Source: an uncultured bacterium
Lineage (GTDB): Bacteria > Oederibacteriota > PGYV01 > Palsa-1178
Assembly: GCA_937889595.1 (NCBI GenBank)
Contig: CALAOR010000078.1
Location: 124,001-188,000 of the forward strand
DNA: 64,000 bases
Reading direction: 5' to 3'
Part shown: positions 1-64,000 of the stretch, in pieces
How positions within the stretch are numbered: the first letter of the stretch is position 1
Layout of the letters: the number at the start of each line of letters is the position of its first letter
Program-made: the position numbers and the translations under genes
The notes under the pieces: generated by a model
The model's input: only the letters and a program-made list of their open reading frames with translations
Databases searched by the model: none
What the model was told of the DNA's origin: nothing

Positions 1-2625
1 GGTGACAGGCGTGAGCTGGAATATTTTTGCGGACACGACCGCCTGGTTTGAAACAACAACAGATTGGGCCAGCGTCGCGTCGGCTGACGCGACGTTGTTT
101 ATAATATCATTTTTCTCCAGGGTGTTCTTTACAGTACCCGTAAAGGAAAGGTCCCCTGAACCGCCTATGCCCACGGGCGGCAGGGCCCAGTTGATCAGGC
201 CGGTGGCAGAAGTATAAACCCCGGGCGCAGAAATATTCAATACATTTTCAATCTGCGCAGGCACTGTATCCCATACATTAAAGTTCGTAAGCGCGACCAA
301 CCCGGTATTTGCGTAGTGGATGGTATATGTGATAGTATCCCCCTTGCCCGCGCTTGCCGGAGCAGCTGTCTTTGTAAGCTCAAACTTCGGGATTATGGGG
401 GTATTACTAGGCGTTGCCGAAGGTGTCACTGTGCGTGTGTATGTCGGCGTATATGTAGGCGTATATGTCTTTGTGGCAGTGGGGGTCGCTGTATAAGTGT
501 ACGTCGGGGTATATGTCTTTGTGGCAGTGGGGGTCGCTGTATAAGTAAACGTCGGGGTATATGTCTTTGTGCTGGAAGGCGTCGCTGAAGGCGTATAAGA
601 CGGCGTATAACTCGACGTCGGGGTATATGTCTTTGTGCTGGAAGGCGTCGCTGAAGGCGTATAAGTCGGCGTATAACTCTGCGTGGGAGTATATGTTTTT
701 GTGCTCGACGGGGTCGCAGTATAGGTGAACGTAGGCGTAAAAGTCGGCGTGTCTGTAAGGGTTTCCGGGCAGAAGGTCACATTGATGGTCACGGCGTTTG
801 AGTCAATCGGCGGGGACGGCTCCCTGGTGTCATAAGAAAATTTGTTTATTGCCAATCCGCAGTAATTCACCATTCCGGTCCATGTAAGACTGTACGCGGT
901 ATCTGTCAAGGACGTGTACATATTCCATTTGACCATTCCTCCGGCAAAAACAGCCGGCCCATGCGTGGAATCCGCGGCTGTTCCTGTAATATAGGTTATT
1001 ATAGCGGGGACAGTGTCATAAACAACCGGGTTTGTGGGGTTTGATTTGATTATTTTCAGGTTGTCATAGTAATTAAAATTATCAGGGTGCCCCTGGAAAC
1101 CAACATAACCACACCCCGGTATGGATGCTGAACTGTCTGTATAATCAATGTACCATACTGCCGGTTCCGGTGTTCCCCGTACCCAGGCTCTGGCTTGTAT
1201 CCTTACAGCCCCGTTGCCGGCGTCTGTAACAAATATTTTTATTGTATACCATATATTTGAAGCCACGCTAAAACCTGCAGGATTAAGCCCTGACAACAGT
1301 AAGTATGGAGCGGCTTTTTGAAGATAAATGTCTCCCGGTGTATGGTCGGAAGAAATTCCAACGCCATATGCAAATGCCGGACCGTCAGCCAGGCCGTTAT
1401 CCCTGAATGAAATTAAGCTGTCCTTGAGCCCGTTGCCTTCTATATATACATCTCCCTCTATCTGCCCAAAACAAAAATCAGTTGACGGTGTTTTCAAATA
1501 ACGCGGATAACTAAGGTTTCCCTGCCGCGGTGAGTATAAATAACCGTCATTTACCGGCCCCGCATGAGACCATGTCCCTGGATTTCCCGTCCCTCCGCCG
1601 CTTACCCCGAAAAATCCTGAAACATTCGAGTCAAAAGTATCATATGATGAAAATCCCCAACCGCCTGAATGGAAATCGACCCAGTATGTGACTGTATTGC
1701 CTATTGCCGCGATTGTTGTTGACTCGCTTTTTACAAGCGTGAACGGCTGTGTTGTAGTAACTGTCGCGTCATTACTGCTGCCGCCAGCCGGGATTTCGGT
1801 CAAAGTCCAGCTGGCCGTGTTATCAATGATTGTTGCGTTAGGAGCACCGCTGTTAACCCGGACTATAAACCATACTTTGTCAATGATGCGGGTTGTCGCA
1901 CTGCCCAACGTCCAGGTCATAGTGGACCCTGCTGTGGTCCCTGTATTGGTCCCAACCCCGCTTGCTGCCCCGCTCTGGGTTATCAAAGTGCAGTTGGGCG
2001 GTACCGTATCTGTAATAACAAGATTGCTCGCGTTCACAAAATTATAGTCAATAGTATACAGGACAAGATTGCCCGGTGAAACAGGCGATACTTCAGCTGT
2101 CTTTGTTATACTACAGGCCGTAGGCGGCAAAGGCAGTGAAAACGCAAGGGAAGCCTGCGAAGCAATATTGCTTGGGTCGGTGGAATAAGCCCTGCCTGCA
2201 ATTACAACATAAAAATTCCCGCCATCTGTAAGCGTGTTCGGTATGTGTATGTTCCATGTGACAGTATCGCAATGGGCAACACCCTGTTGATCACTCATGC
2301 GATATCCGCCTGCCACTGTTGGGCTTCCGTCGCCCGTGCCTCCGACATCTATACTGTTTTCAATCACCTTAAAAGTCTGGCCAGCAGTGCTGTTTGGCTG
2401 GATAACAGGGGATGTTGATATGGCCAGCATCAGATTGCTTAAATCATTGGCCGCAAGGCAATAACTGAACTGTATGGCAACCAGATCGCCGGGATTCGGA
2501 TTTGGAGGCGTCATGCTGATTACGTTCATGTTGGTTAATTCCGCGAACGCAAAATTAAAAAAAGATAAAATTACCAGTACAAAAAAAATAATTTTAAATT
2601 TTAGCGCGCCTTTGACTTTTTTCAT
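1..2625 (-). CDS. Giant DUF11-repeat surface protein, amino-terminal part (3' end outside window)
   Basis: The minus strand is open from an ATG at 2625 to the left edge (875 codons, no stop), so the carboxy-terminus is missing. An AGGAAGG ribosome site lies at about 2633-2639. A signal peptide of about 29 residues ends AFA before ELTN. DUF11-type beta-sandwich repeats are visible at about residues 167-280 and 520-610, and from 735 to the edge; the last begins KTAAPASAGKGDTITYTI. Between the first two is a LamG/concanavalin-like region (about 320-520). Residues 615-732 are a low-complexity Thr/Pro/Tyr/Ser linker with units such as TYTPT and ATPSSTK. DUF11 domains are known from cell-surface proteins of uncertain function, so a surface or adhesive role is inferred. 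The linker style is shared with the proteins at 34020 and 59118. Confidence 0.85.
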   Translation of the reverse strand, partial: MKKVKGALKFKIIFFVLVILSFFNFAFAELTNMNVISMTPPNPNPGDLVAIQFSYCLAANDLSNLMLAISTSPVIQPNSTAGQTFKVIENSIDVGGTGDGSPTVAGGYRMSDQQGVAHCDTVTWNIHIPNTLTDGGNFYVVIAGRAYSTDPSNIASQASLAFSLPLPPTACSITKTAEVSPVSPGNLVLYTIDYNFVNASNLVITDTVPPNCTLITQSGAASGVGTNTGTTAGSTMTWTLGSATTRIIDKVWFIVRVNSGAPNATIIDNTASWTLTEIPAGGSSNDATVTTTQPFTLVKSESTTIAAIGNTVTYWVDFHSGGWGFSSYDTFDSNVSGFFGVSGGGTGNPGTWSHAGPVNDGYLYSPRQGNLSYPRYLKTPSTDFCFGQIEGDVYIEGNGLKDSLISFRDNGLADGPAFAYGVGISSDHTPGDIYLQKAAPYLLLSGLNPAGFSVASNIWYTIKIFVTDAGNGAVRIQARAWVRGTPEPAVWYIDYTDSSASIPGCGYVGFQGHPDNFNYYDNLKIIKSNPTNPVVYDTVPAIITYITGTAADSTHGPAVFAGGMVKWNMYTSLTDTAYSLTWTGMVNYCGLAINKFSYDTREPSPPIDSNAVTINVTFCPETLTDTPTFTPTFTYTATPSSTKTYTPTQSYTPTYTPSATPSSTKTYTPTSSYTPSYTPSATPSSTKTYTPTFTYTATPTATKTYTPTYTYTATPTATKTYTPTYTPTYTRTVTPSATPSNTPIIPKFELTKTAAPASAGKGDTITYTIHYANTGLVALTNFNVWDTVPAQIENVLNISAPGVYTSATGLINWALPPVGIGGSGDLSFTGTVKNTLEKNDIINNVASADATLAQSVVVSNQAVVSAKIFQLTPVT
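430..780 (-). repeat. Degenerate 48-nt and 66-nt tandem repeats coding a Thr/Pro linker
   Basis: Within the DUF11 protein gene, two unit sizes alternate: a 48-nt unit (16 residues, around TKTYTPT) and a 66-nt unit (22 residues). Both keep the reading frame. Neighbouring units are nearly identical, so the number of units could change by slippage or recombination without breaking the protein. Confidence 0.75.
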
Positions 2626-2793
2626 ACCAATCCCTTCCTAAATGTATATAAGTATAGTATGCCTAATTATAGTAGATTTTTTGTCAATTATCAAGCGGGA
2701 AGTATAATATTTTTTACATTTTTTGCCCGTAACTACGACGTTCAAATACGCTATTTAACCAATATTATGCTATAATATCATCACGAGGTGAAT

Positions 2794-3696
2794 ATGCGCG
2801 ATAAAATATTATTATTAATGCTTTTCCTCTCCGTCTTATCCTGCGTTTATTTTTATTTCCGCAGCCCCAAAGTTTTCCTGCTTTTTTTCAGGACCATGCG
2901 GCTTTCTAGGCATATTTATTACTCCGTCATATTCACGGGCGGGTATCTGCTCGGGGTTAAGATTTCCGGCTTCGGGTTCGGGGTCGTATATTTTATCTCG
3001 GGACTGCTCCTTATTAACATCCTGTTTGCGGCAAGCCTTGTTGTCAATAATATTTACGACAAACAGATCGACGCTTTAAATTCGAAGGATAACATATTAA
3101 ATTCCCGCGGTTTTACCCTTGGCAGGTATTACATGTTTTTTTATGCCCTGCTGGGGCTGTCTTTGCCGCTGTCTTTTGCCGTGTCCCTGAAAGTTTTTTT
3201 CATAACAGCGCTCATACATTTTTTTTCATGGACATACTCATGCCCTCCCCTGCGTTTAAAAAAAGTTTTCCTTGTAAATACGCTTCTCATTGCAATATCC
3301 ACACTCCTTGCCATGCTTCTCGGGTTTGCGGCATCAGCGGATTCCATCCGGCTTTTTCCGGCCGGCCTCGCGCTTGCGGTCATTGCCGTGCTTTTTCTTT
3401 TTTTCAACACCCCGGACGTGAATGATTATAAAGGGGACAAAAAACACGGGGTTAAAACCATGGTAACAGTGTTTGGCCAGGCAAAGGGCAGGCTGATAAC
3501 GGCCGTATCAGCCTTTGCCGGTTATCTGCTTGTGCCCATACTGCTGAACGCCTACGGCCTTTTGATACCCTCGGCAATAATCGGCGCCGTAACGTACATG
3601 CTTATAAACATGAAAACAAGGAAAATAAACGAGACTTTGATATTTGCGCTGTTTTTCGCGTACGCAGCCGCGTTCGCGTTCATAAACCCGGTATAA
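2794..3696 (+). CDS. UbiA-family prenyltransferase
   Basis: This is an integral membrane protein of 300 residues with about eight to nine hydrophobic segments. Both Asp-rich motifs of the UbiA superfamily are present: NNIYDKQID at residues 85-93 and DVNDYKGD at 208-215. The conserved loop YSCPPLRLK (about 148-156) also fits. Family members transfer a polyprenyl or similar lipid tail to an aromatic or other acceptor in the cytoplasmic membrane (quinones, hemes, chlorophylls, ether lipids). The substrate cannot be read from the sequence, and no quinone genes are nearby. The ATG at 2794 is preferred to the in-frame GTG at 2788, because GAGG (2785-2788) then lies at normal ribosome-site distance. 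A TATAAT box lies at 2771-2776. Confidence 0.88.
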   Translation: MRDKILLLMLFLSVLSCVYFYFRSPKVFLLFFRTMRLSRHIYYSVIFTGGYLLGVKISGFGFGVVYFISGLLLINILFAASLVVNNIYDKQIDALNSKDNILNSRGFTLGRYYMFFYALLGLSLPLSFAVSLKVFFITALIHFFSWTYSCPPLRLKKVFLVNTLLIAISTLLAMLLGFAASADSIRLFPAGLALAVIAVLFLFFNTPDVNDYKGDKKHGVKTMVTVFGQAKGRLITAVSAFAGYLLVPILLNAYGLLIPSAIIGAVTYMLINMKTRKINETLIFALFFAYAAAFAFINPV

Positions 3697-3727
3697 TTAC
3701 CGAAATGACAACCGGCAACTAATTGAA

Positions 3728-3756
3728 TTTACTTATACCCAAAAACATATTATAAT
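3728..3756 (+). promoter_or_regulatory. Probable sigma70-type promoter of the lgt-family gene
   Basis: TTTACT (3728-3733), a 17-bp spacer and a perfect TATAAT (3751-3756). Transcription would start only about 10 nt before the ATG at 3774, almost on top of the AAGGAGG ribosome site (3763-3769), giving a very short leader. Confidence 0.45.
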
Positions 3757-3773
3757 GTACTTAAGGAGGCGCT

Positions 3774-4541
3774 ATGTACCCTATACTTTTTGACTTTGCT
3801 AATATTACGGTTAAAACATACCACGTCATGATGTTTCTCGGCATCATCGCCGGCTTTATAACCCTGCATTTTAACCTTCGTAAAACCAACGCCAAAAATT
3901 ACAAAAACACATTGTTATTCGCCGCGCTTATCTTCATCCCTTTTATCTTCGCCGCGAGAGCCGGGTATCTGCTGGAATGCATGATCGCCAAAAGACCATT
4001 CTGTGTGTCCGGCGCCTGGTACGATATAGTAGGGCCTGTTTCCCTCTGGTGGGGGCTTGTGTTTGCCGTGCTCTGCGCTTTTCCTGTCGCGCGCCTGCTT
4101 AAAACCGATGTCTGGGATACAGCGGATGTTTTTTCTCCTTCCATCGCGATCGGCGGGGTTTTCATACGTATCGGGTGTTTTTTTAACGGCTGTTGTTTTG
4201 GGACTGTCTGCCCGGATGCTTTCCCTTTTGCTGTCGTGTTCCCCATCGTGCCTTATGACCCCTCTGCCGAGGTGTTCCGCTATCCTGTGCAGCTTTATTC
4301 CTCCCTTGCATGGCTGTTTATCTTTATCGTCCTTATGCTGCGCGAAAAAAAAAGGTTTTTTAAAGGCGAGATTATCCTGGACATGGCCTTTTTATTTTCA
4401 TTTTTAAATTTTTTCATTGAATTTTACAGGTATCATATTGTAAAATCAATGTTTTCAATATCCCAGATATTCAGTATTATGATAATGATAATTAGTCTTT
4501 TCTTATATTACTATTTCTTAAAAAAGCATACAAAACATTAA
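3774..4541 (+). CDS. lgt: Lgt-family prolipoprotein diacylglyceryl transferase (divergent)
   Basis: This 255-residue multi-pass membrane protein has the family signature region RIGCFFNGCCFG (residues 132-143) and a later FFIEFYR (213-219). Lgt moves diacylglycerol from phosphatidylglycerol to the lipobox Cys of prolipoproteins, and this window encodes several lipoproteins. The Arg and Asn of the signature are kept. However, the segment that in E. coli Lgt carries the essential His103 reads SLWWG here, and the usual GNxxNGE is replaced by GCFFNGCC. The Cys-rich form occurs in a less characterised branch of the family, so this could be a paralogue with another lipid-transfer role. AAGGAGG at 3763-3769 supports the start. 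Confidence 0.8.
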   Translation: MYPILFDFANITVKTYHVMMFLGIIAGFITLHFNLRKTNAKNYKNTLLFAALIFIPFIFAARAGYLLECMIAKRPFCVSGAWYDIVGPVSLWWGLVFAVLCAFPVARLLKTDVWDTADVFSPSIAIGGVFIRIGCFFNGCCFGTVCPDAFPFAVVFPIVPYDPSAEVFRYPVQLYSSLAWLFIFIVLMLREKKRFFKGEIILDMAFLFSFLNFFIEFYRYHIVKSMFSISQIFSIMIMIISLFLYYYFLKKHTKH

Positions 4542-4637
4542 ATGGCAGACTCTGACAAAATAATTGACATAAGTGCTATTTGTGGGTATAATTAATACGA
4601 GAGATTGGTTGCAGTATGTATGAAAGGCGTGATAAGA

Positions 4638-6725
4638 ATGAAAATATTTAAAAAATCTTCAGGTATGACATTTATAGAAGTTATGCTGACTTCGGCTGCT
4701 GTTACCATATTGATGCTTGCGTCATTATCTTTAATCAGCCATATATATAAGGGATCGGCAACATTAAGCCTTAAAACCGTATCGTTTAACCTGGCTGCGG
4801 AACAGGTTGAGTACTTAAAACACAATGGTTTCAGCGGGTTGGTGATTACACCGGATAGCTGCATTAACGACTTTTACAGCCCTGATATAACTGCCCTGGG
4901 TGCCTGCACACAAAACACTTATCCGGTTGAAACTGTAGTACAGCAAAACCATAATTACTTGGTTTATAAAATAGTAATGTACGCCCAGGAGGATCCTGGT
5001 ACCGGCAACCTGATGGCCATAAAACAAGGCGCTCTCGCCGGCGGAACATCTCATGTCAAAATGATGAAGGTTGTTGTTGCCTATACCGAGGGCTCTATGG
5101 CAAAGCAGAGCGTAATGACAGGCGTGCTTAGTGATAAATCCGTCACGATGTCCGGCATAAAAGTTACAGGCAGGGTGGCGGACAAGGTTACTCCCACCAA
5201 AGGCCTGGGGCCATCCCATGGCACAGTTGTCTATGTCCAGGGACATCCGGAATATACAACAACAGATATTGACAACACCACGGGGCTTTATAACATCTAT
5301 AATGTCCTCCCCGGCTCATATATTATTACCGCCACAATTGGCGACGGCACGTACACAAACGGGAGTTTTGCAGGCAATCCTCTTGTTGTTTCCTCGACAT
5401 CCGGCGATATTCCAAGCGTTGATATACTGTGTAACACCGTGACATCTGCCTGCATAAAAGGTTTTGTAACCTATAATGCCTGCGTCCCTATAGCTAATGC
5501 GACCCCGGAAGGAAACGTGATGATATTGGCAAGCGACGGCCAGTCATCCATGACCACGTCAAATACGTCGCTTGGCACAAATTTTCTTATTACAAACGTT
5601 AATGCCGGCCCCTCGGTCGCAGGTCAGACCATAACCATAAGTTTTTTCCAGTCAGCGCCGGGCGTCCCCGGCGCATTTACATGGGTAGGCACGGTCAATA
5701 AATCGCAAACTTGTAGTACACCTTTAAATATCGGATGCGTACAGCTTGTGGCTGGAACGGCAAAAACCGGAATAGCAATATTTAAGACCCTGAGCGCGAT
5801 TGACAGAGTATCGGTCATCAGCGGGGTAACCATAAACCTTGACCAGAAAAACGCGCCTCTGCCCATACCCACGCCTTATTCCGGCGTTACAAACGGCACC
5901 GGTGACCTGACATTTGCAAGTATTATCCCCCTTACCTACGGCTTAACCCCTACTGCCTCCAATTATATCATTGAAGGCGCGCCTTTGCCTGACTTGACTA
6001 TTTTTACCGGAGCTAACCCTGTGAAAAAAATATACCTTTATCCGACGGGCAGTATAAGCGGGATCATAAGGGACTCTATCACAACCAATCCCATTCCAAA
6101 CATAGCAGTAAGGGTAATCAGTAATTCAGGCGCCGGGTCTATCGTATCCGAGTCGTTCACCGACATCACGGGGGCTTATCTGGCGCAAAAAATCCCGGTT
6201 GGGACCGATTATATGGTAAAAGCGTCTTTGGACGGCACTATTTACACGCCTGCTGTCCCGGCCGACGGAAATATTAACCCTGTAATTGTTACCCAGGGCG
6301 TAACCACCCCCAATGAGAATTTCACCCTTGCGGTCGCTTACAAGACAATTACCGGCACTGTATCCATGCCGAACTGCAACAACGAAAGTGTGCTCATAAT
6401 AGCGGCGCCTTCATCAAACACCCAGACCCCCCAGTCTTTTGTCTTAACAGCCACAGGCGACTTTTACAACCAACAGGATAACTTTGTGCGTATAAAATAC
6501 CCCTATTTTGGCACCATCACAAGGAGCAACGGCGCCTCAGCGGGTTTTTTCACCATTAGCGTACCATCGACCCAGAATGTCAACATTTATGCCTATTACA
6601 ACTATGTTTCACTTACCGGCGACCCGAAAAATCCGACAAGGGCATACTTAAAGTACTTTAATACCACATCAAATGTTTCTCCAGGTTCGACAATAACCAT
6701 AAACGGAAGCTGGACAGCTTATTAG
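4638..6725 (+). CDS. Prepilin-like protein with carboxypeptidase-regulatory-type repeats
   Basis: The amino-terminus (MKIFKKSSG then MTFIEVMLTSAAV) is a class III prepilin signal: a basic leader, Gly before the cleavage site, and Glu at mature position 5 followed by a hydrophobic helix. The ATG at 4638 is preferred to the upstream in-frame ATG codons because it gives a normal short prepilin leader, with AAGGCG about ten bases before it. At about 695 residues this is far longer than normal pilins. After the helix come beta-rich modules resembling carboxypeptidase-regulatory-like domains; the clearest starts SGIIRDSITTNPIPNIAV at about residue 480, and another starts ITGTVSMPN at about 580. It would sit at the tip of, or decorate, a type IV pilus or type II secretion pseudopilus. 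It heads an apparent four-gene operon. Confidence 0.8.
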   Translation: MKIFKKSSGMTFIEVMLTSAAVTILMLASLSLISHIYKGSATLSLKTVSFNLAAEQVEYLKHNGFSGLVITPDSCINDFYSPDITALGACTQNTYPVETVVQQNHNYLVYKIVMYAQEDPGTGNLMAIKQGALAGGTSHVKMMKVVVAYTEGSMAKQSVMTGVLSDKSVTMSGIKVTGRVADKVTPTKGLGPSHGTVVYVQGHPEYTTTDIDNTTGLYNIYNVLPGSYIITATIGDGTYTNGSFAGNPLVVSSTSGDIPSVDILCNTVTSACIKGFVTYNACVPIANATPEGNVMILASDGQSSMTTSNTSLGTNFLITNVNAGPSVAGQTITISFFQSAPGVPGAFTWVGTVNKSQTCSTPLNIGCVQLVAGTAKTGIAIFKTLSAIDRVSVISGVTINLDQKNAPLPIPTPYSGVTNGTGDLTFASIIPLTYGLTPTASNYIIEGAPLPDLTIFTGANPVKKIYLYPTGSISGIIRDSITTNPIPNIAVRVISNSGAGSIVSESFTDITGAYLAQKIPVGTDYMVKASLDGTIYTPAVPADGNINPVIVTQGVTTPNENFTLAVAYKTITGTVSMPNCNNESVLIIAAPSSNTQTPQSFVLTATGDFYNQQDNFVRIKYPYFGTITRSNGASAGFFTISVPSTQNVNIYAYYNYVSLTGDPKNPTRAYLKYFNTTSNVSPGSTITINGSWTAY

Positions 6726-6739
6726 ACTGAAGGTGCGTC

Positions 6740-7387
6740 ATGTTTATACGGAAAAATAAAGGTTTCACATTTGTAGAGGTTATGATAGCCATGGCAATAA
6801 TGGGCCTGATGACGGTTGCCATCTTAAAATTATACACGTCCGGCATAACCATGTGGAACTCAGGCCGTGACAATCTCAGGCTTTCGACGGAAGCAAAGAT
6901 TGCCATGGCAGCGCTTACCAAGTTTGTCCAGGTGGCCAACGGGACAAGCATATGTATTTCCAGGTTTGATTCCACCGAGCCTGCGAACAGTTATATTTCA
7001 GGCACGCTGACAGACACTATTTATATCACATCAACCACCAGCGTGTGCTGCGGCGGCGGAAGCGATTACTTCACCGCAGGCAATGCCGGCGACCCGGTTC
7101 AGATTTTCCAGAAGGACCATTACCTGCTTGCGGTAAGGCCTGTCCCCATACCGGGCGCATCTTTAACCGACAATACCATAGCGCATTCCAGACCCCAATG
7201 CATCACAATATCGGCTAACCTTGATTCTTTGCAGTTTACTTATGATGATTCCACGGCGGGAAACACCATCGTAATAGGCATGAGGTTTTCATGTCTCGTA
7301 TACAAAAACAAACCGCCGATCTCCATATTCCTTAAAAAAACCGTTGTTATAAAGCACCAGAACGGCACCGGATACTATGGTAATTAA
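6740..7387 (+). CDS. Prepilin-like protein (PilW/GspJ type)
   Basis: The 215-residue protein starts MFIRKNKG then FTFVEVMIAMAIMGL, a textbook class III prepilin signal with Gly at -1, Phe at +1 and Glu at +5. It continues in a long amphipathic helix (LRLSTEAKIAMAALTKFVQ) of the kind seen in minor pseudopilins. The remainder is a beta-rich globular head. A GAAGG ribosome site lies about six bases before the ATG. It sits 14 bases behind the large prepilin gene and is read in the same direction. Assignment to PilW or GspJ is by general shape only. Confidence 0.8.
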   Translation: MFIRKNKGFTFVEVMIAMAIMGLMTVAILKLYTSGITMWNSGRDNLRLSTEAKIAMAALTKFVQVANGTSICISRFDSTEPANSYISGTLTDTIYITSTTSVCCGGGSDYFTAGNAGDPVQIFQKDHYLLAVRPVPIPGASLTDNTIAHSRPQCITISANLDSLQFTYDDSTAGNTIVIGMRFSCLVYKNKPPISIFLKKTVVIKHQNGTGYYGN

Positions 7388-7411
7388 TACGGATTTCAGG
7401 AGGATTATTTT

Positions 7412-8932
7412 ATGAAGGATAAAAGCCTTATGATGCGCGGCCTGCGCGGACAGACCTTTCCGACGGTTATTTTGATGAGCCTTATACTCGGCATACTTGG
7501 ATTTGCGCTTTTAACCCTGCTTAGGCAGGATTCCAAGACACTTGTTATATATTCAAATACCATGAAGGAACAGGAATTGGCTTCGATCGCCCTTGAGCAC
7601 GCGATTTATAAGCTGGGATCAGGCTCGGGCTGGAATCATGTTCCGCTTCCCGGCTTCCAGTACGACAAGGAGTATAACACCCCGAACGGGAATTATACGC
7701 TTGATATCATACAGGGCAATCTTTTTATGACCACGCCGGGAAACACGGCGACAAGGCAGGGCCTTGACGACTACAGGACCGTCGGCATAAAAGTTCAGGT
7801 CGGGGCCACAGGGGCCACCCGCGCCTACTATGCAGTGCTAAAAAAAGGCGGTTATGCCGGCGCACTGGTATCAAAAGGCGTGATAAACCTGCCATGCTCG
7901 GTTACCTCCATCAATAACGCTGACGTCAATATTTACTGGGGGGATATCTATTCAGCAAACCCGGCAACCGGCACCTGCCGCATACCGCAGGTTAAGGTTG
8001 GAAACGGCAATGAAAAACCGCAATACTGGCTGCCCGAATTATTTGCCAAGGCCGATGTTTATACGGCTTACAACGCAAGCGGATGCAGCGGCTCAAACTG
8101 CTCCAGTTATTCTTTTGCAGCGGTATACAGCGACATGTCTCCCACTGCGCACTGCCATCCTTACTCCGCGAACGCGCTGGCGCCCGAGGTTGACCTTGAC
8201 TTTTACAGGAACCAGGCAAAATTAAGAAATTCTTATTACGGCCCCGCGACCGTAGGCGGCAGCCCCAACCCGTATTACTGCGGGAATACCGTTGCCCTGG
8301 TAACGCAGGCAAACATGGTAAGTGTTTTTGTGAACAATTTGCAGACTAGTGATGACGTACTTTTTATAGATACGACCGACGGCAACCCTGTGGCTTCCAC
8401 AAACACATACTCAGGCGTGACTTATGTGACCGCGTCCACAATTCATATTTGGACCGACGCGACCCACCAGTACTGCACACGCGGTTCCATGTTCGTAATG
8501 GGCCCCCTGATACTGGAGGGAGATAACGCCGACAAACCGAACGCGGCCGGTTATTCAAAGGTCACAGGAGTCGCCTATCCGAACAACTATTATTACCCGC
8601 AGGGAAGCGGGGATAATTACACTTATGCCAGCGGCAACCCGACCGGCAGTTATATCAGCAATGTGAAACACTATGGCTTCCTGTATATGAACGGACAGCT
8701 CCAGATAGGCGGCTTGGCCTCGGGTAGTTCGGCCATCACCATATACGGCACCCTTTATCTGGACCAGTTCGGGTCGCTCACCGAAACCACTTCGCCGGAC
8801 GAAGGGAGCCTTTGGATTTATTTCAACAATACCGCGAACATGTTCGGATACATGGGTTCGGGGGTCAGCATACTTTCATTTAACGAGCTTACATACCTCA
8901 TTCCCACACCCATGCCTGTTTACCCATTTTAA
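7412..8932 (+). CDS. PilX/GspK-like pilus assembly protein
   Basis: The 506-residue protein has one amino-terminal hydrophobic helix (TFPTVILMSLILGILGFALL, about residues 15-34). A polar helix follows (NTMKEQELASIALEHAIYKL), as in PilX and GspK-type minor pilins. The Gly-Phe-Thr-x-x-Glu cleavage motif is degenerate (RGQTFPTVI, no Glu5), as in many GspK and PilX proteins. The large remainder is extracytoplasmic and Gly/Tyr/Asn-rich. A strong AGGAGG ribosome site precedes the ATG by about nine bases. It is third in the pilin run, 24 bases after the second prepilin gene. Confidence 0.65.
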   Translation: MKDKSLMMRGLRGQTFPTVILMSLILGILGFALLTLLRQDSKTLVIYSNTMKEQELASIALEHAIYKLGSGSGWNHVPLPGFQYDKEYNTPNGNYTLDIIQGNLFMTTPGNTATRQGLDDYRTVGIKVQVGATGATRAYYAVLKKGGYAGALVSKGVINLPCSVTSINNADVNIYWGDIYSANPATGTCRIPQVKVGNGNEKPQYWLPELFAKADVYTAYNASGCSGSNCSSYSFAAVYSDMSPTAHCHPYSANALAPEVDLDFYRNQAKLRNSYYGPATVGGSPNPYYCGNTVALVTQANMVSVFVNNLQTSDDVLFIDTTDGNPVASTNTYSGVTYVTASTIHIWTDATHQYCTRGSMFVMGPLILEGDNADKPNAAGYSKVTGVAYPNNYYYPQGSGDNYTYASGNPTGSYISNVKHYGFLYMNGQLQIGGLASGSSAITIYGTLYLDQFGSLTETTSPDEGSLWIYFNNTANMFGYMGSGVSILSFNELTYLIPTPMPVYPF

Positions 8933-8937
8933 GAAAA

Positions 8938-10710
8938 ATGTTGAGCCGGGTTTTTTACCTTTTCCAGCGGTTGTTACTGCTGTGCGCGGTTCTTGCCTTT
9001 CTTTTTTCTTTTTCCACGGTCTATCAGCCTTTCCAGCTGCCAAAAGCCGCGGGTTTTGTTTTTTTTACCCTTCTTTACCTCCTTGTTTCGGCATTTATCG
9101 GCCGGGATAAAAAAATATTTTTAACCCCCATATCCTTCCCGTTCCTTTTGTTCTTCTTCTGGATGGTTTTTAAGGCCATGTCTTCCCCATACACTCCCCA
9201 GCCGTATTACCTGGCTGCCTTTGTTTCAGGCGCGGCGTTTTTTTTCCCGTCGCTTGCAAAAATAAAATTCGGCGGATTTTTGCATTTCCTGGGTATCACG
9301 GTCCTTGTTTCCTGCATCCTTGCCTTTTCCCAGCTGGCTTTTGGCATCATAAGGCCGTATTCCTTTTTCGGGAACCCTATTTTCTTCGGGGAATTCATCC
9401 TTCTTTCTTTTCCCATACTGGCTGCCGCCTTTTTTCGTCATGAAGAAAGCAGGCTGTTTTTTTTCATAACCATTCTGTTGTCTTTTGCCTGCCTTCTGAT
9501 GAGCGGTTCCAGGGGCGCAGTGTTTTCCCTTGTGGTTTCATCTTCCATGCTTTTTTACCTGCTTTTCAAATCACGTATCGTCAAATTATCCGGCATAAAG
9601 CAGCGCGGGGTTTACCTCGTGATCTTTATCATCTTTTCCGCGTGCGTGCTTTTAACCCCGAATTTTCTGGCTTCTATCCGGTCATTGTCGTCGCGTATTG
9701 CCGGCATTGCCCCTTCAGGGTCATCTTCAGTACAGGACAGGGTGCTTTTGGCGAGGGTTGCCGGAGCCATGATCAAAGACCGGCCTGTCGAAGGCACAGG
9801 AGCGGGCGGGTTCGCGTATTTTTACCAGTCGTACCAGTCGCAACTGTTAAAAACAAACCCCGGCTTCAGGTTTATCTGGTCTTCATACGCGCACAATGAT
9901 TATTTGCAGCTTGCCGCTGAAACCGGCCTTGTTGGCCTGGCTTTTTTTGTTGTTTTTATATTCACTTTATTTACGGGTTTTGACCGGGCTTCATCCGCGC
10001 TAGACTCTGACAAGTACCTCCTTTGCTGCGGTTTTTTGTGTTCTGCCGGCGGCTGCCTGATTGAATCGTTCTTCAATTTTCCGCTTTTCATCCTGCCTTC
10101 CGCCGCGTTCTTCTGGCTGTCGTGCGGTTTTGTTTTTTTCATGCTGCCGCCGGCCAAAGCAAGGGCCTTGCCGGCGCAATATATCATTGCCGCGGCTTTC
10201 GCAGCCCTGACAGCCGTATCTTTCACGCTGTTGCCGGGTTTTTTGTCCGCCTCTTACCTCGCGGCGGCGGCTGCAAACAGTGAAAAACATACTCATACAA
10301 ATGATTTTTATTACAATAAGGCCTTAAAATACGGTCCGAATAATTACGAGGCATGGTCCCTTATGGCATCCTCCTGTGTTATGTCCTCCGATTACGCCGC
10401 GGCCCTGAATGCGTATGAAAAAGCCCTTAAAATCCGGCCTTTTTCCGCGGATATGATCTTCAATATGGGTTCCATAAACCTCAAACTGAAAGATTATACA
10501 GCCGCTGAAAAATATTTTAAACAAAGCCTGGATCTTTATCCCGATTTTGCGCAGGCGCACTTAAACCTCGCAAAAACATTTGTGGAACAAAACCACGGGG
10601 ATGAAGCAGCGGCTGAATTCGCAAAGGCCATAAGCCTTGACCGGGAAGTAACAGCGGCGGATTTTAAAAGCAATATCGTTGATTTCAGGGAAATCACAGG
10701 GCAAAAATAA
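8938..10710 (+). CDS. O-antigen ligase/polymerase family membrane protein with TPR tail
   Basis: The 590-residue protein has about 11-12 membrane segments over residues 1-450. The long periplasmic loop contains the Wzy_C/WaaL-type signature, here YAHNDYLQLAAETGLVGL at about residue 320. Earlier motifs GNPIFFGE and GSRGA are also typical. Residues 465-575 form tetratricopeptide repeats (YEAWSLMASSCV, ADMIFNMGSINLK, AQAHLNLAKTF). The family includes O-antigen ligases, Wzy polymerases and PglL/PilO-type protein O-oligosaccharyltransferases. The ATG lies five bases after the pilin operon's third stop with no clear ribosome site, which suggests translational coupling. That position makes pilin glycosylation an attractive inference, but ligation of another glycan is equally possible. 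Confidence 0.82.
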   Translation: MLSRVFYLFQRLLLLCAVLAFLFSFSTVYQPFQLPKAAGFVFFTLLYLLVSAFIGRDKKIFLTPISFPFLLFFFWMVFKAMSSPYTPQPYYLAAFVSGAAFFFPSLAKIKFGGFLHFLGITVLVSCILAFSQLAFGIIRPYSFFGNPIFFGEFILLSFPILAAAFFRHEESRLFFFITILLSFACLLMSGSRGAVFSLVVSSSMLFYLLFKSRIVKLSGIKQRGVYLVIFIIFSACVLLTPNFLASIRSLSSRIAGIAPSGSSSVQDRVLLARVAGAMIKDRPVEGTGAGGFAYFYQSYQSQLLKTNPGFRFIWSSYAHNDYLQLAAETGLVGLAFFVVFIFTLFTGFDRASSALDSDKYLLCCGFLCSAGGCLIESFFNFPLFILPSAAFFWLSCGFVFFMLPPAKARALPAQYIIAAAFAALTAVSFTLLPGFLSASYLAAAAANSEKHTHTNDFYYNKALKYGPNNYEAWSLMASSCVMSSDYAAALNAYEKALKIRPFSADMIFNMGSINLKLKDYTAAEKYFKQSLDLYPDFAQAHLNLAKTFVEQNHGDEAAAEFAKAISLDREVTAADFKSNIVDFREITGQK

Positions 10711-10839
10711 TGATTGGTTTTTACCGTTCAAACCAAAACTGCAATACTGCCGGAAAAGTCTTTATGATATATGGCCGTATTAATGAACCACCCCTCATCA
10801 AGCTGCCGGGAATTATATCCGCATATTATATAAAAGCAA

Positions 10840-10875
10840 AAAGCCATAAGCAAAATACTTTTTGCTTATGGCTTT
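10840..10875. terminator. Bidirectional hairpin terminator
   Basis: A perfect 16-bp stem (10840-10855 with 10860-10875) with a 4-base loop sits between two convergent genes, at 10710 (plus) and 10901 (minus). The A-rich start and T-rich end of the stem suit termination in both directions. The rest of 10711-10900 holds a partial copy of a dispersed repeat at 10743-10757 and nothing else recognisable. Confidence 0.75.
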
Positions 10876-10900
10876 AATACTTTTATCCCACTAAAACTTA

Positions 10901-12694
10901 TTATACGAAGATCTTCGCGCACACCATGTCGGGGTTGTTGCCAAGCACCCTCTGCACGACCGCGTCTTCCTTGACTATCTTTTTTACCATTTCCCTGCCC
11001 GCGTCAGTGCTCCTGTTTGTGAACTTCATGATGGTATCGCGTACCTCTGTGGGTTCCGACTGCGCGCAGTACTGGAGCAGCAGCCTTACATTATTTTCCA
11101 CGCTGTATATGATCGCGTACCTTAAAAGTATGTTTATGCGACGTTTTGACATTTTAGGCGGCGGCCCGAGGCCGTTCAGGCAATTAAACAGGAAATCCAT
11201 GTAGTTAAACACAGCGTCGTCGCGCGAAGCCGCGTCAACGAGTTCCGACGACATGACCATGTTCATTTTTTTATCCTGTCCGGTCCACTTGACCTGGGCT
11301 GTTTTTTCTATCTTGCCCGTATAGTCCCCCATGAAAGTCCCTTCATTTATCTCGCCGCGGTAGTCAAATATGGCGTCCTTTGCAAGATACATTCCTATGG
11401 CCTTTAATACCTGGAAATCAATTGGTGAAAACGAGATTTTCGCGCCTTTTCTTCCCGGTTCGCCCGTCACAAATCCCATGATGAAACGATCCTCGAGGAA
11501 GTCAACATAGTTCCTGATGGGCTCTATAAGTATCGGCGGTATCGAGTAGTTGCCGTCAGCGTCCTTGGGAAAAGCGTTCGTATGGATGGACAATATTTTT
11601 TTCAGCGATTCTATGACGTTATTCGGCGTGCAGAAGTAGGAATCATTTGCCTTGGCTATGTCGGGTATCTGCGAATTAAGCAGTATCCTGCATCCCGAAA
11701 ACGGGACCCTGTTCTGCGCTTTCTCGGACGCGCTTACGATGAAGCTGTTTATTATGCTCACATCCCTTTTTATCAGGTCCGTGTGTTCGGAAGTAAAAGA
11801 ATCGACCGCGCTGTTTTCCTCGGCGCTCACGGCGGATGACGCCCTTGCTATTTCGATTTCCTTCTGCTTTATGTCGTCTACTTTTTCCTTTATGCCGTCT
11901 ATGCACTCCGCCGAGCGCGTGAATGTCTCGGCGTAAAGTTTGGTGAAATCAGCAAGCGTTTTTGCCATCATGTCCGACCTGGCCGCGAGCAGGTCCTTCA
12001 TTTTTCTGTCTTCAGGCGCAAGCTTGTTTCCCTTGCCCAGGATCCCGAAATATGTGTTTATGCCGTCGTAATTAAGCTTTAATGTCTTTAACTTCACCTG
12101 GTCCAGCTGCAGTATTTTATCCATGTAGGAACCCAGCGTCCTGACCAGATTTGCCCCTATCTTAAGGCTGTCATTCTTTTTCCATTCAAGGGAGGCCTTC
12201 AGCTTCTTGGGATCCACCTTGTCATCGACCTTTTTTGATTTTCTCTTCCCCGAGGTGTCGATAAGCTCTATCTTTCCTTCCGCTATCGCCTTCATCTTAT
12301 CCGTGACGGAATAAACCACTCCCGCGAAAAAACTCGAACTGTCCTTTGTCCAGAAATCCGCGAACAGCTTCGCGTAAACCGGCGGGTCTATCAGGGTTAT
12401 TTTATTGTCACCGATCACCACCACGTCGCCGATGGCGCCTGTGCACATAAAAAGTTCCTGGTATTTGTTCATCTTGTTCATTCTTTCATTTATAAGCGAA
12501 CTCACAAGCGTATTATAGGCGTTCCTTAACTTATTTACTTTCACTACGTCGTCGATCTTGTTCCCGTTTTCCGATTTTTCCTTTCCAAAAAATTCAAGCG
12601 CGCCCAGTACACTTTCCTTTATTGCCGGGTCAAGCCCCTCAAATATATTATTGATCGCTTCCCCTTCTTTTACCTGCGTTGCTTCCATTTTCAT
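10901..12694 (-). CDS. Uncharacterised 597-residue cytoplasmic protein
   Basis: I do not recognise this family. There is no signal peptide or membrane segment. The protein is Lys/Asp-rich and mostly predicted helical, with a likely coiled coil around residues 270-320 (KEKVDDIKQKEIEIARASSA). The carboxy-terminal third contains MSKRRINILLRYAII and ends DMVCAKIFV. A GGAAGGAG ribosome site lies just before the ATG at 12694; a second in-frame ATG at 12688 has better spacing. The gene upstream in transcription encodes a stand-alone cyclic-nucleotide-binding domain, with 92 bases between them, so the two may be functionally linked. Codon use looks like its neighbours. The gene is real by length and context, but its function is unknown. 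Confidence 0.8.
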   Translation of the reverse strand: MKMEATQVKEGEAINNIFEGLDPAIKESVLGALEFFGKEKSENGNKIDDVVKVNKLRNAYNTLVSSLINERMNKMNKYQELFMCTGAIGDVVVIGDNKITLIDPPVYAKLFADFWTKDSSSFFAGVVYSVTDKMKAIAEGKIELIDTSGKRKSKKVDDKVDPKKLKASLEWKKNDSLKIGANLVRTLGSYMDKILQLDQVKLKTLKLNYDGINTYFGILGKGNKLAPEDRKMKDLLAARSDMMAKTLADFTKLYAETFTRSAECIDGIKEKVDDIKQKEIEIARASSAVSAEENSAVDSFTSEHTDLIKRDVSIINSFIVSASEKAQNRVPFSGCRILLNSQIPDIAKANDSYFCTPNNVIESLKKILSIHTNAFPKDADGNYSIPPILIEPIRNYVDFLEDRFIMGFVTGEPGRKGAKISFSPIDFQVLKAIGMYLAKDAIFDYRGEINEGTFMGDYTGKIEKTAQVKWTGQDKKMNMVMSSELVDAASRDDAVFNYMDFLFNCLNGLGPPPKMSKRRINILLRYAIIYSVENNVRLLLQYCAQSEPTEVRDTIMKFTNRSTDAGREMVKKIVKEDAVVQRVLGNNPDMVCAKIFV

Positions 12695-12735
12695 CTTCTC
12701 CTTCCGGTTTAGTCAGAATGTAGTTTTGTATTGTG

Positions 12736-12761
12736 AAACTTTAATTTGTAAATTAAAGTTT
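12736..12761. terminator. AT-rich hairpin between the cNMP-domain gene and the 597-residue gene
   Basis: A perfect 12-bp inverted repeat (12736-12747 with 12750-12761) with a 2-base loop. On the plus strand it is followed by T-rich sequence (TTTTTGTTG). On the minus strand, the coding direction here, the tail after the stem is not T-rich, so it is at best a weak attenuator between the two genes. Confidence 0.35.
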
Positions 12762-12786
12762 TTGTTGTTGTTGTTTTATTGTAATT

Positions 12787-13194
12787 TTAGCGCGCCCTTC
12801 TTTTTGAAAAAACGTCATTTATGATAGCCGCTATTTTGGGGTTGTTTAAAAGTATCCTTTTAAAATCCTTTTTATATAGGATGAATAACTGCCCGTTATC
12901 AAGGGCAATAACCGTGGCTGTCCTGGGCAAGTCGGTCACAAGCGCCATTTCTCCGAAAAACTGCCCTTCACCAAGTTCCGCGACCTTCTTTTCCTTTATA
13001 TATACGCCAAAATCGCCCAAACCGATCAGGTAAAACTTATCGCCTATCTCGCCCTGTTTTATGATAACATCACCTTTTTTTACATTTCTTTTCTTTAAGG
13101 CCTTTATCAGGGCATCAAGATCCATTATATTTAATGAATAGAAAAAATCAACTTTTTGAAGGGCTGATCTTAACATTGAAAAATCATCCGCCAT
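12787..13194 (-). CDS. Stand-alone cyclic-nucleotide-binding domain protein
   Basis: The 135-residue protein consists almost entirely of one cNMP-binding beta-roll. The phosphate-binding cassette reads FGEMALVTDLPRTATV (residues 80-95), with the Gly-Glu and Arg that contact cyclic nucleotide in CAP and protein kinase A. IIKQGEIGDKFYLIGLG is the matching early strand-turn. There is no DNA-binding helix-turn-helix and no kinase or channel domain. It could be a ligand-responsive partner of another protein, plausibly the product of the following gene. The Lys/Arg-rich end (SKRRAR) might contact nucleic acid or acidic partners. Confidence 0.85.
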   Translation of the reverse strand: MADDFSMLRSALQKVDFFYSLNIMDLDALIKALKKRNVKKGDVIIKQGEIGDKFYLIGLGDFGVYIKEKKVAELGEGQFFGEMALVTDLPRTATVIALDNGQLFILYKKDFKRILLNNPKIAAIINDVFSKRRAR

Positions 13195-13637
13195 GCAACC
13201 ACCTCTTTTCAGAGTTTTGCTACTATTCCACTATCTTATACCCAATTTTTTACTTTGTCAATTATATAAATTATCCGGAAAAGCAGGCGGTATAGCCACG
13301 GTATAAACCCAACGTCTGAGCGGCAGCAAGCAGCCGCTCTACGGGAACCAATTGAGCCATAAAACCATGATATTCTTTATCGTATCCGGTACGAACTTTA
13401 ATTTTTCTATGGCCTTTGCGCGATTCCCCTATATAATATAAGCTTGCCATGAACCCGAGCCCAGCGAGTGGTTCATGGCGCAAAATCCATAGAAAAATTA
13501 AAGTTCGTACCGGATACGACCTATCATAAAGGCCATGTACCATCATGTACCATCATGTACCATTCGCAGTAGCTCAGGTACATGACACAGTTCGCAGTAG
13601 CTTAAGGTACATGGCATGCTTTTCCGACACAATCCGA
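13195..13637. repeat. Repeat-built intergenic element with perfect 32-bp inverted arms
   Basis: This 440-bp gap has layered symmetry. Perfect 32-bp inverted arms lie at 13381-13412 and 13487-13518. Between them is a nested 10-bp inverted repeat (13446-13455 with 13470-13479). A six-base hairpin AGCGGC/GCCGCT lies at about 13319-13338. Three short CATGTACCAT-type direct repeats (about 13534-13562) have opposite-orientation copies near 13578 and 13606. CCGGAAAAGCA (13274-13284) and TGCTTTTCCG (13618-13627) bracket the block. No transposase is encoded. It resembles a MITE-like or composite palindromic element. The overlapping open frame reads through the palindromes and is not treated as a gene. 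Confidence 0.6.
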
Positions 13638-15359
13638 TTATATTGTTTTTTCCTTTTTTACCGTTTCCACGACCATCTTAAAAACTTCCGCCTTATCCGC
13701 CAGATTAAAATCCTTGTCGCGCCTCATCTTTATTTCCACTTTTCCGTCCTTAAAATTCTTCTCGCCGACCACAACCCTCATCGGAAAACCTATCAGGTCC
13801 GAGTCCTTGAACTTTACCCCGGGCGATATATCCCGGTCGTCCATAATTACGTCTATACCGGCTTCCTTTAACTGCCTGTATAATCCTTCCGCATATTTCA
13901 TTCCCTCTTCATATTTTACATTGATCGGTATCACGTTAACCTCGTACGGCGCTATCGCCATGGGCCAGATTATGCCGTTTTCGTCGTTATTCTGTTCTAT
14001 GGACGCGGCTACCACGCGTGACACCCCTATGCCGTAGCATCCCATTACCATTTCTTTTGACTTGCCTGTTTCGTCCAGGAATGTTGCTTTCATGGATTTG
14101 GAATATTTTGTCCCGAGGTAGAACACATGTCCCATTTCTATCCCTCTTTGTTCGTTCAGCGTGCCCCCGCATTTCGCGCAGATATCGCCTTTGCCTGCTT
14201 TGGCAAAGTCGGCAACCAGGTTTTCCTGATAGTCCCTTCCCCTGTTTACTCCTGTATAATGGTAATCAAGTTCATTGCCGCCTGTCACTGTGTTTTTCAG
14301 TATTGCCGCTGTTTCGTCTATGGCGAGCCTTATGCCTTTATCCCTTAAGTTAATCGGCCCCGCGAACCCGACCGGCGCCCCGGTTTTTTCAAGTATTTCC
14401 TCGGGCGTAGCCAGCCTTATCTCGTTCGCGCCGAGCGCGTTTTTAAGTTTTACCTCGTTTATTTCCCTGTCTCCCCTGATGACGGCGCCCGCCATTTTTG
14501 TCCCGTTCACTATATACAGGATCGTTTTTGCCGTTTCTCCGGGTTTTTTTCCGAGAAATGCGGCAAGTTCCTCGACTGTCCTGATATTTGGCGTATGCAC
14601 TTTTACCAGGGGCTCTTCCGCCGTATCCTGCTGTTCCGGTTTTTTAGAAACAGCCTTTTCCAGGTTTGCGGCGTAATCGCATTTGCCACAGTAAACTATG
14701 GTGTCTTCCCCTGTCTCGGCTAATACCATGAATTCCGACGACAAATTGCCGCCTATGGCGCCTGAATCCGCTTCAACCGGCCTGAATTTAAACCCTATTC
14801 TTTTGCATATCCTTACATAAGTTTCAAACATGATCTTATAACTTTCCATTGCTCCCGCTTCGTCGCGGTCAAAGGAGTATGCGTCTTTCATCATGAATTC
14901 CCTCGAACGCATGACGCCGAAACGCGGTCTTATCTCGTCCCGGAATTTTACCTGTATCTGGTACAGGTTCTGCGGCAGCTGTTTGTATGAATTTATTTCC
15001 CTGCGCACCAGGTCCGTGATCACTTCTTCATGGGTGGGCCCGAGCGCAAACTCGTTGGAATGCCTGTCCGTTATTCTCATGAGTTCTTTGCCGTAAACGT
15101 TCCACCGGTTCGTTTCTTTCCATAACTCGGCCGGGGACAGCACCGGCAGCAGGACTTCCTGCGCCCCGGCGCAGTTCATCTCTTCCCTTATTATGGCTGT
15201 GACCTTGGACAATGACTTAAAGCCGAGCGGCATCCAGTCATAAATCCCAGCCCCGAGCTTTTTTATCATTGCCGCACGCAGCATGAACTTGTGGGCGATT
15301 GTTTCGGCTTCCTTTGGGGACTCCCGAAGGGTGTTTATTAAAGCACGGCTCCAAAGCAT
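13638..15359 (-). CDS. proS: Prolyl-tRNA synthetase
   Basis: The 573-residue class II synthetase is of bacterial type. It starts MLWSRALINTLRESPKEAE, and class II motif 2 is around FRDEIRPRFGVMRSREFMMKDAYSF. A YbaK-like editing insertion fills about residues 225-390, and motif 3 is GCYGIGVSRVVAA. The anticodon-binding domain is at the end (VNVIPINVKYEEGMKYAEGL). It charges tRNA-Pro in the cytoplasm. It is the last gene of the rpsB-to-proS run. The editing domain after motif 2 and the length match the long bacterial form. Confidence 0.97.
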   Translation of the reverse strand: MLWSRALINTLRESPKEAETIAHKFMLRAAMIKKLGAGIYDWMPLGFKSLSKVTAIIREEMNCAGAQEVLLPVLSPAELWKETNRWNVYGKELMRITDRHSNEFALGPTHEEVITDLVRREINSYKQLPQNLYQIQVKFRDEIRPRFGVMRSREFMMKDAYSFDRDEAGAMESYKIMFETYVRICKRIGFKFRPVEADSGAIGGNLSSEFMVLAETGEDTIVYCGKCDYAANLEKAVSKKPEQQDTAEEPLVKVHTPNIRTVEELAAFLGKKPGETAKTILYIVNGTKMAGAVIRGDREINEVKLKNALGANEIRLATPEEILEKTGAPVGFAGPINLRDKGIRLAIDETAAILKNTVTGGNELDYHYTGVNRGRDYQENLVADFAKAGKGDICAKCGGTLNEQRGIEMGHVFYLGTKYSKSMKATFLDETGKSKEMVMGCYGIGVSRVVAASIEQNNDENGIIWPMAIAPYEVNVIPINVKYEEGMKYAEGLYRQLKEAGIDVIMDDRDISPGVKFKDSDLIGFPMRVVVGEKNFKDGKVEIKMRRDKDFNLADKAEVFKMVVETVKKEKTI

Positions 15360-15401
15360 GGCAGTTCTCCTTGTGAATTATTTTTGTTGAGTGTGGGAGA
15401 C

Positions 15402-16460
15402 TCAACGTATCAGTTTTTTTAGTTCTTTCTCAAACTCTTTCAGCAGGTCCTTTTTCGGCACCCTCTTTATTATTTTCCCGCTCTTAAATATCAAACCTAT
15501 CCCTTTTCCCCCCGACACTCCCAGATCAGCTTCCTTTGCCTCGCCTGGCCCGTTTACCGAGCAGCCCATAACGGCTATTTTCAGCGGTTTTTTTATTTTC
15601 ATGGTCATCTTTTCCACGTCACGCGCCAGTTTTATCACGTTTATTTCCGTCCTTGCGCACGTCGGGCAGGATATAAGCTCGACACCGGCCTTGCGCAGCC
15701 CGAGCGTGCTTAGGATCTTGTATGCCGGATAAATTTCTTCCTCCGGGGCAGCCGTAAGCGAAACCCTCATAGTGTCGCCCAAACCCTCGTTCAATAATAT
15801 TCCAAGGCCCACGGAAGATTTAATCAGGCCTGAGTAGGCTGTCCCGGCTTCTGTGATCCCTATGTGTAGCGGGTAATCCTTCAGCCGGTTAAACAGCCTG
15901 TATGCCGCAAGCGTTTCCGGAACATCGTGGGCCTTTAGTGAAACCACTATATTTGTGAACGAGTTTTTTTCAAAGAATTCGATGTGTTCCATGAGGCTTG
16001 AGACCATTTTATCGGCTCTTTCTATCCCGCTTGAATTTGCCAGCTTATAAACGCCGTCGGTTTTAAGCGACCCGGCGTTAACGCCGATCCGTATCGCGCC
16101 TTTGTGTTCTTTTGCCGCGTCTATAACGGCCCTGACCTTTTCCTGCGAGCCTATATTTCCCGGGTTGATCCTTATCTTGTCCGCCCCGCTTTTGAACGAC
16201 TCTATGGCGAGTTTATGATCGTAATGTATGTCCGCTACGAGCGGTATTTTAATTTTTGGTTTTATTTTCGCGAGCGCTCGGGCGGAATCCATATCGGGGA
16301 TTCCGCACCGGATTATCTCGCAGCCCAGGTCGGTCAGCCGCTTTATCTGCTCTATTGTGGCTTTGACATCCTTTGTCTTTGTGTTGCACATGGACTGGAC
16401 CGCGACAGGACTGCCCCCGCCGATGACCACGTTCCCTATTTTTACTTTTCTGGTTTTCAT
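15402..16460 (-). CDS. ispG: 4-hydroxy-3-methylbut-2-en-1-yl diphosphate synthase
   Basis: This is the sixth step of the MEP isoprenoid pathway, a [4Fe-4S] enzyme that converts MEcPP to HMBPP. The 352-residue protein starts at the ATG at 16460, with GCGGAG just upstream. A longer in-frame extension to 16532 is non-conserved and was dropped. The cluster ligands are visible: CPTC (Cys265, Cys268), Cys300 in MGCSVNGPGEA, and Glu307, which correspond to the E. coli ligands C270, C273, C305 and E312. The amino-terminal TIM barrel holds GGGSPVAVQSMCNTKT. It lies with dxr, uppS and cdsA in the same run, so substrate flow to undecaprenyl lipids is encoded together. Confidence 0.97.
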   Translation of the reverse strand: MKTRKVKIGNVVIGGGSPVAVQSMCNTKTKDVKATIEQIKRLTDLGCEIIRCGIPDMDSARALAKIKPKIKIPLVADIHYDHKLAIESFKSGADKIRINPGNIGSQEKVRAVIDAAKEHKGAIRIGVNAGSLKTDGVYKLANSSGIERADKMVSSLMEHIEFFEKNSFTNIVVSLKAHDVPETLAAYRLFNRLKDYPLHIGITEAGTAYSGLIKSSVGLGILLNEGLGDTMRVSLTAAPEEEIYPAYKILSTLGLRKAGVELISCPTCARTEINVIKLARDVEKMTMKIKKPLKIAVMGCSVNGPGEAKEADLGVSGGKGIGLIFKSGKIIKRVPKKDLLKEFEKELKKLIR

Positions 16461-16511
16461 ATATTCTCCGCAATTAATATTTCCGGTTGTGGCTTTTGAA
16501 TCAAGATTATA

Positions 16512-16530
16512 ATGATACTGCCGGAAAACC
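16512..16530 (+). repeat. Dispersed 19-bp repeat, copy 1 (ATGATACTGCCGGAAAACC)
   Basis: The same 19 bases recur at 37899-37917. A one-mismatch copy lies at 24791-24809 and a shorter copy at 10743-10757. All are intergenic, just outside coding ends. Two of the four are followed by other repeat material. Confidence 0.7.
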
Positions 16531-16538
16531 ATCGTTGT

Positions 16539-16732
16539 GGGCCGAATAATATTCGGCCCCTACAAATATCTATCGCACTTGTAGGGGCAGCATATCATGC
16601 TGCCCGCCCTTTGCGGGCTTTTCCGCCGGCACCATAATATGTGCAAAATGCATGACCAATGAACCAAACTCTTTAAATCAGAAGCCGCAACCCTATAGTC
16701 CGTATAAGCAAAGCGCTACGGATGAAGGTTGC
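16539..16732. repeat. Array of consecutive hairpins between rseP and ispG
   Basis: Four short inverted repeats follow each other almost without spacing: 16539-16547 with 16551-16559; 16557-16565 with 16579-16587; 16586-16593 with 16597-16604; and 16602-16607 with 16613-16618. A fifth, bipartite one lies at 16687-16704 with 16717-16732. The second contains the TTGTAGGGG motif also seen at 48184. It separates rseP from ispG within an otherwise tight gene run, so it may attenuate or stabilise the transcript, or be a mobile palindromic repeat. Confidence 0.65.
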
Positions 16733-16756
16733 GCCTACATGATCAAAAAATAATCC

Positions 16757-18124
16757 CTAACCGCCCTTTATGATCCGCATAATATCGCCGTAGGACACGA
16801 AAACTATCAGCAGTATTACCAGCGCCCAGCCTATTTCCATCATTTTCTGCTGTATTTTCAGCGGCACTTGTTTTTTTGTTATTGCTTCTATAAGGAAAAG
16901 CATTATCAATCCGCCGTCAAAAGGCACAAGCGGCATGAGGTTAAAGAGCGCGAGGTTTATGTTTATTATGGCGATGAGCAGGAGCAGATTTACAAAGCCT
17001 GTTTTCGCGACTTTATATGCTATCTGCGCCACGCCTATGGGGCCGGCCACGTCAGGCTTTATTTTCCTCGTTATCATCCTGTAAAGCGATTTTACGGTCA
17101 GTTCCGTAAAATACCATGTCTGCTGCGAGGCTTTCCCAAGAGCGACAAGGGGGCCGTACTTTTCCATCGTTGTATTGCCCCTGGGCGAGATGCCTATCCT
17201 GAATGTCTCTATCTTTTTCTTGTCCTGGTCCTCTATCATTTCTCTGCGCGGGATGAGCTCAAATACTTTTATTTCCACGCCTCGTATCACTTTCACGCTG
17301 ACTTTTTTCCCGGATGAGGCCCTGACAGCGTCGGTTATGTCATCCCAGTAGATTATTTTCTTTCCGCTTATTTCCGCTATCACATCGCCTTTTTTTATGC
17401 CTGCCGCCTGCGCCGGATATTTGTCCGTGACGCTCTCGACTTCGGGTATAAATGCGACCGGGGTTATGCCCAAAAACGGCCTCAACTTTTTTTCCTTTAA
17501 AACATCTTCAGCTTCTTCCATGAGGGGCTTTATTGTAAGCGTAATTTCTTTGCCGTTGCGCAGGGCCGTGACCTTTATGGGCTCTGCGTTTGATCTTGTT
17601 ATTATCTCGGTGATCTGGTTCCAGTATTTTATTTTTTCATTGTTTATCTGTATTATCTCGTCACCGCGCTTTAACCCCGCGGTCTCCGCCGGGTATCCCT
17701 TTTTTACCTCGTCTATCACGGGTTTTAAAACTTCAGTTCCGGCTAAGAACACTATCCACATCAGGAAAACCGCGAATATCGCGTTTTGCACGACTCCGGC
17801 GACCGATATGAGTATTTTTTTCCATGGCGGCTGGTTTAAGAACCCGCCCTCACCGGCTGAAATCGCCTCTTCAGGCGCTTCGCCGGCCATTTTCACATAG
17901 CCCCCGAGGAAAACAAACAGCGCTATTATATATTCCGTGTCCCTGTGTTTAAAGGAAACGATAGTCGGCCCCCAGCCTATGGCAAACTTTTCAACTTTCA
18001 CGCCGAGCCTTTTGGCCGTAATAAAATGCCCCAGCTCATGGACAAATATAGTGAGCCCTATTGTGACAAGTATCTCAAATACAATGACTATAAAATCGGT
18101 TATCGGCACCAATTGTTCAAGCAT
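16757..18124 (-). CDS. rseP: RseP-type site-2 zinc metalloprotease
   Basis: The 455-residue inner-membrane protease has HELGH (His29, Glu30, His33) in the first membrane helix and the second motif NLMPLVPFDGG near the end. Two PDZ domains lie at about residues 130-210 and 225-300 (YPAETAGLKRGDEIIQIN and YPAQAAGIKKGDVIAEI). Family members cleave anti-sigma factors and signal-peptide remnants within the membrane. Its start overlaps the end of dxr by eight bases, so the two are translationally coupled, as in many Gram-negative genomes. Confidence 0.96.
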   Translation of the reverse strand: MLEQLVPITDFIVIVFEILVTIGLTIFVHELGHFITAKRLGVKVEKFAIGWGPTIVSFKHRDTEYIIALFVFLGGYVKMAGEAPEEAISAGEGGFLNQPPWKKILISVAGVVQNAIFAVFLMWIVFLAGTEVLKPVIDEVKKGYPAETAGLKRGDEIIQINNEKIKYWNQITEIITRSNAEPIKVTALRNGKEITLTIKPLMEEAEDVLKEKKLRPFLGITPVAFIPEVESVTDKYPAQAAGIKKGDVIAEISGKKIIYWDDITDAVRASSGKKVSVKVIRGVEIKVFELIPRREMIEDQDKKKIETFRIGISPRGNTTMEKYGPLVALGKASQQTWYFTELTVKSLYRMITRKIKPDVAGPIGVAQIAYKVAKTGFVNLLLLIAIININLALFNLMPLVPFDGGLIMLFLIEAITKKQVPLKIQQKMMEIGWALVILLIVFVSYGDIMRIIKGG

Positions 18125-19265
18125 TTATCATCTCCTCCACACCGGCCCTCGCCTGTAAGTCAGCGCGCAGGACCTGGTCTATTCCCGGTTTTTTGATCAA
18201 GCTGTGCTTTTTCATAGCGGCAGCCACGTAATAAGCTATTTTATCAAATTTTATCCTTTTATTGAGAAAATTATTCACAGCCACCTCGTTTGCGGCGTTC
18301 ATGACGCTGGGCATGGTGCCGCCTGCTTTCCCGGCGGCTAAAGCCAGGTTAAAACAAGGGAACTTGTTAAAATTCACCCTGAAAAACTCCAATTTCCCGA
18401 TATCGGCGAAACTCATGGGCTCATCCAAACGGGCCCTGCGGCCGGGATATGTCAGGGCATAAAGTATGGGAAGCCGCATGTCAGGGTAAGACATCTGTGC
18501 TATGATCGAGCCGTCAACAAATTCCACCATGGAATGTATGATCGACTGCGGATGTATGATCACGTCTATTTTTTCATAGGGAAGCCCGAATAAATAATGC
18601 GCTTCTATGACCTCAAGCCCTTTGTTCATGAGCGTTGAAGAATCTATTGTTATTTTCTTTCCCATCCTCCACGTGGGGTGTTTTAACGCCCTTTCAGGTG
18701 TGATATTCCTTATTTCGGCCGCGCTTAGGTCCTTAAGCGGCCCGCCTGAAGCCGTTATGATCAGGCGCTTTACATCCCTGATGTTATTTCCCTTTAAGCA
18801 CTGGAATATGGCGCTGTGTTCTGAATCAACAGGGATTATTTCGGCCCCGTATTTCCTGACTTCATTTAAGACGATGTCCCCGGCCATGACCAGGGACTCC
18901 TTGTTTGCCATGCCTATTTTTTTGCCTGCCCTGGCCGCGGCCATGAGCGGTATCAATCCAATGGCGCCTACAACAGCCAGCAGTATGAGGTCAGCTTCTT
19001 TCAGGGAGGCTATTTTTATCAGCCCGTCTATGCCTGTTAAAACCTTTGTTCCCTTATTTGCGCGCCTTACAAGGTGCGCTTTTTCAGGCCTGGACAGGAC
19101 AGCGTATTTGGGCCTGTATTTTTTTACCTGGGCCGCCAGTTCTTCCGCGTTTTCATTGGCCGACAATGCGAGCACTCTGTAATCCGACAGGGTGCTGTCA
19201 AACAGGTCAAGGGCGGATTTTCCTATGGAACCGGTAGAACCGATAATACAGATGCGTTTTGACAT
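18117..19265 (-). CDS. dxr: 1-deoxy-D-xylulose 5-phosphate reductoisomerase
   Basis: This is the committed MEP-pathway step, NADPH-dependent conversion of DXP to MEP. It begins MSKRICIIGSTGSIGKSALD with the NADPH-binding Gly-rich loop. The metal and substrate region includes VDSEHSAIFQC, and the catalytic loop includes TWRMGKKITIDSSTLMNKG. The ATG at 19265 is chosen because the in-frame GTG at 19271 lies inside the AGGAG ribosome site (19271-19275). It is placed between cdsA and rseP as in many bacteria. Confidence 0.97.
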   Translation of the reverse strand: MSKRICIIGSTGSIGKSALDLFDSTLSDYRVLALSANENAEELAAQVKKYRPKYAVLSRPEKAHLVRRANKGTKVLTGIDGLIKIASLKEADLILLAVVGAIGLIPLMAAARAGKKIGMANKESLVMAGDIVLNEVRKYGAEIIPVDSEHSAIFQCLKGNNIRDVKRLIITASGGPLKDLSAAEIRNITPERALKHPTWRMGKKITIDSSTLMNKGLEVIEAHYLFGLPYEKIDVIIHPQSIIHSMVEFVDGSIIAQMSYPDMRLPILYALTYPGRRARLDEPMSFADIGKLEFFRVNFNKFPCFNLALAAGKAGGTMPSVMNAANEVAVNNFLNKRIKFDKIAYYVAAAMKKHSLIKKPGIDQVLRADLQARAGVEEMINA

Positions 19266-19295
19266 GAACACTCCTGTCTCTCAAACTATTCGCTT

Positions 19296-20123
19296 CTAAA
19301 ATAATCTGACTATATATTTAATGTAAAAGAAAAGTACCGGGGCATTAAACAGCGTCGAATCTATCTTGTCCAAAACCCCTCCCATTTCAGGGAGCAGGTT
19401 TGAAGAATTCTTGACACCGCAGAAACGCTTTATTACCGAAGCCGCAAGGTCGCCTGCCTGGCCGCTGATCGATAAAATAACGGCCAGGATTACCAGGTGC
19501 AGCAGGGTATGCTCCCCCAGTATGCCTGCGGGCAGGACGGTATATTTTATTATTACAATTGTTATTATGCTTATGATAACCCCGCCTATGCAGCCTTCGA
19601 TGGATTTTCCCGGGGATATCTCGGGTATGAACTTGTGTTTTCCTAAAAATGAACCGACAAAGTAAGCGCCGCCGTCGTAAACAAAAGTGTAAAGTAAAAG
19701 CAGGAATATCAAGTAATACCCGTTTTCCATCAGCCTCAAATGTATGGTAAAAGAACCCAGGACCGCTATATAAATTACGGGGAAAAGCGTGTTTAACAGC
19801 TTCGGGAAGTTATTGATGTCTTTTGAGAATATCACCGTGATAAAAAGCATTATCATGAAAAATGAAAAAATAAGCATAAGCATGGCCGCGGGGGCGGAAA
19901 AAGTATCCATTTTTATGGAAAACACCAGGATCAAAAGCGTCAATAATATCCCGCTTGAGCGGTATGAATACATGTTTATTTTGTCAAGCATACCGTAGAC
20001 CTCGTTGACGGAGACCATGCCCAAAAGCAGCACAAGGCCCACAAACGGCGCCGGGTTGTTGAAAAAAACAAAAAAAGCCAGAGCTGGTACCAAAAAAATC
20101 GATAAAATTATCCTTGTTTTCAT
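19296..20123 (-). CDS. cdsA: Phosphatidate cytidylyltransferase
   Basis: The 275-residue multi-pass membrane enzyme makes CDP-diacylglycerol, the branch point of phospholipid synthesis. The family signature is complete near the end: SGQAGDLAASVIKR, then GGVLDKIDS. The ATG at 20123 overlaps the uppS stop in an ATGA arrangement. The longer in-frame extension to 20252 lies inside uppS and is not hydrophobic, so it was rejected. Confidence 0.95.
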   Translation of the reverse strand: MKTRIILSIFLVPALAFFVFFNNPAPFVGLVLLLGMVSVNEVYGMLDKINMYSYRSSGILLTLLILVFSIKMDTFSAPAAMLMLIFSFFMIMLFITVIFSKDINNFPKLLNTLFPVIYIAVLGSFTIHLRLMENGYYLIFLLLLYTFVYDGGAYFVGSFLGKHKFIPEISPGKSIEGCIGGVIISIITIVIIKYTVLPAGILGEHTLLHLVILAVILSISGQAGDLAASVIKRFCGVKNSSNLLPEMGGVLDKIDSTLFNAPVLFFYIKYIVRLF

Positions 20124-20839
20124 TTTGCCTTGATCCCCCCGTACCTGCGCTCGCGGCTGCTGTATTCCTCCAAGGCGAGCATCAGGTTGTTTTTCCCAAA
20201 ATCGGGCCATAAAACGTCCGTTACGTATATTTCCGAGTAAGCTATCTGCCATAAAAGAAAATTGCTCACCCTTATCTCGCCGCTCGTGCGGATCAAGAGG
20301 TCCGGGTCCGGAATACCGGCCGTATAAAGCCGCTTCGAAATAAGTTCTTCATTTATGTCACTGACCCTGATTTTTTTATTTTTAACGTCCGCTGCGATAG
20401 ATCTGACAGCCCTGGTTATCTCCCTTTTGGAGCCGTAATTCAGCGCGAGGACAAGCTTAAGCCCGGTGTTTTTTGAGGTCAGCTTTTTTACATCCTTGAG
20501 TTTTTTGCATAAATGCGGGTCCATCATGTCTATTTCACCTATGGTCATAAGGCGCACATTGTTTTTTATCAGGGTTTTTGTTTCTTTATCCAGGTAATCC
20601 GACAGGAGTTTCATGAGGAACCCGACTTCCTGCTCGGGCCTTTTCCAGTTTTCGGTTGAAAAAGCATAAAGGGTAAGGTACTTGACTCCTAATTCCGCGC
20701 AGGCAGTAGTGATGGCCCTGACCGATTTGGCGCCCTGTTTATGCCCGAATGCCCTCGGCATGTTCCTTTTTTTTGCCCACCTGCCGTTGCCGTCCATGAT
20801 GATGGCGATGTGCGAGGGAAGTTTCAAGTTTTTATCCAT
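20120..20839 (-). CDS. uppS: Isoprenyl transferase (undecaprenyl diphosphate synthase)
   Basis: The 239-residue cis-prenyltransferase has the signature HIAIIMDGNGRWAKKR, with catalytic Asp16, and later FSTENWKRP and LIRTSGEIRVSNFLLWQ. It builds the undecaprenyl carrier lipid used for peptidoglycan and for the surface glycans encoded at 38806-47041. It sits between frr and cdsA and is translationally coupled to cdsA. Confidence 0.97.
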   Translation of the reverse strand: MDKNLKLPSHIAIIMDGNGRWAKKRNMPRAFGHKQGAKSVRAITTACAELGVKYLTLYAFSTENWKRPEQEVGFLMKLLSDYLDKETKTLIKNNVRLMTIGEIDMMDPHLCKKLKDVKKLTSKNTGLKLVLALNYGSKREITRAVRSIAADVKNKKIRVSDINEELISKRLYTAGIPDPDLLIRTSGEIRVSNFLLWQIAYSEIYVTDVLWPDFGKNNLMLALEEYSSRERRYGGIKAK

Positions 20840-20871
20840 ACATCTCCGGTAAAATTGATCTGATAATATCT

Positions 20872-21426
20872 TTATATGGTCAGGAGGTCTTTTTCCTTGT
20901 CTTTGACTATTTTGTCTATTTCTTCGATATGCTTATCCGTGACTTTCTGCACCCGACCTTCCGCGACTTTCAGCACGTCTTCGGATATTTCTTTTTTCTT
21001 TTCGCGTTCTTTTGCCTTGTCATTAAAATCGCGCCTTATGTTGCGCAGCTCCACCTTTGACTCTTCCGCCATTTTCTTGACTTTCTTTACCATGTCTTTC
21101 CTTGTTTCCTCGTTTAAATCGGGGAACTTGACCTTAAGCGAATCGCCGGTGTTGACTATGGACAGCCCCAGATTTGCGGCCATTATGGCTTTTTCTATTT
21201 CCAGTATGGCGCCTTTATCCCATGGTTTTATGTCTATGGTCTTTGCCTCGATTATGGATACCGATGCCACCTGGTTTATAGGCATGGGGTTGCCGTAGTA
21301 AACGACCTTGACGGTATCAAGCACTGAAGTGTTGGCCCTGCCTGTTCTGATCGAAATGAGTTCCTTCTGAAATGCCTCGACGCTTTTTTTCATTTTTAAT
21401 TCAAGTTCAATAAAAAAATTTTCCAT
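20872..21426 (-). CDS. frr: Ribosome recycling factor
   Basis: The 184-residue protein is the normal family length. Recognisable stretches are ISIRTGRANTSVLD, YYGNPMPINQVASVS and NEETRKDMVKKVKKMAEESKVELRNIRR. It splits post-termination ribosomes together with EF-G. It lies 13 bases after pyrH and before uppS. Confidence 0.98.
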   Translation of the reverse strand: MENFFIELELKMKKSVEAFQKELISIRTGRANTSVLDTVKVVYYGNPMPINQVASVSIIEAKTIDIKPWDKGAILEIEKAIMAANLGLSIVNTGDSLKVKFPDLNEETRKDMVKKVKKMAEESKVELRNIRRDFNDKAKEREKKKEISEDVLKVAEGRVQKVTDKHIEEIDKIVKDKEKDLLTI

Positions 21427-21439
21427 GACTTTAAGCTCC

Positions 21440-22159
21440 TTACCGGACTATTGTCCCGATTGTTTTTCCGCTTACCACTTTTTTTATGTTCCCTTTTTCA
21501 TTCAGGTTAAATATTATCAGCGGTATGTTATTATCCATGCATAATGATATGGCCGCCGAATCCATCACCTTCAGGTTTTTATTGAGGACGTCCATATATG
21601 TAAGCTCGTCGAATTTTTTTGCTGCCTTGTCGGTTTCAGGGTCGCCTGTGTACACGCCCGATACTTTTGTGGCTTTCAGGACCACTTCCGCACCTATTTC
21701 TATGGCGCGCAAAGCCGCGGCAGTATCCGTGGTAAAGTAAGGGTTGCCTGTACCTCCGCCGAATATCACGACGCGGCCCTTTTGAAGGTGGCGCTGAGCC
21801 CTGCGGCGTATGTAAGGTTCCGCTATCTCCTGCATATCGATTGCGGATAAAACCCTGGTTTCCACGCCCATTTGTTCCAAAGTATCCTGCAGGGCCATCG
21901 CGTTTATAATAGTGGCAAGCATGCCCATATAATCCCCGACCACACGGTCTATCTTGAAATTTTTTCCCCTGCCGCCCCTGAAAATATTGCCGCCGCCTAT
22001 CACCACGGCGACAGTGACGCCCATCTCGCGCACTTCCTTTATCTCCTGCGCGATGGAGTAAACCGTATCATAATCTATGCCTGATTTGTTTTCACCGGCC
22101 AGGGCTTCCCCGGAAATCTTCAGCATGATTCTTTTGTACTTTGCTTTTGAATTCGGCAA
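21440..22159 (-). CDS. pyrH: UMP kinase
   Basis: The 239-residue bacterial-type UMP kinase of the amino-acid-kinase fold has [19 protein letters not shown] and [16 protein letters not shown]. It phosphorylates UMP to UDP for nucleic acids and sugar nucleotides. Its position between tsf and frr is the conserved bacterial order. Confidence 0.98.
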
Positions 22160-22209
22160 TCCGGCACCCCCGGGTTAGTTTATTTTCTTTTGTCTCTATA
22201 ACTCTGACG

Positions 22210-22812
22210 TTATATACTTTCTCCAAGTACAAACCTGCTGAACCTCTTCACCACTATGTTCTCGCCGATCTTGCCTATGGCTTCTTTAACCAGTATATCC
22301 ACATTCTTTGAATCGTCCTTGATATAGGCCTGTTCCATAAGGCAGGTGTCCTTGTAAAATTTTTCGAGTTTGCCCTCAATTATCTTGTCTATGACATTTG
22401 CGGGCTTTTTCTGATCCGCCATCTGCACCTTATAGATTTCTTTTTCCTTTGCCACGACATCGGACGGCACTTCTTCTCTTTTTAAGTATCTCGGGGCCAT
22501 TGCCGCGACCTGCATTGCTATTTCCTTGCACAGTTCCTCAAATTCTTTTGTCCTGGCTACAAAGTCGGTTTCGCAGTTTACCTCGACCATGGTCCCTACT
22601 TTTCCGCCGCCGTGTATGTAAGCGTATACAAGGCCTTCCTTTGCGGTGCGGGTATTCCTCTTATCCGCGGACGCGATGCCTTTTTTGCGCAGGATTTCTA
22701 TGGCTTTTTCCATATTGCCTTCAGCTTCCTGTAGGGATTTTAAGCAGTCGCCCATTCCGGCGCCTGTTTTTTCCCTTAAGTCTTTTACGAGGTCCTTGCT
22801 TATGTCCGCCAT
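22210..22812 (-). CDS. tsf: Elongation factor Ts
   Basis: The 200-residue protein is a short form of the family. The amino-terminal UBA-like domain (VKDLREKTGAGMGDCLKSLQ) is followed by the core signature VEVNCETDFVARTKEFEELC. The second core subdomain is reduced compared with the 280-residue E. coli form, as in many bacteria. It regenerates EF-Tu-GTP. It follows rpsB directly. Confidence 0.97.
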   Translation of the reverse strand: MADISKDLVKDLREKTGAGMGDCLKSLQEAEGNMEKAIEILRKKGIASADKRNTRTAKEGLVYAYIHGGGKVGTMVEVNCETDFVARTKEFEELCKEIAMQVAAMAPRYLKREEVPSDVVAKEKEIYKVQMADQKKPANVIDKIIEGKLEKFYKDTCLMEQAYIKDDSKNVDILVKEAIGKIGENIVVKRFSRFVLGESI

Positions 22813-22843
22813 GTTACTTCTCCTTGATATAGTTGGTGCCGGT

Positions 22844-23734
22844 TTATTCGGCTTCTTTTAATTTGGCTTTTCTGATCCGTTCTTTTCCTTCTTCTTCGGT
22901 TTCATCCGTGAATACCGCGGCGTACTCCGCCGTGTTTACAAGCTGGGCCGCTATTTTTTCCTTTTCTTCCGGGTTTACAGCCGCTGCCGCGTCCGCCGCG
23001 ATTGCCGCGGCTTCAGCTTCCTGCTTTACGATCATTTCTTTTTCTTTTTCCATCGTGACTTTTTCCTCGATAATGGTGTCCGCGATGTATTTGCACATCA
23101 ACCGTACGGCGCGTATGGCGTCGTCGTTTCCCGGAATCAGGCAGTCGATGGGTTCCGGATCACAGTTTGTGTCGACTACGGCGATCACGGGGATCCCGAG
23201 CTTGTTGCCTTCTTTAACGGCGTTCTCTTCGCGTTTTACGTCTATTACAAATATTCCGCCCGGCAGGACGTTCATGTCCTTCAAACCGCCGAGGTTATCC
23301 TGCAGTTTTTTCAGTTCCTTCTGCATGTTCATTCTTTCTTTTACCGGGTAGCGCGCGAATCCGCCTGTCGCGTCCATTTCCTCGAGCTGTTTTAACCTGT
23401 CGACCCTTTTACGGATCGTCTCGAAATTAGTCATGGTGCCGCCGAGCCATCTCGAGCATACGTAAGGCATGCCGCAGCGCATTGCTTCTTCTTTGATGGA
23501 GTCCTTGGCCTGTTTTTTGGTCCCTATGAACATGACAGAACGCCCCTTGCGGATGATGTCTTTGACAAATAATACGGCATCCTTGGTGTGTTTGAGGGTT
23601 TTCTGCAGGTCGATGATGTAAATCCCGTTCCTTGCGGCAAAGATGTAAGGTTTCATTTTAGGGTTCCATCTTTTTGTCTGGTGCCCGAAATGAACCCCTG
23701 ATTCGAGCAGCGCTTTCATGGAAATCTGCGGCAT
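22844..23734 (-). CDS. rpsB: 30S ribosomal protein S2
   Basis: The protein starts [25 protein letters not shown], the invariant S2 amino-terminus. The body contains [21 protein letters not shown] and [13 protein letters not shown]. At 296 residues it is longer than usual. The extra 60 or so at the end are an Ala/Glu/Lys-rich helical tail ([15 protein letters not shown]). GGAGG lies six bases before the ATG. It is the first gene of the ten-gene run. Confidence 0.98.
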
Positions 23735-23778
23735 AATTCTACTACCTCCGTTTGGTTTTTACCTCTGCTTCTTTCATC

Positions 23779-23812
23779 TTTTGGGCAACCCCATAGGGGG
23801 ACCAACCCAAAA
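23779..23812 (-). promoter_or_regulatory. Stem-loop in the rpsB leader
   Basis: On the minus strand TTTTGGG (23812-23806) pairs with CCCAAAA (23785-23779), with an inner CCCC/GGGG pairing, about 45 bases before the rpsB start. Ribosomal protein leaders often bind their own product, so autogenous control by S2 is an inference from position. The rest of 23735-23906 shows nothing else clear. Confidence 0.35.
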
Positions 23813-23906
23813 TCCGGAAAGCATGGTGTATTTTAAAAACGTCAAATCATATCAAATACCGGCGGTTAATGCAAGGAATATTTGGTTTGAAATCCTGTTT
23901 TTTATG

Positions 23907-24698
23907 CTATTTTTTTTTAGCATCCCTTTTAACGGGGGCTTTTTTGGCATTGACCGGCTTTTTCTTCCTTTCAAAACTCTTTGCAATATCCCATAAAAAC
24001 GCGGCTTCCAGGTATGCCCCGGCAAAATCCCTGTCCGCTATCCCATAAGATGTTCCGCTTATGTGCGGCTGGTCCCAGACATAGCCTCCGCTTACGGCAA
24101 AACCAATATATTTGTTGACCCAGTATTCCGCCCCCACGCTTGCCCTGAATACAACGTCAACCGAGTTATATTCATACCGGCCGCTACCTGTCAAATCCCC
24201 GTTAAGGGCATATGTGTTTTTTTCAATATACGAATTCGGCGCCGTTGATAACCCGAGGTCGGCCCCGAAATACCAGCACGTATTGTCTTCTTTACCCGGG
24301 CTCCCGAAATATTTCCTTCCGCCCACAAGGAATATTAACCTGCTGAAATCAACTTTGTAATATTCTTGAATGGTCCCGGTGCTGTAATATTTGTCATTCT
24401 CGCCGCCAATCGCGCTGTAACCGAAACTTAAGATCGACGCAATGCCGTTATCAGACAGTATGCAGTATGATATTTCGACCGGAAATATCTCGTGATTTAC
24501 CACTATGGCGGGCGCTATAGCCGGCAGGGCGTTATTCAGTTGTGTGATTGTTGTATCGATAAACTGGATGCCGCACTTAAGCTCTGCCCATCCTTTTACA
24601 GCGGCGCAATGGGCAGCCTGGCAGATAAATACTGTCATGATCATGATGAACGCTGTTATTCTAAAGCCTGGACTTTTAACCGCACAAAAATTAGCCAT
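23907..24698 (-). CDS. Outer-membrane beta-barrel-like secreted protein
   Basis: The 263-residue protein has a signal peptide ending near QAAHCAA. Alternating aromatic/polar strands follow (KYIGFAVSGGYVWDQPHI, SVDVVFRASVGAEYWV), characteristic of small outer-membrane barrels. After the last strand comes a Lys/Ala-rich tail (about 22 residues, KKKPVNAKKAPVKRDAKKK). Barrels usually end in an aromatic residue, so this basic tail is odd and may sit in the periplasm near peptidoglycan or lie outside. No specific family is recognised. Confidence 0.65.
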   Translation of the reverse strand: MANFCAVKSPGFRITAFIMIMTVFICQAAHCAAVKGWAELKCGIQFIDTTITQLNNALPAIAPAIVVNHEIFPVEISYCILSDNGIASILSFGYSAIGGENDKYYSTGTIQEYYKVDFSRLIFLVGGRKYFGSPGKEDNTCWYFGADLGLSTAPNSYIEKNTYALNGDLTGSGRYEYNSVDVVFRASVGAEYWVNKYIGFAVSGGYVWDQPHISGTSYGIADRDFAGAYLEAAFLWDIAKSFERKKKPVNAKKAPVKRDAKKK

Positions 24699-24790
24699 GT
24701 TTTATTTTAACACGGGCTGTGATAAAATGCCAATACTTAAACCTGCGGAGTTACCCGTTTTTTTCACTTATGCTATGGTTTCCGTGTTAT

Positions 24791-24809
24791 ATGATACTGC
24801 CGGAAGACC
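24791..24809 (+). repeat. Dispersed 19-bp repeat, copy 2 (one mismatch)
   Basis: ATGATACTGCCGGAAGACC lies between the CapA-like gene and the barrel gene. It is followed by CATGAAACCATGAAATTCTTTAT, which resembles 13363-13380 in the element downstream of proS. Confidence 0.6.
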
Positions 24810-24829
24810 CCATGAAACCATGAAATTCT

Positions 24830-25867
24830 TTATTTGCTTTCCGTATAAATCTCGTCAAGTTTCATGTCTTTAAGCTTTATGCCTCCTAAAAATTTATTGA
24901 TTTCCGCTTTATCCGTCATGATTTCGGGCCTGAAATCCTTAAGATATACCGGCGTAATTTTTGCTTCGGTGATTTTCCTGCCTTTTACTTTTACTTTCAC
25001 AAATGCGCTGTACTTGCTCAAGTCATCCCGCATGTCAAAGATAAAGTTCCCCAGCCCGTAAAAAATATAATGCCCTTTGTATTTTTCCACATCCTGAAAA
25101 AGGTGCGTATGCGACCCTATCACCATATCCGCGCCCAGATCTATTATGCCGCGCCCCAGGACCCTCTGTCTTTTTTGCACTTCCCTGCCCTCAAGGCCCC
25201 AGTGTATGTAAACTATGAGTATATCCGCTTTGGGCCTCGCATTTTTAACGTCCCTCTTGATCACTTTGTAGGTTCCCGGCACTGTGCCGTATTTTTTCAG
25301 TTTTATCGCAAAACTCCTGTTTGATACCCTTGAGTAGCACAAAAAACCGACCCTTACCCCGTTGTATTCCATAATAACAGGCTCATTTGGGCGGCTCAGA
25401 TCGCCCTTTTTTATCCCCCCGTACTTGATTCCCTGATGGTCGAGTATTTCCATGGTCTGTGTCAGGCCGTCCTGCCCGTAATCAAGCGTGTGGTTATTGG
25501 CCAGGGATAGAATATTAATACCGGCTGATTTAAAGCCCTGGGCTATGTTCTCCTCGGCGTAAAGATATACTGGTTTCTTCCCGTTTTTCTTTAACATAGG
25601 CACATTTTTTTTATAAACCAGCGGAGCCTCAAGATTTCCGAATATTATGGGGCATGTATTTATACTTGCTGATATGCCGTCAAAAGGATAATTAATCCCG
25701 CATTTTTCTATCACCGGCTCGAGCCTGCGGCCGAGCATTATATCGCCGGCCAGGACTATATCAACCATACCCGGCGCCTCATATGTCTCTATCACGGGGA
25801 CCTTAACCGAGGCGCAGCCCTGCAGGATCAGTGCCAGCGCCAAAAGCATCAGTGTTAATTTTCTCAT
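24830..25867 (-). CDS. CapA/PgsA-family metallophosphatase-like lipoprotein
   Basis: The 345-residue protein has a lipoprotein signal (LILQGC, lipid-modified Cys18). The CapA fold of the calcineurin-like superfamily shows metal-site motifs in order: LAGDIMLGR, GNLEAPL, LANNHTLDYGQDGL, VYIHWG, GSHTHLFQDV and GLGNFIFD. CapA/PgsA proteins are linked to poly-gamma-glutamate capsule synthesis, but many homologues sit alone and have unknown substrates. No capB or capC is present here. Its ATG overlaps the stop of the AsmA-like gene (ATGA), so the pair is co-translated. Confidence 0.88.
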   Translation of the reverse strand: MRKLTLMLLALALILQGCASVKVPVIETYEAPGMVDIVLAGDIMLGRRLEPVIEKCGINYPFDGISASINTCPIIFGNLEAPLVYKKNVPMLKKNGKKPVYLYAEENIAQGFKSAGINILSLANNHTLDYGQDGLTQTMEILDHQGIKYGGIKKGDLSRPNEPVIMEYNGVRVGFLCYSRVSNRSFAIKLKKYGTVPGTYKVIKRDVKNARPKADILIVYIHWGLEGREVQKRQRVLGRGIIDLGADMVIGSHTHLFQDVEKYKGHYIFYGLGNFIFDMRDDLSKYSAFVKVKVKGRKITEAKITPVYLKDFRPEIMTDKAEINKFLGGIKLKDMKLDEIYTESK

Positions 25868-28086
25868 TTTCCAAAAAGACCGTTTATAAACCCTTTTGCC
25901 TTATCCTGTATATATTTGCTCCCTTCATCCAGCGCTTTTTTACCTATGTTCCTTTTTACATTTTCAAGCATCCTTGACTGGCTGTAATCATACTTTTTCC
26001 CGGCAACATCGCCGTATACCCTGAAATCGAAAGGCATCCACCCGTCCTTATTATATGCAAAACCCGCGTCCTTGATGTTTAAAGATTGCGCTAACTTATT
26101 ACCTATGTCCCTGCCTGTTTTTGGCGAAAAATCCATGTTAACCTTAAAATCAAGTTTCCTGTCCACGGTTGTCCAGCCTGACGCATTGGCCCTTAAGTCG
26201 CCTTTGTCCGCGTTTTCACCGCTGTATATCCTGAATTTATTCACATTGATCTTTCCGTCCGCCATATCAAAATCAGAGATCATATGATCAAACGGTATAT
26301 CTTTGCCGAGAAAATCGATCCCGAGTTTGTCAGCCAGGTCCTGTCCCATTTTAAGGGCAGACAGCCTGCCATTAGTCACTTTAAAACCGCCTTTTCCTTT
26401 TATGGTATGCGCCATGTCATTGAACGTATCGCCGTGAAAATTGGCTGTCATTTCAAAACTGCCGTAAACCTTGTCTTTCATGTCATCAAACAGGGTCTTC
26501 TTTTCCGGGTCTTTTTTGGGCAGCACGGATATACAGTCGTCCACAAATTTGTGGATATTTGCCCTACTGACCGTTGCTTCGCAGGAATAGGCTTCGGTAT
26601 TGACATCAGCCATTAAATTTAAATCCATGCTTCCTTCATAAGCGTTAACGGCTGTTTCAGAATCCAGCCTGCCTTTTACAAACCTTATGCTGGAAAACGT
26701 TTTCCCGAAAGTGACATCCTTGTAAAAAACAGAGTCGGCTTTAAGGGTTATAAAGATCCCGGGTGACTTAACCTCTTTCTTTCCGGGATTGTTTTTCCTG
26801 TTTTTAACCGGCGCCAATACCCTTGCTTCCGCTTTTACCTGCGCGGTTGGCGTTGATTTTTGCGGGAACATGGCAAGCATGTATTCCACCGCGAATTTCG
26901 GCGAATACACGTCCACGGATATTTTGCCGATGTCGGCCCTGTTTATGCTGCTGCCGTTTATTTTGAGCTTAACCTCGTTGCCGGTCAGCAGCATGCCCAG
27001 GGAACCCGTCATGGAATAATTGCTGTCAACCTTGATGCTGCCTGAAAAATTTTCAACCATCTTTTTGTCTTTGTATGACATTGTGCCTTTATCAACGGTT
27101 GTTTCATTGTCAAAAGCGAATTTTCCGGCGCTGTAGGTAAAATCCACCCTGTTCTTTATCAAGATATCCGCGTTCACATCCTTTATTTTTTTTGCCGTTT
27201 CAGGCGGGAGTATTTCCAGTATCTTGTTTATATTGGCGCTTGAATCCACGCTGCCTTTCACGGACGAGAAATCGCTGATTTTGATTGTACCCGTTGAATT
27301 TATGCCCCCTATTACAAAAGAATCTATGTTTATGTCCCCTTCTTTTTTCATGATATCTGCTTTTATAGCGGCTTTCATTGAAACAGGTATTTTATAGTCA
27401 TTATAATAGGCAATGCAGTCCAGGCTCATTCCTATTGGTTTTAATGCGCTCAAAACCACGTCATCCACGCTGAAGTTGAGGTTTTCAATCTTAGCCGACA
27501 TAACTTTTGGCTGTGAATGGTCGGTGTATGTAAAATTCCCGTTTTTAATCGTTATGCCCGTGACCATGATATTTTTTATGAATGATTCTTTCTTTTCCCC
27601 GCCCGTATTCTGGTCCTGGTTTTTTACATCCTTCACAGATGTCTTAATGCTGTTTTTACCCGCAGTTTTTGTATCTTTTTTCTGCTGGATCGTATCCAGG
27701 ATATCGGAAAAATTAAACCTTCCGTTTTGTTCCTTTATTACCTCCACATACGGGGAGGATAGCTCAAATTTGCTGATCACAAGGTCCCCGGCGAGCAGGG
27801 CAAAAATGTTGTATTTAAGGATGATATCGTCATCCTTTATAAAATCCGTTTTTCCATATTGCGCAGGCTCTTTTAAGGCAAAACCTTTCAGTTCTATGCC
27901 TTTAAAAATATTGAACTTCAGGTTTTCAATCGAGGCCTGCCTTCCCGTAACCTTTGTTATTTCCCCGACCAGCATGCCTTTAAGCTTGTCCGCAGGCAGC
28001 CATAAAGGAACACAGGCCAGGACTACAGTAATAAGAATAAGCACCACAGCTATGGATATTGAAACAAATTTGACGAATCTTTTCAT
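25864..28086 (-). CDS. AsmA-family protein
   Basis: The 740-residue protein has one amino-terminal membrane anchor (FVSISIAVVLILITVVLACV) followed by a long periplasmic beta-rich region. The start after the anchor (GEITKVTGRQASIENLKFNIFKGIELKGF) is the usual AsmA opening. The end (GDLRANASGWTTVDRKLDFKVNMDF) matches the AsmA carboxy-terminal module. AsmA-like proteins are thought to form bridge-like phospholipid conduits between inner and outer membranes. It lies upstream of, and overlaps, the CapA-like gene. A Lys/Asn-rich disordered segment lies around residues 130-165. Confidence 0.88.
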   Translation of the reverse strand: MKRFVKFVSISIAVVLILITVVLACVPLWLPADKLKGMLVGEITKVTGRQASIENLKFNIFKGIELKGFALKEPAQYGKTDFIKDDDIILKYNIFALLAGDLVISKFELSSPYVEVIKEQNGRFNFSDILDTIQQKKDTKTAGKNSIKTSVKDVKNQDQNTGGEKKESFIKNIMVTGITIKNGNFTYTDHSQPKVMSAKIENLNFSVDDVVLSALKPIGMSLDCIAYYNDYKIPVSMKAAIKADIMKKEGDINIDSFVIGGINSTGTIKISDFSSVKGSVDSSANINKILEILPPETAKKIKDVNADILIKNRVDFTYSAGKFAFDNETTVDKGTMSYKDKKMVENFSGSIKVDSNYSMTGSLGMLLTGNEVKLKINGSSINRADIGKISVDVYSPKFAVEYMLAMFPQKSTPTAQVKAEARVLAPVKNRKNNPGKKEVKSPGIFITLKADSVFYKDVTFGKTFSSIRFVKGRLDSETAVNAYEGSMDLNLMADVNTEAYSCEATVSRANIHKFVDDCISVLPKKDPEKKTLFDDMKDKVYGSFEMTANFHGDTFNDMAHTIKGKGGFKVTNGRLSALKMGQDLADKLGIDFLGKDIPFDHMISDFDMADGKINVNKFRIYSGENADKGDLRANASGWTTVDRKLDFKVNMDFSPKTGRDIGNKLAQSLNIKDAGFAYNKDGWMPFDFRVYGDVAGKKYDYSQSRMLENVKRNIGKKALDEGSKYIQDKAKGFINGLFGK

Positions 28087-28110
28087 ATGCCCACCGTCCC
28101 TTTAGTAAAA

Positions 28111-28144
28111 CATAAAGCCGCCGTATTACTACGGCGGCTTTATG
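28111..28144 (-). terminator. recA terminator
   Basis: A perfect 15-bp stem (28111-28125 with 28130-28144) with loop TTAC lies 17 bases after the recA stop. On the minus strand it is followed by TTTTAC. This is a good intrinsic terminator for the lexA-recA transcript, before the AsmA gene. Confidence 0.85.
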
Positions 28145-28161
28145 ATCTTAGAACTATTTTA

Positions 28162-29334
28162 CTATAAAACGGCTGCTTTTTCTTCTATTTTATTTTTTTT
28201 TTTGGGTCTTTTGTCCTCTTTTGCCTCTACAACCTCTATTTCCTTTGCAATTGGTGTTTCTTTGGTGTCTTTTACTTCTTCATCCTCGTCAATTTCGGGC
28301 ATTTCTCCCGGGTCCTCAGGCTCGCCTTCGGGCTTTACAGCTCCGACTTCCTTTGCGAAGTACTTTTCCCTGGTTTTTTTGTCTATCTCTTTCATGACTG
28401 CGGGGTTTTCCGTGAGATATGTTATGGCTGAATCTTTTCCCTGTCCTATCTTGATGCCGTTATAGTTAAACCATGTGCCTGATTTTTCAACCACGCCGTT
28501 ATCAACCGCCACGTCAAGCATGGCTGACTCGGGCACGATCCCCCTGCCGAATATTATCTCAAATATGGCTTCCCTGAAAGGGGGCGCCACCTTGTTTTTT
28601 ACTATCTTACCCCTCACTCTGTTCCCTATAATCTGTTCTCCCTTTTTAATAGCCTCAACCCTTCTTATGTCTATCCTGACCGAAGAGTAAAACTTAAGCG
28701 CGCGTCCACCTGGCGTGACTTCCGGGTTGCCGAACATGACGCCGATTTTTTCCCTTATCTGATTTATGAATATAACGATAGTTTTTGACTTGCTGATAAT
28801 GGCCGTGAGTTTTCTCATGGCCTGCGACATGAGCCTAGCCTGCAATCCCATGTGTGAATCTCCCATCTCTCCTTCGATCTCGGCCTTTGGAACCAAAGCA
28901 GCGACCGAGTCAACGACGATTACATCCACGGCGCCGCTCCTGACAAGTGTGTCAACTATGTCAAGCCCCTGCTCACCGGTATCAGGCTGGGAAATCAGAA
29001 GATTGTCTACGTCTATCCCGACTTTTTTCGCGTAATCAACATCCATTGCATTTTCAGCGTCCACATAAGCCGCGTTCCCGCCGTTCTGCTGGCACTTGGC
29101 AACAATTGACATGGCAAGTGTTGACTTGCCTGAAGACTCGGGCCCGAATATCTCGATTATCCTTCCGCGCGGTATACCGCCGCCAAGCGCCAGGTCAAGC
29201 GAAAGCGCGCCCGTGGTTATGGTTTCCACTCTGGTAGCCATGGCTTTGCCGAGTTTCATGATGGATCCTTTTCCAAACTGTTTTTCAATCTGCTGTATCG
29301 CAAGTTCCAGCGCCTTTTTTCTGTCATCACTCAT
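28162..29334 (-). CDS. recA: Recombinase RecA
   Basis: The 390-residue DNA-dependent ATPase performs strand exchange and LexA co-cleavage. Walker A is GPESSGKST (about residue 65-73). [37 protein letters not shown] and [14 protein letters not shown] are all typical. A GGAGAG ribosome site precedes the ATG. The carboxy-terminal tail of about 60 residues is unusually long. It is first acidic ([19 protein letters not shown]) and then strongly basic ([15 protein letters not shown]). It follows lexA by 32 bases with no separate promoter seen, which implies a shared SOS-regulated transcript. Confidence 0.98.
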
Positions 29335-29366
29335 TTTTTACTCTCCATTTTTTTGATTTATATATT

Positions 29367-29987
29367 TTATGAAGGGATAACCGACGTCACTATCCCCTGT
29401 ATCATCAGATCTGATGTCACTATGATGGGCCTGTGTTTTGGATTTTTTGAATGCGGTTTTAGGATAACCACGCCCTTGGCCCTGTGGAATTCCTTGACAG
29501 TCGCCTCATCATTAATAAGCGCGACCGCAATATCGCCTTCCTTCGCGGTATTTTGCTGTCTTATCAGCAGGAGGTCGCCTTCATTGATCCCCTTTAAATT
29601 CATGGAATCGCCCTTGGCCGCGAGGAAAAAATAGCGGTAAGGGGCCTTTACCAGCCTCATGTCCACTGGTATGGTGTCTATGATATTCTCCTCCGCAAAT
29701 ACCGGAGCCCCGCATGCAACCGCTCCCACCAATGGTATGTCAATAGTGCTCACCCTGCTCTCATCGCCCTCGAAGTTGTCAATAATCTGGATATCTCCTT
29801 TTTTATCCCTTTTTACAGCGCCTTTTTCAGCAAGCTGTTCGAGGAGGACCGAGATGGACCGTGGTGACTTGTAGCCTAAAACCGCCGTAAGGTCCCGCAC
29901 AGAAGGCGAGTATCCTTTCGACATGAGCCAGTTCCGTATCTGTTTCAGTGTTTCTGTTTCTCTCGCATTGAGTGTATGTTTTTTCAT
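29367..29987 (-). CDS. lexA: LexA SOS repressor
   Basis: The 206-residue S24-family autoprotease and repressor has a winged helix at the amino-terminus (GYSPSVRDLTAVLGYKSPRS). The cleavage region is VACGAPV, giving a Cys92-Gly93 bond instead of the common Ala-Gly. The catalytic Ser128 (KGDSMN) and Lys165 (EATVKEF) are present, so self-cleavage should work. The ATG at 29987 is chosen over a TTG at 30002 because the TTG lies between the -35 and -10 boxes. It has no ribosome site. It heads the lexA-recA operon and probably represses itself. Confidence 0.96.
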   Translation of the reverse strand: MKKHTLNARETETLKQIRNWLMSKGYSPSVRDLTAVLGYKSPRSISVLLEQLAEKGAVKRDKKGDIQIIDNFEGDESRVSTIDIPLVGAVACGAPVFAEENIIDTIPVDMRLVKAPYRYFFLAAKGDSMNLKGINEGDLLLIRQQNTAKEGDIAVALINDEATVKEFHRAKGVVILKPHSKNPKHRPIIVTSDLMIQGIVTSVIPS

Positions 29988-29993
29988 AGTGTT

Positions 29994-30021
29994 ATTATAC
30001 AATGCGTATGCTTTTTGTCAA
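29994..30021 (-). promoter_or_regulatory. Consensus sigma70 promoter giving an apparently leaderless lexA mRNA
   Basis: A perfect TTGACA (30021-30016), a 16-bp spacer and a perfect TATAAT (29999-29994). The lexA ATG (29987) starts after six bases, where transcription itself would be expected to begin. There is no room for a ribosome site. Confidence 0.75.
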
Positions 30022-30022
30022 G

Positions 30023-30042
30023 GGTTATTTTTGGTTATTTTT
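30023..30042 (-). promoter_or_regulatory. 10-bp tandem direct repeat beside the lexA -35 box (possible operator)
   Basis: Two exact copies of GGTTATTTTT (plus-strand reading) abut at 30023-30032 and 30033-30042, one base from the -35 hexamer. LexA operators differ between phyla and some are direct repeats, so this is a candidate binding site. No CTGT-N8-ACAG or CGAAC-N4-GTTCG box was seen nearby. Confidence 0.35.
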
Positions 30043-30118
30043 GTGCAGGGAATTTAACCCGCGTATTATTAAAAACGGCCCGCCTTGACTGAAACGGCTG
30101 TAAATATTTCTGTACAAA

Positions 30119-30160
30119 GATAAAGGTTGCTGCGGCTCAGCCACGAGAGACACCTTTATC
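30119..30160. repeat. Inverted repeat in the lexA/lipoprotein divergent region
   Basis: A 9-bp inverted repeat: GATAAAGGT (30119-30127) and ACCTTTATC (30152-30160). It lies between the two divergent promoters. It may be a regulatory site or part of a dispersed palindrome. Confidence 0.4.
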
Positions 30161-30170
30161 ATCAATCAAC

Positions 30171-30198
30171 TTGCAATAAGAATGGCTTATGTTATAAT
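30171..30198 (+). promoter_or_regulatory. Probable promoter of the PTTV-repeat lipoprotein gene
   Basis: TTGCAA (30171-30176), a 16-bp spacer and TATAAT (30193-30198), about 50 bases before the ATG at 30249. The leader holds a GGAGG ribosome site at 30239-30243. Confidence 0.5.
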
Positions 30199-30248
30199 AC
30201 TATCAAATAAATAGGATTTAAAATCTACGTTATCCATTGGAGGCCGTG

Positions 30249-30902
30249 ATGAAAAAATATGTGTTTTTAACTGTTGTTTTATTTTCAGCTTTAACTTTTG
30301 TTTTCTTATCCTGCAGAAAGAATCCGACGGTTCCGACGACGGTTCCGACGACGGTTCCGACGACGGTTCCGACGACGGTTCCGACGGCGGTTCCGACAGC
30401 GGTTCCGACGGCGGGTCCGACGCCTATTCCATGCTCAGGCGCGGATACATTTGGCAATACAGGTACGGTCGCGTCCTACGGGCGTCCCGCCGATTATATC
30501 ACAACGAGCAGGTTCATCAACGTTGACCGCGCAACTGTAACGGGTTTCACGGTATATGTGAACGCGGGCGGAAACAGCGGCAATGTCCGCGTGGGGCTTT
30601 ATTCCGACGCGTCCGGCGAACCGGGCAGCCTGCTCGCGGAAACACCCGCGGTTTTCTGCGTGTCCGGATCAAACAATCTCAACCTTGCTGCCCCGGTCCT
30701 GGCAACGCCGGGCAATTACTGGATTGCCGTTAATACGGATACCAATAGCATATCATTGGATGTCATAAACGCCGATTCATACACGCAGTTCAGGATGATA
30801 GCTCATACGTTCGGCCCATTGCCCGCAGTCATGCCGCCGGCTTCTGCGCCGGCTCCGCCCCAGTATAATGTGCTTGCTTACGCCCGCTATACCTGTAATT
30901 AA
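30249..30902 (+). CDS. Lipoprotein with a Pro-Thr-Thr-Val repeat stalk and beta-sandwich head
   Basis: The 217-residue protein has signal peptide MKKYVFLTVVLFSALTFVFLSC and the lipid-modified Cys at residue 22. About nine tetrapeptide units (PTTV, drifting to PTAV) then form an extended stalk. The globular domain from about residue 65 (DTFGNTGTVASYG, GNVRVGLYSDASGEPGSLLAETP) looks like the small beta-sandwich found at the ends of many secreted proteins that mention particle or exosortase anchoring; no exact family is claimed. The start at 30249 is chosen because the GGAGG at 30239-30243 fits it, while the upstream in-frame start overlaps it. Confidence 0.8.
   Translation: MKKYVFLTVVLFSALTFVFLSCRKNPTVPTTVPTTVPTTVPTTVPTAVPTAVPTAGPTPIPCSGADTFGNTGTVASYGRPADYITTSRFINVDRATVTGFTVYVNAGGNSGNVRVGLYSDASGEPGSLLAETPAVFCVSGSNNLNLAAPVLATPGNYWIAVNTDTNSISLDVINADSYTQFRMIAHTFGPLPAVMPPASAPAPPQYNVLAYARYTCN
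30327..30421 (+). repeat. 12-nt tandem repeat coding PTTV units
   Basis: About eight head-to-tail copies of a unit close to CCGACGACGGTT, nearly identical in the first half and drifting later. The period is a multiple of three, so copy-number change alters stalk length without a frameshift. Confidence 0.85.
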
Positions 30903-30918
30903 AAATCATGAAACGAAA

Positions 30919-30946
30919 AAGGGGTCAGGTTAAGACCTGACCCCTT
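30919..30946 (+). terminator. Hairpin terminator, also a member of the GGGGTCAGG palindrome family
   Basis: A perfect 12-bp stem (30919-30930 with 30935-30946), loop TAAG, followed by TCTCAATTTTTTATT, 17 bases after the lipoprotein stop. Its core (GGGGTCAGGT/ACCTGACCCC) recurs in altered form at several other intergenic places in the window. Confidence 0.75.
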
Positions 30947-30949
30947 CTC

Positions 30950-31236
30950 AATTTTTTATTAAATCTAAAGCGGAATGGCTCCACGAAAAATGTAATCCGG
31001 CGTTTTTGAGCCTTAATATAATACCTACCAAGCTTGCTAAATCTACTCTCGACTATCTACTCTCTCATGCCCTTCGCTCCACATATAATATTGCAAGGGC
31101 GTAGGTCATGAGCTTTAGCGAAATGACCAGCCCGCAGCAATAGACATTGCCCACGCCCGCAGGGGTTGACCTACAGCTGTCGTTGCAGTTTTAAACGCCC
31201 TGTCTGGAACCACTCCCCAGACAGGGCCGTTTGCCG
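30950..31236. repeat. Intergenic region with a dispersed repeat and a hairpin
   Basis: A segment at about 31013-31130 is related to 54405-54600. The best block is 31069-31096 against 54553-54580, 28 bases with one clear mismatch. A 10-bp inverted repeat (31198-31207 with 31217-31226) lies just beyond the end of the minus-strand gene at 31237 and may act as its terminator, although its T-tract is weak. No open frame here looks coding. Confidence 0.55.
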
Positions 31237-31998
31237 TTAAAATGCGGTCCCGATATTGCAGCCAAGGGACGGCGTGAACGAATTCATGTAAGTCGTGCCT
31301 CCGATTGAAGGATCAGCGCTGTCCGTCCTGGTCATGCCGATATTCATCAGGATGCCCAAGGATAGATCGACCACAAAGCCGGAACTTAATATCCACCTGT
31401 AGCCGCCGTGCATACCGTAGGTCACAAAATACTGGTTCACAATTTCGAGCGCAGGGGAATATCCCGGCTGCTCATACTTGAACCTGTAATAATTAAATTC
31501 AGGGCCTACAAACCAGCCGTTCAGGGCTTTAGCCTCGGGGAATATGTTAATAAGGCCGCCTATGACAAAGCCGTATGCTTTCGCGAAGTTCCCGTTCCAG
31601 GAATCGCCCGTGGGCGAGTATCCGGCAGTGAGGCCGAAGCTTAAATTACTTGCGATCTTCCTTTCATAGTAAAGCGCTATGGTGCCGAAAGCAAAATAGC
31701 ACGGGTTAATCGCTATTAAATTCTCCTTTGTTTCCCATCCGCCGTAGTTGACCTGCACGCCTGCATCATCCAGGAGACTGTCGGTTGACTTCTGGTACTC
31801 TTCTTTTGCCAGTTTGAGGTAGTTGCCCAGGTTATCAGTCGGCTTTACCGCGTACGCTGCCTTGAAATATTTGTACGCGTTCTGGTAGTCCTCGTTCTTG
31901 TACGCTTTCACACCGTTTTCCACGTCCGACTTGTAATCCGCATAAACAGAAACTACCAGCAGCATTAATCCAAGAGCTCCTAAAATTACTTTTCTCAT
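31237..31998 (-). CDS. Secreted protein with TPR-like start and outer-membrane barrel-like body
   Basis: The 253-residue protein has a signal peptide ending VYADY. Residues 25-70 look like a tetratricopeptide unit (VENGVKAYKNEDYQNAYKYFKAAYAVKP). The remainder alternates aromatic and polar residues in strand-like blocks (FGTIALYYERKIASNLSFGLTAGYSP, HGGYRWILSSGFVVDLSLGIL) and ends in Phe, as outer-membrane barrels do. It is probably an outer-membrane protein with a periplasmic helical module. No named family is recognised. Confidence 0.7.
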   Translation of the reverse strand: MRKVILGALGLMLLVVSVYADYKSDVENGVKAYKNEDYQNAYKYFKAAYAVKPTDNLGNYLKLAKEEYQKSTDSLLDDAGVQVNYGGWETKENLIAINPCYFAFGTIALYYERKIASNLSFGLTAGYSPTGDSWNGNFAKAYGFVIGGLINIFPEAKALNGWFVGPEFNYYRFKYEQPGYSPALEIVNQYFVTYGMHGGYRWILSSGFVVDLSLGILMNIGMTRTDSADPSIGGTTYMNSFTPSLGCNIGTAF

Positions 31999-32581
31999 TT
32001 TCCCTCCCCTTCCATTCCTGTGGTTTTTGTATACCGTTAAAATTGTTACAATAAAATCGTGCCAATCTCCGGGTTAATAGTTGATAATTTATTCCCTACA
32101 CTACAAACACACCTACAGCCTGCAATTATCCTATGTTTTATTTTCTCACTGAGTTTCCGCCCAATCCCTGTCAGCCATATCCGCCCCGCTTTTCATTTTG
32201 TAAATCTCATTGGTTTCGTATTTCCATTCTACTCCTATTTGCTGAAAATGAAATACCCCGCATCATTTCGTTCCCGCATGGTGGAACGCAAATTTCCTGA
32301 CGGATGTCATATGGTTGCGTGGACTGTTTTATGATTAAATTTGCGGGTCATACCTTTACCTGATACCTGACAACGCCGCAGATCCTTCCTTATCCGCCCT
32401 TCACGGTTTAGAGGGGGCAAGCCCCCTCTCTACAAGTTCTATTGCGGTAAAAACGACAGAACTAAAGTTAAAAAGGAGTCAGGTCATAGGGTAAGACCTG
32501 CCCCCTTCTCTAATTTTGCATGGCAAAATTTGGTTAGCGGGTTGACAATTATCACGGTTCTTTTAGCCCCAAGCCTGCGCG
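31999..32581. repeat. Gene-free region with three palindromic repeats
   Basis: 32351-32372 is an inverted copy of the GGTATCAGGTAAAGG family. 32383-32474 is a roughly 90-bp segment containing the palindrome GAGGGGGC/GCCCCCTC (32411-32428) and is repeated at 33650-33742. 32472-32507 is an imperfect GGAGTCAGG/CCTGCCCCC hairpin related to 30919-30946. A plus-strand open frame at 32059-32334 has no ribosome site or family likeness and is not called. Confidence 0.55.
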
Positions 32582-33502
32582 TTAGAACAGGATCCCGGCG
32601 TCAAAGGCCAGCCTCATGCCCCTCAGGTCGGTATCCTCGAAGAATGTCGACCCTTTTCTCCACGCGGCAAGCGTGGGTCCTCTCGTTGTGACAGTAACAT
32701 AATCCTTATCGGCTTTCATCACGGGCAGGTCCGCGTACCTGTAGCCGGCGGTCAGCGAAAAATACAGGCCCTGGTCCTTTGCGTCGGCATACTTCACTCC
32801 GATATCAAAATCTGCGCACACGCCCCCGCCGTAGAAATTCGCGTACCTGTCATAATTGCCGTATGTCGGGTCATTTACGACATAGTACTTCACGTTCATA
32901 CAGCCCCAGCCATACCCGCTGTACGCGGAAAAAAATACGGAATAATTCCAGTCCTGGACAGCCGGGTTTGTAAGCGGCAAATCATACTCAAAACCCACCT
33001 CCAGCGGGATCATACTTGCCGCGAAGGCGTAATCATATTCCGTGGGCATGCCCATAAATGTGGTTGAAAAATGCACAACAGCGGACTCGCAATTAAGCAG
33101 CCCGATTTTCGGCCCCAAATGGACATGGCCCGAATTATAATTAAAAGCGACTTCCGCTATGAAAGCCGAGTTTGCGGGGGTGAATTTTTTATCTGAAAAC
33201 GGCGCCGATTTATTATAATTAAAGAGGTAAAAATTCAGCCCATTCATCATCACGTACTGCCAACCCGCTGAAACCTCCAGAGACAGCCCGCCGCCTATGG
33301 CGGTTTTGCCTGAAACAATCCTTCTGCTTTCCGCGGTCAGGGTCACAGGCTCCGGCGTGATAACTGCTGCCGGCGCGTTATTGACTGCCGTCAATTCATG
33401 GGTGTCATAAGCCGCGGAACCGGCCGTGAATATCAGTTCCAACAATACCGCAAAAACCAAAACCGTAAGTTTACCGTTTCTTCCCGTCAAAGCGCGTCTC
33501 AA
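32582..33502 (-). CDS. Outer-membrane barrel-like protein
   Basis: The 306-residue protein has a signal peptide ending around TAGSAAYD. Strand-like aromatic/Gly blocks follow (GGGLSLEVSAGWQYVMMNGLNFYLF, FYGGGVCADFDIGVKYA, GLYFSLTAGYRYADL). The ending GMRLAFDAGILF, with terminal Phe, is a good match to a Bam-recognised barrel end. It is likely an outer-membrane protein, with no family assigned. It is flanked by repeat-rich DNA on both sides. Confidence 0.7.
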   Translation of the reverse strand: MRRALTGRNGKLTVLVFAVLLELIFTAGSAAYDTHELTAVNNAPAAVITPEPVTLTAESRRIVSGKTAIGGGLSLEVSAGWQYVMMNGLNFYLFNYNKSAPFSDKKFTPANSAFIAEVAFNYNSGHVHLGPKIGLLNCESAVVHFSTTFMGMPTEYDYAFAASMIPLEVGFEYDLPLTNPAVQDWNYSVFFSAYSGYGWGCMNVKYYVVNDPTYGNYDRYANFYGGGVCADFDIGVKYADAKDQGLYFSLTAGYRYADLPVMKADKDYVTVTTRGPTLAAWRKGSTFFEDTDLRGMRLAFDAGILF

Positions 33503-34019
33503 AAAAAGCCTCCCTGAAATTTTAGATCAACAATTTATTTCCCCTTGGATCCGACTATATGTCCCATGCGTTTTATTTTTTTTATTATACAACTTCCATT
33601 TAAATTTTGCACGGTTAAAATCGCGTTACGCGGCCGGCCGGGGACGATGCAGAACTTTCCTTTATCGCCCATCCCTGTTTAGAGGGGGCAAGCACCCTCT
33701 AAACAAGTTCTAATGCGGTAGAGACAGCGAAGTTAAAAAAACAAAACCTGTAGAGAGGGGGCTTGCCCCCTCTCACCGTTGGCTTTTAATTAGCTTTTTG
33801 CGGGACTTGTAGAAATATAAGCATGGTATTTCGTTGGACTGTAGTGGTTTTGTACCAGGTCTATCGCGTTTTTCGGGAGGGGAACTTACCGATTGACAAA
33901 ACATTTTGGAGGGATATAAAAATCAATATGGAGGGCAGGTCGGGGTATTAAGCCAGCTGCTATCCCATTCCTGGTGTTCAGGCAGGATTGGAAATTATCC
34001 TGTGACAGCAACACAATTG
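33503..34019. repeat. Gene-free region with two GC-rich palindromes
   Basis: 33681-33700 (AGAGGGGGCAAGCACCCTCT) lies in a roughly 90-bp copy of the segment at 32383-32474. 33753-33774 is the perfect palindrome GAGAGGGGGC/TTGCCCCCTCTC in a related context. The rest (33780-34019) shows nothing I can assign. An open frame on the minus strand (33886-34116) lacks support. Confidence 0.55.
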
Positions 34020-36869
34020 TCACCGCAGTATAATCAGTATTTTTATTCTGCTTTTTGACTGCCTTCCCCCGGCGTCTGATACAGTCACCGTGTAATAATA
34101 TATGCCGTTGGAGCATTTTTTCATGGCATCCTGCGGCGAGTTGACCTCATAATTGCCGCTGATGGCCCCGGCAGGCCAGCTTAAATCCTCTATGAGCCTG
34201 AACGCGGCGCTGTAAATTTTCATCCTGATCGAAACAGGCTTTCCCTCGCAATCCAGCTTTAGCTTGAAACCGCCGCTGCTGCTCATGACCGGATTTGGAT
34301 ATATATTAACATCTACTATTTCAAACCCAACAGTAACAGTGTACACGGCCGTGGCAGTTAATATGATTTGCGGCATTTCTGTGGACGTCGCGGTTGAAGT
34401 GAACCAGGGTGTTCCTGTAATTGTTCCTGTTATGGTAAATGTCTGCGCGGCAGTTGGTGTTGCAGGCGGTGTAAATGTTTCTGTCTGCGTCGCAGTAACT
34501 GTGGCGCTCCAAAGCTGATTTACTGTTTCGGATATGGTTGGTGTTTCGGTAATAGTTGCTGTGCTTGTTGATGTTAATACCAACGTGGAAGTCACGCTAT
34601 TCGTTGAAGTTGAAGTTGCTGTTTTGGTTGCGGTTACGGTCTTGCTTTGCGTTGCCGTAATTGCCGGAACTGTCGCGGTTTGAGTCTGCGTTTGGGTTGG
34701 CGCTATCAAGGGCTGCTTCCAAACCCCTCCTCCGAATGTGGTCACATATATTCCACTTGTATCAAATGTCACACGCTGTATTGAGGCAAACGGTATCCCT
34801 GTCTCCCTCGCCCATGTTGCGCCGTTGTTCGCGCTTTTGAACAAGCCCTGGTTCTCTGTCGAATAATAAACATTGTTTGTGTTGCCAGGGTCTATGGACG
34901 GCGCAAATCCGTAAGGAGTGTGGCCCACGGGCATATTCATAAGCGTCCAATTCGCGCCATTGTTGGTTGTGCGCCACAGGCCGCCGTCGGACAATCCCCC
35001 GCCGTCCTGGGCCGCGATGTAAATTGTATTTGGATCAACCGGGTTGACGTCAAAATCCGTGGGGTATTTCAAAGGGCCCCCATTGACAGATAATGCTATA
35101 TTTGCCCATGACGCCCCCTGGTTGGCTGACATAAAAAGCCCGCCCGGGTTTGTGTAACTTTTTTGCGCGCTCAAAAGGCAGTAAAGTTTTCCGCTTACAA
35201 GTTTTAGGGAATACACGTCGTGGTTCGTTCCTATGGCAACCGGCGCTGTCGCAACCCAGTTTGTTCCTGCCGCGTTTGTGGACTTATAAACACCGTTTCC
35301 CCATGAAGCCGCGAAGTAAATGTTATTCACAGGGTCAAAAATAACCGAGGTTGTGGGCGAAACAGGAATCCCTGTCGAGCTCGGCACCCAGGTCGCGCCA
35401 TAGTCCGTGGATCTGACTATGCCGCCGCTTCCGGCTCTGCCTAAGGGCCAGCTGTGGTCAATATCATGAAGTCCGCCCACAGCCGCAATAATTGTGCCCG
35501 GAGTAGGGTTAAAAGCTATCTGATAAAAAGTATTTGTCCACGCCTGTGATGCCGTGCCCTTGCGGGCCGTATCAGACCAGGTCTGGCCCGCGTCAGTGGA
35601 GCGCGCAAAACCTATGTCCGTATAGCAGATGTAGTGATAACTTGGATTATTCGGGTCAATAACATAATGCCACGCGCTGGTCATCTCAAGCCCGCGCGTG
35701 GCCCACTTCTTTCCCGCGGCGCGTGCGCCCGCGTCAGAGTAAGTTGAGTATGCCTCCTGCCATGTGGCGCCTCCGTCATTGGTCAGGATTGTTTCCCCTA
35801 AATTTGTGAACATGGCCCTGCCCGAATCCGACGGGCATACCCCTATCATTGAATTAGGCGCGCCCCATGAAAAACTTAAGTCATAGCTTATCCATCCGAG
35901 CGCTGCGTTGGCGACAGGCGCTGAATCAATAAAAACCTGCGCCCAGGTTGTTCCGCCGTCGGATGTTTTCCATATGCTGCGGTCATTGATGTTGGTGCAG
36001 TAAGCGGTCGAGGTGTCGTTGTCAGCGCAGGCTATCATGGAAAAAGTATCGGCCGCGCTTGAGATAACCCAAGCGGCCCCGTTTGTCGAAGTATAAATGC
36101 TGTTATTGTTCACGTCTATTTCAAAAAGGCGGGAACCGCCTGCTGTGGATGCCCCGCAGAAACTTAAGGAATTTGTTGACGGCAATCCGGCATTAAAAGC
36201 GCCCCATGTAAGCCCGTTGTCTGTTGATCTAAATATCCCGTCCCCCGAGCCTGCGTAACAGGTTCTGTTTCCAGCCGGACTTGACTGGTCTATAAAAAGC
36301 CCCTGGATATACCCGGTGCTCAAGCCAGGGCCTGTAAAAGTTGTGCCGTTGTTTGTACTCGTGTATACGCCGCTGTCCGTGCCCACCAGCATAAGATTGG
36401 CGTTGGCCCTGTCGAGATAAATAACCGTCACCCTGGCAACTCCCCAGGGCGGCGTTGCGTTTAAAACGGACCAGTTCACGCCAGCGTCATTGCTGACAAG
36501 CAGCGCAGGCGGGTTGTTCTGGCTGTCCTGCTGAGGTCCCCATCCGTAAACAATGCCGGGATTAACAGGATGATAAGCCATGGCGCACATGAATCCCTGG
36601 TTAAAAAACCCGTAATCAACTCCGGCGGATATCTGATAAAAATCCAGCATGCCCCAGTTATTCCCGCCGTCAGTTGACCTGTACCACCCCGACATATCAG
36701 ACCCGACAAAACGCAGGTTAGGATCAAGCGGTGAGATGGATGGGGCATACTGCGCCCCGCCCCCGCCAATGCCGACAGGAACCCAGGCGCCATAACATAC
36801 ACAGGCAGTACAGATAAGGAAAATCATCGGAAGGATCTTTTTTGAAATCATCCCTGTATTTTTTGCCAT
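34020..36869 (-). CDS. Secreted BNR/sortilin-like propeller protein with Thr-rich linker and sorting-type end
   Basis: The 949-residue protein has a signal peptide (ILPMIFLICTACVCYGA). Residues 30-730 contain many Asp-box-type repeats (STDGGNNWG, SNDAGVNWS, TTNNGANWT, STDYGATW), as in sialidase, GH74 and VPS10-type beta-propellers. A Thr/Ser/Ala/Val linker follows (about 735-845). A carboxy-terminal Ig-like module (VNIYPNPVMSSSGGFKLKL ... NGIYYYTVTVSD) resembles FlgD-Ig/type-A sorting domains. No glycosidase catalytic residues could be assigned, so the function is open: a surface glycan-binding or degrading protein is a guess. The ATG at 36869 is preferred; a TATAAT box ends seven bases before it, which suggests a leaderless or very short-leader mRNA. 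Confidence 0.85.
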   Translation of the reverse strand: MAKNTGMISKKILPMIFLICTACVCYGAWVPVGIGGGGAQYAPSISPLDPNLRFVGSDMSGWYRSTDGGNNWGMLDFYQISAGVDYGFFNQGFMCAMAYHPVNPGIVYGWGPQQDSQNNPPALLVSNDAGVNWSVLNATPPWGVARVTVIYLDRANANLMLVGTDSGVYTSTNNGTTFTGPGLSTGYIQGLFIDQSSPAGNRTCYAGSGDGIFRSTDNGLTWGAFNAGLPSTNSLSFCGASTAGGSRLFEIDVNNNSIYTSTNGAAWVISSAADTFSMIACADNDTSTAYCTNINDRSIWKTSDGGTTWAQVFIDSAPVANAALGWISYDLSFSWGAPNSMIGVCPSDSGRAMFTNLGETILTNDGGATWQEAYSTYSDAGARAAGKKWATRGLEMTSAWHYVIDPNNPSYHYICYTDIGFARSTDAGQTWSDTARKGTASQAWTNTFYQIAFNPTPGTIIAAVGGLHDIDHSWPLGRAGSGGIVRSTDYGATWVPSSTGIPVSPTTSVIFDPVNNIYFAASWGNGVYKSTNAAGTNWVATAPVAIGTNHDVYSLKLVSGKLYCLLSAQKSYTNPGGLFMSANQGASWANIALSVNGGPLKYPTDFDVNPVDPNTIYIAAQDGGGLSDGGLWRTTNNGANWTLMNMPVGHTPYGFAPSIDPGNTNNVYYSTENQGLFKSANNGATWARETGIPFASIQRVTFDTSGIYVTTFGGGVWKQPLIAPTQTQTQTATVPAITATQSKTVTATKTATSTSTNSVTSTLVLTSTSTATITETPTISETVNQLWSATVTATQTETFTPPATPTAAQTFTITGTITGTPWFTSTATSTEMPQIILTATAVYTVTVGFEIVDVNIYPNPVMSSSGGFKLKLDCEGKPVSIRMKIYSAAFRLIEDLSWPAGAISGNYEVNSPQDAMKKCSNGIYYYTVTVSDAGGRQSKSRIKILIILR

Positions 36870-36908
36870 ATTTGAATTATACCATAACAAATTTCTTACA
36901 ATCAGACA

Positions 36909-37871
36909 TTATATATGCGTTTCATCAAGAATTGCGTCTATTTCCTTTATCACATCCACAGTCAGTGTTATTTCCCCTGCTGCGGCGGTCTCCTGGATCT
37001 GGCCCGGTTTTCTTGCCCCGACTATTGCCGCGGTTATTTCGGGGCGCCTTAGGATCCAGGCTATTGCAAGCTGGCTTAAGGTTATGCCGGCTTTTTGGGA
37101 TACTATCCTTAATTTATCAATGAGTTCCATATTTGTGGTGAGTTGCGGTTCGGTGAAGTTGGTGTCGCGCTTCCTGTGGTCGCTTTCGGAGAGTGCTTTT
37201 ACCCACTCCATGGTCACTTTCCCGGTCAGCAAACCCTTTTCCATGGGCGAGTATGTCACCATCCCGATATTATTTTCCCTGCAATACGCCATCTGGTCTT
37301 TTTCTATTCCTCTCTTTAACATGTTGTATGGCGGCTGGAGCGAGGCTATTTTTCCCGATGGCCGTATCTTTTTCATCTGTTCCGTGGAAAAGTTTGATAC
37401 CCCGCCGAAGCGCACTTTTCCTTCTTTTATTAGTTCGTTTACCGCAACCCAGCCTTCCACTATATCCTCTTCAGGCTGGGGCCAGTGGATCTGGTACAGA
37501 TCTATATAACCCGTGGATAACCTGGACAATGAATCTTCGCACTCTTTTTTAATGTCCTTTTTTTTCAGGGACCCGTATATCTCGCTTCCGCCGGCATTCC
37601 AGCGCCTCTCGCACTTTGTGGCGATTATGATATTATCCCTGATGCCTTTTATAGCCTTTCCCACGACAGTTTCCGAATGGCCCAGCCCGTATACGGCTGC
37701 GGTATCGATCCAGTTTATGCCGCAGTCCACGGCCTCGCGCACGGTTTTGATGGTGTCGTCATCATCCTGCGGCCCCCATCCGAATTTCCATTCCCCTCCG
37801 CCCGCGGCCCATGTCCCCAGCCCCACGACAGACAGTTCAAGCCCTGTCCAACCAAGTGTTCTTTTTTTCAT
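36909..37871 (-). CDS. Aldo/keto reductase
   Basis: The 320-residue TIM-barrel NAD(P)H oxidoreductase has the full catalytic tetrad: Asp56, Tyr61, Lys86 and His129 (INWIDTAAVYG, IIIATK, LYQIHWPQ). The sequence around GVSNFSTEQM and the NADPH-binding end (AIVGARKPGQIQETA) are typical. Substrate is unknown; family members reduce sugar or other aldehydes. It has its own position between rsmA and the BNR gene, separated from rsmA by a dispersed repeat copy. Confidence 0.93.
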   Translation of the reverse strand: MKKRTLGWTGLELSVVGLGTWAAGGGEWKFGWGPQDDDDTIKTVREAVDCGINWIDTAAVYGLGHSETVVGKAIKGIRDNIIIATKCERRWNAGGSEIYGSLKKKDIKKECEDSLSRLSTGYIDLYQIHWPQPEEDIVEGWVAVNELIKEGKVRFGGVSNFSTEQMKKIRPSGKIASLQPPYNMLKRGIEKDQMAYCRENNIGMVTYSPMEKGLLTGKVTMEWVKALSESDHRKRDTNFTEPQLTTNMELIDKLRIVSQKAGITLSQLAIAWILRRPEITAAIVGARKPGQIQETAAAGEITLTVDVIKEIDAILDETHI

Positions 37872-37898
37872 ATCCCGCCTCCATTAATATACGGTCAA

Positions 37899-37917
37899 AT
37901 GATACTGCCGGAAAACC
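37899..37917 (+). repeat. Dispersed 19-bp repeat, copy 3 (exact)
   Basis: Identical to 16512-16530, between the rsmA stop and the aldo/keto reductase start. Confidence 0.7.
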
Positions 37918-37949
37918 CTCCAAAACAACGATATTTTTCTTTGCTTCTT

Positions 37950-38837
37950 TCAGTGATTATCCTGTAAATCATACAGCAGGTCCGCAAGTTTTGCGAAAGC
38001 CGGTATGGAAACAGCCTCGGCCCTGGCTTTTAAATCAATGCCCGCGGCGACAAACGCCTTTTTCAGCGGTTCTTCGCCCAAACCAAGCGAGCGCTTTAGG
38101 TTGTTCATGAGCATTTTTCTGCGCTGGGTGAACCCTCCGCGCGTTACTTTGAAAAAGAATTCCTCGTTTTTTACCTTTATCGGCTCCTGCTTTTCAAAAT
38201 CAAGTTCTATGAAAGCCGAGTCAACATTGGGGATTGGGAAAAAATTATCCCTGCCTATTTTTAAAAGCACTTTGCAGTCAGCATAATACTGGCAGTAGAT
38301 CGACAGCGAACCGTAAATTTTTGAGCCTTCCTTTGCGGTTATCCTTTCAGCCACTTCTTTCTGGACCATCAGATAGGCCCGGCTTACAAAATCCCTGTTT
38401 TCAATAAGTTTTTCTATTATGGGGGTGGTTATATAATAAGGAATATTTCCTATGACCTTGATTTTTTTCCCGGGCAATTGCGGCCCTGCTATGGCCCTTA
38501 TATCAGACAGCATTATATCCGCGTTTATAAGCTCGAGGTTTTCCTTGTTGGAAAACTTGACCCGCAATATGTCAAATGCTTCCCTGTCTATTTCTATGGC
38601 ATGGAGTTTTTTTATCTTATCAACGAGTTCCTGGGTCAGGAACCCGGAACCCGCGCCTATTTCAATGTAGGTTTCATCGGATTTAGGCGCGATTTTTTCA
38701 ATTATCTGCAGGACCTTGTCCTTCTGGTGCAGGAAGTTCTGGCCGAGGCGTTTTTTATATGTGAATTTCTTTCTTTCTTCTTTAAGCCCTTTTAAAATAT
38801 ATTCGTCATCTTCCTTTTTCAAGGTATTGACCCACAA
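37950..38837 (-). CDS. rsmA: 16S rRNA dimethyladenosine transferase
   Basis: The protein is KsgA, which dimethylates two adjacent adenines near the 3' end of 16S rRNA in late 30S assembly. It has KKRLGQNFLHQKDKV, the SAM-binding IEIGAGSGFLTQEL, and the catalytic NIPYYITTPII. No ATG start is available before the conserved region. The longest frame starts at TTG 38837, inside the end of the ABC ATPase gene; another TTG lies at 38822. Either gives 290-295 residues, slightly longer than usual. The overlap places it in the glycan-export transcript. Confidence 0.95.
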   Translation of the reverse strand: MWVNTLKKEDDEYILKGLKEERKKFTYKKRLGQNFLHQKDKVLQIIEKIAPKSDETYIEIGAGSGFLTQELVDKIKKLHAIEIDREAFDILRVKFSNKENLELINADIMLSDIRAIAGPQLPGKKIKVIGNIPYYITTPIIEKLIENRDFVSRAYLMVQKEVAERITAKEGSKIYGSLSIYCQYYADCKVLLKIGRDNFFPIPNVDSAFIELDFEKQEPIKVKNEEFFFKVTRGGFTQRRKMLMNNLKRSLGLGEEPLKKAFVAAGIDLKARAEAVSIPAFAKLADLLYDLQDNH

Positions 38838-39531
38838 CGTCCGCGGGATCTCCGTCCGCTTTTATCATACCGTGTTCAAGCCATATTACCCTTGAACATA
38901 TGCTTTTTATCGCGTCCATGGAGTGCGATACAAAAACCGTAGTAACCCCGTTATTGATGAGTTTTTTAATGGCTTCGCCGGATTTTACCTGGAAAAATTC
39001 GTCGCCCACCGACAAAATCTCATCGATTAAAAGTATCTCGGGTTCGGTGTGCACGGCGACCGAGAAAGCCAGCCTCATATACATGCCGTTGGAATATGTC
39101 CTGACCGGCATGTCTATGAACTCCGCTATTTCGGAGAAAGCTATTATCTCGGCCGACTTTTTCATTATTTCCTTTTTTGTGTTCCCGAGAAGTATGCCGT
39201 TTATGATTATATTTTCCCTGCCTGAAAGGTCGGGATGAAACCCGGCGCCAAGCTCGAGCAGAGGCGTCCTCCTGCCCTTGATGTCCACTATGCCTTTGGT
39301 AGCGTTCGCGACCCCGAGGAGTATGGATAAAAGCGTGCTTTTCCCCGCGCCGTTCTTTCCTATTATGCCCACGCAATCGCCTTTTTTTATGTCAAATGAT
39401 ATTCCTTTAAGCGCCCAGAACACGTCATTCCTATTTTTAAGGATCTTGTGCAGGTTCAGCACAAATTCCTTGAACCCGAGAGACTCCCTTCTTGCAGGAT
39501 AGCTTTTCCAGAGATTGTCTATATGGATCAT
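38806..39531 (-). CDS. ABC transporter ATPase for polysaccharide export (Wzt/TagH type)
   Basis: The 241-residue ATPase has Walker A GKNGAGKST, the signature region around DMPVRTYSNGMYMRLAFSVAV, and Walker B EILLIDEILSVGDEFF. The ELGAGFHPDLSGRENI segment is specific to the Wzt/TagH/KpsT group. It lacks the extra carboxy-terminal glycan-binding domain found in O9a-type Wzt, so it is more like TagH or the short Wzt forms. With the adjacent permease it would export an undecaprenyl-linked glycan made by the upstream glycosyltransferases. Confidence 0.93.
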   Translation of the reverse strand: MIHIDNLWKSYPARRESLGFKEFVLNLHKILKNRNDVFWALKGISFDIKKGDCVGIIGKNGAGKSTLLSILLGVANATKGIVDIKGRRTPLLELGAGFHPDLSGRENIIINGILLGNTKKEIMKKSAEIIAFSEIAEFIDMPVRTYSNGMYMRLAFSVAVHTEPEILLIDEILSVGDEFFQVKSGEAIKKLINNGVTTVFVSHSMDAIKSICSRVIWLEHGMIKADGDPADVVGQYLEKGR

Positions 39532-39532
39532 A

Positions 39533-40300
39533 TCAGATGACCTCGTCCAGCTTAAAGCTCAGTTTTTCAAATATAAACAACCCTGCCAGGAAAAATATAA
39601 TTGCCGATGCAGCTGAGATCCCAATGTACTGCCAGTTTATAGTGTTGGTCATTATAAGGTCGCGCCAACTCTGTATGACATACATCATGGGGTTTAAGGA
39701 GAGGATTATGCGGAATTTCTCCGGTATCGACGACAGCGGGTATATGATCGGGGTTACCCAGAAAAGCATGTTCATGACCACTCCCGTTATGTATTCAAGG
39801 TCCCTGAAAAAAGCGTTTACCATGGCTATTGCCATGGATATTCCCGAGACTATCATGAACTGGATTATGATAAGTATAGGTATGCCGTACAGCCACTGTA
39901 TCCCGGGCATTCCCTTGCCGTAGATCAGGATTGCGGCAAGAACCGGTATAGCAAAAAGCATTGTAATAAGCTGGCCTGATATCAGCGATAATACAAGAAA
40001 ATGCTTTGGAAATATAACTTTTTTTATAAGTCCCGTGTTTCCCGTCAATGTATTGACGGACATAAGCACCGAAGCCGAGAACCAGTTCCACGGGAACAGC
40101 GCTGAAAGTAGGAATAACGCGTAATTATCCATTTTGAACCGCATAAAAACGCTGAAAGCAAGAAAATATATTATTGCCGTGAAGATCGGATTTAAAAGGG
40201 ACCAGACAAAACCTATATAAGTCCTTTTATACTTTAAAGTTATCTCTTTCTCGACTAAAATCAGGAAAAGATCCCAGTAACGCTGTATGTCCCTGTTCAT
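39533..40300 (-). CDS. ABC-2 type polysaccharide export permease (Wzm/TagG type)
   Basis: The 255-residue permease has six membrane segments. Its opening, RYWDLFLILVEKEITLKYKRTYIGFVWSLLNP, is the recognisable cytoplasmic start of the Wzm/TagG family. The ATG at 40300 has GGAAGG ten bases upstream and is preferred to TTG 40318. It lies one base before the ATPase start, so the pair is tightly coupled. Confidence 0.93.
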   Translation of the reverse strand: MNRDIQRYWDLFLILVEKEITLKYKRTYIGFVWSLLNPIFTAIIYFLAFSVFMRFKMDNYALFLLSALFPWNWFSASVLMSVNTLTGNTGLIKKVIFPKHFLVLSLISGQLITMLFAIPVLAAILIYGKGMPGIQWLYGIPILIIIQFMIVSGISMAIAMVNAFFRDLEYITGVVMNMLFWVTPIIYPLSSIPEKFRIILSLNPMMYVIQSWRDLIMTNTINWQYIGISAASAIIFFLAGLFIFEKLSFKLDEVI

Positions 40301-40370
40301 TTTAAATGCGCCTTCCAATTATGGATTTTAAAACATTATACAAAAACAATCTGGCAATTGCAATTCAATC

Positions 40371-41060
40371 TTATAGCTGTTTCCTTAAAACAACCGTAAA
40401 TCCGTGGCCAACCTTGTCATCCACGTCCTGTATGGCCTCTATTATGACCGGTTTGGGAAATATACCGCTGTTGTTCATATATATTATCAATTCAAGGAGA
40501 TCCTGTGTTATCCATACACTGAAATGCTCGTATGTTTCCTGTTTTAAATCCGTGATGCCCGCATGCCGCTCAATAAGTTCCTTTAAGGTTGTCCTCGGCC
40601 TTTCTTTGTCAAAGGTCCTTTCCTTATGCGGCACTATCATGAAAATTATGCCGCCTTTTTTTACGATCCTGTACCATTCAAGCAGTGCTTTCATGGGATC
40701 TAAAAAATGTTCCAAAACATGAGAGTTTATAACAAAATCAAAAGACTCATCAGTTACAGGTATATTATCACCAGCCGCTACTATATCGACCGGCATGTAT
40801 GATCCGCATGTTCTTACTTCTTCCAGCTTAAATACAGTCAATTCATTTGTATAGTCAACATTTAATGTTTTCAACCCAAATGAATTATGTTCAGCACCTC
40901 CTATTTCAATACCCTGCCCCTTACAGTATATATTAGCAAGCCGCGATTTAACTATTTCTCGTTGTAGGGTCTTTTGTATTTTTCCTAATACTTCTTTCCA
41001 TTTTCCCTTAGATAATATCTGAAAAGTGCGTTTTACATAGTGTGAAATTCTTGCAAACAT
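40371..41060 (-). CDS. SAM-dependent methyltransferase
   Basis: The 229-residue class I methyltransferase has GQGIEIGGAEHNSFGLKTLNVDY as a modified SAM-binding motif I and DESFDFVINSHVLEHFLDPMKALLEWYRIVKKGG as the motif IV-VI region. In glycan clusters such enzymes often methylate a terminal sugar and thereby stop chain growth, which here would fit an ABC-exported polymer. That role is an inference from position, 70 bases before the permease gene. Confidence 0.88.
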   Translation of the reverse strand: MFARISHYVKRTFQILSKGKWKEVLGKIQKTLQREIVKSRLANIYCKGQGIEIGGAEHNSFGLKTLNVDYTNELTVFKLEEVRTCGSYMPVDIVAAGDNIPVTDESFDFVINSHVLEHFLDPMKALLEWYRIVKKGGIIFMIVPHKERTFDKERPRTTLKELIERHAGITDLKQETYEHFSVWITQDLLELIIYMNNSGIFPKPVIIEAIQDVDDKVGHGFTVVLRKQL

Positions 41061-41183
41061 GCGAACCTCCTGATTTATTATTTAAAACTTTTTGCAAACC
41101 AGCTTAATTCTTTATTTTTTTATACTGTCATATCCGTATAACTCATATAATCCATGTGTCATTGCGGTTTTATAACGGCATTT

Positions 41184-43358
41184 TCATAAAACGGTGCTGT
41201 TTCCCGCCCCAAATAAATTTTTTATTATGTTTGCCGCAGTTATTTCAGGTGAATATTTGGCCACGCACAGGGCGTTCCTGGAAATATATTTTCTTAGGTT
41301 TTCATTGCCAATCAGCTTCGAAACCACGTCGTAAATTTTATTTTCATTTAAGGTATCCACCAAAAATCCGCTGTAATTATCATCGATTATTTCCTTAAGT
41401 CCTCCCTGAACCGGTCCAACAACACAGGCGCCGCAAGCCATGGCTTCCATTGCGGTAAGTCCCATTGCCTGGAATATTGAACAATCAATAAAAATATCAG
41501 CGTCTGTGATTACCGCGCTCACTGCCTCTGTAGAAAGCTCTCCGGCGCATGTATATTTAAAATTCCTTTTCAGCGCCAAATAACCCGGGTCATTGTCATT
41601 TACGCCGAATATAGTTATGTCAATTTTGTCCTGATATTTGGTCTTTATTCTTTTTAAGATTTTCATTGTCATTTCAGACCCTCTTCTAGGCGAAGACGGC
41701 CTTACCATGGCGGCGATTTTTATGGCTTTTTTTTTCTTGTAAAATGGCAGCGGATGAAAGTTTTCAATGTTAAATGACAATCCTATAACATCGGATTTTA
41801 CGCCGGTCTCCGCCTCTAGTTTTTCCCGATTCCAGCGTGTTTTTGTGAATATATGCAGTCCCGGAATTGTGGAATAACTTGATTTGGCGGTTTCACAGTC
41901 ATCTGTGCCTTTTAAAAAGAAATCAGGTTCATAATCCTGCATATAATAACCCAATACCGGCTTTTTTGGCTGTAATAACAGCGGTTTCATCCAGAAGACA
42001 GTAAGATACAATGTGGCAATTACCGCGTCATAATCCCGGCTGTGGTTCATCAGATCGGACGGATCCGATAAATAAACCATTGGTACCGTGTTTTCAGGGT
42101 GATTGACTTCAAAATACAGCCTGTTATTTTCAAGATTTGCTATACGTACGTCTAATCCCATATCCCTCATCGCGGCAGCTTCCGTAAGGATAATATTCCC
42201 TCCGCCTCCCACCTGCCGTGCCGGAAGCAGAAAAAGAATCCGCTTGCCCTTGAATTGCCTTGCAATTACTTCCCGGTTTTCATATAGATCAGGAATACTT
42301 TCACACCGTTTACGCACAAACTCCAGCGATGGATGATGCCTTGTAATTGAAACCAATGAATCAACAACCTCCTGGCCGTGTTTTTTCACCAACAACCCTG
42401 CCGCTCTTTGGGATAACAACATCCGTTTTTCACTCATGTAACTTTTGGATTGGGAGTGAAAAATGTAACAATCATCGGCTATTGCAAGCTTCCATCCGGC
42501 TTTAACAGCCCGGATGCAATAATCATTTTCCTCGCAATATCCTTTTTGGAAAGTTATCTCATCCATAAGGCCCACATCTTCAATCAGGGCCCTTTTGATC
42601 AAAAAACAAAACCCATTGACTATACCAACCATAGGGTAAGTCCTGTTTGAAACACGCGCGACTTCATCCGCAAATTTTTCAACAGACCATCCTGCAGGCA
42701 GGGAGTTATCCAACCAGTCCCCGTCCTTGCCAAATAAATGCGGAACTGATTGCCATGAAGCTGTATTGCTAAGTGGCCCGACTATCCCTATTTTATTGTC
42801 TGACCGCATGCATTCTATGAGGCGATCCAGCCATTTGGAAGGAACAATTGTATCACTGTTCAGCAGAACCACAAAACCTGCAGTTGAAGCCTTTAACCCC
42901 TGATTTGCGGCCATTGTATACCCTCCGGCCTCCTCATTGCGTAGTAAAGTATGGCTTGACCCCTTTAAAAATCCGGCCAAATAATTTTTTGTTTCATCCC
43001 CGCTGCCATCATCAACAATTATCAGATTATACGGCGCGCCGGTATTTGCCTTCACAGATTCAAGACAATATTTAACGTCATCTAATGCGTTATGAACACA
43101 TATGACAATATCAACCTGATCCTTGTGAGGCTGCACGGCCTTACTGCGTTTCCCGGTTCCTTTTTCCCCGCCGTTTATCAGTGACATTGAAACACTTTTT
43201 TCATATTGGATCTGTATCCAGGCATCATAATCGTAATACTGTTTCCTCAACATTACACATCTTATCTTATTTATCGTTTTATTAAATACGGCGGGTATTC
43301 CATCCTCCTTTAAAACCTTTAACGCTTTTCCACACAAAACAAGGATTTTCTTTATCAC
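41184..43358 (-). CDS. Two-domain glycosyltransferase (GT2 plus GT4)
   Basis: The 724-residue protein fuses two transferases. Residues 80-330 are a GT-A GT2 domain: VDIVICVHNALDDVKYCLESV, IIVDDGSGDET, LLNSDTIVP and later YCEENDYCIRA. Residues 370-720 are a GT-B GT4-like domain: KRILFLLPARQVGGGGNIILTE and MEAMACGACVVGPVQGGLKEII. Such fusions probably add two sugars in sequence or a repeating disaccharide. It is the third of three minus-strand glycosyltransferases in transcription order. Confidence 0.92.
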   Translation of the reverse strand: MIKKILVLCGKALKVLKEDGIPAVFNKTINKIRCVMLRKQYYDYDAWIQIQYEKSVSMSLINGGEKGTGKRSKAVQPHKDQVDIVICVHNALDDVKYCLESVKANTGAPYNLIIVDDGSGDETKNYLAGFLKGSSHTLLRNEEAGGYTMAANQGLKASTAGFVVLLNSDTIVPSKWLDRLIECMRSDNKIGIVGPLSNTASWQSVPHLFGKDGDWLDNSLPAGWSVEKFADEVARVSNRTYPMVGIVNGFCFLIKRALIEDVGLMDEITFQKGYCEENDYCIRAVKAGWKLAIADDCYIFHSQSKSYMSEKRMLLSQRAAGLLVKKHGQEVVDSLVSITRHHPSLEFVRKRCESIPDLYENREVIARQFKGKRILFLLPARQVGGGGNIILTEAAAMRDMGLDVRIANLENNRLYFEVNHPENTVPMVYLSDPSDLMNHSRDYDAVIATLYLTVFWMKPLLLQPKKPVLGYYMQDYEPDFFLKGTDDCETAKSSYSTIPGLHIFTKTRWNREKLEAETGVKSDVIGLSFNIENFHPLPFYKKKKAIKIAAMVRPSSPRRGSEMTMKILKRIKTKYQDKIDITIFGVNDNDPGYLALKRNFKYTCAGELSTEAVSAVITDADIFIDCSIFQAMGLTAMEAMACGACVVGPVQGGLKEIIDDNYSGFLVDTLNENKIYDVVSKLIGNENLRKYISRNALCVAKYSPEITAANIIKNLFGAGNSTVL

Positions 43359-43417
43359 CGGTAATTCTCCCGTGCTTTTAATAGACAGTTGATTTTATGA
43401 CCTTCGACACGAATAAA

Positions 43418-44605
43418 TCATAAATTGTAAATGTTATTAAACGCAGTTTCTATTCTTACAAGCTGCTCTGCCGGTCCATACCGGAGTATTGACAATACCC
43501 TGGCATTTTCGATTACATCAGGAGCCACCCCGTTATCATACAAATCCTTTATGACCGGGTACCATTCGCCCTGCCTGCATAAATAACCGGTCTTACCGTG
43601 ATCAATCACATTACGGTAAGCATAAGTCGGCGTCGCGCATGTTACAGTATCGACTATCGCCGATTCAAAAAATTTCAGCTCCGACTTGCAATTGGTAAAA
43701 ACGTTATCCAAAAGCGGCACGATATTAACGTCAACCTCGGCAATTTCCTTCTGCAACTCCCTGAAATCCTTGTAGGGGATTTTTTTTATCCTTTTTTTCA
43801 TTTCGTATTTTTTAAGATTATCAGGCATTTCCATATAACCCGCCACCTTTATACAAATATCGCCGCACTCTTCAATCAACATGGCCAATTCCGTGGATAT
43901 ATATTCAAAATCATTTTTGTGGGTAGGTGAGCCACTGAAATAACCAATAACAAAAGGCTTCTCAAACTTCATTTTCTTTTTTTCGTTTCTAAGGCATTCC
44001 GATGTCTCAACCTGCTCAGGGTTGAGAAAATTTGGTATGACAAATCCCGGTTTTTTAAAACAATCCGCCATTTTTTCCATTAAATAACCGTTTGTGGATA
44101 AAAAGGCGTCGCACATGTGTCCGGTCATGTTTATCCTTGAAAAATACGCAAACCAATGATCGTACATTTCCTGATTCATTAAATCCAATCCGTGAGTATT
44201 GATCAGAAGACGCAAATAATCAGTGTTAAAGATAAGGTCATCGGCATCAAAAACCGTTTTGATTTTTTTCCTTCTGCATTCTTCGATAAAACTGTTCAGA
44301 TTTTCGTCCCACCTAAACCTTATTATTACGGCGACATTGATAAATTCCGAGTATTTTTTCAGAATATTGATTTCATAGGAAAAAAAATAGGAAGCCCCCC
44401 ACTCCGGGCTTTCTTTAAGCGCGACGCACATATTGTATCCCCTGTATCTGAAAGTACTGCTGTCGGGGTTTTCATAAATGTAAACAACCGTTCTTTTTCC
44501 GCTTAAATAAGCCTGGTAGACGGTATTCACCCTTTTTTCAAATGAGATCATCCACGGATCCTTGAGGTTCTTAAAAAGATAATTGAAGTTGTTTAAATTA
44601 TACAT
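43418..44605 (-). CDS. Glycosyltransferase, GT4-like
   Basis: The 395-residue GT-B-type protein has a carboxy-terminal half with FVIGYFSGSPTHKNDFEYI and KSELKFFESAIVDTVTCATPTYAYRNVI, which resemble the nucleotide-sugar side of GT4 enzymes. The amino-terminal half begins VVYIYENPDSSTFRYRGYNM, with IKTVFDADDLIF, typical of transferases in O-antigen clusters. The donor and acceptor sugars cannot be told. The gene starts two bases after the stop of the next transferase gene upstream. Confidence 0.85.
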   Translation of the reverse strand: MYNLNNFNYLFKNLKDPWMISFEKRVNTVYQAYLSGKRTVVYIYENPDSSTFRYRGYNMCVALKESPEWGASYFFSYEINILKKYSEFINVAVIIRFRWDENLNSFIEECRRKKIKTVFDADDLIFNTDYLRLLINTHGLDLMNQEMYDHWFAYFSRINMTGHMCDAFLSTNGYLMEKMADCFKKPGFVIPNFLNPEQVETSECLRNEKKKMKFEKPFVIGYFSGSPTHKNDFEYISTELAMLIEECGDICIKVAGYMEMPDNLKKYEMKKRIKKIPYKDFRELQKEIAEVDVNIVPLLDNVFTNCKSELKFFESAIVDTVTCATPTYAYRNVIDHGKTGYLCRQGEWYPVIKDLYDNGVAPDVIENARVLSILRYGPAEQLVRIETAFNNIYNL

Positions 44606-44607
44606 TC

Positions 44608-45909
44608 TTATTTTGTCTTTTCTTCAATGAATTTATTGACCGGGTCAACAGCTTTATCCCAAGAGCGGCAAATGCAGCTTTTTCTGTAGTTTTCTTCCCT
44701 TTTAGCCCGGTCACGGACAAGCTTGACAGCCTTATCAAATCCATCAAGCATGGAAAACTTTTCAAGTTCGCTTGTTATGATGTTTTCAGAACATCCAATG
44801 GATAACTTATTCAGATACTTATTTGTGAGCACCACAGCGCCGGATGCCGCCATTTCAAGCACAGGATAAGACGGATGCGGAGAATACATGAGACAAAAAG
44901 CAATATCAACCGTTGATACAAATTCAGAATACTCTTTACGCGACATTTGTCCTTTAATAACCGGTTTTTTTCCGTTGGAAAAGGCAAAGGATCCGATACC
45001 TGCGCCGTCTATTACAATATCCCAGTTGTCAGAATCAATTATTCCGGCGTTAATGGCGTCATTTAAGTATGAAAGGCCTGTTTTAAAAAGATACCGGGAA
45101 TCCTTTGGCCTTCCGTAAAAAAACAGTTTATATCTGTCTTTCCCGGTAAAACTCTCCTTGCCGGCTTTAAAAATATTTTCGGGAAACGCCGGTTCAAAAC
45201 AACAGCTGCTTTTTATGATACTTTCAATTTTTATGTCCGCAAAATGGTCCAATAGCAGCCTGGAATCCACAATAAAATCAATGTTTTCTTTTTTTAATAC
45301 ACTTTCACAAAGCAACTTTTCGTCATTATTTGGATAAGCTGAAAGTACGGATCCCTGTATCATATAAAATAGCCTTTTTATTTTAGCTGTTTGATCTGTA
45401 ACGTATGCCGTCCACCAGGATGTCGCAATAAAAATATCTTTTTCAGATATTTCAAGTTTAAGAAGGTTGGGGTTTTTAATTTTTCCAAAATCCGAATAAA
45501 ATTCAACATTTTCCGGCTTTTTTATTTGATGATGCTTTATTAATTCGAAATATGCCCTTGCGTTAACATCCTCTTCTCTTGTTATTACGCGCAGATCCAT
45601 GCCGTTTTTTACCGCTATTTTGCTGGCAATTACAAGAGCCGTGGTAATTTCTCCGGACATATCGTCCCCGTCAATACTGTCGGTAATAATATTGAGCCTT
45701 TTTCCGGCCCTTTCAACACCAATGGTATTTAAAGGCCTGATATTATTTTCGAGATCATATATCAATTCCTGGACATCGACGGGGTTAAACCTGTTTTGAA
45801 GTTTGAATATCTTGATTATTTTGTTTTTTATTCTTCTGAAAGTCGCGGTCAAACCCTGGTCTTTTGCGGTTTTCACTGCTTTTTTAATCAACGAGATGAT
45901 TTTTCCCAT
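44608..45909 (-). CDS. Glycosyltransferase, WsaF-like rhamnosyltransferase family
   Basis: The 433-residue GT-B protein has features of the WsaF group: IKRLFYMIQGSVLSAYPNNDEKLL, FYGRPKDSRYLF, and the end-domain CLMYSPHPSYPVLEMAASGAVVLTN. WsaF is a rhamnosyltransferase of an S-layer glycan; the sugar here is not proven. It is first in the minus-strand glycan run and starts with a basic amphipathic segment (KKAVKTAKDQGLTATFRRIKNK) that may bind the membrane. Confidence 0.85.
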   Translation of the reverse strand: MGKIISLIKKAVKTAKDQGLTATFRRIKNKIIKIFKLQNRFNPVDVQELIYDLENNIRPLNTIGVERAGKRLNIITDSIDGDDMSGEITTALVIASKIAVKNGMDLRVITREEDVNARAYFELIKHHQIKKPENVEFYSDFGKIKNPNLLKLEISEKDIFIATSWWTAYVTDQTAKIKRLFYMIQGSVLSAYPNNDEKLLCESVLKKENIDFIVDSRLLLDHFADIKIESIIKSSCCFEPAFPENIFKAGKESFTGKDRYKLFFYGRPKDSRYLFKTGLSYLNDAINAGIIDSDNWDIVIDGAGIGSFAFSNGKKPVIKGQMSRKEYSEFVSTVDIAFCLMYSPHPSYPVLEMAASGAVVLTNKYLNKLSIGCSENIITSELEKFSMLDGFDKAVKLVRDRAKREENYRKSCICRSWDKAVDPVNKFIEEKTK

Positions 45910-46129
45910 TTTCTTCTTTCTTCTTCACTCGTGGTGGATTTTCCACTTCTGAAATGAAAAAAATAAAGTTTTTTATGCATATAACCGTCTAAAAAAATCC
46001 GATTTATCCTGATAATAATACACCAACCACTAACCGCTTGCAAGGTTTAAATACCATTAACTTTTATATCCCTTTTCGCCCTGTATTTTGTTATAATTAT
46101 TTGAAATAACCTGTGGCAGGAGGCTTTTT

Positions 46130-47041
46130 TTGATATATCCAGCGATTAATATCATTATTCTTAATTTCAACGGAAATGAACTGCTCAAAGAATGCCTTCC
46201 CTTTGTGATTACATCGGCCGAAATCTACAAAGGCCGTTGTACAGTCACGGTCCTTGACAACTGCAGTTCCGACGGTTCGGTTGAATATTTAAATAAAAAT
46301 TTTAATAGTGTCAAAACTGCATCCGCCCCGAAAAATGAGGTCCTAATTTCCTACAATGACCACATAATAAACCACACGAAAGAGGACATCATAGTCCTGC
46401 TCAACAACGACATAAAAACCGCGCCGGATTTCCTGGAGCCACTGATCAAATATTTCGAAAAACCCGATACTTTCTTCGCCGCCCCCAGGCAGATGAGCTT
46501 TGACGGCAGGGATTATCAGGGCGGGCTGCACAGGATCAAAAACAAGCTGGGGTTTCCCTACATAGGCCCGTTTTTCCCGGGATATGAAAAACTGCTGTCA
46601 ACCCCGGGTTACACCGCTTATACGGGCAATGGCGCGTTCAGAAAAGATATTTTCATAAAACTCGGCGGGTTTGACCGTATGTATCTCCCGGGGTATGTTG
46701 AAGACGCCGACCTGTGCTACAGGGCATGGAAGTCGGGTTACAAGGGCTACTATGAACCTTCTTCCGTGATATACCATAAGGAAAGCGTGACCTTTAAGAA
46801 CAATTATCCGGCTAAAAAACTGTTTGTGACCGGTTACAGGAACGCGTTTTTATTCGCCTGGAAGAACTTCAGCACGGCGCTGCTGCTTAAGCATATTTTT
46901 TTGCTTCCTTTAACCGTGATCGTATTCGCCCTGACGGGCCGTTTTTGGCACATTGAAGGGCTAATAAAAGCTTTGTTTAAAATACCTGAGATAAATAGAT
47001 CCAAAGGAAGTGTGAATAAAGATCTTTTAAAGTTAATATAA
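46130..47041 (+). CDS. GT2-family glycosyltransferase
   Basis: The 303-residue GT-A enzyme is of the rhamnosyltransferase-like GT2 type. It has INIIILNFNGNELLKECLP, TVLDNCSSDGSVEYL, the metal-site region LLNNDIKTAPDFLEP, and DRMYLPGYVEDADLCYRAWKSGYKGYY. A hydrophobic segment near residue 255 (ALLLKHIFLLPLTVIVFAL) may tether it to the membrane. The start is a TTG at 46130 with AGGAGG at 46118-46123; a TATAAT box lies at 46092-46097. It is divergent from the main glycan run and shares its upstream region of 220 bases. Confidence 0.92.
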   Translation: MIYPAINIIILNFNGNELLKECLPFVITSAEIYKGRCTVTVLDNCSSDGSVEYLNKNFNSVKTASAPKNEVLISYNDHIINHTKEDIIVLLNNDIKTAPDFLEPLIKYFEKPDTFFAAPRQMSFDGRDYQGGLHRIKNKLGFPYIGPFFPGYEKLLSTPGYTAYTGNGAFRKDIFIKLGGFDRMYLPGYVEDADLCYRAWKSGYKGYYEPSSVIYHKESVTFKNNYPAKKLFVTGYRNAFLFAWKNFSTALLLKHIFLLPLTVIVFALTGRFWHIEGLIKALFKIPEINRSKGSVNKDLLKLI

Positions 47042-47062
47042 ATTTATAACCACTGCCATCCG

Positions 47063-48067
47063 TTACTTCGCCCTGTTCTTCGCCATTTCAATGGCCGTGT
47101 AAAACGCCGCGAGTATTGACTTTTCCACGGCTTTTCCCGTGCCTGCTATGTCATAGGCTGTCCCGTGATCGGGGGACGTCCTTATAATAGGAAGGCCGAG
47201 CGTTACATTCACGCCTGTGTCAAAGGAAAGCAGCTTTAAAGGAACCAGCCCCTGGTCATGGTACATGGCAAGGACAGCGTCATGTGTTTTGTGGTTCACC
47301 ACTTTATTGAACAGCGTATCAGCCGGGTAAGGGCCGTCCGCCTTTATTCCCATTGCTTTTGCCTTTTTAATTGCCGGTATTATTATTTTTGCTTCTTCGT
47401 CCCCAAAAGCGCCCTCTTCACCCGCGTGTGGGTTGAGCCCGCACACCGCGATCGAAGGATTTTTAATCCCGAAATCTTTTGAAAGCGACCTGTCAGCAAG
47501 CTCTAAAAGCGACGCAATACCGTTTACGGTTAATTTTTCAGGCACGTTTTTTAATGCCGTGTGTATGGTCGCTAGTATTACTTTTAGTTTTTCCCCCATG
47601 AGCATCATTGCGTATTTTTTTGTTTTTGTATATTTGGCGAATATCTCGGTGTGGCCGGGGAACTTTATGCCCGCCATGTGCAGGCTGTGCTTGTTTATAG
47701 GTGAGGTTACGACAGCGTCGATCTTTTTTGCCATGGCAAATTCAATGGATTTTTTTATGTATTCAAACGAGGCTGAACCTGTCGCCTTTCCCGCCTCGCC
47801 AATGCCGTATTCTTCCGGGGAAAGCAGCCTTAGATCGAGCAGGTTTATTATATTACGGTCCTTTGAAAGGTTATTTATATCCTTGACAGGTTTGATAGCT
47901 ATCCTGTTTGAAATCCGCCTTTGTGCGCCGAGCATGGGAAACAGGTCGCCGATGACAAAAACGTCCGCGTATCTATATATATCGTGCTTTGCGAACATCT
48001 TCACGATTATCTCGGGCCCGACCCCGGCCGGGTCGCCCATGGTGATAGCGATTTTAAATCGTTTCAA
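47063..48067 (-). CDS. pdxA: 4-hydroxythreonine-4-phosphate dehydrogenase
   Basis: This pyridoxal phosphate synthesis enzyme (DXP-dependent route) starts ITMGDPAGVGPEIIVK and has PGHTEIFAKYTKTKK and HDAVLAMYHDQGLVPLK, including the metal-binding histidines. I place the start at TTG 48067, because a GGAGG ribosome site (about 48075-48081) lies seven bases before it. An in-frame ATG at 48082 would put the GGAGG inside the coding region. At 334 residues it has normal length. It converges on the glycosyltransferase gene at 46130-47041. Confidence 0.95.
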   Translation of the reverse strand: MKRFKIAITMGDPAGVGPEIIVKMFAKHDIYRYADVFVIGDLFPMLGAQRRISNRIAIKPVKDINNLSKDRNIINLLDLRLLSPEEYGIGEAGKATGSASFEYIKKSIEFAMAKKIDAVVTSPINKHSLHMAGIKFPGHTEIFAKYTKTKKYAMMLMGEKLKVILATIHTALKNVPEKLTVNGIASLLELADRSLSKDFGIKNPSIAVCGLNPHAGEEGAFGDEEAKIIIPAIKKAKAMGIKADGPYPADTLFNKVVNHKTHDAVLAMYHDQGLVPLKLLSFDTGVNVTLGLPIIRTSPDHGTAYDIAGTGKAVEKSILAAFYTAIEMAKNRAK

Positions 48068-48104
48068 TATATTTACCTCCATGCTTGCCAGCCTTTGTTT
48101 GACC

Positions 48105-48221
48105 CGAAGAACCCGCAGCGGGTGACACAGCGTGTCATCCCTACGCGTTATTGTTATTTTTTTTTAAACTATTATTGTACCGTTGCGTAGGGGCCGCACG
48201 CTGTGCGACCCGCTGCGGGAT
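48105..48221. repeat. Interrupted long inverted repeat between pdxA and hisS
   Basis: The left part (about 48110-48146) contains CGCAGCGGGT, CAGCGTG and CCCTACGC in order. The right part (about 48184-48221) contains GCGTAGGG, CACGCTG and ACCCGCTGCG. Each block pairs with its partner, separated by four-base mismatched spacers. It resembles the GTAGGGGC hairpin family at 16557-16618. It may also terminate hisS transcription. Confidence 0.6.
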
Positions 48222-48242
48222 TTAAAACCGGTTGATGTTATG

Positions 48243-49478
48243 TTATTCGTTCTTGACTTCTTTTACTATGCATTCAAGATCCATTGCCTGCTGCGCGCCT
48301 GTTGCCATGTTTTTCAGCGCGTAACTGCCTGTTTTTATCTCATTCTCACCTATTATAACCACAAACCTTGATTTTTTTGATTCTGCTTCCCTGAACTGGG
48401 ATTTAAAACTGTTGCCTTCATAGCTCATGGCTGCTTTTACGCCCTGCGCCCTTAACTTATTCAGGAGGTCAAAGCCTTCATGCAGGTATGCTTTATCAGC
48501 AACCACAAAAACATCCGGCCCGGCTGCGTCAATTATCCTTCCTTCGGCTGTCAAAACCTCCGCCATTCTTTCCATACCGAGCGCGAACCCGGTTGCGGGT
48601 GTTTTCTTCCCGCCCAGTTCCTCCACCAGGTTGTCATACCTTCCGCCCGCAAGTATTGTGTTCTGCTGGGGCCCAAGCTTGTCGGTTGTGAATTCAAAAA
48701 CAGTACCCGTGTAGTAATCAAGCCCCCTTACCATTGTGGGGGTCTCAACGTACGCCGTGTATGAGGCCACGAGCATTTCCTTTACTTTTGAGTAATGTTC
48801 CGCCGCCTCCGGCTTTAAATTCTGCGTTATAAGCGGCGCGTCCATAACAGCTTTTTTGCACGTTTCGTTCTTGCAGTCAAGTACGCGTATGGGTGCGCGC
48901 TCAAGCTTGTTTAAACAGTCCCCGCACAGGCCGGCCCTTTTTGTTTCCAGGAACGTTTTCAGTTTTTCATAATACCCGTCTTCCGCGGCAAGGCAGTTGA
49001 TGTGAAGGACGCTGCCTGTAACCCCTATGGCCGCGATTATGTCGGCTGCCATGCGTATCACTTCCGCGTCCTTATACGGGGTGGCGTCCCCGAAAGCTTC
49101 CACGCCTATCTGGAAAAATTCCCTGTACCGCCCGGCCTGCGGACGCTCATACCTGAACATCTGTCCCAGATAATACAGATTTGACTTTGGGCCCATATTA
49201 TTTTCTATATATGCCCTGACAACTCCAGCCGTGCCCTCGGGCCTGAGCACTATGTGCCTTCCTTTTTTGTCCTTAAAATCATACATTTCTTTCATGACTA
49301 TGTCGGAGCCTTCGCCTATGCCGCGGACAAAAAGCCCTATTTCCTCTATTGTCGGGGTGATTATCAGCCGGTAATCGTACAACTTAAAAATACCGGATGA
49401 TTTTATTATGATGTGTTCCCACACTGGCGTTATTTCCGGCACCACATCCTTGACCCCGCGCAGGCGCTGGTATTTCAT
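48243..49478 (-). CDS. hisS: Histidyl-tRNA synthetase
   Basis: The 411-residue class II synthetase has RGVKDVVPEITPVWEHI, LRPEGTAGVVRAYIEN, the His-specific VRGLDYYTGTVFEF and AGGRYDNLVEELGG. The anticodon-binding domain is at the end. It starts one base after the stop of the large lipoprotein gene, so the two are coupled. Confidence 0.97.
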   Translation of the reverse strand: MKYQRLRGVKDVVPEITPVWEHIIIKSSGIFKLYDYRLIITPTIEEIGLFVRGIGEGSDIVMKEMYDFKDKKGRHIVLRPEGTAGVVRAYIENNMGPKSNLYYLGQMFRYERPQAGRYREFFQIGVEAFGDATPYKDAEVIRMAADIIAAIGVTGSVLHINCLAAEDGYYEKLKTFLETKRAGLCGDCLNKLERAPIRVLDCKNETCKKAVMDAPLITQNLKPEAAEHYSKVKEMLVASYTAYVETPTMVRGLDYYTGTVFEFTTDKLGPQQNTILAGGRYDNLVEELGGKKTPATGFALGMERMAEVLTAEGRIIDAAGPDVFVVADKAYLHEGFDLLNKLRAQGVKAAMSYEGNSFKSQFREAESKKSRFVVIIGENEIKTGSYALKNMATGAQQAMDLECIVKEVKNE

Positions 49479-49479
49479 G

Positions 49480-51822
49480 TTATTCGCCCGTTACTTTTTT
49501 CAGTAATACGGGATTGTCTTTTCCAGCCTGCATGAGGTAGTACTCCTTGGCGGAATCCCCGTTTGCGTCAAAAGAAAACATTCCCGTGGCGCCCGGGTGG
49601 TTTTTTATCAATGCCAGCGCATCCCTGAAACTCTCGCGCGATGTGATTGGTTTGTCCAGGACCATACACGCCATCTTTAACGCGTCATATGAGGCTGCGG
49701 CTATCACTTCGGGGGTATTTGCGTATTTATCCCTGTATTTTCTCACGAATTCCGACACAACCGGGTCTGTGTCTTCAGGGTAAAACTCCAGGGGGAATAT
49801 AATGCCGTCCACGTTTTCCTTAAAGTTGGCGATATACCCGGACGACATGGCCGAGCTGCCGAAAACCGGAAGATCAAAATCATAAAACTTCAGCTGGTCC
49901 TTTATCAGTACCATTTTCCTGTCGGTCGCGGGTATGTATAAAGCGTCTATTATTATCGGGTTCTTTTTCGGGTCCTTTACTTTCCTGTAGTCCACGGTTA
50001 TCTCGTCTAAAACCGCTTCATCTTTGACCGATATGGCCTGCAGCGTTATCCTGAACTTGAAATAATCATCTTCAGTAAAGTTATAAACTATGCTTGAGTT
50101 TCCTTTTGAATCAGCCGTCATTTCAGGCATAAAGTTGGCGTATATGGTATTGGCTTTTTCTTCCGTGATCCTGCCCCATACCAGGACATCAGCGTTCTGT
50201 TTGGACGCTATGTTCAGCGCGATTTCCCTGTCCAGATCCTCAGCCTCAACACCCATTGAAGCCATGGTATCGTCCACGTTTTTCTGTTTTATAACCTCCG
50301 ACGCGCTTGATTTTGCCAGGGTATAACTTAATTTTTTTGTCATGTCGTCGTCTATCATAAGGCGCCTGACATCATCCCCACGGGGGGATAAGTGCACGAT
50401 ACAGAAATGAACTTTTTTCATCCTGGGGTCGGGCGTGGGTTTTGGTATGGCATAATCGTCCGGAGGTATTATGTTCATGTAATCAAACGCCTTGGCCAGC
50501 ATCCTTTTTCCCGCCTCCTCCATCTCGTCGTCAAGCTTCATTTTTTCCGTCGCGCGCTTTTCTTTCAGCAGTATCGTATTTATGCCCCCTAAAAGCACCA
50601 TCTGTTCCTGAAAGTCGTTTACCGCCGGGTCATATGAGATCTGCCTGACCATATTTCCGCCGGAACTTTTTATTTTTTCCGCGAATGAGTCGTTTAATAT
50701 TTTCCCGTATGCGTTATCAGAGTATAACGCGGCTATATTCTTATAAGCGGTGTTTTCCATTATATACCTGGCTGTCGCGTACGCCTGGCCCTTCGCTGTG
50801 CCGCAGTTCCTGAAAAAGTACCGGCTTTTTCCCGTCAAGTCGGGCTGTGCCGCAGTGGATGAAATAAGGGCCGTATTATACCTGTCCATTATGGGGGTGA
50901 TGGTTTTTACTGTCTTTGAATAAAGCGGCCCGAGAAAAGCTATGACTCCGTCCGTTTCTATGGCTTTGGTGACCGCGGCTTCAAGTTTTGGGTTTTCTTC
51001 GTCTATGTAAACCAAGCTCAGGGCCAGGCCCGGTTCTTTTGCGCCATTATACTCGGCCAGGGCTATTTCCAACCCGCTTTTCACCAGGCTTCCTATATCC
51101 ATGGATTTGCCGGTGAGCGGTATGATAACACCTATCTTGCTGGCGTTGGTGGGCTTGACTTTTGCGGAAGCCCTGTAAATATCCGTTATCTCCTTGTAAA
51201 AAGCGCTGTCCCTGAAATCTATCAAAAACGCGTTCGCGTGGGTATTAAATTCATCAGGGTTATTTTCCGCGTAATCCAGCTTGCACAGGTAATACAGGGC
51301 GTATTCATCGACCATTTTGTGTATATGTTTCGCGTAGATTGCTTTTAATCCTTCCCTGTTCAGGGCCGATACCATAAAATTAAGCCTGTCCACCGCCACT
51401 GCCTCAAACTGCCTGAACTGGTGCCGTTTTTCAAGCAGCACCTTTATCCTTGCCTGTGCATTTACCGTGTCTGCTTTTTCCATGTTTATATCGAACAGCC
51501 TTGCTATGGAAAGATACCCAAAGTCCGTATCCGAATAATATTTTTCGTTGAACTCAAAATATTTCAGGGCGTCGGGATAATTCTTTTTGTTGTAATGGTA
51601 TTGTCCCGCCCAGAAAGCGCCCTTGGAGCGTTCGTCCGAATCCCTGCCGTCTTTGGCGAGCTTTTTCCAGGAGTCAAACTCTTCGTCGGAAACCTGCGCA
51701 TTTTTGTCCTTCACGGCCGCGTCCGCGGTCTTATTTACTTTTACGGTCACGCATCCAGAGAAAGCAAAAGCCAAAAATCCGCAAATGACGAACAATGACA
51801 AGAACTTAATTGTATTTTTCAT
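49480..51822 (-). CDS. LpoA-like lipoprotein with an inserted TolB-N/LpoB-like domain
   Basis: The 780-residue lipoprotein has FSGC with lipid-modified Cys24. Residues 64-215 form TPR-like helices (GAFWAGQYHYNKKNYPDALKY). Residues 228-412 are the first part of a type I periplasmic-binding fold (KIGVIIPLTGKSMDIGSLVKSG, VIAFLGPLYSKTV), which resumes at about 620-780. TPR plus this fold is the LpoA plan, an outer-membrane activator of class A penicillin-binding proteins. Residues 470-612 interrupt the fold with SEVIKQKNVDDTMASMGVEAE and IASKQNADVLVWGRI. These look like the TolB-amino-terminal/LpoB-type fold used by the other activator family. The LpoA match is moderate and the LpoB match is by motif pattern only; an ABC substrate-binding role remains possible. 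Confidence 0.7.
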   Translation of the reverse strand: MKNTIKFLSLFVICGFLAFAFSGCVTVKVNKTADAAVKDKNAQVSDEEFDSWKKLAKDGRDSDERSKGAFWAGQYHYNKKNYPDALKYFEFNEKYYSDTDFGYLSIARLFDINMEKADTVNAQARIKVLLEKRHQFRQFEAVAVDRLNFMVSALNREGLKAIYAKHIHKMVDEYALYYLCKLDYAENNPDEFNTHANAFLIDFRDSAFYKEITDIYRASAKVKPTNASKIGVIIPLTGKSMDIGSLVKSGLEIALAEYNGAKEPGLALSLVYIDEENPKLEAAVTKAIETDGVIAFLGPLYSKTVKTITPIMDRYNTALISSTAAQPDLTGKSRYFFRNCGTAKGQAYATARYIMENTAYKNIAALYSDNAYGKILNDSFAEKIKSSGGNMVRQISYDPAVNDFQEQMVLLGGINTILLKEKRATEKMKLDDEMEEAGKRMLAKAFDYMNIIPPDDYAIPKPTPDPRMKKVHFCIVHLSPRGDDVRRLMIDDDMTKKLSYTLAKSSASEVIKQKNVDDTMASMGVEAEDLDREIALNIASKQNADVLVWGRITEEKANTIYANFMPEMTADSKGNSSIVYNFTEDDYFKFRITLQAISVKDEAVLDEITVDYRKVKDPKKNPIIIDALYIPATDRKMVLIKDQLKFYDFDLPVFGSSAMSSGYIANFKENVDGIIFPLEFYPEDTDPVVSEFVRKYRDKYANTPEVIAAASYDALKMACMVLDKPITSRESFRDALALIKNHPGATGMFSFDANGDSAKEYYLMQAGKDNPVLLKKVTGE

Positions 51823-51995
51823 GTTTCCCTTTTCATGTTTGTTTTATTTATTTTAATAAGTCCAAGGTTAACATCTTTAAATAACCTCATATGGTCCGCA
51901 TGTTGTCAGTGTGAAGAGGCGCATTTGGTTTATGCCGGCGAAGCAATGACGGCACTACACAAATACCCTGACAAAATTTTATCCAGAAAATTTTG

Positions 51996-52946
51996 TTACT
52001 TTACCGCGTCCTGGTTCACCGTGACCTTGTACTTTTTCTTCAGCGCGCCGATCGCGTCATCAAACACCTGCTGCTGTTTCTTTTCCTTTATCATTTTGGT
52101 TATTTTGTCCTTTGAATCGTCGTACGAGTATTTTTTTCTCTCAAGCACCTTTATTATATGATAGCCGTAAACGGTCTTGACAGGCTGCGACACTTCGCCG
52201 TCGGCCATGGCAAAAGCTGTGTCTTCAAACTCCTGCACCATGACGCCCTTTGTAAAGGCCCCGAGGTTCCCGCCTTTTTCCTTGGTAGTAGCGTCCTCGG
52301 AGTATTTTTTCGCTATCTCGTCAAAAGACTCGCCGGAGAGTATCCTCTTGTGCAGCGAATCCGCGAGCTGTTTGCTCTTCACAAGTATGTGTTGGGCCTT
52401 TATTTCCACAAAATCGCCCGTGTGCGCCTCATAGTAAGCCTTCGCGTCTTTTTCGGAAACCTGCGATTTCTTTTCAATATTTTCCGCGTAGTAAACATGC
52501 GACAGTATGTCGTCAAAATCCCAGTCGTATTTCACCTTTAAGTCGGGCCTGTCGGCGTAACCGAGCGACCGCGCTTCCAGGGCCATCATTTTTTTATTTA
52601 CTATGAACTGGATGAATTCCTTTTCCTGGTCCTTTGTAAGCTTGTAATCGAATTTCTGGCTCATGTAGTCCGTGATAACCCTGTACTTTTCCTTCGTCAG
52701 CACGTACTGCCCGATTATGGCTATGGTCGCGTCGTCAAGTTTTCTTAAGTCTTCTCCGGCCAAAGGTTCGGCCGGCGTTGCCCGGTCTTCCCTGTCAGAT
52801 ACGCTTTTTTCAAAACCGGCTTTTTGCGCAGTTTCAGGCGGGGCAAGCATGGTGTTGTCAAGTTTCACTTCCGTGGTGGTGGTGTCGCACGAAACTGTAA
52901 GGACAGCCAGCGCCAGCGCGACAAATAATATCATGGTCTTTTTCAT
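51996..52946 (-). CDS. Parvulin-type peptidyl-prolyl isomerase lipoprotein
   Basis: The 316-residue protein has LTVSC with lipid-modified Cys20. A SurA-like helical region follows (residues 75-165). The parvulin domain is VEIKAQHILVKSKQLADSLHKRI ... GGNLGAFTKGVMVQEFEDTAFAM ... TVYGYHIIKVLERK. It should fold exported proteins in the periplasm, likely outer-membrane barrels. Anchoring to a membrane resembles PrsA more than soluble SurA. The 170 bases between it and the next gene hold nothing recognisable. Confidence 0.92.
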   Translation of the reverse strand: MKKTMILFVALALAVLTVSCDTTTTEVKLDNTMLAPPETAQKAGFEKSVSDREDRATPAEPLAGEDLRKLDDATIAIIGQYVLTKEKYRVITDYMSQKFDYKLTKDQEKEFIQFIVNKKMMALEARSLGYADRPDLKVKYDWDFDDILSHVYYAENIEKKSQVSEKDAKAYYEAHTGDFVEIKAQHILVKSKQLADSLHKRILSGESFDEIAKKYSEDATTKEKGGNLGAFTKGVMVQEFEDTAFAMADGEVSQPVKTVYGYHIIKVLERKKYSYDDSKDKITKMIKEKKQQQVFDDAIGALKKKYKVTVNQDAVK

Positions 52947-52960
52947 CTTTCACCTCTTTT

Positions 52961-54283
52961 TTAAGCTCTGTAATATTTTTTGTAATACATCAGCGGGTTT
53001 ACTTCCGTCTTGCATTCTTCTCCCACACTCATTTTCGCTATACTGCCGCTGCGCCCCGCTTCCTGCAGCCTCGTTATTATTTTATCGCGCAGGTCGTACG
53101 GGTTCATGGGGTTTATGTATACTTTTGTGCCGCCTTCAAATCCGGCCGGCGTGTTTACCCTGAGTTTTATAAGTATATGAAGCGGCATTACGTCTATGGA
53201 GTCTTTGGGGGTATAGTACCACTCTTCATTTGTCGCTATCTGGTTCGTGATGGCATTGTGCACGGCGTGGACTATATCCGAGAACCCGCGGAGTTCCTTT
53301 TCAGACATTTCATAGGGATATATTGCCTCGCTTTTTGAAAATATGCATAAAGTCGGGTACCTGTGGCCTATGTCCGAAAAAGCAATCGCGTGGTCGTTTT
53401 CCGCGATTACCAGGTTGAAATAAGACGCGAGGTTGGCTCCCATTTCATTGTATATGTTCGGGTTTTTCCTGATCAGATTTATCTCGCGCTCTATGGATAC
53501 GCCCCACTCGTCTATGGCAACAAGCTGTTTGTGCAGGTGGTCAAATGAGGCCCCTGCGGGCTTGAGCCAGTTCTGGAATATGGAAACGTACCTCGCGTAT
53601 TTGTTGTTGTTATAAATGTCCTCGAGACCCTTGATGGTGAATTTGAGGTACTGGTAATGCTCTTCGGGCGTCATCTCGCCGGAGTTGCAAAGCTGGCTGT
53701 CAAATTCCGCGTCCTTGATATAATGGCTCCTGGCCACTATAAGCTCGTGCCCGCCCGCGAAAAAAGCGTCCGACATGTCGAGTTTTTCCTGTTCTGGCAC
53801 CTGCGTCGGATCCTTGCCCAGGAGCTGCAACTTCATGTTTATGATGTGCATCACGTGCTCGTATCCCGCCTTGTCGGCAAGGTATTCTTCTTTTCTTTTT
53901 TTGACCTCATCCGGATACTGGTACCCGAAATTTTTCTTCCAGTATTCCATGGTCACTATTTCAAAAAGGTTCGGCACGCGCCTGAATTCAGCCAAGGTCT
54001 GGCTTAAGATGCCGGGTTTTAACCCTTTCAAGGTCATGTATTTTCCGCCTATCTTTACCAGTCGTTCCTTTTCAGGCGGCGTATTCTCGTATTTCCCCTC
54101 GCAGAAATTGCAGTAATCCTCTTTTTTCTTTTTTTCTATTTTTTTGGCTGTGGTAGGCACGTTGTTTGTAAGAGGTTTGCTCGCCCTCCCCGGAACCGTC
54201 CATACTTCGGTTCCTGTAAATGGATTTATCTGCTTTATGGTCCCGTCCTGCATCCTGATAAAAAACTGGTTATAATTTGACAT
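52961..54283 (-). CDS. GalT/HIT-like protein (DUF4921 type)
   Basis: The 440-residue cytoplasmic protein has a zinc-like CxxC (Cys58, Cys61 in YCNFCEGKY) and a histidine-triad-like active site DHLHKQLV (His249, His251, Gln253), as in galactose-1-phosphate uridylyltransferases. It is longer than GalT and has a distinct amino-terminus (QDGTIKQINPFTGTEVWTVPGRA). I associate it with the DUF4921 group, whose substrate is unknown. It may move a nucleotide onto a sugar phosphate. It lies 14 bases upstream of the parvulin gene in the same direction. Confidence 0.75.
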   Translation of the reverse strand: MSNYNQFFIRMQDGTIKQINPFTGTEVWTVPGRASKPLTNNVPTTAKKIEKKKKEDYCNFCEGKYENTPPEKERLVKIGGKYMTLKGLKPGILSQTLAEFRRVPNLFEIVTMEYWKKNFGYQYPDEVKKRKEEYLADKAGYEHVMHIINMKLQLLGKDPTQVPEQEKLDMSDAFFAGGHELIVARSHYIKDAEFDSQLCNSGEMTPEEHYQYLKFTIKGLEDIYNNNKYARYVSIFQNWLKPAGASFDHLHKQLVAIDEWGVSIEREINLIRKNPNIYNEMGANLASYFNLVIAENDHAIAFSDIGHRYPTLCIFSKSEAIYPYEMSEKELRGFSDIVHAVHNAITNQIATNEEWYYTPKDSIDVMPLHILIKLRVNTPAGFEGGTKVYINPMNPYDLRDKIITRLQEAGRSGSIAKMSVGEECKTEVNPLMYYKKYYRA

Positions 54284-54749
54284 AAATCCACCTCTTTCCT
54301 TATTATATGTTAAGCTGGATTAATGAATAGTATAAATTATATATGATTTTACGGTTTGTGTAAATAGGTGAAATTGCGCCCTGCAGTACCTTCCGCCCTT
54401 TTATAATACCTTCCAAACTTAGTTAATACGCCGAAGCAGTCTTATCGCGAAGGAGTAGTTAACACGCCGGAGAGTGCTTGCGGAGGCGTGCTAATCTACT
54501 CTCAACTGACTTGTGCGCCAAAGCTTTAGCGACGGCGCATCAACTTTCTCGCGCCCTTCGCTCCACTTATAATATTGCAATGGCCGCGGTCACGGGCAAA
54601 GTGAGTGACGTTAGGAATTGATTAAAGATAAGAAAAACCATTTACACAAATCCGTAAAACGGAGAACGGCGCGATTTATTATCATTAAGAGCAATATAAA
54701 CCCTTCTACTCTCAACTTTCTACTATCTGAGAGCCTTTGACTTTCCTTC
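54284..54749. repeat. Gene-free region with a dispersed repeat
   Basis: 54405-54600 is related to 31013-31130. The shared core is GCCCTTCGCTCCAC followed by TATAATATTGCAA at 54553-54580. A further CTACTCTCAACTTTCTACT-like stretch at about 54706-54726 repeats a motif at 54500 and 31040. There is no ribosome site or coding frame of note. Confidence 0.5.
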
Positions 54750-55982
54750 TCACCCTCCGTACCTGTAATGCCTTATTATCTTCCACGTATTTAAAACATC
54801 CTCCTCGGCAGTATAATCCTGGTAAGAGTGGATGACGTAAGGCGTGCCTGAGTTGTTTTTCCTGTCCGATATTATGCCCGCATGGTACGTGCCTTTATAG
54901 TTCCATATCACCACGTCCCCCGGGGCCCATTCATGCAGGCTAAAGAAATCCGTTTTTACTGTAAGCTCGTCGGCGAACCTGTCGAAAAATATCATTATAT
55001 CGTTATATTGCCCCTCGATAAAATCCGGCTCGGTCTTCATCTTATCCCACATTATCCTGCCCGGATAAACCGTGAGGTTCCTGCGCATGTCCTCCATGAT
55101 AAACGCCTTTAGGTCAATGCCCGCGTAAAGGAACGCTTCAAATACCGCGTTAGTGCCGTAGAAACCGGCGTCCTTGGCTGTGGCTGCCGGTTCCGGATAG
55201 CTTGTCAGGAAAGCTGTACCGGCCCTGACCTCATTTTTTGCGCCTGTGAATATCAGCGCCGCTATTTGCGCGAGGCTTTCAGGCCCGGGAATTACCCTGT
55301 GCCTGTACGCGGCATACAGGAACTTGGCGGATTTTTCCGGCATGGGGTATCCGTTTTCATGGTATTTTAAGTACATCAGGTGCATGTGGGTCGGTGACCT
55401 TTTTTTGTAGGCGTTAAGGCCGGTCCTGCCCACGATTCCCAGCAGATCCCCGGGCTTTACCACCTGCCCCACATCCACGGCAGTACGCGACATGTGCGCG
55501 TAATAAAAAATACCTTTTGTGAAAGGGTCATAAACAAATACATAATTGCCGCCCCTTAACTGGCTTCCCGGCGTCCAGCCGGTATTTATGCCGGTCACGA
55601 CTCCCGGGCTTAAGGAGAGTATATTGACCGGCTTGCCCGTCCTGTCGTCCAAACAGTCCTGGTTTTTGTCCCTTATGAATATGTCCACAGCGGGATGGTC
55701 CTTATGCTGGTTGCCGTCAAAGAAATCATAACCTTTTACTATATAACCTTTGATATCCGCGTCGTATATGGCGTAGCCTTCAAGGGGGAAAACAGGGGTG
55801 TAAGCGGTTATTGTGCCTCCGTTATCTGTGAAATATTGGTCCAGCAGGGGCCGAAGATAACTTAATTTTGCCTGTGCTTTTTCCTTCGGTATACGGCAAT
55901 CCCTGACCGCAAGTTCCATGGCAAACCATTCCTGAGGAGGCGTTTGAGCAATGGCAATTGAACAGCATAAAATAAAAACCAT
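54750..55982 (-). CDS. M23 endopeptidase fused to a DUF1287 domain
   Basis: The protein is at least 410 residues and exported. The M23 metallopeptidase domain (about 75-205) has His96-x3-Asp100 (HPAVD) and His199-Met-His201 with a preceding YYAHMS, so its zinc site looks complete. The end (270-410) matches DUF1287, an NlpC/P60-like family: MEDMRRNLTVYPG, PGDVVIWNYKGTYHAGIISD and IIRHYRY. The DUF1287 Cys motif CTD reads TNA (277-279), so that half probably lost catalysis. The first ATG (55982) gives a signal peptide with no basic residues. The GGGAGG ribosome site at 56021-56016 sits 33 bases further upstream, beside ATA (56012) and ATC (56009) codons, so the true start may be non-standard. 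Confidence 0.8.
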   Translation of the reverse strand: MVFILCCSIAIAQTPPQEWFAMELAVRDCRIPKEKAQAKLSYLRPLLDQYFTDNGGTITAYTPVFPLEGYAIYDADIKGYIVKGYDFFDGNQHKDHPAVDIFIRDKNQDCLDDRTGKPVNILSLSPGVVTGINTGWTPGSQLRGGNYVFVYDPFTKGIFYYAHMSRTAVDVGQVVKPGDLLGIVGRTGLNAYKKRSPTHMHLMYLKYHENGYPMPEKSAKFLYAAYRHRVIPGPESLAQIAALIFTGAKNEVRAGTAFLTSYPEPAATAKDAGFYGTNAVFEAFLYAGIDLKAFIMEDMRRNLTVYPGRIMWDKMKTEPDFIEGQYNDIMIFFDRFADELTVKTDFFSLHEWAPGDVVIWNYKGTYHAGIISDRKNNSGTPYVIHSYQDYTAEEDVLNTWKIIRHYRYGG

Positions 55983-56143
55983 CAGTAATAAAACAGCGAA
56001 GTTCCTGATTATATTCCTCCCGCGACCAAAAATTTTAAACTTTTAAAACCATCCGTGGATATTTTATCACGGCTTTAAAAAAAATAACAGCGGATGTTCC
56101 ATGAATCTGACGGTGCTATTTTCGTTCTCATCCCAAATAGTCA

Positions 56144-56175
56144 TCCCGTATCAGGTCAAGGCCTGTCCACATTTT
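56144..56175 (+). repeat. TATCAGGTCAAGGCCTG-family palindromic repeat
   Basis: This copy lies in the gene-free stretch 56022-56479. Related copies are at 32351-32372, 56412-56493, 58599-58629 and 59071-59105. Confidence 0.6.
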
Positions 56176-56231
56176 TCCTGCCTTTGCGTTAAACCTGCTC
56201 CGGCGGGCTGACACTTGTGGGTTTTGGATCT

Positions 56232-56372
56232 TGTAATCGCACCCTTTCAGGGTGCGCCTATCCCCCCATTGCCTGCGGGTGAACCTCACGAACCCGCCTC
56301 GCGCGCGAAAATATTCTTGTCTTGCTTGTATCCTCAGCCTCATTTAGGCGCGCCCTAAAAGGGCGCGACTAC
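56232..56372. repeat. Pair of oppositely oriented REP-like hairpins
   Basis: CGCACCCT/AGGGTGCG (56238-56256) and CGCGCCCT/AGGGCGCG (about 56347-56366) share flanks of the form TGTA-TCGC ... GCGCCTA in opposite orientation, about 100 bases apart. The open frame between and across them (56128-56343, minus) is Arg-rich with no family likeness and is treated as spurious. Confidence 0.6.
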
Positions 56373-56411
56373 ACGATCCATACAGAGTGCGTCCACACCA
56401 AAAAAATTCCG

Positions 56412-56493
56412 GGGTCAGGACTTGAACTGATACCTGACAAATCCCCCATTCTCAAACTCGTTTTTTATCAGGTATCAGTTCAAGTCCTGACCC
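56412..56493. repeat. Perfect 26-bp inverted repeat inside a broken gene
   Basis: The arms 56412-56437 and 56468-56493 are exact reverse complements (left arm begins GGGTCAGGACTTGAACTGAT) with a 30-base loop. The right arm supplies the stop codon of the truncated frame at 56480. Confidence 0.8.
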
Positions 56494-56587
56494 ATTTTTT
56501 TAGATCCTCGCACTCAACGGCATGGGCCGGGGTTGTTGTCAACAGACAGAAAACAAGTATAAATATGAACAATAATGTTTTTTTCAT
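56480..56587 (-). pseudogene. Truncated secreted-protein gene, cut by a palindromic repeat
   Basis: A strong GAGGAGG ribosome site (56594-56600) overlaps the stop of the preceding gene and leads into an ATG at 56587. The 35-codon frame starts MKKTLLFIFILVFCLL and has a clear signal peptide cleaved after PAHA. It then reads VECEDLKKW before running into the palindromic repeat, whose arm provides a TGA. A complete signal peptide and coupling signal with no mature protein suggest a gene interrupted by the element. No continuation was found beyond the repeat. Confidence 0.6.
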
Positions 56588-56598
56588 TTACAGCCTCC

Positions 56599-57438
56599 TC
56601 ATATACCGGCGGGTCTCAGCAGCACATCCCTTGCTCCGTCTCCAAGCTCCGCTTTCAAAAACTCCATCCCCAGCTGGGTCACATTGGTCTTTACTTTGAC
56701 CGAAGGGATATCCTTGATTATCCTCGATATTTTCATATAGGATTCCGCGACCTCATGGTCGCCCGTGTTTTCAATAAACTTCCAACTCACGACCAATTCG
56801 CGCCCGTCTGCCATATGAATTTTGTACCTCATATGGTACCCGTATTGTTTTTCCGAATCGCCCCAGGCTTCCATAACAACACCCCTCACCGACGTCCACG
56901 GGTAATTGACGGTCTTATCCGGCCATTGGAAAAGGTGGACCCCCGCAGGGTCGATATAATAGAACCTAAGCAGCCCGAATAAAATCACGGGTATCAGCGG
57001 CAGCGTGATTTTTGGGATAAGCTTAAGCAGGCCCATAGTGGCCCCTTTAAAACCAATTTCCGGCTCATTTTCAGCGTCCTTTTCAAACGCCTTCCTGGCC
57101 CAGGGTATCAGCATCTCAACAAGGTTCACAAGTACAAGTATGATCGGCAAAGCCGCCAGCATACCCCCAAAAACATAAAATAACGGCCAGATAAACTGGC
57201 TTAACTCGCCCTCGGGGAAAATAAATGTAAAAGCGTCTTTGGGGATAAACAGCCAGACAAGCTTGAATCCCATGGGAAGCACCTTAAAAACAAAAAACCA
57301 CCCGAAGACCAGTAAAAAAACAAGGTTCAGGATATTCCAGGGGCTTTTGCGCGCCGTCAGCCTTCTGTTCCTGTCTTTAAGGTATTTATCGAGTTTTTCG
57401 TACGCGTCCTGCCAATATCCGCGTGATTGTTCCTTCAT
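56599..57438 (-). CDS. Uncharacterised three-helix membrane protein
   Basis: The 279-residue protein has a basic start (KLDKYLKDRNRRLTARK) and three or four membrane segments: NLVFLLVFGWFFVFKVLP, LFYVFGGMLAALPIILVLVNLVEML and ITLPLIPVILFGLLRFYYI. A soluble carboxy-terminal domain of about 110 residues begins FQWPDKTVNYPW and contains two beta-strand-like stretches (YHMRYKIHMADGRELVVSWKFI). I recognise no family. Its stop overlaps the ribosome site of the truncated gene that follows. Confidence 0.7.
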   Translation of the reverse strand: MKEQSRGYWQDAYEKLDKYLKDRNRRLTARKSPWNILNLVFLLVFGWFFVFKVLPMGFKLVWLFIPKDAFTFIFPEGELSQFIWPLFYVFGGMLAALPIILVLVNLVEMLIPWARKAFEKDAENEPEIGFKGATMGLLKLIPKITLPLIPVILFGLLRFYYIDPAGVHLFQWPDKTVNYPWTSVRGVVMEAWGDSEKQYGYHMRYKIHMADGRELVVSWKFIENTGDHEVAESYMKISRIIKDIPSVKVKTNVTQLGMEFLKAELGDGARDVLLRPAGI

Positions 57439-57517
57439 TCATTCTCCCGTTCCTGCTGAATTCATCCAATTTGCTTCTCGAGTATCATTTCGGGGTCTGA
57501 CCCGATTTTTATTTACC

Positions 57518-58582
57518 TCAAAAATCACAAACCACCGTCATGTAAAACTGGAACGGATCATGCGTGTACTTGGTATCCTTAAGGTCATCCGCCGCCGCAA
57601 AGTCCGCCCTTAACCATTTCCATATGAACCCAAGTCCGGCTGAAACTGTTGTCCAGGTCTCATAGGCCCCGGTCGTATTGTCATATTCCCGTTGCCTGAT
57701 AAAACCCGTCCGGCAGGCAAACCAGTCGTTAAAAAAATGTTCAAAACCCGCGTGCAAAGACGTCCCGGGATCAGGCGGAGCAGGCAAGCCTTTGGGCAAA
57801 CCCGCAACCGTTATGGCCCCCTCATTCCAAAGGTCCAGAGCGAACAAATCCGCCTTATCAGGCCTGTATGAAAAGCCGATGTTCAGCCCGGAGGGTTTCT
57901 CGTATTTAAATATAACATAATCTCCGGATGTATAGATGCTCCCTGACTTAAACATCTGCCAGTCATACCGCCGCAATGAAGCCCCGAATAAAATAACGCT
58001 GTTCAGCCTGTATATAACCCCGATATCGGCAAAGTCAACCTCAACGCTTTTCCAGTAATCCCCGATAAAAGAGTCATGATACCGGCTGATGTGCAGATTT
58101 ATCCCGGCAGAAAGCCTGCCGAGATCATAAGCATATCCGAATACAGGACTAAGGGGATTAGACAAAAGGCGAAAGTCTGGACCATTATAATAGCCTAAAA
58201 TAAAGGGCCAAATATTTTTTCTTCCGTCCACCACGGTATATCCAAGGTCAAACCCCGAATTAAACCCGAAAAATGAAATCTTTTCCGCAGCAATAGCCCC
58301 TGTGGTTTTTCCCCCGGCTGCCGGCGGCAAATAAGCATACGCAAATTTCCTGGTGTAAAGCCCGAAAGGCAAAGATCCCGAAGAAGTCAGCGCCGCGGGG
58401 TTATAATCAAAACAGTATTCAACGGAATCAACAGAAGTAAAAGCTCCGGCCATCCCCATGGTATGCGCGGAGTTGAAGGTAAAAGGGAAAAAATATGGGT
58501 AAGCCATAGAATATAACGCAATGAGTACGGAAATATATATGATCAATTTGGCATGCTTTTTACCCACTTGTTTTCCTTTCAT
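57518..58582 (-). CDS. PorV/UPF0164-like outer-membrane barrel protein
   Basis: The 354-residue protein has an amino-terminal signal-like helix (LIIYISVLIALYSMAYPYF). The opening AHTMGMAGAFTSVDSVEYCFDYNPAAL is the pattern of PorV, UPF0164 and related FadL-like barrels. Later strands include LGRLSAGINLHISRYHD and LNIGFSYRPDKADLFALDLW. The end FQFYMTVVCDF fits a barrel closing in Phe. PorV is the shuttle of the type IX secretion system, but the wider family includes unrelated barrels. It lies two genes from a subtilisin with a sorting-like domain. Confidence 0.72.
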   Translation of the reverse strand: MKGKQVGKKHAKLIIYISVLIALYSMAYPYFFPFTFNSAHTMGMAGAFTSVDSVEYCFDYNPAALTSSGSLPFGLYTRKFAYAYLPPAAGGKTTGAIAAEKISFFGFNSGFDLGYTVVDGRKNIWPFILGYYNGPDFRLLSNPLSPVFGYAYDLGRLSAGINLHISRYHDSFIGDYWKSVEVDFADIGVIYRLNSVILFGASLRRYDWQMFKSGSIYTSGDYVIFKYEKPSGLNIGFSYRPDKADLFALDLWNEGAITVAGLPKGLPAPPDPGTSLHAGFEHFFNDWFACRTGFIRQREYDNTTGAYETWTTVSAGLGFIWKWLRADFAAADDLKDTKYTHDPFQFYMTVVCDF

Positions 58583-58598
58583 TAAGTTAGTTGCTATC

Positions 58599-58629
58599 GG
58601 GTATCAGGTCAAAGCCTGTCCCTATCTTT
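58599..58629 (+). repeat. GTATCAGGTC-family palindromic repeat copy
   Basis: GGTATCAGGTCAAAGCCTG, then TCCCTATC, between the thioesterase stop and the PorV-like start. A related but shorter hairpin (CGGGGTCTGACCCG) lies at about 57490-57505, upstream of the 279-residue membrane protein gene. Confidence 0.6.
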
Positions 58630-59047
58630 ATCCTGCCGGCTGGACCACCTGGCCGATTCCGTTAATATGCTCCAGCATCCCGCCTTCAATCTTCCCTAAT
58701 CTCCTTCTCTTGGTGTCGAAACATACCATCAAAACATCCGCCTTTAAAACAATCTCTTCCTGTCTTTTGATGGTATATTCGAGTAGAAAAGAGACCTTCT
58801 TTAAATCCTTTGAACTCATCTCTATTTCCAGTTTATCGGCAAAAAATATGGGTTTCCTATAATCAATGCTGACTTTGGATGGGAAAAAGGTAATGCCCGT
58901 TTCCTCCACATACTTCATAAAATTGCCATACTTTTCCCCGAACCAGTTCACCCTGCACCATTCCATCCATTCCAGTGGCTTGGAGTAATAGACCTGGCCT
59001 GTTACATCAGTGTCGCTCAAGTGAACTTTAATAGTCATTTTGTACAT
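58628..59047 (-). CDS. YbgC/FadM-type acyl-CoA thioesterase
   Basis: The 139-residue hotdog-fold enzyme has VHLSDTDVTGQVYYSKPLEWMEW, with the catalytic Asp14 and the helix that follows. It probably hydrolyses an acyl-CoA. The ATG at 59047 has AAGGAGC about six bases upstream. The longer in-frame extension to 59101 would run through a palindromic repeat (59071-59105), so it was rejected. Confidence 0.9.
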   Translation of the reverse strand: MYKMTIKVHLSDTDVTGQVYYSKPLEWMEWCRVNWFGEKYGNFMKYVEETGITFFPSKVSIDYRKPIFFADKLEIEMSSKDLKKVSFLLEYTIKRQEEIVLKADVLMVCFDTKRRRLGKIEGGMLEHINGIGQVVQPAG

Positions 59048-59070
59048 TGATTGCTCCTTGCGGGTGTCTT

Positions 59071-59105
59071 TATCAGGCATCAGGTAAAGGCCTGACCCCA
59101 TCTCT
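59071..59105 (+). repeat. TATCAGG-family palindromic repeat copy
   Basis: TATCAGGCATCAGGTAAAGG, then CCTGACCCC, between the subtilisin stop and the thioesterase start. Confidence 0.65.
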
Positions 59106-59117
59106 TCATCTCTTTAT

Positions 59118-62100
59118 TTATTTAACTACGGCGACCTTTCCCCATTTTTCCTTCTTTTCACTAATATAATCCGCCACCAGCCGGTATATGAACACGCCGC
59201 TTGAGGATCTTTTTCCACCGCTGTTTTTCATGTCCCAGAACACAGTATTCCATCCCGGAGCGGCTTTCTGCTTCAACACACGCACTTTTTCCCCGCTCAC
59301 AGTATAGATCACAACCTCAACCTCGGGGTCGCCGCAGACATTATAAACTATGCCCGCGTATGCATATGCCGGGTTTGGGAAAGCGCCCTTAAGCTCAAGG
59401 CAATAATACGGTATGGCTGTCGGAGTGGGTGTAAAAGTGGCGGATGGCACGGCTGACGGGGTCATTGTCAGAGTATACGTGGGTGTAACAGTCTTACTTT
59501 GTGTGCAAGTCGGGGTTTTGGTTTGCGTCACGCTCGGGGTCGCGCTGGGTGTCCTACTGGGGGTGCTGGTTTGTGTTTTTGACACGGTCGCTGTATACGA
59601 CTGTGTAGCTGTATGTGACAGCGTGGCGGTGCATGACGGCGTGAAAGTATATGATGGGGTATTTGTAAATGTATTTCCCTGGGTAAGCGTTATTGTCGGG
59701 GTATAGGTGAAGGTCGCCGCGCATGGCCCAAATTTTTCGACACGTCCATTGTGGGTGTCGGTTATATATATATTGTCCCCGCTGTCTATGGCGATACCCA
59801 CCGGGAATTTAAACTGCCCCGCTCCGTTACCCAGTCCTCCCCATTGCGTCAAATAAACGCCTGCCGCCGTAAATTCCTGGATCCTGTTGTTATTGCTGTC
59901 GGTCACGTAAACATTGCCGGCGCTGTCAACCGCGATACCCTGTGGATGGTTAAACTGGCCGTCACCGGTTCCCAGAGCGCCCCACTTCGCAATAAATCCC
60001 CCGGCCGGAGAAAAAACTTCGATCCTGTTATTCATAGTGTCGGCTATATAAATATTTCCGCCCGCGCCGATGGCTATGCCGTAAGGTGTGTTAAACTGCC
60101 CGTCACCGATGCCGGCGCTCCCTATCGTGGAGTCATACACCCCGGCAGACGTGAATTTCTGGACCCTGTTATTGCTGCTGTCAACAATGTATATGTATCC
60201 CGCGCTGTCTATGGCAATTCCCGCCGGAAAGTAAAGTTGTCCATTGCCGCTGCCATAAATTCCCCACTGGGATATGTAAGTCCCGGACGCGTCGAATTTT
60301 TCAACCCTCGCGTTCGAGCTATCCACAACATAAAAGTTCCCGCCGCTGTCCCGGGCGATCCCGATGGGCCCGTTGAATTGGCCGTTGCCCATACCGCCCG
60401 TGCCCCATTGCGAAATGTAGCCTCCTGAAGGGGTGAATTTTTCCACCCTGGAATTGGAGGTGTCAACGACATAAACATCTCCGGAAGCGTCGAAAGCCAG
60501 CCCGTTAGGATTGAAAAATCCTCCATTACCGGACCCGATGGAGCCCCATTGGGACAGGTAACACGGCGGCGTGGCAACCTGCGTCATGGAATTTGTGGCT
60601 GTGTTTGACGGGGTGCATGTAATGGAAGGCGTTGCCGTCCCGGTGCTTACCCTGGTCCTTGTGGGCGTTATCGTCACCGTCCCCGTAAAGGGCGTATTTG
60701 TCGCCGTAATCGTGAACAAAACCGCCAGTCCCGGAGTAAGCGTCTGCGTAGGCGAAAACATGCGCGACGGGCAGTCGTCAATAATACGCCAAATTACCCC
60801 GTACCTGTTTGTTGCGTTTTTTGATTCACCGGCAACAACTATCCTTCCTGAATAATCCAACGCCAGTCTGTATCCGGCATCCTCCGGCCCTCCGGCTTCA
60901 CTAAACCTGTAAAAATATCCCGTGTCATTGAAGGAATTATCCAGGCTGCCGTCGTGTTTTACCCTCGCGACCAGCATCCCGTTCGGGGACGTCCTGTTTG
61001 CCGCGCCCGTCATCACATAATTACCCGACGCGTCCTCAACAATATCGCTGAATCTTTCATAAGGCCCCACAAAACAAAATAAGTTCCATCCTTTGGCGTT
61101 GAAAGAAGTGTCGAGTGTTCCGTTATTTTTAAACCGCCATATCATTGCTCCGGCGCAGTCGGATAAATTAACGCTTTGACCGGCAACAACTATGTTTCCC
61201 GAAGAATCCTGAATAATAGCCAGGCCAAAGTCTATGGTGTGATAATATGAATCCCGGTTGAAAGAGACATACCCTGTCCCGTTAAAAGCGGTATCAAGCG
61301 TACCGTTGGGATTGTATCGCCATACCACCAGATCCTCATCAGACGACCCCGAAAAAATGTCGTACGAATGACCGGTTATGATGATCTTTCCGGCACTATC
61401 AATAGCAAGGTCAAAACCGCGGTCGCTTGATGTTGCCCCTCTTCCGGCCGAATTATAAATAAACGCGCTGCCAGTGCCGTTAAAAGTCAAATCAGGCTGG
61501 CCGTTGCTGTTAAAACGCCATACGATCATATCAGCCAGATAAGAAGGGGTGCTTGTCCTGTAGCCGTATCCGCACACTACCAGCTTCCCTGAGCCGTCAA
61601 TTTTAACCGACATCGCCACATCCGCCCCGCTAAAACCAGCGGTCCCGTCCTTTGTGACAATTCCGCTCCCGTTAAAAGTTGTATCCGGGCTTCCATCCGG
61701 ATTATAGCGCCATAAAGTCATGCCGCCGCCGGAATAACCGGCGACCACAATACGCCCCTGGCCATCCAGTACCACCGACTCGCCTCCCGAATACGACGGA
61801 TAGATCACATAACCTGTTCCGTTAAATCCGGTATCTAACTGGCCGTCCTGCTGGTACCGCAGGATGACCATATATCTGGTATTTAGGCTTGTATCGTTTA
61901 CTGTCGCGCCGACGCCGATGATCCTTCCCTGGTTGTCTATCGCCGTATCAGCCAGCGTTGTCTCGGCAGGCGGGCATGCCCCGTAACTCCACATTGCCAC
62001 TCCGGAACCGTTAAATGAAGGATCAAGCCTGACACACTGATAGTTTCCGACAGGCGCGGCAGTAGAGGTCATGCTTGCCGTGGGAGAAGCCGCGGCTGTC

Positions 62101-63773
62101 GGCTGGGTGCATGTTATGGATATGGTGTTTGTCACAGTGGCCGTAATGGTGGGAGTGGCAGTCAGGGTAATTATGGCGCTTGGTGTAAAAGTTTCCGTAA
62201 GCACCGTGCCTGCGGTTCCGCCGATAATGTTCGAGCCGCGCGTTTCAAAACCGTTTGAATCGACTGCCTTAACCACATAGTAATATGTTGTGCCGGACGT
62301 TACATTAAAGTCATCATAAGTCCTCGGGGCGGCAGCGATGAACCCTATAAGTGTAAAAGGCCCGCCAATGGCCGAAGCCCTGTAAATATTATATCCATTG
62401 GTCGGCGTATCAAAGAGGTCCGGCTGCTGCCAGCCGAGTGTGATGCTGCCGATGGTGTTTGTAATGACAAGGTTTACCGGAGGGACGAGAGTTTTCATTG
62501 CCCTGTAAAAGTTCAGCCTGCCGTACCCGGTGAACTGGTTCCATGTACCAAGGGTTTTTCCTGTCGTAGCCGCGTATGGGTACGTCCCTATCTTATCGCA
62601 GGTGCGGGCCATCCTGCTGACCGCTTGATACCACGGCACGCCGTTGGCGTAGAGCACCGCGGCCAACCCCGCTGCCTGGGGACAAGAGAAAGAAGTCCCG
62701 GTCGCGGCCCCGTATCCGGTATTGTTATTATTCTTGGCGCAGACCACGGCGTCCGGCGGGGCGCTGTTTCCGGCGGGTGCGAGAAAATCAATGCCCGGCC
62801 CGTAATTTGAATAATCTGATTTTATGTCGGAACGCGTTGACGCCCCGATGCACATTACATTGTCGTAATTTGAAGGATATGTGGGCAGGTTTAAATTGTC
62901 GTTCCCGCTCGCCGCCACCATGATAACACCCTTGCCGGCGGCGTAAGCGCACGCGTCAGACTCGGCCTGTGACGGCGAGTAACCGCCGTAGGACATGTTG
63001 ATGACTTTCACGCCGCTATCCGCCGCGTATATTATGGCCAGCGCGCAATTCGCGGTGCTTATGGGTCCGACGTCCCCGATCTTAAGCGGCATTAAAAGCG
63101 GCTCAGCCGCCGTCCCGGCGATACCGAGCGCGTTATTGACGCCCGCGCCCGCAAGGCTTGCCACGGCTGTCCCGTGAAAATAATTGTCAGTCGTGTCATT
63201 TACGGCCCCGACGCCGGAAAAATTCCTGCCGGGAATAAGTTTTGAAACCAGGTCCTCGTGCGACGCGTTAACACCGGAATCATCAATGGCAATGACAGTA
63301 CCGGTATTGCCTCTTGCCCAGGCGGACATATTTCCCAAAGCCTCATTCCAGGCGGAATCAACCTGCATGATATTTATGTTCCACTGGTCATAAGGGGCTC
63401 CGTTCCTGTAGAACGGGTCGTTTGGGACGGGCATCGGAGCGTAAAAAAACTCGCGTGTATAATTGGGTTCGATATATTTAACGCCTTTTATTTTTTCACC
63501 TTTCATGCGGGCGATAAAATCCAGGGTTTTTTCATTGCCGGGTATTTTATAGAGATAGACACCTCCGGCGCCCAAAAGACGCGCATTATGGAAAAATTCC
63601 AGCGCTTTTTTGCCGCTTTCTTCCAGGGGCTGCCGAATCCCGACCAGGGCTTCGCCTTCTATATAGGAATCCCCTGCCATGGCCTCATGAAGTGTTTTCG
63701 CATATGACAGGCAGGGCATCAAAAAATATAATACAAAAAGAAACAAAACGAACCTAGCTCTCCCGTTTGGCAT
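59118..63773 (-). CDS. Giant secreted subtilisin with delta-60, NHL and sorting-type domains
   Basis: Numbering here is from the in-frame ATG at 63785 (1555 residues). Signal peptide: about 1-29. An I9-like propeptide lies at about 30-110. The S8 protease has the triad Asp169 (DDSGV), His204 (HGTAVAS) and Ser365 (GTSFSCP). An FN3-like domain lies at about 434-525. Thr/Ser linkers alternate with about ten delta-60 repeats (DTSFNGTGY-type, 585-1010) and about six NHL repeats (NGQFNGPIGIA, 1105-1390). The end has NPAYAYAG and VIYTVSGEKVRVL (1464-1555), a FlgD-Ig/type-A sorting-like module. It probably acts as a surface or released protease. I place the start at ATG 63773, with GGGAG five bases upstream. 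Confidence 0.9.
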   Translation of the reverse strand: MPNGRARFVLFLFVLYFLMPCLSYAKTLHEAMAGDSYIEGEALVGIRQPLEESGKKALEFFHNARLLGAGGVYLYKIPGNEKTLDFIARMKGEKIKGVKYIEPNYTREFFYAPMPVPNDPFYRNGAPYDQWNINIMQVDSAWNEALGNMSAWARGNTGTVIAIDDSGVNASHEDLVSKLIPGRNFSGVGAVNDTTDNYFHGTAVASLAGAGVNNALGIAGTAAEPLLMPLKIGDVGPISTANCALAIIYAADSGVKVINMSYGGYSPSQAESDACAYAAGKGVIMVAASGNDNLNLPTYPSNYDNVMCIGASTRSDIKSDYSNYGPGIDFLAPAGNSAPPDAVVCAKNNNNTGYGAATGTSFSCPQAAGLAAVLYANGVPWYQAVSRMARTCDKIGTYPYAATTGKTLGTWNQFTGYGRLNFYRAMKTLVPPVNLVITNTIGSITLGWQQPDLFDTPTNGYNIYRASAIGGPFTLIGFIAAAPRTYDDFNVTSGTTYYYVVKAVDSNGFETRGSNIIGGTAGTVLTETFTPSAIITLTATPTITATVTNTISITCTQPTAAASPTASMTSTAAPVGNYQCVRLDPSFNGSGVAMWSYGACPPAETTLADTAIDNQGRIIGVGATVNDTSLNTRYMVILRYQQDGQLDTGFNGTGYVIYPSYSGGESVVLDGQGRIVVAGYSGGGMTLWRYNPDGSPDTTFNGSGIVTKDGTAGFSGADVAMSVKIDGSGKLVVCGYGYRTSTPSYLADMIVWRFNSNGQPDLTFNGTGSAFIYNSAGRGATSSDRGFDLAIDSAGKIIITGHSYDIFSGSSDEDLVVWRYNPNGTLDTAFNGTGYVSFNRDSYYHTIDFGLAIIQDSSGNIVVAGQSVNLSDCAGAMIWRFKNNGTLDTSFNAKGWNLFCFVGPYERFSDIVEDASGNYVMTGAANRTSPNGMLVARVKHDGSLDNSFNDTGYFYRFSEAGGPEDAGYRLALDYSGRIVVAGESKNATNRYGVIWRIIDDCPSRMFSPTQTLTPGLAVLFTITATNTPFTGTVTITPTRTRVSTGTATPSITCTPSNTATNSMTQVATPPCYLSQWGSIGSGNGGFFNPNGLAFDASGDVYVVDTSNSRVEKFTPSGGYISQWGTGGMGNGQFNGPIGIARDSGGNFYVVDSSNARVEKFDASGTYISQWGIYGSGNGQLYFPAGIAIDSAGYIYIVDSSNNRVQKFTSAGVYDSTIGSAGIGDGQFNTPYGIAIGAGGNIYIADTMNNRIEVFSPAGGFIAKWGALGTGDGQFNHPQGIAVDSAGNVYVTDSNNNRIQEFTAAGVYLTQWGGLGNGAGQFKFPVGIAIDSGDNIYITDTHNGRVEKFGPCAATFTYTPTITLTQGNTFTNTPSYTFTPSCTATLSHTATQSYTATVSKTQTSTPSRTPSATPSVTQTKTPTCTQSKTVTPTYTLTMTPSAVPSATFTPTPTAIPYYCLELKGAFPNPAYAYAGIVYNVCGDPEVEVVIYTVSGEKVRVLKQKAAPGWNTVFWDMKNSGGKRSSSGVFIYRLVADYISEKKEKWGKVAVVK
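59440..59720 (-). repeat. Thr/Ser/Pro-rich linker-coding repeat
   Basis: Degenerate short repeats coding TYTPTITLTQG-, TATQSYTATVS- and TQTKTPTCTQ-type linkers just before the sorting-like end of the subtilisin. Several units are similar but not identical. The opposite-strand open frame here is a by-product. Confidence 0.6.
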
Positions 63774-63852
63774 GCGAACTCCCATCCCTTATTATAAATA
63801 TATATCAACAACCGTTATTATACATTATTTTGGAGATTATTATAATAGAAAA

Positions 63853-63981
63853 TTAGCGTTTACCGCATGCCTTCTGAAAGATATCATAAACCCTGTCAAC
63901 TTCCGCAGCATCACAGAAAGCCGGCGCGGTTGACATTTGCATGCCGCTTATGGGCCAGCCTGTGTTGTGACTGCCTTTGAC
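63853..63981 (-). pseudogene. Possible 3' remnant of a gene
   Basis: A 42-codon open stretch on the minus strand reads SHNTGWPISGMQMSTAPAFC then DAAEVDRVYDIFQKACGKR and ends in TAA at 63853. An in-frame TAA lies at 63982-63984 just upstream, and no start codon or ribosome site is convincing. The composition (PAFCDAAEVDRVYDIF) looks like the end of an enzyme, possibly an aminotransferase. It may be a decayed or frameshifted gene whose remainder lies outside the window. Confidence 0.3.
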
Positions 63982-64000
63982 TTAAACCAGCGGTGAGAGG

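Follow-up and report, generated by a model that had tools for sequence, protein, structure and literature searches.

The window, by which we mean the whole 64,000-nucleotide stretch of DNA analysed here (from an uncultured bacterium of the phylum Oederibacteriota), contains at positions 49480-51822 of the reverse strand an intact reading frame that runs from ATG to stop and codes for a protein of 780 amino acids. The protein opens with a signal peptide and lipobox ending in AFAFSGC (residues 1-24; 51751-51822, like all parts of this gene on the reverse strand), the cysteine of which, C24, is an invariant column in 17/17 homologues. This is followed by a CpoB/BamD-like TPR region (residues 40-222; 51157-51705): when a family profile was searched against PDB chains, this region matched CpoB (E 8e-12) and BamD (E 6e-9), and tol_pal_ybgF is matched over the TPR part by 14 of 17 family members. 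The remainder of the protein is dominated by a type I periplasmic-binding fold (Peripla_BP_6, 113 bits in Pfam), which is split in the sequence. Its first part, which spans lobe 1 and runs into lobe 2 (residues 225-415; 50578-51150), is supported by Peripla_BP_6 and LppC and by alignments to 3td9, LivJ and LpoA, while the second, comprising what remains of lobe 2 together with the closing elements (residues 620-770; 49513-49965), aligns to residues 203-354 of 3td9 (E 3.6e-21); Peripla_BP_6 and 3td9 put the two segments at 229-408 and ~624-772, and the family profile aligns to 3td9 and further amino-acid receptors over 227-409 and 624-772. Between them lie a linker without a family match, made up of a helical region and a proline-rich tail and delimited by the flanking profile boundaries (residues 416-466; 50425-50577), and an inserted domain of ~150 amino acids (residues 467-616; 49975-50424), which hhalign and Pfam matches in homologues place in the CsgG superfamily. 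The invariance of C24 and the matches to CpoB/BamD, Peripla_BP_6 and 3td9 thus bear out the lipobox, TPR helices and split binding fold of the original prediction, and the separate insertion that it had placed at 470-612 is a real domain, whose bounds we refine to about 467-616, after the linker.

LpoA (PF04348, LppC) is the outer-membrane activator of PBP1A, and LpoB (PF13036) that of PBP1B. LpoA has TPR-like helices at its N terminus, and after them comes a type I periplasmic-binding fold (PMC4111904). The protein at this locus shares that plan, as had been proposed: it has a lipoprotein signal, TPR-like helices and the binding fold, LppC scores above its cut-off (36.3 bits versus 28.8, with the best stretch, 222-398, covering only the first fold part), and hhalign aligns it to LpoA at 97% over the end of the TPR region and lobe 1. 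It differs from LpoA in that it carries an additional CsgG-superfamily domain, in that its TPR part matches CpoB/BamD, and in that its binding fold is better matched by amino-acid receptors, LpoA being absent from the best 60 PDB matches listed for the family profile. In addition, the genome lacks the PCB_OB domain (PCB_OB/ODD, the docking region of PBP1A).

The identity of the insert became apparent only at the level of profiles. As a single sequence, it retrieved nothing relevant from Pfam, PF13036 (LpoB) included, and gave an NCBIfam LpoB hit at E 0.015. A profile restricted to the order failed to find the superfamily in the PDB, whereas a phylum-wide profile built from an alignment of 28 homologues did so, its first two matches being LpoB (E 0.13) and PelC (5t0z, E 0.26). 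The inserts of individual homologues match the Pfam families FlgO, FlgT_M, LpoB and CsgG, with PF13036 being matched by 3 of the 28 (best E 4e-4). In an hhalign comparison with a set of eight CsgG-type proteins from this phylum, each of them matched by Pfam CsgG, the insert profile scored 67.6 (96.5%), its best profile match, and against stand-alone LpoB proteins it scored 34.8 (67%). By comparison, 100 column shuffles reached at most 18.3 and 20.7 against these two sets, respectively, and reversed profiles 11.5 and 15.6, while other domains of the same protein, used as decoys, scored 11-13; the shuffles and own-domain decoys rule out a chance motif resemblance. Set against single E. coli sequences, the profile gave 51% for LpoB, 13% for TolB, 3% for CsgG and 0.2% for LpoA, the negative control. 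The predicted structure of the insert (pLDDT 55) is a low-confidence model, whose top Foldseek matches fall mostly within the superfamily (FlgT, PelC, GNA1162, LpoB and CsgG are among the names) at E 0.007 or worse and a TM of about 0.3, which we take as agreement in kind and no more.

The CsgG superfamily includes LpoB, TolB-N, FlgO/FlgT-M and PelC. Taken together, the profile scores, the controls and the single-sequence ranking make membership of this superfamily secure as a sequence-based assignment, and leave the label "LpoB" insecure and, we suggest, too specific, since CsgG-type domains are much closer. The idea of a TolB-N/LpoB-like insertion thus holds for the superfamily (67.6 versus shuffles of at most 18.3), and is not supported for LpoB in particular, given the closer CsgG-type proteins and the lack of a PF13036 match. 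The insert also differs from its relatives in context: LpoB, with which it shares a superfamily (hhalign 51-67%), is a stand-alone lipoprotein with one globular domain, and CsgG, FlgO, FlgT-M and PelC domains are stand-alone or occur in other settings, whereas this domain is nested within the periplasmic-binding fold of a 780-residue protein.

The alignment to 3td9 locates the point of insertion. The first fold part stops at residue 197 of 3td9 and the second starts at 203, so that the insert takes the place of a five-residue turn (198-202) between one helix and one strand inside lobe 2. It follows that the insert does not separate the two lobes; from the usual topology of the fold, the turn would be expected to face away from the ligand cleft. 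Within the insert, residues 559-588 (50059-50148; NTIYANFMPEMTADSKGNSSIVYNFTEDDY) form an order-specific loop with ten invariant columns across 13 homologues of the order, and its position in the alignment is that of a long loop of CsgG, the first membrane hairpin of that protein. This shared position, together with low-confidence Foldseek matches that are mainly to the FlgT and PelC rings, raises the question of whether the domain drives the assembly of a ring or pore at the outer membrane, as in CsgG, PelC and FlgT. We consider such an oligomer very improbable, however, because the loop is missing from other families of the phylum that keep the domain, because there is no second loop of hairpin size, and because the domain is nested inside a large multidomain protein.

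We then asked how widely this arrangement is conserved, using genomes that are mostly incomplete assemblies. All 13 of the other genomes of the order that were examined have a match, 12 of them full-length at 42-83% identity (L031 being 83% identical) and one ending at a contig edge, and many other families of the phylum have homologues at 21-27% identity, mostly full-length; a shorter group of 539-611 amino acids keeps the fold and the insert and lacks the TPR region. An HMM of the insert matches most members of the phylum, including five outside its training set (L018, L022, L024, L034 and L039), and in insert-bearing members the two parts of the fold lie 154-221 residues apart. The HMM was borderline in L027, L029 and L030 and gave no detection in L025 and L033, and L047 has no room for an insert between the fold parts. 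Outside the phylum, where the analysis covered 18 relatives, either the strongest or those available, the insert is absent from 18 of 18, with 4-76 residues between the fold parts and no HMM match. Most of the TPR and binding-fold proteins of other phyla (L086-L099 and L036) have the same order of TPR and fold, but they have just 4-53 residues between the fold parts and no insert. The protein therefore recurs in all 13 other genomes of the order that were examined and in most families of the phylum, and the insert in 0/18 relatives from outside it; the combination is real and ancient within the phylum. A recent fusion involving the genome's own LpoB homologue can be rejected, as that single sequence (on L054) is not matched in earnest by the profile of the insert, which moreover occurs across the whole phylum.

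The solved folds closest to the binding fold are amino-acid ABC receptors of the LivJ/HAAT type (3td9 and 4gnr), which makes it necessary to weigh whether the protein is instead a ligand-sensing or substrate-binding lipoprotein that still has a small-molecule ligand, possibly other than an amino acid, with the insert as an accessory. In LIVBP, the residues that hydrogen-bond the ligand are S79, T102, Y202 and E226 (PMC13103812). The corresponding residues here are S302, A325, T633 and S657, so that one of the four (S79) is kept; the position of Y150 is likewise kept, and that of E226 is D in most other families. The model predicted for the binding fold has a pLDDT of 34.5. No transporter genes lie nearby; the only BPD_transp_2 permease found in the genome is on another contig, beside a sugar-type ABC ATPase, and no LivH/LivM-type permease for amino-acid transport was found in the genome. 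The loss of three of the four ligand-contacting residues and the sugar-type character of the sole permease make transport unlikely, and the sequence suggests that the fold has probably lost amino-acid binding, although the conservation of S79 and Y150 and the D at the E226 position in other families mean that some ligand may still bind. Unlike LivJ/HAAT proteins, moreover, this protein combines changed pocket residues with a lipid anchor and a TPR arm, lacks a partner permease, and carries an insert that, with the TPR region, would be unusual in a transport receptor. We therefore regard a receptor of this kind as unlikely. An ABC amino-acid-binding pocket with transporter genes next door, which would have spoken against the original prediction, was looked for, and what was found is a pocket with three of four residues changed and no adjacent transporter.

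The neighbouring genes point to the cell envelope on one side only. Directly downstream, one base past the stop codon, lies hisS (48243-49478, reverse strand), a neighbour conserved across the phylum; its presence directly downstream of the composite gene in L001-L013 and L015-L026 implies a single old locus, and is uninformative with respect to envelope function. Upstream, the neighbour conserved by synteny in the order codes for a PpiC-type peptidyl-prolyl isomerase lipoprotein (51996-52946, reverse strand; Rotamase_3, 1.7e-28). In other families, the gene directly upstream, touching or nearly touching the composite gene, codes for a lipoprotein with DUF4398 and a peptidoglycan-binding OmpA domain (L015:524-1405, L017:3747-4676, L021:3750-4694 and L023:512-1438). 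That these neighbours are envelope proteins supports an envelope role for the composite protein. Further upstream in the window, beyond the PpiC gene, we noted a full-length DUF4921 protein (52961-54283, reverse strand; 602 bits), conserved in the order and distantly resembling galactose-1-phosphate uridylyltransferase, and a protein that joins Peptidase_M23 and DUF1287 domains (54750-55982, reverse strand), a possible cell-wall enzyme.

Penicillin-binding proteins were then surveyed in the same genome, where one bifunctional class A enzyme (L052) was found, as the original prediction would lead one to expect, along with a 250-amino-acid frame containing only a glycosyltransferase (L053). The class A protein is matched by Transgly and Transpeptidase only, and profile searches found neither UB2H nor PCB_OB docking domains in it or elsewhere in the genome. 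In related genomes, a UB2H lead (L101 of G008) turned out on inspection to be an Mfd-type helicase, the other UB2H matches being in frames of 1074-1211 amino acids. The genome also codes for a stand-alone LpoB homologue of 200 amino acids (L054:1468-2067, reverse strand; PF13036, 1.4e-39), separate from the composite gene and adjoining a TPR lipoprotein of 400 amino acids (L054:3-1202, reverse strand). This LpoB homologue recurs across most of the order and in several families. Some families of the phylum show a large expansion of the LpoB/CsgG-superfamily domain, with up to 20 matches per genome, often in frames of 300-700 amino acids (G016, G035 and other f8/f9/f16 genomes).

These data bear on the proposal that the protein is a true composite activator, in which the fold acts as LpoA, the insert as LpoB, and a class A PBP is activated. 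An LppC score above cut-off, the presence of a class A PBP, and LpoB as the best PDB sequence match of the insert profile, if only at E 0.13, are consistent with it. Yet Lpo proteins and their docking domains, UB2H and PCB_OB, are reported to co-occur (Typas et al., PMC3060616), and neither domain was found here in the PBP or the genome, CsgG-type domains are closer to the insert, and an LpoB homologue is encoded separately; for these reasons a PBP-activator role is an extrapolation, and we judge the composite activator rather unlikely. Of the proposal, an LpoA-like plan with an LpoB-superfamily insert stands, and the insert's identity as LpoB is not supported. Similarly, activation of more than one synthase does not fit a genome in which a single bifunctional PBP was found, leaving no two cognate synthases to serve. 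In Pseudomonas, LpoP shows that unrelated domains are able to activate a PBP1B (PMC7267771), although LpoP too uses UB2H. By this example, the lack of LpoB proper leaves PBP activation by the composite lipoprotein possible.

On balance, we favour as the probable explanation a lipoprotein that acts as a scaffold or regulator in the envelope, belongs to the broad LpoA-like group of TPR and periplasmic-binding-fold proteins, and has a phylum-specific CsgG-type module. The protein is predicted to be an outer-membrane lipoprotein, assuming outer-membrane sorting, with the TPR arm following the lipid anchor. The binding fold would act as a protein-interaction or sensing module, most likely no longer an amino-acid receptor, and the CsgG-superfamily domain, carried on a turn of lobe 2, is predicted to face away from the cleft and may reach toward a periplasmic partner. 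A protein of this kind would probably have a structural or regulatory role, tying the outer membrane to peptidoglycan or to the envelope machinery, and one way in which it might do so is by activating the single class A PBP.

The papers searched contained no account of a periplasmic-binding fold with a CsgG-type domain nested inside it, nor one of an LpoA-LpoB-type composite. At the level of sequence, our analysis confirms the architecture: an LpoA-like lipoprotein with TPR helices and a binding fold, in a variant that occurs across the phylum and carries a CsgG-superfamily insert. A single locus conserved across the phylum, coding for a lipoprotein in which a CsgG-superfamily domain joins a TPR arm and a binding fold, provides a candidate outer-membrane regulator in an uncultured lineage. 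Were PBP activation to hold true, it would change the view of the age and spread of Lpo-type control. More speculatively, and in our estimate with a low probability, LpoA-type and LpoB-superfamily modules may have been fused into one outer-membrane protein that regulates the synthesis of peptidoglycan and docks on class A PBPs lacking the docking domains known from Gammaproteobacteria; Lpo-type control would then have arisen, or existed, far outside the Gammaproteobacteria.

Follow-up and report, generated by a model that had tools for sequence, protein, structure and literature searches.

The question raised by this locus is whether a mobile repeat has cut a gene. The locus lies in a 64,000-nucleotide stretch of DNA from an uncultured peat bacterium (hereafter the window), in which a tiny gene for a predicted exported protein runs into a palindrome. 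A preliminary description of the locus proposed that the gene had been interrupted by insertion of a repeat. The reading frame and the sequences in front of it are, in the order in which they are read:

56599..57438, minus strand: gene of 279 aa that precedes the short ORF, without a Pfam or NCBIfam match
56588..56601, minus strand: stop codon of the 279-aa gene with GGAGG immediately after it, read from the sequence
56480..56587, minus strand: short ORF of 35 codons, made up of a signal peptide (1-23), eight native mature codons, and four repeat codons plus the stop

The ribosome site coupled to the preceding gene that was described initially is indeed present: GGAGG lies directly 3' of the TGA of the 279-aa gene, and the ATG of the short ORF follows 11 bp after that stop. 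Translation of the minus-strand ORF (56587..56480) gives MKKTLLFIFILVFCLLTTTPAHA/VECEDLKKWVRT, in which a complete signal peptide of textbook type has AHA at its end and is followed by VECEDLKKWVRT. Using our own simple criteria for an SD sequence and a signal peptide, with 60 first-order Markov windows as the null, we found two such ORF starts in the real window (that of the 35-codon ORF and another at 31998); the random sequences had none. The start of the 35-codon ORF is not a product of chance. The same count speaks against the whole ORF being a chance frame in intergenic DNA, a view that we regard as highly improbable even if it would account for the lack of homologues: no credible homologue was found in 59 genomes (45 of them, G000-G044, from the same phylum as the window, the remainder from other phyla), the best other match, which covered the signal peptide, having E = 0.12, and Pfam and NCBIfam returned sub-threshold matches alone, to the signal-peptide part. 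The start VECEDLKK is reminiscent of DUF1161 proteins; this identity was dropped, the family being present in none of the 59 genomes.

Eight codons after the signal peptide the frame enters the palindrome, which we call E1.

56412..56493, minus strand: E1, a REPIN-like palindromic element of 82 bp, two inverted 30-nt units with a 22-nt spacer

The two arms of E1 (56412-56441 and 56464-56493, 30 nt each) pair at 29 of 30 positions (97% complementary) around a 22-nt loop, and their outer 26 nt form the perfect inverted repeat originally reported, for which shuffled sequences gave no match. The fold z-scores of E1 were -11.3 as DNA and -9.6 as RNA. The entry point is base 2 of codon 32, so that eight whole mature codons precede the repeat and not the ten mature residues counted in the preliminary description; the repeat arm encodes residues W-V-R-T and, as that description stated, the TGA. 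Stops are present in all three frames of E1, and any frame entering in the direction of the short ORF consequently terminates inside it. The target duplications that might have been expected at the repeat ends were not seen: by eye there was none of at least 3 bp, the region held no direct repeats of at least 12, and with CCCCGGA taken as the end of the element a 2-bp AT match results, no more than chance would give. To our knowledge, target duplication is not expected for IS200/IS605-type movement. Rfam gave sub-threshold matches alone, to unrelated hairpin families, which were rejected as the identity of E1 because their scores are generic for long hairpins. E1 is absent from the list of a simple terminator scan, its stem and loop being larger than the limits of the scan. 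A small terminator-like palindrome, TCGGGGTCTGACCCGA followed by T-rich DNA, lies between two genes at 57490-57505 of the window.

E1 belongs to a family of dispersed repeats, and this part of the original proposal stood. BLAST with a 90-bp query found a near-full second copy in the same genome (contig C90, 24996-25078), 93% identical, loop included, and with different flanks, as well as copies that were incomplete or diverged in six relatives, which with its own makes 7 of the 59 genomes; some of the weakest matches, for example that in G004, may be due to chance. A pattern search for half-sites at up to 3 mismatches detected 22 in the genome of E1, against 0 for a reversed control, and gave matches in 5 of the 59 genomes. 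Exact matches in a named genome collection came from 3 records, all of candidate division FCPU426, and among the genomes examined the family is confined to part of this candidate phylum. Because single half-units, of which GGGTCAGGCCTTTACCTGATA is an example, account for many of the copies, E1 is best read as two half-units in inverted order, which is the layout of a REPIN. Some single half-units fold as small hairpins (TCAGG/CCTGA), clearly better than shuffles in only some cases, and short perfect palindromes of the form GGGTCAGG...CCTGACCC, found at 3 places elsewhere, represent a smaller relative of E1. The arms of E1 pair at 29 of 30 positions compared with 26 of 30 in the C90 copy; such near-perfect arms would be consistent with a young copy and, with the intact start signals of the ORF, fit the fairly recent event that had been suggested.

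Three further observations concern this family. In order-level relatives, E1-like arms flank about 140 bp of unrelated spacer (L057/L061, G010:C41:20789-20997; L062/L056, G005:C6:152418-152622), in what may be an extended form of the element. In the window, a half-unit at 59073-59101 (minus strand) codes for the first residues, MGSGLYLMPDK, of a listed 157-aa thioesterase-like ORF, whose true start is probably a later ATG (MYKM). Another degenerate half-unit, at 58601-58637 (minus strand), lies about 5 bp past the stop of the same ORF.

The preliminary description argued that functional genes rarely end in this way. This is contradicted by the available part of PMC3733652, according to which flanking ORFs often take their stop codon from GTAG REPs, and REPs are located within 20 bp of gene 3' ends. 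That source already documents REPs within ORFs or at their ends, and the case of E1 is ordinary. Simple landing at the end of a gene must therefore be taken seriously as an alternative to a cut gene: the short ORF would be essentially complete, encoding a very short exported peptide or a translated leader with its natural end at or just past residue 31, and E1 would have replaced its stop codon, possibly together with one or two residues. The placement of the family lends itself to such a view. Among the 29 E1-family ends with enough flanking sequence, 8 have an ORF of at least 100 aa ending no more than 60 bp before the repeat end, compared with 409 of 6000 random positions (6.8%; binomial P 0.0005, an approximate value as the loci are not a random sample). 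Copies are thus often close behind genes. None of the 29 ends has an ORF of at least 100 aa ending inside the repeat, and among 32 ends scanned an SD-led ORF of at least 25 aa ends in the repeat at the E1 locus only, so that E1 stands out by extending into an ORF led by an SD sequence. A mature peptide of 8-12 residues would however be very short for an exported product, and a conserved relative of the ORF was found in 0 of the 59 genomes. On balance we judge that an essentially complete ORF, with E1 at its end, is unlikely.

Beyond E1 the short ORF is followed by more repeats and then by the next gene:

56227..56373, minus strand: E2, a GTAG-tagged inverted dimer of about 147 bp, with copies in contigs C16 (84%) and C20 (73%)
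56148..56182, minus strand: a further E1-family half-unit, degenerate (GGACAGGCCTTGACCTGATA)
54750..55982, minus strand: peptidase M23 and DUF1287 gene, next downstream on the same strand

E2 starts about 38 bp beyond E1 in the minus sense, opens with TGTAGTCGCGCCC (TGTAG) and reads GGGTGCGATTACA near its end; E2 and the half-unit both lie within about 265 bp after E1. This tract is a REP cluster that fills much of the gap separating the M23/DUF1287 gene from the short ORF, and little unique sequence is left there that could reveal a lost gene end. The pile-up of three repeats at 56148-56493 also lends some weight to the view that the gene was already a decaying remnant, through deletion or earlier repeat traffic, before E1 arrived and cut nothing functional, as does the G003 homologue of the 279-aa gene, which is itself a fragment. 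The SD sequence and the signal peptide are nevertheless intact, unlike what long decay would leave, and we consider prior decay clearly improbable.

The preliminary description looked to a close relative lacking the repeat, but no syntenic locus was found in the genomes searched. The 279-aa protein was matched in 3 of the 59 genomes, its own included; outside its own genome its relatives are L032, the only well-aligned one (44% identity), and the fragment L033, and no signal-peptide ORF follows the L032 homologue. No syntenic empty site was found via the two proteins flanking the 279-aa gene (15 genomes each), the neighbours being kept together in none of the relatives searched, and a scan of a genome-contig collection for a syntenic relative gave none. 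A longer orthologue of the 35-codon ORF, whose absence had been held to argue against a cut gene, was likewise found in none of the 59 genomes; this result has little power as these genomes include no close syntenic relative. After removal of E1 and E2, two of the three junction frames can run without a stop through 36-43 codons, according to which base stands at the junction, and the junction reading without E1, or without E1 and E2, tells nothing about a cut gene.

The genome of E1 contains 8 Y1_Tnp matches, two of which lie about 41 and 101 bp from E1-family copies, where about 0.03 neighbours would be expected within 300 bp either side, a distance chosen post hoc. Among seven relatives, 0 of 15 Y1 matches lay near a listed E1-family copy. 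The link between Y1 transposases and the E1 family is suggestive only. Two other Y1 matches of the same genome lie near long palindromes starting GTAGAGAGGCTGCTTGCTGCC (L005, about 1842-1995; L006, about 1842-1977); these GTAG-headed palindromes in the neighbourhood of Y1 matches are the classical RAYT/REP arrangement.

The likeliest reading, which we hold to be just on the probable side, is that E1 moved by means of a transposase and cut a longer gene for an exported protein, the rest of which was lost in the REP cluster. E1 would be a non-autonomous REPIN-like element, and a Y1 (HUH) transposase acting in trans probably copied it. Its target would have been a site within the 3' part of a small gene, coding for an exported protein, whose translation begins from the SD sequence just after the 279-aa gene. 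The insertion would have exchanged the native carboxyl end for W-V-R-T-stop, and the remainder of the gene, once cut off, would since have been buried or lost among E2 and the half-unit before the M23 gene. The leftover ORF would give a 12-residue exported peptide, for which a function is unlikely, and in the transcript E1 may form a long stable hairpin with A and U runs on either side. In favour of this reading we counted the near-full C90 copy in other flanks, the half-site count against its reversed control, the SD and signal-peptide start not seen in the random windows, the well-paired arms, the repeats that follow E1 and the Y1 matches close to family copies. Against an insertion into a longer gene we counted the missing longer homologue in the 59 genomes, the absence of DUF1161 from them, the missing ORF after L032, the position of the family otherwise outside genes and the Y1 result in the seven relatives.

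As far as the available parts of these sources go, E1 resembles and departs from known repeats as follows. Like REPINs, defined in PMC3116915 as inverted REP doublets, E1 consists of a pair of inverted REP-like units, separated by a short spacer, that form a single hairpin, and its family is dispersed, mostly extragenic and present in a genome with Y1 transposases; unlike them, it has no GTAG tag, about 22 half-sites instead of hundreds, and a transposase link that is suggestive only. This copy number is also below the more than 100 reported as usual for REPs (PMC2817692). With the repeats of PMC3733652, whose two main groups are defined by a GTAG or CGTC tag, it shares short palindromes and inverted dimers near gene ends that sometimes give stops or lie within ORFs; the GTAG tag is carried by E2, whereas E1, beginning GGGTCAGG, has neither. 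Enterobacterial RU-type sequences within genes (PMC2759123) are similarly small mobile repeats that add codons to ORFs, but at 127, 168 and 103 bp they differ from E1, with which they were compared by description only. E1 differs from a classical MITE in lacking a flanking target-site duplication of at least 3 bp. Being palindromic, dispersed and multi-copy, with two inverted units and a spacer in one hairpin, E1 looks like a REP/REPIN element.

The phylum of the E1 host is known mainly from metagenomes. We tentatively put forward, as a less than even possibility, that FCPU426 bacteria carry a hitherto undescribed REPIN family, untagged (GGGG-headed) and still mobile, and that E1, as a member of it, ended a coding gene here and added a new tail of four residues. 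Were an allele found that lacks E1 and is longer, the E1 family would be shown to move and to be able to end genes in its phylum.
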